DNA of 32,817 bases from Anaerolineae bacterium. Lineage in GTDB: Bacteria; Chloroflexota; Anaerolineae; Anaerolineales; DRMV01. Where the stretch lies: contig DUEP01000014.1 of the NCBI GenBank assembly GCA_011176535.1, positions 1-32,817 on the forward strand, given 5' to 3'. The notes under the pieces are model-generated. The model made no database searches. It saw only the letters and a program-made list of their open reading frames with translations, and was not told the DNA's origin. Positions 1-32,817 of the stretch are shown here, in pieces. The position numbers were made by a program, and so were the translations under genes. Numbering within the stretch: position 1 is the stretch's first letter; each line of letters begins with the position of its first letter.

Positions 1-188
1 ACCCCGTGCACCCCGGCCGCGGGCACGGCGCGGAAGGGCACCCCGGCCCGGCGGACCAGTTCTTCCTCCATCCCTCCCTGACCGCCCACCCAGAGCACCT
101 CGTCCACCTTATCCTCCAGCCGCTGGAGCACGGCCAGGGCGGGATACACCCCGCCGCCGGTGCCCCCGGCGCAAATCAACAACCGCAT
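1..188 (-). CDS. murG: MurG, UDP-GlcNAc:lipid I GlcNAc transferase (N-terminal part)
   Basis: Partial gene running off the left edge; only about 62 residues are visible. MurG adds GlcNAc to lipid I on the cytoplasmic face of the membrane to make lipid II. The ATG at 188 is fixed by the family motif that follows at once: MRLLICAGGTGGGVYPALAV, the N-terminal glycine-rich loop of this GT-B enzyme. The usual motif is GGTGGH; here the His is Gly. The next stretch, VDEVLWVGGQGGMEEELV, fits the second strand and G-loop. The start lies 80 bases inside the end of ftsW in another frame. Last visible gene of the dcw cluster. Identity is secure from motif and position; the catalytic consequence of His to Gly is not visible here. 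Confidence 0.95.
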   Translation of the reverse strand, partial: MRLLICAGGTGGGVYPALAVLQRLEDKVDEVLWVGGQGGMEEELVRRAGVPFRAVPAAGVHG

Positions 189-1311
189 CGAGACTCCTTC
201 GCTCGTTCACCTGCTTCAGGGCCCGCTGACGGGCTACACTGAGCATCCAACCAATGCCAATGGACGAGACCGTGAGGTTCGTGCCACCCGAACTGATCAG
301 GGGCAGGTTATTGCCCGTCATGGGGATCACATTCAGCACGGCGGCCATGTTTATTCCGGCCTCAAAGACCAGCCACAGGGCCACGCCGGCCGCCAACAAG
401 CTGCCCATCACATCGGGCGCCCCAAGGGCGATGACCATGCCCCGCCAAAGCACCACGCCAAACAGGGCGATGAGCAACAAAGTGCCCAGAATGCCCAATT
501 CCTCGCCGATGACGGCAAAGATGGCGTCGTCGGTAGGCAAAGGCAATCCGGTCACTTTGAGCAACGAATTGCCGAGCCCCCGTCCCAGCCATCCACCGCG
601 GGCAAAGGCCATCAGCGAAAACAACACCTGGTCGTAACTCTGGCGCGGGTCGCGCAGCCCGGCCCAATAGAACATCAGCCGTTCGCGGCCATGGGGCAAC
701 ACCCACGCCCCGCCGATGCCGACCAAAAGCCCCAGCCCCAGCAGGGTCATCACCTGACCGAAAGGCGCGCCGCTGAGGAAGAACATCATGCCGCCGATGA
801 GCGCAAAGGTGATCACCGCGCTCAGATCCGGCTCCAGCACAGCCAGAAAGGCCAGCAACCCCAGAACCATCAAGAAGGGCCACAAGCCCCACTCGTACTC
901 ACCCAGGCGGTCCTGGCGGGCCTCCAGCCACACGGCCAGATAAAGCAGGTAGGCCAGTTTGGCAAACTCGGCGGGCTGCACGGAGAATCCAAACAGCGTG
1001 CGCCCGGTGCCGCCTGAAGCCCAATGCTCCACCACCACGACCATCAACGCCAGGATAGAGACGACCATGGCAGGCACGGCCCAGCGTCGCCAGCGGCGAT
1101 AGTCCACCCAACCCATCCCCAGCGCCAGCAACACGCCCATCACCGCAAACAGAGTCTGACGGCGGATGAGGTAGAAGGGATCTTTGAAGTGATAGAGGCT
1201 GTAGTCGGCGCTGGCCGAATAGACAAACACCAGCCCCATCACCACCAGCCCCAGATAGGCGGTGAGCAACCAGCCGTCGTACCCGGCAAAAGCGTGCCGC
1301 AAGCGTTTCAT
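109..1311 (-). CDS. ftsW: FtsW, SEDS-family septal peptidoglycan glycosyltransferase
   Basis: 400-residue polytopic membrane protein of the SEDS family, which polymerises lipid II at the division septum together with the class B PBP encoded upstream. Visible family features: many hydrophobic helices from residue 14; the VYSAS motif near residue 30; QPAEFAKL near 112; the Asp of the TDDAIFAVIGEELG loop (about 260-273), the expected catalytic acid region; and the PMTGNNLPLISSGGTNL motif near 330-346. The ATG at 1311 overlaps the murD TGA (ATGA) and has GAGGAG upstream. The C-terminal 25 or so residues are Arg/Gly/Ala-rich and encoded over the start of murG in another frame. FtsW rather than RodA because of its place between murD and murG. 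Confidence 0.96.
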   Translation of the reverse strand: MKRLRHAFAGYDGWLLTAYLGLVVMGLVFVYSASADYSLYHFKDPFYLIRRQTLFAVMGVLLALGMGWVDYRRWRRWAVPAMVVSILALMVVVVEHWASGGTGRTLFGFSVQPAEFAKLAYLLYLAVWLEARQDRLGEYEWGLWPFLMVLGLLAFLAVLEPDLSAVITFALIGGMMFFLSGAPFGQVMTLLGLGLLVGIGGAWVLPHGRERLMFYWAGLRDPRQSYDQVLFSLMAFARGGWLGRGLGNSLLKVTGLPLPTDDAIFAVIGEELGILGTLLLIALFGVVLWRGMVIALGAPDVMGSLLAAGVALWLVFEAGINMAAVLNVIPMTGNNLPLISSGGTNLTVSSIGIGWMLSVARQRALKQVNERRSLDAVVDLRRGHRRRGVSRPGRAPAAGG

Positions 1312-2744
1312 GGCAACTCCTCGACCCACTGGCGGAACCTGGCCCCACGCTCGGCGAAATCCCGAAACTCATCGAAACTGGTGCCGCCGGGGGAGAGCAA
1401 CACCACGTCGCCCGGTCGCGCCGCATGGTAAGCCGCCCGCACGGCCTCTTCCAGCGTGTCGCAGCGCAGTACCTGCTCCGGGAGCGGGCCTTCGGCCTGG
1501 GCCAGTGCCTCCAGGATGAGGTCCCGCGCCTCGCCAAAGGCAATGAGCACCCGCACCCGCTGACGCACCAACTGCGCCCATGCATCCCAGGGCAACTTTT
1601 TGTCGCACCCACCGGCCAGGAGCACGATGGGCTCCACAAAGGAGCGGATGGCGGCCATGGCCCGCTCCGGCGCGGTGGCGATGGAGTCGTTGTACCAGGC
1701 CACACCGTCCAGCTCGCGCACCAATTCCAGGCGGTGGGGCACGCCAGCAAACCCCTCCACGCCCGCCCGCATGTGGGCCGGAGTCAGGCCCAGGGCATGG
1801 GCCACGGCGGCCGCGGCCAGCCCATTGCGCAGGTTGTGCTCCCCCCGCAGCCGGAGGACCTCCCTGGGGAACAGGTCGCGTTCCCCGGAGGAGGTCCGCA
1901 GCCGCAGGGTGTCACCGGAGACGAAGGTTCCGACCACGCCCCTGGGAGGTGGCGCCACCCCGAAGGTCAGCAACCGTCCTCGGATCCGGGGACGCAGCCC
2001 CCAGGCCCCAGGATCCTCCCTCCCCAACACGGCCCAGTCCTCCGGCCCCTGGAAATCCACGATGCGGGCTTTGGCCGCGGTATAAGCCGCCATGGTGCCG
2101 TGGCGGTCGAGGTGGTTGGGCGTGATATTGAGCACGGCGGCCACCTGAGGCGAGCGGGTCATCAATTCCAGTTGGAAACTGGAAAGTTCCATCACGGCCA
2201 GGTCGTCAGGCTGCATGGCGTCCACATCGGCGATGAGGGGGTTGCCGATGTTGCCGCCGACCCACACTTTGCGCCAGCGCCGGGGGAGGTCGGCGGCCTG
2301 CGCCTCATCATGGCTATACGAAATCCCCGCCACCTCCCCGGCCGCGCTGGCCGCCATGCGCCCCACCAGCGTCGTGGTCGTGGTCTTGCCCGCCGAGCCG
2401 GTGATGCCCACCACCGGGCAGGGCGCGGCCTCCAGGAAAATCTGCGCCTCGTTGCTCAACAGCACCCCCCGCCGCACAGCCTCCTGAATCAGCGGCAGCG
2501 TCAGCGGCACCCCACCCGAAGGGCAGACCAGGTCCACGCCCTCCAGTGCCTCCAGGGGGTGCCCCCCGACCACCCAGTGGATGGGCCAATCGGCCAGACG
2601 CTCGCGGGCGGCGGCCAGCGCCTCCTGGGGGCGGCGGTCGTTGAGCACCACCTCGGCCCCATGGCGCGCCAGGTAAGCCGCCAGGGCCGTCCCCTGCCGC
2701 CCTGCGCCGATGACCAGCACCCGCCGCCCATGCCAGGAAGTCAT
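1308..2744 (-). CDS. murD: MurD, UDP-MurNAc-L-alanine:D-glutamate ligase
   Basis: Cytoplasmic ATP-dependent ligase that adds D-Glu to UDP-MurNAc-L-Ala; 478 residues. It has an N-terminal Rossmann-like part (VLVIGAGRQG, residues 9-18), the Mur-ligase ATP loop GITGSAGKTT (113-122), a conserved NITPNHLDRHG in the central domain, YNDSIATAPERAMAAI in the C-terminal domain and a typical Mur-ligase end. The ATG at 2744 is preferred over one 24 bases upstream because GGAG lies 7 bases before it and the upstream one falls inside mraY. It follows mraY after 10 bases and overlaps ftsW by 4. Confidence 0.96.
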   Translation of the reverse strand: MTSWHGRRVLVIGAGRQGTALAAYLARHGAEVVLNDRRPQEALAAARERLADWPIHWVVGGHPLEALEGVDLVCPSGGVPLTLPLIQEAVRRGVLLSNEAQIFLEAAPCPVVGITGSAGKTTTTTLVGRMAASAAGEVAGISYSHDEAQAADLPRRWRKVWVGGNIGNPLIADVDAMQPDDLAVMELSSFQLELMTRSPQVAAVLNITPNHLDRHGTMAAYTAAKARIVDFQGPEDWAVLGREDPGAWGLRPRIRGRLLTFGVAPPPRGVVGTFVSGDTLRLRTSSGERDLFPREVLRLRGEHNLRNGLAAAAVAHALGLTPAHMRAGVEGFAGVPHRLELVRELDGVAWYNDSIATAPERAMAAIRSFVEPIVLLAGGCDKKLPWDAWAQLVRQRVRVLIAFGEARDLILEALAQAEGPLPEQVLRCDTLEEAVRAAYHAARPGDVVLLSPGGTSFDEFRDFAERGARFRQWVEELP

Positions 2745-2754
2745 GCTCGCTCTC

Positions 2755-3750
2755 CTAAACCAACGCAATGGCCACCCCCGCCATGGCCGCCAGCAGGCTG
2801 ATCAGCCAGAACCGTTGCACCACCTGGGTCTCGCTCCAGCCGGAAAGTTCGAAGTGATGGTGCAATGGGGACATCTTGAACAGCCGTTTGCCGCCCGTGG
2901 CCTTGAAGTAGGCCACCTGGAGCATCACGCTCACCGTCTCGCTCAAGGGGATCACGGCGATCAAGGGCAACAGCAGCCATTCCCCGGTCATCAGGGACAC
3001 CACGCCCAAGGTCGCCCCCAGAGCCAGGGACCCTGTGTCGCCCATGAACAACTGAGCAGGGTGGACATTGAACCACAGGAAACCGAACAAGGCGCCCACC
3101 AGCGTAAAGCAAAAGCGCGCCAGGAAAATCTGTCCCTGCATCAGGGCGATGACGCCGTAAGCCGCAAACGCCGTGGCCGAGATCAGCCCCGCCAGCCCAT
3201 CCAGCCCGTCGGTGAGGTTGATGGCGTTGGAGGTCGCCACGATGACGAACATGGCCACCAGGGGATACATCCAGCCCAGCCGGACGGGCGCGTCAATGCC
3301 GGGGACGAACAACTGGGGCGCTCGAAGCAGGTGCTGCAGGGCAAAGGCAACGGCCAGAGCCAGGCCCCATTGCAAGGCGAACTTGGTGCGGGCGCGCATC
3401 CCCAGGCCACGCCGCTTACCGCGAATGCCCTCCCAGTCGTCCACCGCACCCAGGAAGGCGTACCCCCACATCACCCCCAGAGGCAGCAACACCGAGCGCC
3501 CCAGCAGAGCCAAGCCCCAAATGCGGGTGGCGTGCAGGAACAGGGTGAACAGGGTCACCGGGAGGAGGAAGAGGAAGCCCCCCATGGTCGGCGTGCCGAA
3601 TTTGGTAAAGTGCCGGTCCGGGCCGTCCACCCGGATGACTTTGCCGATGCGCCAGTGGCGCAGCAGGCGCAACAAGGGGTTGCCCCAGATCACGGTGACC
3701 ACAAAGGACACCCCGGCCAGGGCCATGGTGAACAACGAGGGGTTGTTCAT
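2755..3750 (-). CDS. mraY: MraY, phospho-MurNAc-pentapeptide translocase
   Basis: Integral membrane enzyme that transfers phospho-MurNAc-pentapeptide from UDP to undecaprenyl phosphate, giving lipid I. 331 residues, slightly short but within the family range, with about ten hydrophobic helices. Key motifs present: GAVDDW (Asp pair near 104-105), NAINLTDGLDGLAG (175-188), FMGDTGSLALG with its Asp near 237, and the HHHFELSGW signature (297-305). The ATG at 3750 overlaps the murF TGA by four bases (ATGA), so translational coupling is likely. Confidence 0.97.
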   Translation of the reverse strand: MNNPSLFTMALAGVSFVVTVIWGNPLLRLLRHWRIGKVIRVDGPDRHFTKFGTPTMGGFLFLLPVTLFTLFLHATRIWGLALLGRSVLLPLGVMWGYAFLGAVDDWEGIRGKRRGLGMRARTKFALQWGLALAVAFALQHLLRAPQLFVPGIDAPVRLGWMYPLVAMFVIVATSNAINLTDGLDGLAGLISATAFAAYGVIALMQGQIFLARFCFTLVGALFGFLWFNVHPAQLFMGDTGSLALGATLGVVSLMTGEWLLLPLIAVIPLSETVSVMLQVAYFKATGGKRLFKMSPLHHHFELSGWSETQVVQRFWLISLLAAMAGVAIALV

Positions 3751-5168
3751 GCTTCTGCCTCCAACGCGGCCACCACGCGATCCAACCGCATCCCATGGGA
3801 GGCCTTGACCAGCACCACATCATCGGGCCGCAAGAGCGCTTTGAGCACCTCCACCGCCTCGTTGGCATCGGCGGTGGAATGTACGCGCCCGGTGGGCATA
3901 CCCGCCCGCAACGCCGCCTGGGCGATCATTTGCGCCCGCGGCCCCACGGTGATGAGCACATCGGCCACCTCGGCCGCGCGGACGCCTACTTTCTCGTGGC
4001 CTTCGCGCTCGTAAGGGCCTAACTCCAGCATGTCGCCCAGCACCGCAATCCGGCGGCCCGGCAAGTCGACCAGCAGATTCAACGCCGCCAGAGTGGATTG
4101 CGGCGAGGCGTTGTAGGTATCGTCCAAAATCAAGGCGCCATTGGAAGCCCGCACAGCGATCAGACGCAACTGGGTGTGTCCCATGCGCAAACCTTCGACG
4201 ATTTCCTGCCAGGTGAGGCCCTCCATCAACCCCACCGCCGCGGCGCGGAGGGCCGTATGCACCGAATGCCGGCCCAACAAGGGGGCCTTGACGGCGATGG
4301 TGTCGTCCCGGTAATGCAGGCGAAAGGCAATCCCCTCCAGGCCCAGGCCCTCGATTTCATCAGCCCACAGGTCGGCTCGCGGGTCCAGCCCATAGAAGAA
4401 CACCCGGGCCTGGGTGCGCTCCGCCATCCATCGCACCCAGGGGTCGTCGTAATTGAGCACGGCCACACCTTCCGGCGCGGGAGGCAGCGCCTCGACCAAT
4501 TCGGCCTTGCCGCGGGCGATGGTCTCCTGAGAGCCAGCGCGTTCAGCGTGCACCGTGCCGATGTTCGTCACCACACCCACCTGCGGCCGGGCGATGTCGC
4601 ACAACAGGGCGATTTCGCCGGGAACATAGAACCCCATCTCCAACACGGCGCGCTGGTGCCCCTCGGTGAGCCGCAGCACGGTCAGCGGCAGGCCGATTTC
4701 GTTGTTCAGGTTGCCCAGATTCTTCAAGGTGCGATAGCGGCGCGAAAGCACCTGCGCCACCAACTCCTTCGTCGTGGATTTGCCCACGCTGCCGGTGATG
4801 CCGATCACCCGGAGATGAGGCAACTTGCGGCGCCAGAAGCGGGCCGCCTGCTGCAGGGCCTGCAGCGTATCCCCCACCCGGAGCAGGGCGGGAACCCGAA
4901 AGGCGGCCCAATCCTCCGGGGTCAGCGGCCGCCGCAAATCCAACACCGGATACCCCATCAGGTCCCGTTGCACCAGGGCAAAGGAAGCCCCCCGCTCGAA
5001 GGCGTCGGCCACAAAATCATGACCATCCATCCGTTGACCGGGCAGGGCCACGAACAGCGCCCCGGCCACCGCATGGCGCGAATCCACAACCACCTCGGGA
5101 ATCGCCTGGGTGGCCTGGGGCCAGCGTTGCCCGGTCAGGGCCTCAACAAGATCGGCCAGGGTAAACAT
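3747..5168 (-). CDS. murF: MurF, UDP-MurNAc-tripeptide:D-Ala-D-Ala ligase
   Basis: Cytoplasmic ligase that adds D-Ala-D-Ala to complete the UDP-MurNAc-pentapeptide; 473 residues. Visible: an N-terminal uridine-binding region with VVVDSRHAVAGALFVAL, the ATP loop VIGITGSVGKSTTKEL (121-136), NLNNEIGLPLTVL, the central DDTYNASPQS motif and a C-terminal GMRLDRVV. The DSR...G.LFVAL signature could also suggest MurE. The C-terminal AVLGDMLELG motif and the place before mraY favour MurF. The ATG at 5168 has GGGAG upstream and begins the conserved start MFTLADL; in-frame codons further up lie inside ftsI. No murE appears in this window. Confidence 0.94.
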   Translation of the reverse strand: MFTLADLVEALTGQRWPQATQAIPEVVVDSRHAVAGALFVALPGQRMDGHDFVADAFERGASFALVQRDLMGYPVLDLRRPLTPEDWAAFRVPALLRVGDTLQALQQAARFWRRKLPHLRVIGITGSVGKSTTKELVAQVLSRRYRTLKNLGNLNNEIGLPLTVLRLTEGHQRAVLEMGFYVPGEIALLCDIARPQVGVVTNIGTVHAERAGSQETIARGKAELVEALPPAPEGVAVLNYDDPWVRWMAERTQARVFFYGLDPRADLWADEIEGLGLEGIAFRLHYRDDTIAVKAPLLGRHSVHTALRAAAVGLMEGLTWQEIVEGLRMGHTQLRLIAVRASNGALILDDTYNASPQSTLAALNLLVDLPGRRIAVLGDMLELGPYEREGHEKVGVRAAEVADVLITVGPRAQMIAQAALRAGMPTGRVHSTADANEAVEVLKALLRPDDVVLVKASHGMRLDRVVAALEAEA

Positions 5169-5179
5169 CGCCCGCTCCC

Positions 5180-6958
5180 TCAGGGTTGCCTTTGCACCAG
5201 GGTGTGCCGCACCTGATCCGGTGGGATGCCCAGAAAAACGGCCACTCGCTCCGCCACCTCTCGGAAGAGCGGTGCCACGACCCGAGAAGCCCAGTAGCCT
5301 TTGGGGGTTTCCAGCCACGCATACACCACCACCTGGGGGTCGTCGGCGGGGAGCCAGCCCACATAGGAGGCGTTGCTCAAATCGGGAGTATATCCCACGC
5401 CCTTCACGACCTTTTCCGCCGTGCCCGTCTTGCCGGCGATAGTGTATCCCGGCAGCCGCCCCTGCGCGGCCTCTCCGTCATCCCAAGGCACCAGCCACTG
5501 GCTCATCAAACGCGCCGTCTTCTCGGAGATCACCTGCCGCACCACTTCCGGGTCTCGGTGATACACATACCCATCCACCCGGATCTCCTGAACCACATAA
5601 GGCACCATCAGATACCCGCCGTTGGCAATGGCGGCGGCCGCCACGGCCATCTGCAAAGGGGTCACATCCACGGCCTGCCCAAAGCCCTGCCGCACCCAGT
5701 CGCTGTGGGACCACTGGGCCACGCCGGGGCGTGGCAGGAAGCCGGGGTTTTCGCCTGCCAGGTCGATGCCGGTGTACTGACCGATGCCGAAGGCCTGCAG
5801 GTAGGAATAGAAAGCATTCTCCGAAGGAAACTGCTTGGCCACCCAGGCCAGGCAGGTGTTCAACGAGTACTGCAAACAGGCCTGCATGGTCACCTGCCCA
5901 TGCCCTTTCCGGTCCCAGTTGTACACCGGGGGGCCGTTGAAGGCGCTCTCGATGCCCACATCGTTGTACACGGTGGTCTTGTCCACCACTCCGGCGTCCA
6001 GGGCCGCCGCCATGACCAACACCTTGAACACCGAGCCCGGCTCGTAAGGGCTGTCGATGGCCCGGTTGAAGCCACCGTGAGGCTGCATGGCGTAGTCCAC
6101 CGTCTCGTCATAGTCGCTCAGATTGGGACGGGGCGAACCGGCCATGACCAGCACCGCGCCGGTGTGCACATCCAACACCACCACCGCACCGCCCGCGGCG
6201 TTCTGTTCATGCACATAGCGATCCAGCAGCCACTCCACCTCGGCCTGCAAGGCGCGGTGAATGGTCAACACCAGGGACCGCTCGTGGGGTTGCCAGTCCA
6301 TGGTCTCGGCCAGGGAAGGGTCCACCGGGAAGGAGCGCACCCGCTCCGCGGGAGCCAGCAGGGCATCGTAGCGCTGTTCCACGCCCAGCGTCCCCCGCTG
6401 GTCGGCGGCCTGCACAAAGCCCAGCACATTGGACGCCAGCGACCCTTCCGGGTAGTCCCGCACCGGCACATCAGTGAGCGAAAACCAGGGAATATCCTTG
6501 AAAGCCGCGCGCAACTTATTGGCCTGCTCTTCCGGGACATCCATGGCCAGCAGCACCCAGACGGCACCGCTCGCCCGCTGGAATTTCTGCAGCACCTCCT
6601 CGGGGGTAAGGCCCAGCCTGGGAGCCACATCCCTGGCAAAACTGGCCTTGTCGGGGATGCGCGTCTGGTCGACGCTTACCTCGTGGCGCAGGCGGATCCC
6701 GGCCAGCACATTGCCGTCGGCGTCCAAAATCAGCCCCCGCGGTTCGGCGCCCTGATAGGTCACCCGCTTCTGTTCGGCCATCTCGAGCAAAGTCTCTCGC
6801 GTGGGGCCCAGCAACAGCAACACCACCCGCAGCACGATAGCCAGCGCCAACAAACCCACCGCCAGAGCCATCAACCCCAGGCGACGGGGAAAGCGGCGCT
6901 CGAATGAGGCTTCTTCCTGGGACGCTGCCCCGGTGGGCATTTCCCACGGCGTGTTCAC
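5180..6958 (-). CDS. ftsI: FtsI-like class B penicillin-binding protein (division transpeptidase)
   Basis: 592-residue class B PBP that crosslinks septal peptidoglycan, partner of FtsW. Order: short cytoplasmic N-terminus; one membrane helix (about residues 28-50); pedestal domain; transpeptidase domain with all three active-site motifs, SVFK (309-312, nucleophile Ser309), SLN (365-367) and KTGT (510-513). The start is a GTG at 6958 with GGAGG 7 bases upstream. It follows the FtsL-like gene after 3 bases. It is the only PBP in the cluster, and no PASTA repeats are seen at the C-terminus. Confidence 0.95.
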   Translation of the reverse strand: MNTPWEMPTGAASQEEASFERRFPRRLGLMALAVGLLALAIVLRVVLLLLGPTRETLLEMAEQKRVTYQGAEPRGLILDADGNVLAGIRLRHEVSVDQTRIPDKASFARDVAPRLGLTPEEVLQKFQRASGAVWVLLAMDVPEEQANKLRAAFKDIPWFSLTDVPVRDYPEGSLASNVLGFVQAADQRGTLGVEQRYDALLAPAERVRSFPVDPSLAETMDWQPHERSLVLTIHRALQAEVEWLLDRYVHEQNAAGGAVVVLDVHTGAVLVMAGSPRPNLSDYDETVDYAMQPHGGFNRAIDSPYEPGSVFKVLVMAAALDAGVVDKTTVYNDVGIESAFNGPPVYNWDRKGHGQVTMQACLQYSLNTCLAWVAKQFPSENAFYSYLQAFGIGQYTGIDLAGENPGFLPRPGVAQWSHSDWVRQGFGQAVDVTPLQMAVAAAAIANGGYLMVPYVVQEIRVDGYVYHRDPEVVRQVISEKTARLMSQWLVPWDDGEAAQGRLPGYTIAGKTGTAEKVVKGVGYTPDLSNASYVGWLPADDPQVVVYAWLETPKGYWASRVVAPLFREVAERVAVFLGIPPDQVRHTLVQRQP

Positions 6959-6961
6959 GGC

Positions 6962-7405
6962 TCAGCCTCCAGGGAGCAACAAGGTATCCAACAACCACTC
7001 CAAAAGCGATTCCCGGTATTCCGGGCGCGTCCACTCGGGGGCAGACGCTCTGACCGAAACGGATTGGGGAGGATGGCCCTCTTCCAACCCTCCGGGCACG
7101 GGCACGAACTCGATATCGGCCGGCGTCACCTCCTGCAAACCGGCCTTTTGCGCCTCACGATAAATGCGGTCCCACGAGGCCTCCCGCGCAATCTGGGTGC
7201 GCAACACGGCAATCTGCACCTCCAGCCGGTTCATCACCATGAGCATGCTGATCGTGGCCCTTTGGGCGATCAACCGCCGATTGCTGAGGTGCAGATCGAT
7301 GGCCGTGACCAGGCCGATCAAGACCACCACCAGCACCGCCGTCCCCCACACACGGCGCCGACGCAGCCAGGGGCGTTCGCGAAAGGCTTGTTGCAGGCGC
7401 TGCAT
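6962..7405 (-). CDS. ftsL: FtsL-like bitopic division protein
   Basis: 147-residue protein with a basic N-terminus, one membrane helix (about residues 24-40, VWGTAVLVVVLIGLVTAID) and a following helical heptad-like stretch (about 48-90) rich in Leu, Arg and Glu, as in FtsL/DivIC coiled coils. The C-terminal 50 residues are extended and Pro/Glu-rich. Sequence similarity to FtsL is weak, as is usual for this family. The assignment rests on size, topology and position between rsmH and ftsI, where ftsL normally sits. GGAG lies 5 bases before the ATG at 7405. Confidence 0.75.
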   Translation of the reverse strand: MQRLQQAFRERPWLRRRRVWGTAVLVVVLIGLVTAIDLHLSNRRLIAQRATISMLMVMNRLEVQIAVLRTQIAREASWDRIYREAQKAGLQEVTPADIEFVPVPGGLEEGHPPQSVSVRASAPEWTRPEYRESLLEWLLDTLLLPGG

Positions 7406-7418
7406 GACCGCTCCTTGT

Positions 7419-7439
7419 GGGAAAGCCTCACGCTTTCCC
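7419..7439 (-). other. Perfect 8-bp hairpin before ftsL
   Basis: GGGAAAGC and GCTTTCCC form a perfect 8-bp stem with a 5-base loop in the 56-base gap between rsmH and the ftsL-like gene, just before its ribosome binding site. A second, imperfect stem (CCCGG...CCGGG, about 7439-7463) sits upstream. There is no U-tract, so it is not a classical terminator. It may be a processing or translation-tuning structure. Confidence 0.6.
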
Positions 7440-7461
7440 GGTGCAACTCTTGTGCCGGGGG

Positions 7462-8385
7462 CTACACCTTCTCGGCCACCCGCATCCGGGCGCTGCGGGC
7501 CCGGGAGTTGCGCGCCACCTCCTCTTCATCCGCCTTGATGGGAAAGGGGCGCAGCAGGCGCAAGGTAGCCCGATGGCCGCAGGTGCACACCGGCTGTTCG
7601 GGCGGGCACAGGCAATCCCGGCTTTCGCGGCGCATGAACTGCTTGACGATGCGGTCCTCCAATGAGTGGAAGGCGATCACCACCAGCCGGCCGCCGGGGC
7701 GCAAGATCCCCACCGCCTGGGGAAGCACCTGCTCCACATGCTCCAACTCGCGATTGACGGCGATACGGAGCGCCTGAAAGGTGCGCGTCGCCGGGTGCAT
7801 TCCTCGCCGTCCGGAGGAGGTCACCCGGGCTACGATCTCGGCCAACTGTCCGGTCGTCCTGATGGGCCGGTGTGCCACAATGGCCCTGGCCACCCGTCGG
7901 GCCCGCCGCTCTTCGCCGTAGCGCCACAGAAGATCGGCCAAGGCCTCCTCGGAGAGGGTGTTGACCAAATCCGCGGCTGTCAAGGGCTGTTCCGGGTCAA
8001 AACGCATGTCCAGCGGTGCGTCAAAACGGAAAGAAAACCCCCGCTCCGGGGTATCCAGTTGCATGGAAGACACCCCCAAATCGAGCAGAACGCCATCCAC
8101 CGGCGGCCAGCCCAGAGCGCGCCACTGCGCCAAAAGCGTGGTGTACGAAGCCTTGCGGAGCACCACCCGGTCCCCAAAACGCGCCAGGCGTTCCCGAGCC
8201 AGCGCCAGGGCTTGGGGGTCCACATCCAGGCCCAATAGATGTCCATCGGGGCTGCTGGCCTCCAGCACGCCTTCCGCATGCCCACCGGCGCCCACGGTGC
8301 CGTCCACATACCACCCCCCAGGACGCGGTTGCAGGGCTTCTAACACCCTTTGGTAAAGTACCGGCAGGTGAGGAGGACCATCCAT
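7462..8385 (-). CDS. rsmH: RsmH (MraW), 16S rRNA C1402 N4-methyltransferase
   Basis: S-adenosylmethionine-dependent methyltransferase that modifies the N4 of cytidine 1402 of 16S rRNA; 307 residues, full length. Motifs: [13 protein letters not shown] at the N-terminus, the SAM loop [14 protein letters not shown] (28-41), [27 protein letters not shown], and the conserved end [15 protein letters not shown]. Start and stop overlap with mraZ as TGATG, so the two are probably translationally coupled. Confidence 0.97.
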
Positions 8386-8843
8386 CAGGCCCCAGCCTGC
8401 TCATCCACCACGGGGGAAAGGTCCAGCGCGGCGAAACGCTCGGCATTGGCCTCCGGATCCTCCAAAAGGTCCACTTGCCGCTCCCAGGCCTCCGCCGCCC
8501 AAATCTCAAAGTAATCCCCCACACCGACCAAGACCACTTCGCCGTTCAACTCCGCCGCCTCTCGGAGATAGGGCGGAATGAGGATCCGTCCGGAGCGATC
8601 CAACTCCACCTCGGCGGCAGCCGACAGGATGAGGCGGCGCAACAGACGCGCCTTTGGGTCGGTAATGCTCAGGCGGTTCACCCGCTGGTACAGCACCTGG
8701 AACACCGCCGGCGGCAACACCATCAAGTTACCGTCAAAGCCCTGCACCACATAGGCCCCTTCGCCTAACGCCTCGCGAAAACGGGCGGGGATGGTCAGGC
8801 GGCCTTTGGCATCCAGGGAATGCTGATACCGACCCAAGAACAT
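8385..8843 (-). CDS. mraZ: MraZ, transcriptional regulator of the dcw cluster
   Basis: 152-residue DNA-binding protein with two SpoVT/AbrB-like MraZ domains: [20 protein letters not shown] at the N-terminus and [19 protein letters not shown] in the second half. The repeated D-x-x-(G)R-(I/L)-x-(I/L)-P pattern marks the two copies. The ATG at 8843 begins the conserved [11 protein letters not shown] and has GGAGG upstream; longer in-frame starts fall in the promoter leader. MraZ is known to repress its own operon by binding direct repeats in front of mraZ; such repeats are present at 8891-8925. Confidence 0.96.
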
Positions 8844-8890
8844 ATGTTCTTTGCCTCCGTTAAAGGCAGAAACGCCGGAGCGCCCCGGCG

Positions 8891-8925
8891 TCCCACTTTG
8901 CGCCACATTCTCCCACGACTACCCA
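8891..8925 (-). promoter_or_regulatory. MraZ box: four direct repeats with 10-bp period
   Basis: Read on the minus strand, TGGGT, TGGGA, TGGCG and TGGGA occur every 10 bp exactly (8925-8921, 8915-8911, 8905-8901, 8895-8891), each followed by a 5-bp spacer. MraZ boxes known from other bacteria are TGGG(A/N) repeats at the same spacing. The array starts one base after the -10 hexamer and covers about -5 to +30 relative to the predicted transcription start, so a bound MraZ ring would block initiation. The third repeat is degenerate. Confidence 0.85.
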
Positions 8926-8926
8926 C

Positions 8927-8955
8927 AGTATATACGAAATCCACCGAAAACGCAA
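8927..8955 (-). promoter_or_regulatory. Sigma70-type promoter of the dcw operon (PmraZ)
   Basis: TTGCGT (8955-8950), a spacer of exactly 17 bases, then TATACT (8932-8927). Predicted start near 8920, leaving a leader of about 77 bases before the mraZ ATG. It directly abuts the MraZ boxes. Confidence 0.8.
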
Positions 8956-9125
8956 GGGGCAGTTCCATCCCTCCCACCCTGAGTTTTTTGAAACGCCAGC
9001 CCGCGCAGGGTTCCCTTACCTCCTCCTGGCCCTCTTTTCTCCAGGGGGAGGAGGAAAGCGGTACGGAGGGCCGCCGGAGGAGAAGTGGAGGTTGAGGCTC
9101 CGGCCCGAAAGGCCTCCCCAGGGGA
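8956..9125. other. Intergenic stretch between rplL terminator and dcw promoter
   Basis: Part of the 340-base gap between mraZ and rplL. No coding potential is seen. It holds purine/pyrimidine-skewed runs and an imperfect inverted repeat (CCTCCTCCTGG near 9021 against CCAGGGGGAGGAGG near 9042), with no clear function. Confidence 0.5.
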
Positions 9126-9161
9126 CAAAACAAACCCCCAGAGGCGCAGCCCCTGGGGGTT
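9126..9161 (-). terminator. Rho-independent terminator after rplL
   Basis: AACCCCCAG...CTGGGGGTT arms, continued inward by GGC/GCC around a TGC loop with one G-U pair, are followed by TTTGTTTTG. The hairpin begins 22 bases after the rplL stop. It ends the ribosomal operon and separates it from the dcw cluster. Confidence 0.92.
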
Positions 9162-9183
9162 AGCGGTCGAAACGCAACGCGCC

Positions 9184-9567
9184 TTAGGCCAACTTCACCT
9201 TAGCGCCAGCCTCTTCCAACACCTTCTTGGCCTCTTCGGCCGTCTCCTTGCTCACCTGCTCGAGCAACTTGTACCCCGGGGTCTCGGCGGCCTCCTTGGC
9301 CTCCTTCAGGCCCATCTGGGTCAGTTTGCGGATGGCCTTGATGACCTCAATCTTCTTCGGGCCGACATCCTCGATGATCACATCGAATTCGGTCTTTTCC
9401 TCAGCCTGAGCGGCCTCGCCGCCAACAGCGCCGGGCATCGCGGCCGCCACGGCCACGGGAGCCGCTGCAGACACGCCCCACTTGTCCTCAAGCATCTTCA
9501 CCAACTCGGCAGCCTCCATCACGGTCAGGCTGCTCAGTTCTTCCACCAGTTTTTCCAGGTCAGCCAT
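9184..9567 (-). CDS. rplL: Ribosomal protein L7/L12 (bL12)
   Basis: 127-residue stalk protein that recruits translational GTPases to the 50S subunit. It shows the N-terminal dimerisation helices ([29 protein letters not shown], shown in part: [17 protein letters not shown]), an Ala/Val/Gly-rich hinge (about 33-52) and the C-terminal domain [20 protein letters not shown]...[11 protein letters not shown]...[16 protein letters not shown]. Residues 96-105, [10 protein letters not shown], differ from the usual P-x-x-(V/I)KEGV loop but keep its length. GGAGG lies before the ATG at 9567. It follows rplJ by 63 bases and is closed by the terminator at 9126-9161. Confidence 0.96.
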
Positions 9568-9630
9568 GGTACAAAAACCTCCTTCACAGAACTTGGGTTG
9601 TATTCATCCTACAAAGCGAACCGTTGTGCC

Positions 9631-10164
9631 TCAGGCCGCCGCGGGCGCCTCTTGCTCGGCATGTGCCTTGATAACCGCGGCCACCTGGCGGGCCGGCTCG
9701 GCCAGCAAGCGGGCCAACTGGGAAGCCGGCGCCATGATGGTGCCCAGCAACTGCGCACGCATCACCGGCAACGGCGGCAAGGTGGCCAACCGCTTCACCT
9801 GCTCGGCCGTCATCAATTCCTGGCCCAGGAAGCCCACCTTAATTTGCACTTGCTCGTAGTCCTTGGCAAAATCCACGATGGCTTTTGCCACCGCCGGCGG
9901 GTCTTCCATGGCAAACGCCACCGCCGTACTGCCGCGCAACGCTTCCTCCGGAATGGGGAAACCCACCTCGCGCAAAGCGATTTTCAACAAGGTGTTCTTG
10001 GCCACCATGAACTTTCCGCCCGCCTCACGAATCTTCCCGCGCAACTCCTCCATGGCGGGCACGGAAAGGCCGGTATAGGTGGTGATCACCACCGCCTGGC
10101 TCTGCGTGAGCAGTTCGGTGTACTGGGCCACAAATTCCCGTTTACGTTCCTTGGTCAGGGCCAA
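9631..10164 (-). CDS. rplJ: Ribosomal protein L10 (uL10)
   Basis: 177-residue base of the L7/L12 stalk. Family features: LTKERKREFVAQYTELL, VVITTYTGLSVPAMEELRGKIREAGGKFMVAKNTL (shown as pieces: TGLSVPAMEELR, FMVAKNTL), and a C-terminal helical tail rich in Ala. I chose the TTG at 10164: a strong AAAGGAGGTGAG ends 8-9 bases before it, and the family's conserved start follows directly. An ATG 39 bases upstream would place that ribosome binding site inside the coding sequence. Expression is probably controlled by the L10 leader attenuator just upstream, with the L10-L12 complex as the expected ligand. Confidence 0.93.
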   Translation of the reverse strand: MALTKERKREFVAQYTELLTQSQAVVITTYTGLSVPAMEELRGKIREAGGKFMVAKNTLLKIALREVGFPIPEEALRGSTAVAFAMEDPPAVAKAIVDFAKDYEQVQIKVGFLGQELMTAEQVKRLATLPPLPVMRAQLLGTIMAPASQLARLLAEPARQVAAVIKAHAEQEAPAAA

Positions 10165-10217
10165 AGCGCTCTCACCTCCTTTCGTTTTCAGGATAAGGCT
10201 CAAAACCAGCGAGCCAT

Positions 10218-10258
10218 AAAAAAACGCGCCTTTACCGACCTACCGAGGCAAAGACGCG
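10218..10258 (-). terminator. Attenuator terminator hairpin of the L10 leader
   Basis: A 12-bp stem (two wobble pairs) with a 10-base loop is followed by TTTTTTT (10224-10218). In the L10 leader mechanism, binding of L10-L12 upstream frees this stem to form and stops transcription before rplJ-rplL. Confidence 0.88.
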
Positions 10259-10341
10259 CATCATCCCTCATCAGGATGTCACCCATCTTCACCTCGGCAG
10301 GGTATTTAAGCCTTGTGGCACCTGCCTTCTTCGGCGAAGGG
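10218..10341 (-). ncRNA. L10 leader (r-protein autoregulatory attenuator)
   Basis: Leader between rplA and rplJ. Two mutually exclusive structures are visible. The antiterminator pairs CCTGCCGAGG (10301-10292) with CCTCGGTAGG (10248-10239), ten pairs with one G-U. The terminator pairs CGCGTCTTTGCC (10258-10247) with GGTAAAGGCGCG (10236-10225), twelve pairs with two wobbles, then seven U. The two share bases 10247-10248 and the terminator loop, so only one can form. An upstream ATCC-TGATGA-GGGAT element (about 10278-10263) looks like the L10-binding kink-turn region. This matches the known L10 leader class. Confidence 0.88.
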
Positions 10342-10347
10342 ATGCGT

Positions 10348-10377
10348 ATTATACCGCAAAAGGGCTCCAGCGGGCTA
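10348..10377 (-). promoter_or_regulatory. Candidate promoter for rplJ-rplL
   Basis: A perfect TATAAT (10353-10348) in GGTATAAT context lies just after the rplA stop. The -35 match is poor (TAGCCC, 10377-10372, spacer 18). If active, transcription would begin near 10341, at the start of the L10 leader, allowing L10/L12 to be made independently of rplKA. Confidence 0.5.
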
Positions 10378-11094
10378 CTCTTTCACCTCCAACGCCAGCG
10401 CCTGGGCGGGGTCCACCTTGACGCCGGGGCCCATGGTGGGGGTCAGGGTCAGCCGCTTCACATAGGCGCCCTTGGCCGCCGCGGGCCGGGCCTTCTTCAC
10501 CGCGTCCATCAGCACGGCCAGGTTCTCCAGCAACTGCTGATCGCTGAAGGAAACCTTGCCGATGGGCACATGGAGGTTGGCCGTACGGTCCACCCGGAAC
10601 TCCACACGCCCGGCCTTGGCCTCCTTGACCACCCGCGGAATGTCCTCCGCGGGCACCACCGTACCCGCCTTGGGGTTAGGCATCAACCCCCGGGGGCCGA
10701 GGACCCGCCCCAAGCGGCCCACCTTGCTCATCATATCCGGGGTGGCGATGACCACATCAAAGTCCAGCCAGCCGTCCTGAATCTTCTTGATCCAGGAATC
10801 GTCATCGGCCACATAGTCGGCGCCCGCTTCTTCGGCCAGGCGCGCGCCCTCGCCCTGGGCGAAGACCAGCACTTTGATTTCCTTCCCCAAGCCGTGGGGC
10901 AGCACCACCGTGCCGCGCACCATCTGATCCGCATGCCGCGGATCCACGCCCAGGCGCATATGCGCCTCCACCGTGGCGTCGAAGTTGGCGTAGGAGGTCT
11001 CCTTGACCAGGCGAATGGCTTCTTCAGGAGAATACAGGCGATTGCGGTCCACTTTGGCCGCGGCCTCTCGGTACTTCTTTCCTCGTTTCGGCAT
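10375..11094 (-). CDS. rplA: Ribosomal protein L1 (uL1)
   Basis: 239-residue protein of the mobile L1 stalk of the 50S subunit, full length. N-terminal [14 protein letters not shown], the rRNA-binding [23 protein letters not shown] region, the characteristic [20 protein letters not shown] (start about 148) and C-terminal [18 protein letters not shown] are all present. The ATG at 11094 has AGGAGAGG upstream. Lies between rplK and the L10 leader, as in most bacteria. Confidence 0.97.
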
Positions 11095-11145
11095 CGTTCC
11101 TCTCCTTGTGGTTCAAGCGGGCGGCGTCTCGCCCTCCCACCGGGA

Positions 11146-11571
11146 TTAGTCAACCACCTCGATACCCATGTTGCGGGCCGTACCCTCAATCATGCGCATG
11201 GCCGCCTCGATGTCATGGGCGTTCAGGTCCTTCATCTTGATTTCCGCGATCTCACGGATCTGCGCCCGGGTCACCTTGCCCACCTTCTCGCGGTTGGGGG
11301 CCGAGGAGCCCTTCTCAATGCCCGCCGCCTTTTTCAACAGGAAGGACGCCGGCGGGCTCTTCAACTTGAAGGTAAAGGACCCGTCGGTGTAAATCGAAAT
11401 CTCCACCGGAATGATCTGCCCCGGCTGGTCCTTGGTGCGGGCATTGTATTCCTTGCAAAAGGCCATCAAATTCACCCCATGAGGGGCCAACGCCGGACCA
11501 ACAGGGGGCGCCGGACTGGCCTTTCCGGCCTCCAACTCCAACTTGACCACTGCTTTCAATTTCTTCGCCAT
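11146..11571 (-). CDS. rplK: Ribosomal protein L11 (uL11)
   Basis: 141 residues, standard length. It binds 23S rRNA at the GTPase-associated centre. Visible: [20 protein letters not shown], the Pro-rich N-terminal domain; [13 protein letters not shown]; and the C-terminal rRNA-binding [20 protein letters not shown] with final [12 protein letters not shown] lies 7 bases before the ATG at 11571. The gaps on both sides (to nusG and to rplA) carry a similar short hairpin. Confidence 0.97.
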
Positions 11572-11633
11572 ACGACTTCTCCTTGTTGGGTGGTTTTAGC
11601 GGGCTTCAAGCCCTCCCACGCTACTGGGCCACG

Positions 11634-12350
11634 CTAAATCTTCTCAACCTGCAAAAAGTCCAACTCGACTGGGGTTTCCCGGCCAAAGAAGTTGACCAGC
11701 ACGCGCACCTTGCCCCGCTCCATATCCACTTCCGCCACCGTGCCGCGGAAGTCGTTGAACGGGCCTTCGATAATGCGCACCCGGTCCCCCTCGCGAAAGG
11801 TCACACGAACCCGCGGCGTCTCCACTTCCATGCGCTTGAGAATCTGGGCCACCTCTTCGGGGCGCAGGGGCGTGGGTTTGTTGCCCATCCCCACAAAGCC
11901 CGTCACGCCGGGGGTGTTACGCACCACATACCACGACTCTTCGGTCATGATCATGTTGACCAGAATATAGCCGGGAAAAATCCGTCGCTCCACGACGCGC
12001 CGTTTGCCCTCTTTGATTTCCACCTCTTCTTCCGTGGGGACGATGACCTCAAAAATTTTGTCTTTCATCCCCATGGATTCGATCCGCTGCTCCAGATTGT
12101 GCTTGACCTTATTCTCATGTCCGGAATAACAGTGCACCACATACCAGGCACGGCCATCGTCCGGCTCGGCCTCTTCCTCATCCCCGGCCGGGGGGGCAGG
12201 CTGCACGCCCTCTTTCCCCTCCGCAAGAGGGGCTGCCACCTCCGTCGTTTCATCCTCCGACGCAGGGGCGACCACCCCTTCCGGCTGGGTCTCTTCTGCT
12301 CGCTCTTCATGCCCTTCAACCACGGGCTGCTCTTCCCAAATCGCCATCAT
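11634..12350 (-). CDS. nusG: NusG, transcription elongation/termination factor
   Basis: 238 residues (237 if the adjacent second ATG is used). The NGN domain starts near residue 69 (WYVVHCYSGHENKVKHNLEQ, then FPGYILVNM and VRNTPGVTGFVG). The KOW domain is near the C-terminus (FREGDRVRIIEGPFNDFRG). NusG binds RNA polymerase and links it to Rho or the ribosome. The first 67 residues are an acidic, Pro/Ala/Glu-rich extension not found in short NusG proteins. GAGGT precedes tandem ATGs at 12350 and 12347; either could be the start. It follows secE by 42 bases. Confidence 0.94.
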   Translation of the reverse strand: MMAIWEEQPVVEGHEERAEETQPEGVVAPASEDETTEVAAPLAEGKEGVQPAPPAGDEEEAEPDDGRAWYVVHCYSGHENKVKHNLEQRIESMGMKDKIFEVIVPTEEEVEIKEGKRRVVERRIFPGYILVNMIMTEESWYVVRNTPGVTGFVGMGNKPTPLRPEEVAQILKRMEVETPRVRVTFREGDRVRIIEGPFNDFRGTVAEVDMERGKVRVLVNFFGRETPVELDFLQVEKI

Positions 12351-12392
12351 GCCAACCTCACTGACCGCCAAACGCGTCAACGCGTACGCGGG

Positions 12393-12731
12393 TTAGGAGA
12401 ACAAGCCAAACAACAACGCAAACAGTTTATTGAACAACCAGTCCATGAAACCCAAAAAGGCGCTCATCGCAAAGGTCACCAACAAGACCACCTTAGTCAG
12501 TTGGATGGCCTCCTCGCGGGTGGGCCAGGTCACTTTCCGCAATTCGCCGCGCGTCTCCCTGATCCAGCGCTGAATCGCTTTGGGATGCTTACGCGCCGGG
12601 GCCTTGGCTGTGCTTTTTGCAGTTTTTGCCGAGGCGCTCTTCTTGGGCTTCTTTTCCGCGCGCGCCTCCTTTTTCGGCGTCACCGCAGCCGACGCACCAC
12701 CTTTGGTTTTCCGAGAGCGTTTCTTTGCCAC
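12393..12731 (-). CDS. secE: SecE, preprotein translocase subunit
   Basis: 112 residues with one C-terminal membrane helix (about 80-105) after the conserved WIRETRGELRKVTWPTREEA amphipathic region. The N-terminal 50 residues are Lys/Ala-rich and probably disordered. SecE clamps SecY in the Sec channel. The start is the GTG at 12731 with AAGGAG 7 bases upstream. The longer open frame upstream is excluded because it runs through tRNA-Trp. Confidence 0.93.
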   Translation of the reverse strand: MAKKRSRKTKGGASAAVTPKKEARAEKKPKKSASAKTAKSTAKAPARKHPKAIQRWIRETRGELRKVTWPTREEAIQLTKVVLLVTFAMSAFLGFMDWLFNKLFALLFGLFS

Positions 12732-12761
12732 CAGGCTTCTCCTTGACAGCAGGGCTCCAAC

Positions 12762-12796
12762 ACCATCAACGCCGCCCGTACAGCGGCGTTGATGGT
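12762..12796 (-). other. Perfect 14-bp hairpin between tRNA-Trp and secE
   Basis: ACCATCAACGCCGC and GCGGCGTTGATGGT are exact reverse complements around a 7-base loop. The structure starts 4 bases after the tRNA-Trp 3' end. No U-tract follows, so it is unlikely to be a terminator. A processing site that separates the tRNA from the secE mRNA is the simplest reading. Confidence 0.85.
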
Positions 12797-12800
12797 TCTG

Positions 12801-12874
12801 CAGGCCAGGAGGGACTCGAACCCCCAACCGCCGGTTTTGGAGACCGGTGCTCTGCCAAATTGAGCTACTGGCCT
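12801..12874 (-). tRNA. tRNA-Trp (CCA)
   Basis: 74-base cloverleaf. Acceptor arms AGGCCAG/CTGGCCT with discriminator G; anticodon stem CCGGT/ACCGG with loop CTCCAAA, giving CCA; T-arm with GGTTCGAGTCC. No encoded CCA tail. Placed between rpmG and secE, as tRNA-Trp is in many bacteria. Confidence 0.97.
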
Positions 12875-12908
12875 GTGGGGAGGCCCGTCCAAGACGGACC
12901 CAGCTCAC

Positions 12909-13076
12909 TTATTTGGTTTCGCGGTGCAGCGTATGCCGACGACACCGCGGACAGTACTTCCGCAACTCCAACCGTTGCGGGTCATTGCGCCGGTTCTTCT
13001 CCGAAGTGTAATTCCGCTCCCGGCACTCTGTACACGCCAAAGTGATGATAATCCGCACACCCTTCTTCTTGGCCAT
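12909..13076 (-). CDS. rpmG: Ribosomal protein L33 (bL33), zinc-binding form
   Basis: 55-residue 50S protein. It starts [18 protein letters not shown] and ends [14 protein letters not shown]. Four cysteines (15, 18, 42, 45) form two CxxC pairs, so this is the zinc-containing C+ form. It follows tuf by 11 bases, with only a weak ribosome binding site, suggesting coupling to tuf translation. Its place between tuf and tRNA-Trp/secE is typical. Confidence 0.96.
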
Positions 13077-13087
13077 AGTTCACCAAC

Positions 13088-14290
<1,203 letters not shown>

Positions 14291-14394
14291 CCGTGCCCTC
14301 TCCTTTTTCGCAAAATTGCTGTTGTTTTCCAGAGAAACTCAAACAAACTTTCCCCTGACAGAGCACCCTCCGCCTGGGAAGAAATTTTTTTCAG

Positions 14395-14467
14395 AGCCCT
14401 CGACGGGACTTGAACCCGTGACCACACCCTTACCAAGGGTGTGCTCTACCGCCTGAGCTACGAGGGC
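14395..14467 (-). tRNA. tRNA-Thr (GGT)
   Basis: 73 bases. Acceptor GCCCTCG/CGAGGGC with discriminator T; anticodon stem CACCC/GGGTG with loop TTGGTAA, giving GGT; T-loop TTCAAGT. Seven bases separate it from tRNA-Tyr; a 104-base leader then runs to tuf. Confidence 0.97.
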
Positions 14468-14474
14468 TTTGAGG

Positions 14475-14557
14475 TGGGCAGGGAGGGATTCGAACCCCCG
14501 TAGGCATACGCCAGCTGATTTACAGTCAGCCCCCTTTGGCCACTTGGGTACCTGCCC
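14475..14557 (-). tRNA. tRNA-Tyr (GTA)
   Basis: 83 bases with a long variable arm, as expected for bacterial tRNA-Tyr. Acceptor GGGCAGG/CCTGCCC with discriminator A; anticodon stem GCTGA/TCAGC with loop CTGTAAA, giving GTA. Confidence 0.97.
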
Positions 14558-14569
14558 ACTTTGCGAGCC

Positions 14570-14624
14570 GTTACCGACTCGTCACCACGCCCCTCTCCTT
14601 AGGGCCCGCTCACCAGTCGGTAAC
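14570..14624 (-). other. 10-bp perfect inverted repeat in the tRNA-Thr/tRNA-Tyr spacer
   Basis: GTTACCGACT (14624-14615) and AGTCGGTAAC (14579-14570) are exact complements, separated by 35 bases that can fold further (GCCC...GGGC). It nearly fills the 69-base gap between the two tRNAs, where many bacteria carry tRNA-Gly. No tRNA is present here. It may help excise the flanking tRNAs. Confidence 0.7.
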
Positions 14625-14626
14625 CA

Positions 14627-14699
14627 AGCCGACGACGGGACTTGAACCCGTAACCAACCGCTTACAAGGCGGCCGCTCTGCCGATTGAGCTACGTCGGC
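14627..14699 (-). tRNA. tRNA-Thr (TGT)
   Basis: 73 bases. Acceptor GCCGACG/CGTCGGC with discriminator T; anticodon stem GCCGC/GCGGT (one G-U) with loop CTTGTAA, giving TGT; T-loop TTCAAGT. First gene of the tRNA-tuf-ribosomal operon. Confidence 0.97.
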
Positions 14700-14713
14700 G
14701 ACCAAGCGCGGCC

Positions 14714-14742
14714 ATTATACCAAATTCGCCGTTGGTCAGCAA
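14714..14742 (-). promoter_or_regulatory. Strong promoter of the tRNA-tuf-secE-nusG-rpl operon
   Basis: TTGCTG (14742-14737), a 17-base spacer and a perfect TATAAT (14719-14714) in GGTATAAT context. The predicted start near 14707 lies about 8 bases before the 5' end of tRNA-Thr(TGT). Confidence 0.88.
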
Positions 14743-14765
14743 GGTTCCAGCGGCGCTGAAGTTTA

Positions 14766-15551
14766 TCAAACTTCGCCCCGCTCGTCAATGCCTGAAGCGG
14801 GATTGCCCCCGGTAAACCCCCGCGCCTGCCACACAAAATACAGCGCTACCGAGCCTGCTACGGCGGCGTTCAACGAAGCCACCCGCCCCTGCATCGGCAG
14901 GCGGAGCAACACATCACAGGTTTCTCGGGTCAGGCGGCGCAATCCCTCGCCTTCGCTACCCACCACTAAGGCCAAGGGGGCATCCAACCGCACCCGCTCC
15001 AAGGGCTCGGCCTCCGGGCCGCCCTCCAGCCCTACCACCCACACCCCGCGTTCCTGCAACGCGCGGATGCCTTGCGCCAGATTCATCTGCCCGATGAGCA
15101 AATGCTCGCTGGCCCCGGAAGAGGCCCGCACCACCGCCGGCGTCACGGTGACCGTGCGTCGCCGGGGCAATAACACGCCATGCACCCCCACGGCCTCGGC
15201 CGTGCGCAACAAACTGGCCAGGTTCTGGGGGTCCTGCAAGGTGTCCAGCAACAAGAACAGCGGCGGCGCCGGTCCTTTCTCGGCTCGCTGCCACATCTGC
15301 TCCAAATCGGCGTAGGGATAACCGCTGGCTTCCAGGGCCACCCCCTGATGGTTGGCCGGAACCACGGCGTCCAGCATCTTGCGGGGCACCTGCTCCACCG
15401 GCACCCCGTAAGCCTCGGCCAGACGCAGGACATCCCCTAAGCGGCCTTTGAAGCGAACTCCTTCGGCCACCCGCAGGCGGAAGAAATGTCGCCGTCCGGC
15501 TCGCAGGGCCTCGTAAACCGGATTGCGTCCATAAAGCCACTCACGCGGCAT
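14766..15551 (-). CDS. rlmB: RlmB-like 23S rRNA 2'-O-methyltransferase (SpoU/TrmH family)
   Basis: 261 residues. An N-terminal substrate-binding domain (WLYGRNPVYEALRAGRR) is followed by a SPOUT methyltransferase domain with a trefoil knot. Motif 1 is DPQNLASLLRTAEAVGVHGV, with the Asn and Arg expected; motif 2 is LVVGSEGEGL; motif 3 is LPMQGRVASLNAAVAGSVAL. The family methylates a guanosine ribose, in RlmB G2251 of 23S rRNA; the exact target base cannot be read from sequence. AGGAGG precedes the ATG at 15551. It follows the LysE-like gene by 9 bases and lies just upstream of the tRNA operon promoter. Confidence 0.9.
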   Translation of the reverse strand: MPREWLYGRNPVYEALRAGRRHFFRLRVAEGVRFKGRLGDVLRLAEAYGVPVEQVPRKMLDAVVPANHQGVALEASGYPYADLEQMWQRAEKGPAPPLFLLLDTLQDPQNLASLLRTAEAVGVHGVLLPRRRTVTVTPAVVRASSGASEHLLIGQMNLAQGIRALQERGVWVVGLEGGPEAEPLERVRLDAPLALVVGSEGEGLRRLTRETCDVLLRLPMQGRVASLNAAVAGSVALYFVWQARGFTGGNPASGIDERGEV

Positions 15552-15560
15552 CAGGCCCTC

Positions 15561-16175
15561 CTAACTCATCACCAGGCTCAGCCAGACCAACAACCCAAAG
15601 CCCGCCATCAGCACGCCTGCCACCCGGTTCACCCAGACCAAAGTGCGCACATCCAGCCGCGCCCGCCATCCGCCCACCACCAGGGTGAGGCCCACCCACC
15701 ACAACCAGGCGCCCACCAATACCCCCCACACCAGGGAAACCGAAGCCGAAAGCCGCAGGGCCGAAAAGATGCCCAGGAAGGCCACCGCGGTCATGGGGTT
15801 GGAGAGCGCCAGCGCCAGCGTGGAGAGAAAGGCCCCCAACAACCCCCGCGCCGTGCGGCGTTTCGCCGTCCAGAGCACTGGCCCCTCCAAACGCGTGCGC
15901 CAGAGCCGCCAGCCCACAAAAACCAACAGCAGACCGCCCAACAAGCGAAACGCCGTTTGATACCGCACCAGTTCTCCGGAGACCACTCCTGCGCCTAAAC
16001 TAGCCACGGCACCATAAAAAGCGTCCCCCAGGGCCGCGCCCAACCCGGCCGCCAGCCCATACCAGCAGCCTTGCGTCAGCGTATACCGCACACACCACAG
16101 GGCCAATGGCCCCAACGGTGCAGCGACCAGCACACCCACCAGAATGCCTTGCAGAAAAAGATACACCCTCAGCAC
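15561..16175 (-). CDS. LysE/RhtB-family amino-acid exporter-like membrane protein
   Basis: 204 residues with about six hydrophobic helices. The N-terminal [20 protein letters not shown] and [15 protein letters not shown], and the mid-protein [17 protein letters not shown], match the LysE translocator pattern (PxGP, GxxxGD, NP near the third helix). The family exports basic or neutral amino acids and other small solutes; the substrate here is unknown. The GTG at 16175 is chosen because GGGAG lies 7 bases before it; a TTG two codons upstream is possible. It lies after the cysS terminator and before rlmB, probably in the same transcript as rlmB. Confidence 0.82.
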
Positions 16176-16224
16176 ACCCAAACGCTCCCTATACAGGCCA
16201 AGATAACCTCAAACCATGCGCAAC

Positions 16225-16251
16225 AAAAAGGCCAAGGGCGCCTCAGCGCCC
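16225..16251 (-). terminator. Probable terminator after cysS
   Basis: GGGCGC-TGAG-GCGCCC (16251-16236), then TTGGCCTTTTT. The stem is short but GC-rich, with the U-run offset by six bases. It lies 28 bases past the cysS stop. Confidence 0.65.
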
Positions 16252-16279
16252 TCGCCTGTCGTTCCAGAGGGGCCCCAGG

Positions 16280-17689
16280 TTATCTGGCCCAACGCCAGGT
16301 CGTTCCCTGGGGACTGTCTTCCAGTTGCACGCCCAGTTCGGCCAGGCGATCCCGGATACGGTCCGCCAGTTCCCACTGCTTTGCCTGGCGCAAAGCGCTG
16401 CGCACCTCGACCAGGAGGGTGATAAAAGGCTCAGCCTCGGCCCCACCGCCCTGACGCGGCGCTTCGGGCCGCAACCCCAGCACCTCCATCAATGCCCGCA
16501 ACATGCTTTGAGCCGGGTGCAACTGGGCCTGGGTGGCCCCAGCGTCACGGGCCTGGTTGATGACGCGCACCAACTCAAAGAGATGCCCTAAGGCGCCCGC
16601 GGTGTTGAAATCGTCGTCCATGGCGGCCTCAAAGCCTTGCCGCGTGGCCTGGGTCTGCGCCTCTAACGAGGCCAACACCTCCCGCGGCGCGCCGGCCGCG
16701 TTGGGATACGCCGGGCGCAACCCGCCGCGCAACCGCTCCAGGGCTTTTTCGGCCTGCTCGATCACCTGGTCGTTGAAGGTGAGCGGCCGACGGTAGCCCG
16801 AATTCAGCACCATCATCCGCAGCACATCAGCCTCGTGCTCTTTCAGAAAGGCCTCGATGGTGACCAGGTTACCCAAGGATTTGGACATCTTTTCCCCGGC
16901 CATCTGGAGCATCCCGTTGTGCATCCAGTACCGGGCGAAAGGCTTTTTGCCTGTGTAGCATTCGCTCTGGACGATTTCGTTCTCGTGGTGCGGAAAGACC
17001 AAATCATTGCCGCCGCCGTGGATGTCGATTTGCTCCCCCAGATGATGCAAGTTCATGGCCGTGCATTCGATGTGCCAGCCGGGGCGCCCTTTGCCCCAGG
17101 GGCTCTCCCAGGCTGGTTCGCCGGGCTTGGCGGCCTTCCACAAGGCGAAATCCATGGGGTGCTCTTTCCGCTCGTCCACCTCAATCCGCACCCCGGTCTG
17201 CATCTCCTCCAGCCTTCGGCCGGAAAGTTTCCCATAATCGGGCACTTTCGTCACGCGGAAGTACACATCACCGTCCACCGGGTAGGCGTACCCCTTCTCT
17301 TCCAATCCCTTGACGATGCGAATGATCCAGTCGATCTCCTGGGTGACCCGGGGCTTCACCGTGGGAGGAAGCACATTCAAATCCCGCAAATGCTGCTCAA
17401 ACTCTGCGATGTACCTTTCGGCCAACACAAAGGGGTCCACCCCTTCTTCACGCGCCCGTTTGATGATTTTGTCGTCCACATCGGTGTAATTCATCACATG
17501 GCGCACCTTATAACCTTTGTATTCCAGGTAACGCCGAATGATGTCAAACACCAGGACGGACATGGCGTGGCCCACATGGGCCTTGTCATAGACCGTAGGC
17601 CCGCACACATACATGCGGACTTCGCCGGGGACCAGGGTTTCAAAAGGTTCCTTTTTCCGCGTCAACGCGTTGTAGACCATCAAAGCCAT
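16280..17689 (-). CDS. cysS: Cysteinyl-tRNA synthetase
   Basis: 469-residue class I aminoacyl-tRNA synthetase that charges tRNA-Cys. HIGH motif as HVGH (38-41) and KMSKS (267-271). The four expected zinc ligands are C29, C209, H234 and E238 (FPHHENE). [11 protein letters not shown] closes the protein. The ATG at 17689 has GGAGGT 5 bases upstream; a second ATG three codons later is less well spaced. It follows the PIN-TRAM gene by 86 bases, in which I see no T-box features. Confidence 0.96.
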
Positions 17690-17775
17690 ACACGACCTCC
17701 AGAAAACCGCCTTCGGGACCCCTGAGGGGCTGACCGACCCCGAGAGTGAGGGCCCACACCCCAAAAGTCCGGGCA

Positions 17776-18828
17776 CTAACGGTGTTCCTCTTTGGGACGG
17801 GCAAACAACATCCGGCCAGCCGCCGTCTGCAGGGCCTTGGTCACCACCACCTCGATCTCCTGCCCGATATAAGGTTCGCCCTGTTCCACCACGATCATGG
17901 TGCCGTCTTCCAGATAGGCCACGCCCTGATCCGGTTCCTTCCCCGGCTGGATGACCTCGACCGTCAAACTTTCGCCGGGGAGGTAAACCGCCTTGACCGC
18001 GTTGGCCAGTTCGTTGATGTTCAACACCTGAACGCCCTGCAACTCGGCAATGCGGTTGAGATTGTAATCGTTGGTCAACACGGCGGCCTTCAACTGTCGG
18101 GCCAGGATGAGCAACTTGTCGTCCACATCCCGCACATCGCGCACATCCATGTCGGTGATGCGTACCGGGATGTTGGGGTCCTGCATCAGTTCGTTGAGGA
18201 TATCCATGCCGCGCCGACCGCGCTGGCGGCGCAGGGGGTCCGGCGAATCGGCAATGTGCTGCAACTCCTGCAGCACGAAGCGCGGGATGACCAACACTCC
18301 CGAAAGGAAGCCGGTGCGGGCGATGTCGGCCACCCGACCGTCGATGATGACGCTGGTGTCCAGCAAAATCATCCGCTGGCCGCCTTCGCCGGCCGCCTCG
18401 CTCTCAGGTCGCACCACCCAGCGAATGACCCAAAACAGGTCATTTTGGCGCATGACGAACACCGCCACCCCCAGATAGGCAAACACCACGGCGACCACGA
18501 AAGGCAACCAGTTGCTGAAAGGCGCCGGCAACCGTGACAGGGGGAAGGAGACCAGGATGGCGATGAACAGCCCCACGGCCAAACCAGACAGCCCGGCAAA
18601 AAGGGTCTGCGGCGAAAGGCGCCCCAACCAACGCCGAGCCCACCCTAACGGGCGAGTGGTGAAATAAGGTGTCATGATCAAACCAAACAAAGCGCCCAGC
18701 AGGGCAAACAAAATGGCATAAGTGACCTTGTCTCCCCCGATCAAATGGCCCAAACGAATGCCGCCATACACACCGGCCACACCGAAACCTACGAAGCCCA
18801 AAAGACGAAAGATAAATTCAACACTCAT
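17776..18828 (-). CDS. PIN-TRAM domain membrane protein (YacL type)
   Basis: 350 residues. Four membrane helices fill residues 5-130. A PIN domain (about 153-265) has acidic residues of a metal site: [25 protein letters not shown] and LTNDYNL. A C-terminal TRAM domain (about 281-345, [20 protein letters not shown]) follows. The PIN fold is an RNase fold and TRAM binds RNA, so a membrane-bound RNase-like role is inferred; the family has no firm function. The ATG at 18828 has GGAG upstream; earlier in-frame codons lie in the leader, downstream of a clear promoter. Transcribed ahead of cysS. Confidence 0.9.
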
Positions 18829-18965
18829 ACCCCTGCTCCGGATAAATCCTGATAAATCCGAACACGATCGCGCCGCCCCGAAAGCCGTTTCCCTTCCCCC
18901 ATGGCCTTTGAGCGGCCTCACAGCGAGCGAAATAATGAGAAAAATGAAGGCCCGCCGTCGCGCCA
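18829..18965 (-). other. 5' leader of the PIN-TRAM/cysS transcript
   Basis: About 130 bases from the predicted start to the ATG; no gene is seen. Near the gene, GGATTTATC occurs twice in tandem (18831-18850), and a short GGCC...GGCC stem lies further up. No known riboswitch class is recognised. Confidence 0.5.
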
Positions 18966-18994
18966 ATCATAGCATGGAGACCAGGGAAAGTCAA
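18966..18994 (-). promoter_or_regulatory. Strong promoter of PIN-TRAM/cysS operon
   Basis: TTGACT (18994-18989), a spacer of 17 bases ending in TGC, and TATGAT (18971-18966), so also an extended -10. Predicted start near 18959. Confidence 0.85.
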
Positions 18995-19075
18995 CGGCGA
19001 CTACCTGAAGTCAGGATATGAGTTGGAACACCTTATGGGAGGTGCGGCAACCTGCAAGAAGCCATACACCTTATA

Positions 19076-19181
19076 TCATTGCGAGGCCCGAAGCATTCCC
19101 CTCGCCAGCGTGGGGAATGGACAAGGTCTTTCGCTCGCCGACGAGGAGATGGCTTCGGCCCCTTACGGGGCCTCGCCATGA
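19076..19181. repeat. Palindromic MITE-like dispersed repeat
   Basis: A 106-bp element in the 240-base gap between the PIN-TRAM promoter and znuB. Its ends are imperfect inverted repeats: TCATTGCGAGGCCC (19076-19089) against the complement of GGGCCTCGCCATGA (19168-19181), 13 of 14 matching. Inside are two perfect hairpins, CATTCCCC/GGGGAATG (19094-19119) and GGCCCC/GGGGCC (19057 offset: 19157-19172). The CATTGCGAGG...CGAAGC...CGCxATGACA pattern resembles short dispersed palindromic repeats I recall from other bacterial genomes. No coding capacity and no clear target duplication. Confidence 0.7.
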
Positions 19182-19232
19182 CAGGACGGCCGACTCTTGT
19201 ACCTTGTCCGAACTCACATCCGAACCTCAAGA

Positions 19233-20024
19233 CTACCGCTTGCGCCAAAGGCTGAGGCCAAACAACGCCGTGCTGAGCAGCACAATCGCCGCGCCGGAAG
19301 GCAAATTCCACAGCGCCGAGAGCCACAACCCGGCCACCACACTCAACACGCTCATCCCCACCGCCAGGGCCATCATCACGGCGAAATCGCGCGTCCAGCG
19401 ATAGGCGGCAGCGGCCGGGGTCACCAAAAGGGCCGAGACCAGCACGATCCCCACCACCTTGATCGCAGCCACTACCGTGAGGGCGATCAGGGTGAGCATC
19501 AGGTAGTACAACGGCCCCTCCGGGATTCCGGCCACCCGCGCCCCTTCGGGATCAAAAGTGATAAACAGGAACTCTTTGTAGAACAGCGTCACGGCCAACA
19601 CCACCAACACCCCTACGCCGACCACCACCCATAAGTCACTGGCCCGGATGGCCAAAATGCTCCCGAAAAGATAAGCCATCAAGTCCTGCTCATACCCTCG
19701 CCGGAGGGAAAACAGCAACACGCCAAAGGCCATCGAGGCGGCGAAGAAAATCCCCACCGCGGTATCTTCCTTGAGCGCCCCCTTGCGGGAAACCGCCCCA
19801 ATGCCCCACGCCACCAACACACAGAACCCAATGGCGGCTACCAGAGGGTGAATGCCCAGCCAAAGGCCCAGAGCCACCCCGCCCAAAGCCGCATGAGCCA
19901 CGCCGGTGCCGATGAAGGACATCCCCCGCAACACCACATACACTCCCATCAACGCCGCCATCACCCCCACGAGGACTCCGCCGAACAGCGCCCGTTGCAT
20001 GAACGCATAGTGCCACAACGCCAT
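19233..20024 (-). CDS. znuB: ZnuB-like metal ABC transporter permease
   Basis: 263-residue permease of the ABC-3 (zinc/manganese) family with about eight membrane helices. Family features: RALFGGVLVGVMAALMGVYV, VLRGMSFIGTGVAHAALGGV, the YLFGSILAI stretch and the VVGIVLVSALLVTPAAAA region that contacts the ATPase. It carries metal released by ZnuA across the membrane. The ATG at 20024 has GAGGAGG upstream; a TTG 15 bases earlier lies inside that site. Last gene of the operon, 18 bases after znuC. No clear terminator follows, although the palindromic repeat lies about 50 bases on. Confidence 0.92.
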   Translation of the reverse strand: MALWHYAFMQRALFGGVLVGVMAALMGVYVVLRGMSFIGTGVAHAALGGVALGLWLGIHPLVAAIGFCVLVAWGIGAVSRKGALKEDTAVGIFFAASMAFGVLLFSLRRGYEQDLMAYLFGSILAIRASDLWVVVGVGVLVVLAVTLFYKEFLFITFDPEGARVAGIPEGPLYYLMLTLIALTVVAAIKVVGIVLVSALLVTPAAAAYRWTRDFAVMMALAVGMSVLSVVAGLWLSALWNLPSGAAIVLLSTALFGLSLWRKR

Positions 20025-20042
20025 CCTACCCCTCCTCAAAGA

Positions 20043-20852
20043 TCAGCACTCGTCTCCCCGGCCACGCCGGAGGTCGGGCTGCTTGACCACCATGTGGGGC
20101 ACATGCCCATGGTGGAAGAAAACCACCTCGCAGCCGTAAGCCTCGGCCAGGGTGGTGTCGGTCAGCACCACTTCAGGTCGATCGTGGGCCACCACCCTCC
20201 GGTTGATGCACGCCACGATATCCACATATTGCGCCACCACCCCCACATCATGGGAGACCAGCAACACCGTGATCCCTTGCCGGTTCAAGCGCCACAACAA
20301 CGCGTAAAGACTCTCGCTGGCTGCGGCATCCACGCCGGCCGTGGGCTCATCCAACAGCAGCAAATCGGGGCGGTTGACCAGCGCCCGCGCCAGGAATACC
20401 CGCTGCCGTTGTCCGCCCGAAAGGTCGCTCAACGGGCGATGGAACAATTCCGGGATACCCACCTCAGCCAGGGCCTCCTCCACGGCCAACCTGTCCGCCT
20501 TTCCGGGGCGGCGGAACAACCCCAGCCGGCCATACCGTCCCATGAGCACCACATCCCTCACCCGCAGCGGGAAACGCAAATCCACCTGCTGCACCTGCGG
20601 CACATAGCCGATGCGCGTGCGCAGGCGGCCCAACTGCTGAGGCGGCCGGCCAAATACCTCCACCTCGCCAGCCGAGGGGGAGACCAGGCCCAAAATCACC
20701 CGCAACAGAGTAGTCTTCCCCGCCCCGTTGGGGCCGATGAGGGCGACGAACGCCTCTTCCGGCACCTCCAGCGAGGCTTTCTCCAGGGCCACGATGTGAC
20801 CGTAAGTCACCGTCACCTCGTGCACCCGAACGACCAACGGCTTTTCGCTCAC
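20043..20852 (-). CDS. znuC: ZnuC-like metal ABC transporter ATPase
   Basis: 269-residue ABC ATPase. Walker A GPNGAGKT (40-47), Q-loop in IGYVPQ, signature LSGGQ (144-148), Walker B LLLLDEP (164-170), and H-loop VSHD with His near 201. The C-terminus is His-bearing (FFHHGHVPHM), which may bind metal. The GTG at 20852 overlaps the znuA TGA (GTGA) and has TTGGAG upstream. It powers the znuB permease. Confidence 0.93.
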   Translation of the reverse strand: MSEKPLVVRVHEVTVTYGHIVALEKASLEVPEEAFVALIGPNGAGKTTLLRVILGLVSPSAGEVEVFGRPPQQLGRLRTRIGYVPQVQQVDLRFPLRVRDVVLMGRYGRLGLFRRPGKADRLAVEEALAEVGIPELFHRPLSDLSGGQRQRVFLARALVNRPDLLLLDEPTAGVDAAASESLYALLWRLNRQGITVLLVSHDVGVVAQYVDIVACINRRVVAHDRPEVVLTDTTLAEAYGCEVVFFHHGHVPHMVVKQPDLRRGRGDEC

Positions 20853-21739
20853 GGTTCGCGCTCCAATCCACGCTGGAATTGCGCCAGGTTCCAACGCATC
20901 AGGTCCAGGTAATGCACTCGGGGCGGCACACCCCCGAGGGGGTCCAGGGGCAACAACCGGGCCCCGGTCTCGGCGGCAATGGTCTCCGCCGCCTGAGGGG
21001 GGAATTGCGTGCGGGTAAACACCGCCCTGGCGCCGGTGCGTCGGACGGTCTCCACCACCTGGGCGATGTATTCCGGCGAAGGCTCCTTGCCCGGGTACGG
21101 CTCCACATAAGCCGCGGCGGTCAGGCCGTAATCCGCCAAAAAGTAGTCCCAGGCCGGGTAAATGATCACCTGACGGGTGCGAAAGTGCGCCACCGCCTCC
21201 TCGATTTCGGCATCCAGAGCCTTCAATTCGTCCAGATAGCGCGCGGCGTTGGCCCGGTAGATGCGCTCGCCGTCCGGATCAACCTCGATGAGAGCGTCCC
21301 GAATGCGCTCCACATACACCATGGCCCGCTTGGGGCTCAGCCAGAGATGGGGGTTGACGTGTTCCGTGTCGCCCTCCGGGCGCAGGATCATCCCCTGGCT
21401 CAGGGGCACCACCTTGAGATCCGGGTTTTGGGCCGCCTCGATCACCTGGGGGGCCCAGAATTCCAATCCAGCGCCGTTGAGCACCAGCAGCCGCGCCCGG
21501 CTGAGGGCCACCATCTGCGCCGCGGTGGGCTCGTAGAGATGGGGATTGCTGCCCGGTGGGATCATGGTCACCACCTCCACCCGCTCCCCGCCCACTTGGG
21601 CGACGAAATCGGCCAGGGGCGGGATGCTGGCGACCACGGTGATGCGCTCCTGGGGCGGCGCAGCCCCTCCCGCGGTGCACCCCACAAGCGCCAGAGACCA
21701 CATCAAAGCCAACAACAATTGGCGTACCCGGCGTTTCAT
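20849..21739 (-). CDS. znuA: ZnuA-like metal-binding lipoprotein (cluster A-I)
   Basis: 296-residue ABC substrate-binding lipoprotein; signal peptide with lipobox LALVGC (Cys21). Metal-ligand positions of the family: His67 (GSNPHLYEP), His131 (VNPHLWLSPKRAM), the third ligand position, normally His or Glu, is Tyr194 (IIYPAWDYFLADYGL), and Asp266 (LPLDPLGG). A long His-rich loop, common in zinc-specific members, is absent. Two tandem ATGs (21742, 21739) overlap the zur stop; the second is better spaced from AGGAGG. Zinc is inferred from the Zur-type regulator and operator; manganese or iron cannot be excluded. Confidence 0.9.
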   Translation of the reverse strand: MKRRVRQLLLALMWSLALVGCTAGGAAPPQERITVVASIPPLADFVAQVGGERVEVVTMIPPGSNPHLYEPTAAQMVALSRARLLVLNGAGLEFWAPQVIEAAQNPDLKVVPLSQGMILRPEGDTEHVNPHLWLSPKRAMVYVERIRDALIEVDPDGERIYRANAARYLDELKALDAEIEEAVAHFRTRQVIIYPAWDYFLADYGLTAAAYVEPYPGKEPSPEYIAQVVETVRRTGARAVFTRTQFPPQAAETIAAETGARLLPLDPLGGVPPRVHYLDLMRWNLAQFQRGLEREP

Positions 21740-22206
21740 CATGGCACCTCCTGGAGATTTTGCTGGCATTCAGGGCAAAGGCCAAAGAACTGCAACCAGT
21801 GGCTCTCCAGCCGAAAGCCGCTCTGACGGGCCACCTCAGCCATCAAGGCGCTGATATCATCGCCTTTGAAAAAGTACACCCGTCCACAAACGGAGCACAG
21901 GGCCAGATGGACATGGCCTTCGGGGACGGCCACATAAGCACCACACCCATCCGGGCGGTGCACCCGTTGCACCAAGCCCACTTCGGTCAGTTTGTCCAGC
22001 GTGCGGTACACCGTCACCAGGCCCAACCGGGGATAGTAAGCCCGCGCCTGCTGAAAGACCTCCATCACTTCCAGGACCCGGTCCGACGCGGCCAGCACTC
22101 GGGTGACGGCCTCACGGGGCAAGGTGCGGCGATAGCCCTGGGCCTGCAACCGAGCCCACCATTGCTCCAGGCGCTCCTGCACCTCTGGAACGGCCTTCGA
22201 GGTCAT
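21739..22206 (-). CDS. zur: Zur, Fur-family zinc-responsive repressor
   Basis: 155 residues. Winged-helix domain (about 20-85; RRTLPREAVTRVLA, LGLVTVYRTLDKLTEVGLV) and a dimerisation domain with structural zinc cysteines C104/C107 and C144/C147. C88 in PDGCGAYV together with H98 and H100 (GHVHLALC) fits the regulatory site of Zur rather than Fur or PerR. First gene of zur-znuACB, overlapping znuA. GGAG lies 6 bases before the ATG. It presumably represses its own operon through the palindrome at 22226-22240. Confidence 0.88.
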   Translation of the reverse strand: MTSKAVPEVQERLEQWWARLQAQGYRRTLPREAVTRVLAASDRVLEVMEVFQQARAYYPRLGLVTVYRTLDKLTEVGLVQRVHRPDGCGAYVAVPEGHVHLALCSVCGRVYFFKGDDISALMAEVARQSGFRLESHWLQFFGLCPECQQNLQEVP

Positions 22207-22225
22207 GGGACACTCCGCGGATAAC

Positions 22226-22240
22226 TGAAAACGGTTTTCA
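22226..22240 (-). promoter_or_regulatory. Zur operator palindrome
   Basis: TGAAAA-CCG-TTTTCA on the minus strand, a perfect 6-3-6 palindrome, with flanking A/T-rich sequence. It lies at about +8 to +22 relative to the predicted start. It resembles TGAAAA-n3-TTTTCA boxes known for actinobacterial Zur. Binding by the adjacent zur product is inferred. Confidence 0.78.
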
Positions 22241-22254
22241 TTTTCGCCCCCCTG

Positions 22255-22282
22255 ATTATACCAACCCGCCGTGTTGTGTCAA
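22255..22282 (-). promoter_or_regulatory. Promoter of zur-znuACB
   Basis: Perfect TTGACA (22282-22277), a 16-base spacer and perfect TATAAT (22260-22255) in GGTATAAT context. Such a strong promoter suits a gene set held off by a repressor. Confidence 0.9.
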
Positions 22283-22467
22283 GGGTCGTTTTCCTCTGGG
22301 CACAAGCAAATGTCGAAGAAGCGCTCAAAGGAACTCACCCCTCCCCCGCCGCTTGCGGAGGCTGTCCTGAGTATCCACGAAGAACAAGCCGATGCCAGGA
22401 GGTAGGGAGAGCTCTCTCCCCACAGGTGCCTCTCTTCAACATTTGCGTGCATCCTCCCCCCCGAAGG
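22283..22467. other. Intergenic region after the HAD gene
   Basis: No gene is seen. It contains GGGAGAG-AG-CTCTCCC (22406-22421) and a small CCGC/GCGG stem near 22349. Neither has a clear U-tract. Confidence 0.4.
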
Positions 22468-23151
22468 TCACCGGGAGTCGGGCAACAGCCAGCGGGTCAG
22501 GTCAGGCGTGGCCTCCAGGAGGAGATCGGCTCCAGCCCGGCGCAATTCCTCTTCTTCGCCAAAACCGCACAACACCCCCACCGTTTGCGCGCCTGCGGCC
22601 CTCCCGGCCGCGATGTCCACCACGGTATCCCCCACCATCACCCCCGCCGCTGGGGGGATGCCCATTCGCTCCGCCGCCCAGAGCACAGGGTCCGGGAAGG
22701 GCTTGGTGTGCTCACAGGTCTGCGCCGTGGCGACGCAGCAAAAGAAGCCCTGCAGGTCAAAGGCCTCCAGGAAGGCCAGGGTAGAAGCCTCCGGACGCGC
22801 GCTCACCACGGCCAGGGGATAACGCCCGGACAAGGCGACCAACATCTCGCGCACGCCGGGCACCAAACGAAACGCCGGCGGGCGATGCGGCAAAAGGCGC
22901 GCCAACCAGGAAATCAAACGCACTAACTCATCGTCGATCCCCAGCCGGTCCGGCCAGGCATAGAGGGTGTTGAAGGGCTCCTCCAGCGCCATGACCACCC
23001 GGCGGGCCACCTGTTGTGGGGTCCACCGAGGGAAGAGGAAACGGAATGGACGCAGCAGGTGCGCCAGACGGGCCACCATGAGGTCGTCGGTGTCGCTCAA
23101 GGTACCGTCCACATCGAAAAACACACCTTGCACACGCGTGACCTCCAGCAT
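22468..23151 (-). CDS. HAD-superfamily phosphatase, phosphoglycolate-phosphatase-like
   Basis: 227 residues. Motif I FFDVDGTLSD with nucleophile Asp13 and acid Asp15; motif II VVSAR (Ser117); Lys150 in HTKPFPDP as motif III; motif IV GDTVVDIAAGRAAG (Asp175, Asp179). The helical cap between motifs I and II (about 20-95) makes it a class C1 HAD, like Gph or PpaX. The substrate cannot be told. Its ATG overlaps the stop of the upstream peptidase-like gene as TGATG, with AGGAGGGG before it. Confidence 0.88.
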   Translation of the reverse strand: MLEVTRVQGVFFDVDGTLSDTDDLMVARLAHLLRPFRFLFPRWTPQQVARRVVMALEEPFNTLYAWPDRLGIDDELVRLISWLARLLPHRPPAFRLVPGVREMLVALSGRYPLAVVSARPEASTLAFLEAFDLQGFFCCVATAQTCEHTKPFPDPVLWAAERMGIPPAAGVMVGDTVVDIAAGRAAGAQTVGVLCGFGEEEELRRAGADLLLEATPDLTRWLLPDSR

Positions 23152-24563
23152 CACCCCTCCTGCTGAGCGCGGACGGCGGCCAACACGGCCCGGGCCAGGT
23201 CTTCCCCGGGGGCCATGATCCACACAGTCGTACGAGGCCCGGCAAAGAGCACATGGAACGCCGTGGCCGTGCGCCACACGGTCAGCCCTTCGCGAACTTC
23301 GGCGCGGGTTCCGGTGCGGGCATTGAGGTACTGCATAAAGGCCTTGGTGAATTCATAGCGTTCTGCGCCACTGGCCCACACCACCTGAGAAACCAGCAAC
23401 AGGGCACCGCTCTCACGATGACGGAAGAGGGCGTAAGCATCCCCATCCCATCCATCCGCTGCAGCGCGGGCCACCCCTGCGTCCAAACGCACGGCGGGCT
23501 CCACCCCATAGGCCAGCAAAGCCAGCACCCCCCACTCACCCAGCGTTCCTTGGGCGACCTTTTCCCATTCCGTGCCCAACACCGGAGCCAGCGCGGGCAA
23601 GGTGACGGACAACGGCTGGACATCGGGATAGCGTTCCGGGTGCAGGATTTGCTCGCTGCTGACCGGTGGCGCGGCATAGGCCGCGTTGACCGCCTCCCAG
23701 CCGCCGCGACTGTACAGCACGGCCACGAAATTGAGCCCAGCCTCATACGGGAACAGCGCCTGGTGTTGCACAAACCAGAGCAATCCAGCCAACCCCATCC
23801 CTTCCACCGTCTGCGCCTGCATTTGCCGTTGCTCGGCCGGAGAAGCGTACTGGGCCGCCCAAAAGACCGCGCTCCACAACGCATCCCCTTGCGTCAGCGC
23901 CGCCCTGGCCCGACAGGCATCCTCCTTCAGGAGACAGGAGAACGAAGGCACATTGGCCACGCCAAAGGCCTGCCAGGCGAAATTTTGCGCCTGTAGGGCG
24001 TGCACAAAAGCGCGCACATAAGCCCCTTTGGCGGCCCCATCGAAAGGCACCTCCGCGTTCAGGGCCATGGTTTGCGCCGGGGCATCATACACCGCGAACC
24101 GGCGGGCCACCGCCGCATCGAAAAGACGGTAATACGCCTTCCAGAGGGAATCGCCCACCCTCCGCCACCCCAGGGCGGTGAGCACCAGGGCTTCCCGGCC
24201 TACTTCTTCGGCGGGGTACGCGTCCAGGAACCCCGCCGTCCATTGCTGCGTCCACGCCTGCCGAGAGTAGACTTTCCGGGGGAGGGCGCGCAAAATGGCC
24301 AACTGGCGCACATCGGCCACCTCGCGTTCCATCCGCTCCAGCGCAGCCACCACCTCCGGTGCGAGCGCCTGGGAGGCCGCGGTGGGCGTCGGGGAAGGGA
24401 CGAACAGGGCTGTGGCCCGTGGAACAGGCTCCCGGGTGGGCGTCACGGGCACAGATGAGGCAGGGGCAGCCTCCTCCCCCACGCGGGCAAAAGTCCAAAA
24501 GAGGGCCACGATGCCCCCCCAGAGGACGAGCAAAGCCGCCACCTTCCAGAAACGCGCTTTCAT
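23151..24563 (-). CDS. Membrane-anchored degenerate zincin-like peptidase homologue
   Basis: 470 residues. One membrane helix (8-25), a Pro/Thr/Ser-rich linker (about 34-62), then a globular extracytoplasmic domain. FPYEAGLNFVAVLYSRGGWE (271-290), AVNAAYAAPPVSSEQILHPE (291-310), TLGEWGVLALL and ADGWDGDAYALFR match, from memory, a family of bacterial HExxH proteins whose core is H-E-x-T-H-A-L-Q-D-Q. Here the motif is R-A-F-V-H-A-L-Q-A-Q (184-193), and the later EGDA is QGDA (225-228). Two metal ligands and the catalytic Glu are thus replaced. A binding or regulatory role is possible. The ATG at 24563 has GGGGGA upstream and begins the signal-anchor; a GTG 30 bases earlier is an alternative. 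Confidence 0.72.
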   Translation of the reverse strand: MKARFWKVAALLVLWGGIVALFWTFARVGEEAAPASSVPVTPTREPVPRATALFVPSPTPTAASQALAPEVVAALERMEREVADVRQLAILRALPRKVYSRQAWTQQWTAGFLDAYPAEEVGREALVLTALGWRRVGDSLWKAYYRLFDAAVARRFAVYDAPAQTMALNAEVPFDGAAKGAYVRAFVHALQAQNFAWQAFGVANVPSFSCLLKEDACRARAALTQGDALWSAVFWAAQYASPAEQRQMQAQTVEGMGLAGLLWFVQHQALFPYEAGLNFVAVLYSRGGWEAVNAAYAAPPVSSEQILHPERYPDVQPLSVTLPALAPVLGTEWEKVAQGTLGEWGVLALLAYGVEPAVRLDAGVARAAADGWDGDAYALFRHRESGALLLVSQVVWASGAERYEFTKAFMQYLNARTGTRAEVREGLTVWRTATAFHVLFAGPRTTVWIMAPGEDLARAVLAAVRAQQEG

Positions 24564-24600
24564 CCCGGTTTTCCCCCGTCGGCCATGAGCCACGATAGCG

Positions 24601-25992
24601 TCATAGCACCTCCTCGTCTCCCCGGTCGGGATAATGCACTGCTTCAATCCCGTTGGCCTGCAACAACGCCTTCAGCGGCTCGGCCCCTTTGGGTTCGCCG
24701 TGCACCAAATAGACGCTTTTCAGCGTCTCCCGGGTGTTCAAGGCATACTTCAGCAAAATATCCTGCCCCGCATGGGCCGAAAAGCCACCGATGGTGACCA
24801 CCTCGGCGCGCACTTCGTACCACTCCCCGAAAATCCGCACCCGCTTTTCGCCTTCGGCCAAACGGCGGCCCAGAGTGTGGGGCGCCTGCCAGGAGACGAT
24901 GACCACTGTGTTGCGCGGGTTGGTGATGTTGTTCTTCAGGTGATGCAGAATCCGCCCCACTTCGGCCATCCCCGAAGCGGAAAGGATGATCATCGGTTCG
25001 TGACGGTCGTTGAGCGCCTTGGATTCCTCCACCGAGCGCACATACTCCACCAGGCCAAAGCCCAGCACATCCTCATGGTTGTGCAGTAGGGCCAGGGCTT
25101 CCTCGTCGAAACATTCCGGATGAGCGCGGTAAATCTGAGAGGCGTTGACCGCCAACGGGCTATCCACCACGATGGGGATGCGAGGCAGACTCCCTTCGCG
25201 GATCATCCGGTTGAAAGCATAGACCAGTTCCTGGGTGCGTCCCACAGCAAAGGCGGGGATGATGATCTTGCCTCCCCGGGCCACGGTGCGCAAGGTCACT
25301 TCGCGCAATTCCTCAAAGGCCGGTCCGGGGTCGCGGTGAGGCTTATCGCCGTAAGTGCATTCCATGAGCAGAAAATCGGCTTTTTCGGGCAACACCGGAT
25401 CGCGCAGGATGGGCAGATGGGGACGCCCCACATCCCCGGAGAACCACAACCTCCGGGTACGGCCCTTTTCTTCAATGTCCAGCACCACCGCCGCGGACCC
25501 CAAAATGTGGCCCGCGTCCACAAAATGGGCCACTACCCCAGGGGCCACCTCAAAGAGCTTGCCGTAATCGGTGGGGACGAAATGCGTCGCCACCATGGCC
25601 GCGTCTTCGATGGTGTACAAGGGCTCGACGGGCGGCTCTCCGCGTCGACGGCGCTTCTTGTTCAGATAAGCAGCATCGGACTCCTGGATATGCCCAGAGT
25701 CCAAGAGCATGAGGTTGGCCAGATGGGCCGTGGCCGGGGTGGCGTAAATCGGCCCCCGATACCCTGCCTTGATCAAATGGGGCAGATTGCCGCTGTGGTC
25801 GATGTGAGCATGGGACAAAATCACCGCGTCAATGGAACGGGGGTCATACGGAAAAGTACGGTTGCGCGCGTAGGTCTCGCGCCGACGGCCCTGGAAAAGC
25901 CCGCATTCGAGCAAAACGCGCGCCCCGTTGACCTCCAGCAAATGCGCCGAACCGGTCACGGTTCGGGCGGCGCCCCAAAAAGTCAAGCGCAT
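24601..25992 (-). CDS. Metallo-beta-lactamase/beta-CASP RNase-like protein
   Basis: 463 residues. Metallo-beta-lactamase motif HAHIDH (61-66), further metal ligands in FVDAGHILGS and FSGDVG, then a beta-CASP insert with GGKIIIPAFAVGRTQELVY, SASGMAEVGR, GGFSAHAGQ and a final YLVHGEPKG (motifs A-C and RMMBL). This is the CPSF73/YSH1-like group of RNA exo/endonucleases. It lacks the C-terminal domain of RNase J. AAAGGAGAG precedes the ATG. It lies 46 bases after the cyclase gene and 37 before the peptidase-like gene. Confidence 0.93.
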   Translation of the reverse strand: MRLTFWGAARTVTGSAHLLEVNGARVLLECGLFQGRRRETYARNRTFPYDPRSIDAVILSHAHIDHSGNLPHLIKAGYRGPIYATPATAHLANLMLLDSGHIQESDAAYLNKKRRRRGEPPVEPLYTIEDAAMVATHFVPTDYGKLFEVAPGVVAHFVDAGHILGSAAVVLDIEEKGRTRRLWFSGDVGRPHLPILRDPVLPEKADFLLMECTYGDKPHRDPGPAFEELREVTLRTVARGGKIIIPAFAVGRTQELVYAFNRMIREGSLPRIPIVVDSPLAVNASQIYRAHPECFDEEALALLHNHEDVLGFGLVEYVRSVEESKALNDRHEPMIILSASGMAEVGRILHHLKNNITNPRNTVVIVSWQAPHTLGRRLAEGEKRVRIFGEWYEVRAEVVTIGGFSAHAGQDILLKYALNTRETLKSVYLVHGEPKGAEPLKALLQANGIEAVHYPDRGDEEVL

Positions 25993-26038
25993 GGCTCTCT
26001 CCTTTCGTCGTGCAGAGTGACCCCTGCAAAAGAGGCAC

Positions 26039-27739
26039 CTATCGCAGGCCAGTCATTTCGTAAACGCGAAGGGGCGTCTTCTTGCCCTTGACCGACAGGG
26101 GAGGCAAAGGCCGCACTGCGACCCGCTCCTGCACCAGGCGCCAGGTGGCCTCGGTGAGCAGGATCTGCCCCGGCCGGGCGGCCTCCTCCAGGCGTTTAGC
26201 CACATTTACCGCATCGCCGATGACGGTGTAATCCAGGCGTCGCTCGCTGCCCACCAGGCCAATCACCGCCTCACCCGTATGAATCCCAATGCCCATCCCC
26301 AACCGCCAGGCCGGGGGGAGTTGGGGGTGCAACTGACGCAACCGCTGTTGCATCGCCCAGGCCGCCCGCACCGCACGCAAGGCGTGGTCCGGCTGGGGCA
26401 CGGGGGCGTTGAACCAGGCCATGGCCGCATCGCCGATGAACTTGTCCACCGTCCCGCCTTCCTCCAGAAGCACCCCGGCGGCCAGAGCCAGATAGCGGTT
26501 GAGCATGGTCACCAGGGTTTCCGGGGAGACCTGTTCTCCCAAGGCTGTGAAACCTCGCAGGTCGGCGAACACCACGGTGATCTCCCGCCGCTCGCCTCCG
26601 GGGCGCAGTTGCTCCCAACTCAACTGCCGAATGACCTCGGGCGACACCATCCGCTCAAAAATGCGCTGCATCTCCTCCAGATGACGCTGCTCGGTGAGGT
26701 CGTGAATGACCAGTGTCGCCCCCAACAACTGGCGGTTCTCTCCGTACCAGGGGGACATGGAGAGTTGCCAGTACACCCTGCCCCGGCCGGGCCAATGCGG
26801 CGAGACCTCCACCCCCACCACCTCGCGGCCTTCCTCTACCACCACGGGCCAGTAACTGCGCAAGGTAGAAGCCAGCGGGGCCAACACCTGTTCCCATGGA
26901 TAGCCTTTGACTTCCTCAAAGGAGGCGCACAACAGGCGCTCGGCCGCACGGTTGCACATCACAATGCGCCCCTCGGTATCCACGGTCACCACCCCGCTGG
27001 CAATGGAGGCGAAGACCCGATCCAGCAGGTCCTTCAACTGGCTTACCTCAGCCAATGCCCGCCGCACCTCCTGAAACAGGCGGGCGTTTTCCAACGCGGT
27101 GGCCGCCTGGTGGGCAAAGGCCATCAACATCCCCAAATGTTGCGGCGCAAAGGCCCCGGAACGCATCCGGTGATCCACATAAATCACCCCTACCAGACGG
27201 TCCTTCACTTTGAGCGGGACGCAAATGACCGACTTGAGGTGGTACAACGCCACGCTTTCTCCGTTGCGAAAGCGGGGATCGTGCTGCGCGTTGCTGGTCA
27301 ACACCGGCTCGCCCGTGGCTACCACCCGTTGCACAATGGAACGGCTGAAGTTCAACTCGGCGGGCGAAAGGTCCTCCTGTTCCCAATGACGAGCGATCAC
27401 CGTGCGCAACTCCCCTTGTTCCTCCCGCAACATCAAAAAGCCGCGCTCGGCCTGGGTCAGCCGGATGATGTAGTCAATCACCATCTGAAGCACGGTGTCC
27501 AAATCCAGCGAGGAGTTCATGGCCTGGGCCACATCCATCAGCGCCAGCGATTGCCGATGGGCCACGGCCAGGGCCTCTACATCCCGCTGGATATCCTCCA
27601 CCAAGGCCACCAGGCGCTCCCATTCGGTGTGCATGGCCGGCAGATCTTGCCGGGTGACCCGCGCCAGATAGCGCACCAGATGGCGCAGCGAAGCCAATCG
27701 CTGTCTCAAGCCGGAAGTTTCGAAAGAGGGTTGGGCCAT
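26039..27739 (-). CDS. GAF-PAS class III adenylate cyclase
   Basis: 566-residue soluble signalling protein. N-terminal helix (about 10-75), GAF domain (78-220), PAS domain (about 233-350), a short linker, then a class III cyclase domain (about 386-560). All catalytic residues are visible: metal Asp392 (FADLRGFT) and Asp437, Lys433 (DKFIGD) and Asp503 (LDYTVIGD) for adenine recognition, and Asn512 and Arg516 (VNVAKRLEE) for the transition state. It should make cAMP in response to a ligand sensed by GAF or PAS, as an obligate dimer. No membrane helix is present. Start by ATG at 27739, with only a close GAGG. Confidence 0.93.
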   Translation of the reverse strand: MAQPSFETSGLRQRLASLRHLVRYLARVTRQDLPAMHTEWERLVALVEDIQRDVEALAVAHRQSLALMDVAQAMNSSLDLDTVLQMVIDYIIRLTQAERGFLMLREEQGELRTVIARHWEQEDLSPAELNFSRSIVQRVVATGEPVLTSNAQHDPRFRNGESVALYHLKSVICVPLKVKDRLVGVIYVDHRMRSGAFAPQHLGMLMAFAHQAATALENARLFQEVRRALAEVSQLKDLLDRVFASIASGVVTVDTEGRIVMCNRAAERLLCASFEEVKGYPWEQVLAPLASTLRSYWPVVVEEGREVVGVEVSPHWPGRGRVYWQLSMSPWYGENRQLLGATLVIHDLTEQRHLEEMQRIFERMVSPEVIRQLSWEQLRPGGERREITVVFADLRGFTALGEQVSPETLVTMLNRYLALAAGVLLEEGGTVDKFIGDAAMAWFNAPVPQPDHALRAVRAAWAMQQRLRQLHPQLPPAWRLGMGIGIHTGEAVIGLVGSERRLDYTVIGDAVNVAKRLEEAARPGQILLTEATWRLVQERVAVRPLPPLSVKGKKTPLRVYEMTGLR

Positions 27740-27814
27740 ACCTCAAGGATACTACAAATCGTCAGCCAGAGGGGCTGGCCCGCGCCCGGGGAAGCGTCGG
27801 AGACGGCGAGACAC

Positions 27815-30188
27815 CTAACGACCCCTCCGCCAACGCTGCCGCAAGGCCCGCCAGGCCGTCCGACGAATCTGCCGGCGGGCGCGGCGTACGGGTTCCAGGG
27901 GCACCACCACCTTATCCGGTGGGGCGAAATGCAGGCGCACATACGCCTGGACGACCACGCCCACGGCGTCGCGGGCCAGGGGGAGCAGCCGGGCCAACCG
28001 TTCCGCCCGCTCTCCAGGCCCTTCCCCCAGCGCAGGCGCAGCGCCCAGCAAACGCAACCACACCTGCAGTTCCCAAAAGGCGCGGTCCACCTCGCCCATC
28101 CGCGTCCAGCGCCCCCATTGCCGCAGCCAACGAGGCTCCCGCCGGAAAACCCGGCGCGTCACCGCCAACAACCGATTCGGCAGCCACGGCCGCTGCAACG
28201 CCCAGAGCCCCCGGCGAGCAAGGTGAGTCCACCCAACCCCGCCAGCAACGAAAGCAGCCAACGCCACTCCACGCCCTGCGCAGCGGGTTCCCCCTCCGGC
28301 GAGGAGGCCTCAGGCCCGCCTAGAGAGGATGGCGTGGCGCCGACCGGGGCACCCGCACCCAGTTCCAGCCGCCGCCGGCGCAGCCACTCCTGAGGGGAGA
28401 GCCACTCCTCCTCGCCTTCCCCCAACGCCGGAGCAGGTGGCCGATCGCCGGGGCGCACCAAAGCAGAACGCGCCACCGTGGGCTCAAAAGGCACCCATCC
28501 CACCCCAGGGAAGTACACCTCCGGCCAGGCGTGGCTATCCCGCTCGCGCACCTGATAGGCGCCGTCGGTGTAGCGCCCTGGGCATAGCCCACGGCCAGGC
28601 GCGCCGGGATGCCCATCAGACGCAACAACACCACCTCGGCCGTAGCGTAATAGGTGCAAAAGCCCTCCTGGGCCTCAAAAAGGAACCAGTCCACCGGGTC
28701 TTTCCCCGGCGGCGGAGGCGCCGGGAGAGGGTTGCGATAAGCCATCTGCGCCCGCAGGTAGGCGGTGAGCATCTGGGCCCGGTCATAAGGGTTGTCGACC
28801 TGCTGGGCCAGCGCCGCGGCCAACTGACGCACCCGCGCGGAGATGTCCTCCGGCACCTGAAGATAAGGCGCTACCCAAGAAGGGTAATCCGTGCCCGCCT
28901 GTCGGAGTTGCTCCGCCGTCAGGGCCACCCGCCAAGCCCGCACCCGGTAACCGCTCCCGGCGGGTAAGGGCTCCTGGGCCACAAAAGCCAAGGGGTCAAC
29001 CAGTCCCTCGCCCAGGAGGACGGCCCGCAGTTGGTAGGGCACATCCAGCACCTGCGCAGGATACAGGGCCGTATAGAGCACCAGAGCGGGTTGGGCCAAA
29101 ACAAAACGCAAGGTGACTTCTTCCCCGGCCTCATCCGGACGCGGGAAAGCCACCCCCGAAGGGGCCATGCTCGCGGCGTTCTGGACCTGCCAAAGCCCCT
29201 GCCGATAAGTGGTGTACACCTGCATCCGCCAATAGTACCGCTCTCCCAAAACCGCCCGAGGGGCCTCGACCCGAAAGACCAGGGTGTCCGTTTCTGGCAC
29301 GCCCAACCCCAGGGGCAGCCGTTCGGCATACCCCACCACTCCCCACACCTTGGTGCCCTGGAGGGGTTCCACCAGACGCCCCAGACGACGCTGGATGCGC
29401 TCCCAGGGGCGGGTCACCCGCTGCCAGGTTTCCCGCACACCGGGCAAAGCCGCCTCCCAGCGCGGCAGGTGCCAGGCCAGCACCCCCACCAGCACCACCG
29501 CGCCCAAGGCCACCCGTAGCCAGTCCCATCCCAGGTCCAGGGGGATCAACAGGTGCCGCGCGCGCCAGCCGCGCACGCGTTCTCCAAATCCAAAGGTGTG
29601 CCGGGCCAGATACAGCATGGCCAGTCCCGAATAGACCAGCAAATAGACCGTGCGGGCGCGCACATAGGGGTCGTAGGCCTGGATGACCCACAGGGCCAGC
29701 AACGGAGGCAGCAGCACGCGCCACAACGCCCGCCGCCGGGCGACGGAAAAGCCCACGAACCACCCCAAAGCCCAGGCTGCCACCACCAACAGGGCCAGGA
29801 ACAACACGGGATCGCCCACCGGGCGGTCGGCGGCGAAATCCTGCCAGGCCCCCTGCAGGCGCTGGGCCAGCACAACCAGCTGGACGCGGAGGGGAGCCAA
29901 GCGGGCCACGCTCCTCGCCAGCCCGAGGGGCAACAGGACCTCGCCATAGGCCAAAGCGAGCAACGCGACAAAAGGCCAGCGCCAGCGCGTCACCCCCGCC
30001 AGGGCGCCCAAACCATAAGCCAGCAACAACGCGCCGGAGGCCAGCCCCAGGCCCGCGGTCCAGGCGGTCGCCTCCAGGCGTCCGGCCAAGGTGAGCAACA
30101 AAAAGCCCCCCAACAGCACCAACACACCGTCGGGGGCAGGGTGCGGAGGCTGCGTCGAGGGGGGCTTGTTGTGAAAAGACGCGCTCAT
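27815..30188 (-). pseudogene. TgpA-like transglutaminase membrane protein, two frameshifts
   Basis: A DUF3488-transglutaminase-DUF4129 protein that reads through three frames. Frame one (from ATG 30188) gives about 538 residues: six or so membrane helices to residue 240, then the start of the transglutaminase core with Cys511 (EGFCTYYATA) and GIPARLAVGYAQG. Frame two takes up near 28576 with RYTDGAYQVRERDSHAWPEV (the catalytic His), GWVPFEPT and the next membrane helix. Frame three takes up near 28208 with RRGLWALQRPWLPNRLLAV and a DUF4129-like tail. Each join is a -1 shift at a G-run (28576-28578 and 28208-28212); adding one G to each gives an uninterrupted 791-residue protein. Either a recent pseudogene or two assembly errors. 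The third acid of the triad is Glu (FEPT) instead of the usual Asp. Confidence 0.82.
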
Positions 30189-30197
30189 GGTATGGGC

Positions 30198-30203
30198 ATT
30201 ATA
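30198..30203 (-). promoter_or_regulatory. Candidate -10 of a near-leaderless promoter for the TgpA-like gene
   Basis: A perfect TATAAT (GGTATAAT context) lies 9 bases before the ATG at 30188, so transcription would start 2-3 bases before the start codon. No ribosome binding site is visible. The -35 is poor (TTGCTG with spacer 19). Confidence 0.45.
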
Positions 30204-30309
30204 CCCCCTGGAGAAGCCCTTTCAGCAACTAACGGAGGGCGCGCAGAACGATAAACCCGGGTTCGGGCCGCCAACGACCTGAAGCCGGCTCGGCACCCCA
30301 TGTTACCGG

Positions 30310-31557
30310 TCAGTCCAGCCCCAGCGCCCGGCGCAAGGCAGGCAGATTGCCCGCCGGGACCACCGGGGCGGGCGGCACGGCTTGCATGGCCGCCTGCACA
30401 TCCTTCAACCCGCTCCCCGTGAGCAACACCAGCACCGGGTCCTCCGGCGTGAGCCAACCGCGGCGCAACGCCTCGCGCAGGCCGGCCCAGGCCGTGGCCG
30501 CGGCCGGCTCGGCGAAAAGCCCCACCCGGCCCAACTCGGCCATGGCCTCCAGAATAGCCTCATCGCTCACCGTGAGGTAGGCCCCGTGGGTTTCCCGCAC
30601 GGCCCGCAACGCGCGCCGCCCATCGCGGGGCAAATCCACGCTGATGCTGTCGGCGATGGTTTGGGCCTGTACCGAGGCAACTTCCGTGGCCCCGGCTTCC
30701 CAGGCGCGGGCAATGGCCGCCGAGCCCTCGGCCTGCACACCGTAAAGGCGCGGCTTCTGCTCCAGCCAGCCCAACTGCTGCAGGTCCCAAAACCCTTTGT
30801 ACACGCCGCTGATGATGTTGCCATCGCCCACAGGGACGAAGATGTGCAGCGGTCGTTCGAGGCGTTGACGCAGCAACACCTGTTCCCAGATCTCGTAGGC
30901 CACGGTCTTCTTACCCTCGACGGTGAAGGGGTTGAACCCCGTGTTGCGGCAGTACCAGCCGAGGGTTTCCGAGGCCTCGATGGACAGGTCAAAGGCGTCA
31001 TCGTAGGTCCCGTCCACCAGGCACACCTGAGCGCCGTAAATGAGCAACTGGGCGATTTTGGCCCGCGGAGCCCCTTTAGGGGCCAGAATGACCGCCCGCA
31101 ACCCCACCGCCGCGGCCATGCCGGCCAAAGCCGCGCCGGCGTTCCCTGTGGAGGCCGTGATCACCGTATCCACACCCAGAGCCAAGGCGCGGGCCACCAC
31201 CACGGCGCTGGCGCGGTCCTTGAGGGAAGCGGTGGGATTGCGGCTTTCATCCTTGAGCCAGAGCCAGGAGAGGCCCGTGGCCTGGCGCAAAGCGGGAGGG
31301 GAGAACACCGGCGTCCAGCCCACCGAAGCCAGGGGCGTGGTGGCAAAATCGGGGTCCGGCACAGGCAACAGGGGGAGATAGCGCCACAGGGAGGGCACAT
31401 TTCCCATGAGGCCCGGAAACGACGGGGACAGCACCCGCTTCAAGGAGGGGTAGTCCAACCAGACATCCAGGTTCCCATCATCCTCAGGGCAAGTATAGGT
31501 GACTTCGTCAGGGGCGTAGGTGCGACCACAGCGCGAACAACGGTAGCGAAAGGTCAT
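30310..31557 (-). CDS. thrC: Threonine synthase
   Basis: 415-residue PLP enzyme that turns O-phosphohomoserine into threonine. An N-terminal zinc-ribbon-like start (C7, C10, C23) is typical of this threonine synthase class. PLP lysine Lys113 in NPTASLKDRAS; phosphate loop ASTGNAGAALAG; VPVGDGNIISGVYKGF; and TGSGLKD near the end. The ATG at 31557 overlaps the capA stop (ATGA), with GGAGG 7 bases upstream. No other threonine gene is in the window. The 120 bases after it hold no clear terminator. Confidence 0.93.
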   Translation of the reverse strand: MTFRYRCSRCGRTYAPDEVTYTCPEDDGNLDVWLDYPSLKRVLSPSFPGLMGNVPSLWRYLPLLPVPDPDFATTPLASVGWTPVFSPPALRQATGLSWLWLKDESRNPTASLKDRASAVVVARALALGVDTVITASTGNAGAALAGMAAAVGLRAVILAPKGAPRAKIAQLLIYGAQVCLVDGTYDDAFDLSIEASETLGWYCRNTGFNPFTVEGKKTVAYEIWEQVLLRQRLERPLHIFVPVGDGNIISGVYKGFWDLQQLGWLEQKPRLYGVQAEGSAAIARAWEAGATEVASVQAQTIADSISVDLPRDGRRALRAVRETHGAYLTVSDEAILEAMAELGRVGLFAEPAAATAWAGLREALRRGWLTPEDPVLVLLTGSGLKDVQAAMQAVPPAPVVPAGNLPALRRALGLD

Positions 31558-32708
31558 GATCCGGCCTCCCAGGTTGGGGTCGCCAAAGGCGGTGAAGCCG
31601 CCCAAATCCGCTGCAAAATGGCCTGGGCCTCGTCGGGCGGGGCAAGGTGCACCGTGCCATCGCCATCGGTGTGCACCGGGATGAACCGGTAGGCCACCAG
31701 GCGTCGGCCCTCGAAGGTCAACTCAAGCATGGCGCCTTGCTGCGTTTCCAGGGACCAACTCTGATCGAAGACGAAGTTGCCCAGGCTGTAAAACACCGGC
31801 ACATTGTCCAGGATGGTCATGCCCTGCACCACATGGCTGTGGTTGCCCACCACCACATCAGCGCCGGCCTCCACGAAGCGACGGGCCCAACGCCGCTGCT
31901 CGTAAAGGGGGGTGGCGTGGTACTCCGGGCCCCAATGGGGCAGCGCCACGACCACATCGGCCTGAGCGCGGGCCGCCTGCATGGCCTTCTGCAGGTTGGC
32001 TTCGGTGAGCGGGGCGGCGCCGGGGGTATCCTGCCCGGCGAAGGAGCGCTCTTCGATTTCGTTCAAGGCCACGAAGGCGTAACGCACCCCGCCAAAGGTG
32101 AGCACCAGGGGCTGCAGCGCCTCGTCCACATTGCGCCCGCCGCCCAAGACAGCCAGCCCTGCGCCCCGGAGGGCCTCCAGAGTGTCCAGAAAAGCCCCGT
32201 CGCCCCCGTTCTTGATGTGATTGGTGGCCACATTCACCGCGTCGAAGCCTGCCCAAGCCATGGTTGCGGCGTGAGCCGGGTCGCCCACCAGCAAAAAGGT
32301 GCGCATGCAGCCGGTAGGGGGGACTTGAGAGGTCAGGGCGCTGTTGAGCAGGGCAAAAGCGTAATCGGCCTGGCGGATGAGGGGAGCCACCTCGGCATAG
32401 ATGTAGCGGTCGTCGCCCCGCTGGTCGGCCGCGGCGCGCACGCAACGGGCAGGGACAATGTTGCCCACGAAAAGGAAGGTCACCCGGGAGGGGGTGGGGG
32501 TGGGCGTGGGGCTGGGCGTCGGGGTGACGGTCGGCGTCTGCGTGGGCAGGAAGGTGGGCGTGGGCGGCAGCGGCGGCCAGGGCATGAGCGTGGGCGAAGG
32601 GTCGGCAGAACGGGCCGACGGCGACCACGGCGCTTTGGCGGCTGCGGTGGGGCGACAGCCGAGTAGCAGCAAGAGCGCGAAGAGAGGGAAAAGAGTTCGC
32701 AAACGCAT
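31554..32708 (-). CDS. CapA-family metallophosphatase-like lipoprotein
   Basis: 384 residues. Signal peptide with lipobox LLLLGC (Cys18), a long Pro/Thr repeat linker (about 36-74), then a CapA/PgsA-like domain. Motifs: FVGNIVPARCV (80-90), VATNHIKNGG, PHWGPEYHATP, GNHSHVVQGM and SLGNFVFDQ. In CapA the first is normally GD and the second usually NHxxD; both acids are Asn here. CapA homologues are linked to polyglutamate or capsule synthesis, but most are uncharacterised. Placed 2 bases after the upstream gene and overlapping thrC. Confidence 0.87.
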   Translation of the reverse strand: MRLRTLFPLFALLLLLGCRPTAAAKAPWSPSARSADPSPTLMPWPPLPPTPTFLPTQTPTVTPTPSPTPTPTPSRVTFLFVGNIVPARCVRAAADQRGDDRYIYAEVAPLIRQADYAFALLNSALTSQVPPTGCMRTFLLVGDPAHAATMAWAGFDAVNVATNHIKNGGDGAFLDTLEALRGAGLAVLGGGRNVDEALQPLVLTFGGVRYAFVALNEIEERSFAGQDTPGAAPLTEANLQKAMQAARAQADVVVALPHWGPEYHATPLYEQRRWARRFVEAGADVVVGNHSHVVQGMTILDNVPVFYSLGNFVFDQSWSLETQQGAMLELTFEGRRLVAYRFIPVHTDGDGTVHLAPPDEAQAILQRIWAASPPLATPTWEAGS

Positions 32709-32710
32709 GG

Positions 32711-32817
32711 CTACTCACGATGGGCGGCCAGGGCGCGGCGGAGTTCGGCCTGCACCTCCGGGTCGTGCTCAACGGCCCGCGCGGCTTCCAGGGCCGCGCG
32801 GGCCTGGGGCGTGCCGA
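32711..32817 (-). CDS. C-terminal end of an unidentified gene
   Basis: The last 35 codons of a gene cut by the right edge, ending AVEHDPEVQAELRRALAAHR-E and TAG. The Ala/Glu/Arg-rich helical text with LEAARAVEHDPE recalls the end of a TPR repeat, but this is too short to identify. It ends 2 bases before capA, so the two are probably in one operon. Confidence 0.7.
   Translation of the reverse strand, partial: GTPQARAALEAARAVEHDPEVQAELRRALAAHRE

Follow-up and report, generated by a model that had tools for sequence, protein, structure and literature searches.

The stretch of DNA analyzed here (the window) spans one complete contig, 32,817 nucleotides long, from an Anaerolineales (Chloroflexota) MAG of 2.27 Mb in 129 contigs, 97% complete, and the related records that we compared with it in the genome collection were mainly MAGs of Anaerolineales and other Chloroflexota. 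The gene of interest runs on the minus strand from an ATG at 24563 to a stop at 23153-23151 and encodes 470 amino acids, at the location given in the preliminary description (Table 1). A HAD-family phosphatase gene follows downstream and overlaps it by one base, at the junction ggTGATGctg. Elsewhere in the window, the minus strand carries a ribosomal protein L10 leader (RF00557) at 10210-10352, four tRNA genes at 12800-14699, and a transglutaminase-core protein (PF01841) at 28159-30188 that is split across two frames (profile positions 2-84 at 28320-30188 and 78-108 at 28159-28659), suggesting a frameshift, real or due to assembly error, between ~28.3 and 28.7 kb.

Table 1. Features of the gene for the putative inactive peptidase and of its neighbors, in window coordinates
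Feature	Coordinates	Strand	Basis
HAD-family phosphatase, conserved partner	22468..23151	-	start codon overlaps pseudo-peptidase stop (TGATG)
Pseudo-peptidase gene, Hvo_1808-like family	23151..24563	-	ORF, profile match, motifs
Predicted C-terminal PknH/TiME/RseB-C/PsbP-like domain, residues 317-470	23154..23615	-	structure match, constraint
Predicted degenerate zincin (gluzincin-like) domain, residues 66-316	23616..24368	-	structure model, structural matches
QGDA (225-228) instead of EGDA, presumed third metal ligand	23880..23891	-	alignment, codons
RAFVH (184-188) where HExxH expected	24000..24014	-	alignment, codons
A157, Gly in all intact members; same change in other inactive lineages	24093..24095	-	conservation comparison
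Pro/Thr-rich linker, residues 28-65	24369..24482	-	sequence
Hydrophobic stretch at the N-terminus (residues 5-27), probable signal anchor, without lipobox Cys	24483..24551	-	sequence
beta-CASP metallo-beta-lactamase nuclease	24601-25992	-	nearest NCBIfam models, neither reaching its cut-off: Cas14 of type VII CRISPR and aCPSF1

The residue numbers and motifs first given for the protein were all exact when checked on the sequence, as were the codons of the site: RAFVHALQAQ at 184-193, QGDA at 225-228, FPYEAGLNFV at 271-280, GGWEAVNAAYAAPPVSSEQI at 287-306, LGEWG at 341-345 and GWDGDAYAL at 371-379. Membrane anchoring had also been proposed, and the N-terminal hydrophobic stretch, which lacks a lipobox Cys and is followed by the Pro/Thr-rich linker, makes a membrane anchor or a signal sequence likely; in several related genomes, a lipobox occupies this position instead. 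A genome search found this protein to be the only family copy in its 97%-complete genome. A second match of 12 bits in the same genome covered only residues 17-92, including the linker, and was taken as chance.

The similarity to an HExxH family that had been proposed for this protein was borne out by a profile search, in which NCBIfam model NF038145 (Hvo_1808 family surface protein) matched residues 183-452 with an E value of 8.3e-28 and 97.8 bits, over profile positions 138-423 of 432. This score does not reach the curated cut-off of 200 bits, which was passed by no member in the phylum sample, the intact ones included (166.6 bits for the intact homologue L005), so the proteins of this phylum branch beside the haloarchaeal family as its sister. 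By the profile match, the window protein belongs to the Hvo_1808 surface-protein family as a divergent member, homologous to the NF038145 proteins but not an equivalog. Hvo_1808 itself is a lipobox protein that stays with cell-associated fractions (PMC2945643), and the literature that we found on it says no more than this. The window protein resembles this exported protein in its significant match and differs in its sub-cut-off score and in the absence of both the HExxH...E site and the lipobox. A Pfam search with the window protein gave nothing above threshold, and the intact relatives gave only a sub-threshold match to DUF6782, a "putative metallopeptidase". Likewise, the PDB sequence search with the single window protein gave no match, the family profile gave a weak match to IrrE around HExxH and nothing else in the PDB, and scanning genome contigs with the single window sequence as query returned nothing. 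A homologue is present in 40 of 61 relatives and in 167 of 400 genomes of the order.

HExxH and the downstream Glu (EG[DE]A) are intact in 54 of 58 aligned homologues, and R184, A185, H188 and Q225 of the window protein sit exactly in the HExxH...E columns. Three of the four site residues are altered (H184R, E185A and E225Q, for each of which a single base change is enough) and H188 is retained, so that RAFVH and QGDA stand where an active zincin has HExxH and its downstream Glu. The joint change of two metal ligands and the catalytic Glu, claimed at the outset together with an intact frame, is thus present at the catalytic and metal positions of intact members, in 470 open codons. The remaining three exceptions among the 58 homologues come from genus g5, which lies with the window in one taxonomic family (f1). 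When all f1 genomes were searched, genera g2 and g3 were intact where the site was covered, and the window's own genus g1 (RAxxH..Q), g4 (EAxxD..V) and g5 (HAxxR..E, YAxxQ..T, YAxxR..V and HAxxH..E) were broken; no f1 genome contained an intact and a broken copy together. Ala replaces the Glu in all eight inactive f1 members, one of which (G016 of g5, HAxxH..E) has lost the catalytic Glu alone and retains all three metal ligands. The catalytic Glu was therefore probably the first residue to go, and the alignment suggests an initial loss of catalysis followed by drift of the metal ligands. A157 and A181 are also common to the inactive f1 members where covered; like A185, they are absent or rare in intact ones.

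Because H188, Y273, E304 and H308 are retained, the window protein might still bind metal weakly. The site could also have been rebuilt into one with an altered but real activity, supported by H188 together with further polar residues or by R184 serving as a cation instead of zinc. In the six inactive proteins of genus g13, separate from the window lineage, R184 and Q225 occur together and are invariant. A study of CLCA-type zincins, a different family in which intact and substituted HExxH motifs coexist, describes Arg or Lys in place of the HExxH His more often than expected in zincin-like families; as far as we know, that study found neither an operon partner nor a movement of constraint onto another domain (PMC3650047). 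However, the replacements across inactive lineages are highly varied (YAQT, EADV, CARA and ASQK), and the window's own group of inactive members has no new conserved polar set at the site, which makes a rebuilt activity quite improbable.

AlphaFold2 models built with the family alignment were similar for the window protein (pLDDT 93.7) and an intact relative (96.8), and the prediction, proposed earlier as a check, returned a high-confidence zincin fold. As the alignment behind the window model includes intact relatives, the model may have been pulled toward their fold. Residues 66-316 are predicted to form the zincin domain, whose closest solved fold is 3cmn, a putative hydrolase of Chloroflexus aurantiacus (Z 14.0, 218 residues, rmsd 4.3), with 14% identity and no sequence-level match in the profile search. 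Further matches were a Colwellia lipoprotein (3o0y, Z 9.7), clostridial collagenase peptidase domains (Z 7.5-7.8, with collagenase G at 7.8) and an M1 peptidase (Z 6.6). From HExxH and the fold, the active members of the family are presumably peptidases. Residues 317-470 are modeled as a PknH/TiME/RseB-C/PsbP-like fold (Z 9.0-12.1, rmsd 3.2 over 143 residues); only the fold is shared with the PknH extracellular domain, TiME and the RseB C-terminal domain, at 8-10% identity.

The HAD gene directly follows many intact members, including those of Leptolinea, Ornatilinea and Thermanaerothrix; we counted 85 intact loci with it, some genomes being counted more than once. Since the gene pair is common to many intact orthologues, the window gene is a positional orthologue and not a stray paralogue. 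Broken copies, too, have the HAD gene behind them in g4, in g205 and in part of g5; two g5 genomes carry it close by, on the opposite flank of the peptidase gene. The HAD gene was not found in a search of the g2 genomes G001, G005, G009 and G012, where the peptidase is intact, so the link between the two genes is not absolute, and no HAD neighbor was seen in the flanking stretches examined around the broken copies of family f9. Both neighbors named in the preliminary description, the HAD phosphatase and an RNase-like protein, do adjoin the gene, but only the former is widely conserved; the latter, the beta-CASP protein, is not conserved in the flanks of relatives. Further downstream, beyond the HAD gene and at 19233-22206 on the minus strand, lie a Fur-family regulator and then a Znu/Mnt/Azt-type metal ABC importer (binding protein, ATPase and permease). 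These metal-uptake genes suggested that loss of the site might be tied to zinc supply, but this idea was rejected, as they were not found in the regions flanking the gene in relatives.

Further broken members were found in families f5 (g9 and g205), f9 (g13, g169, g173, g192 and g201) and f13 (g254) and in a Thermoflexales MAG, in a search that favored divergent members, both within the order and outside it, so the proportion of broken members found should not be read as a frequency. The Thermoflexales protein (L230) has HQxxH...G at the site, another apparent loss. On a tree built without the active-site columns, six changes are needed, five of which are forced by well-supported branches alone (by a quick method); the active site thus appears to have been lost several times in this family, in 5-6 separate events. 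Placement of the window protein in the tree is uncertain, with long branches. The peptidase tree does not reject a single clade of g1, g4 and g5 (p-AU 0.36), and rpoB leaves the fork among the three unresolved, leaning against such a clade (p-AU 0.07); the three shared Ala residues favor a single shared loss in g1 and g4+g5. Together with positional orthology, the trees place the inactive proteins as descendants of an intact peptidase family that lost the site.

Families f5 and f9 include genomes that carry an intact copy and an inactive one together. The broken f9 copies belong to another subfamily and have long open frames, and they occur alongside intact ones in genomes G272, G325, G355, G376 and G366. 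Such coexistence could fit a protein that regulates an intact relative from its own peptidase family or acts on it as a dominant negative, a role documented for some pseudopeptidases (PMC11266112), but no intact family member was found in the window's genome or in those of g4 and g5, and for the window protein we consider this role very unlikely. An assembly or binning artefact would come to mind in a MAG of 129 contigs; however, several separate substitutions in an intact frame, like losses in independent g4 and g5 genomes, and conserved synteny make it extremely improbable.

Apart from the four site residues, 26 of 28 near-invariant positions are kept in the window protein, the two lost being G157 and P262. 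These two and Y273 have changed repeatedly in other inactive lineages, suggesting that they probably serve catalysis or substrate binding. Frames are open in inactive relatives of several genera, and these relatives are under purifying selection, with pairwise dN/dS of 0.06-0.33 by simple counting, where dS is near or above 1 in many pairs. The pairs come from genera other than the window's own, from which we infer that its gene is under similar selection. Early decay, in which the lineage no longer needs the peptidase and its still-open frame would eventually disappear, would be in keeping with this dependence on other genera and with the faster evolution of inactive members, seen as long branches. 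Nevertheless, the 470 open codons, the retained positions, the selection on inactive relatives and the persisting HAD coupling all argue against it, and we consider decay unlikely.

Constraint is distributed differently in the two groups. The ratio of dN in the zincin domain to that in the C-terminal domain was 0.43-0.94 in ten intact pairs and 0.95-3.09 in six inactive pairs, with no overlap (Mann-Whitney p 1.2e-4, for within-clade pairs that are not fully independent), and in two of the six inactive pairs it was close to 1. Intact members therefore conserve the zincin domain more, whereas several inactive lineages conserve the C-terminal domain more. In the window protein, mean identity to intact members in the zincin domain minus that in the C-terminal domain was -0.002, below all 138 intact sequences (minimum +0.0045). 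The reversed dN ratios and the equal domain identity of the window protein indicate that constraint moved toward the C-terminal domain with the old catalytic domain still held.

Taken together, the initial observation is confirmed, and its interpretation as a disarmed zincin-family peptidase, with a fold reused rather than decaying, is supported by profile, alignment and structure. We favor, with a probability of about 0.7, an exported, membrane-anchored pseudo-metallopeptidase of orthologous descent whose fold is kept for binding outside the cytoplasm. The ancestor would have been an HExxH...E peptidase of the Hvo_1808-like family, whose gene is paired in many Anaerolineales with one for a HAD phosphatase. 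After the catalytic Glu, the metal ligands would have gone, and H184R, E185A and E225Q would have abolished zinc binding and peptide hydrolysis. The fold would remain under selection because the protein still binds something extracytoplasmic; this is an argument from retention, since the kept fold, the conserved gene pair and the recurrence of the same loss in the family suggest that the protein probably binds and does not cut. The former substrate groove could hold the binding partner, as a peptide or a protein, or a ligand could bind to the PknH/RseB-like C-terminal domain toward which constraint moved. A broader reading, which we find doubtful, is a recurrent conversion of enzyme to receptor, in which a surface peptidase, the sole copy in some cases, would have become a non-catalytic receptor outside the cytoplasm in several lineages of Anaerolineales, with readout through the PknH/RseB-like domain and Arg or Lys replacing zinc in many.

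Pseudo-metallopeptidases are already known as a class, including inactive ADAMs, FtsHi, Tma108 and others (PMC11266112). Like the window protein, these keep the peptidase fold without the catalytic or metal residues, and theirs have binding or scaffold roles; they are mostly eukaryotic, whereas the present family is bacterial, uncharacterized and HAD-coupled, with repeated losses. The literature searched, which left subscription journals mostly outside, held no report of inactive members of the Hvo_1808-like family, and what is new here is the recurrent loss in an uncharacterized family together with the shift of constraint.

Bacterial pseudo-metallopeptidases are little studied, and this family offers a natural experiment in which intact, half-broken (HAxxH...E) and fully broken orthologues coexist, with fold, gene order and purifying selection kept. 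Our findings point to the C-terminal domain as a candidate for the functional part and suggest that the Hvo_1808-like family has a useful function that is separable from catalysis.
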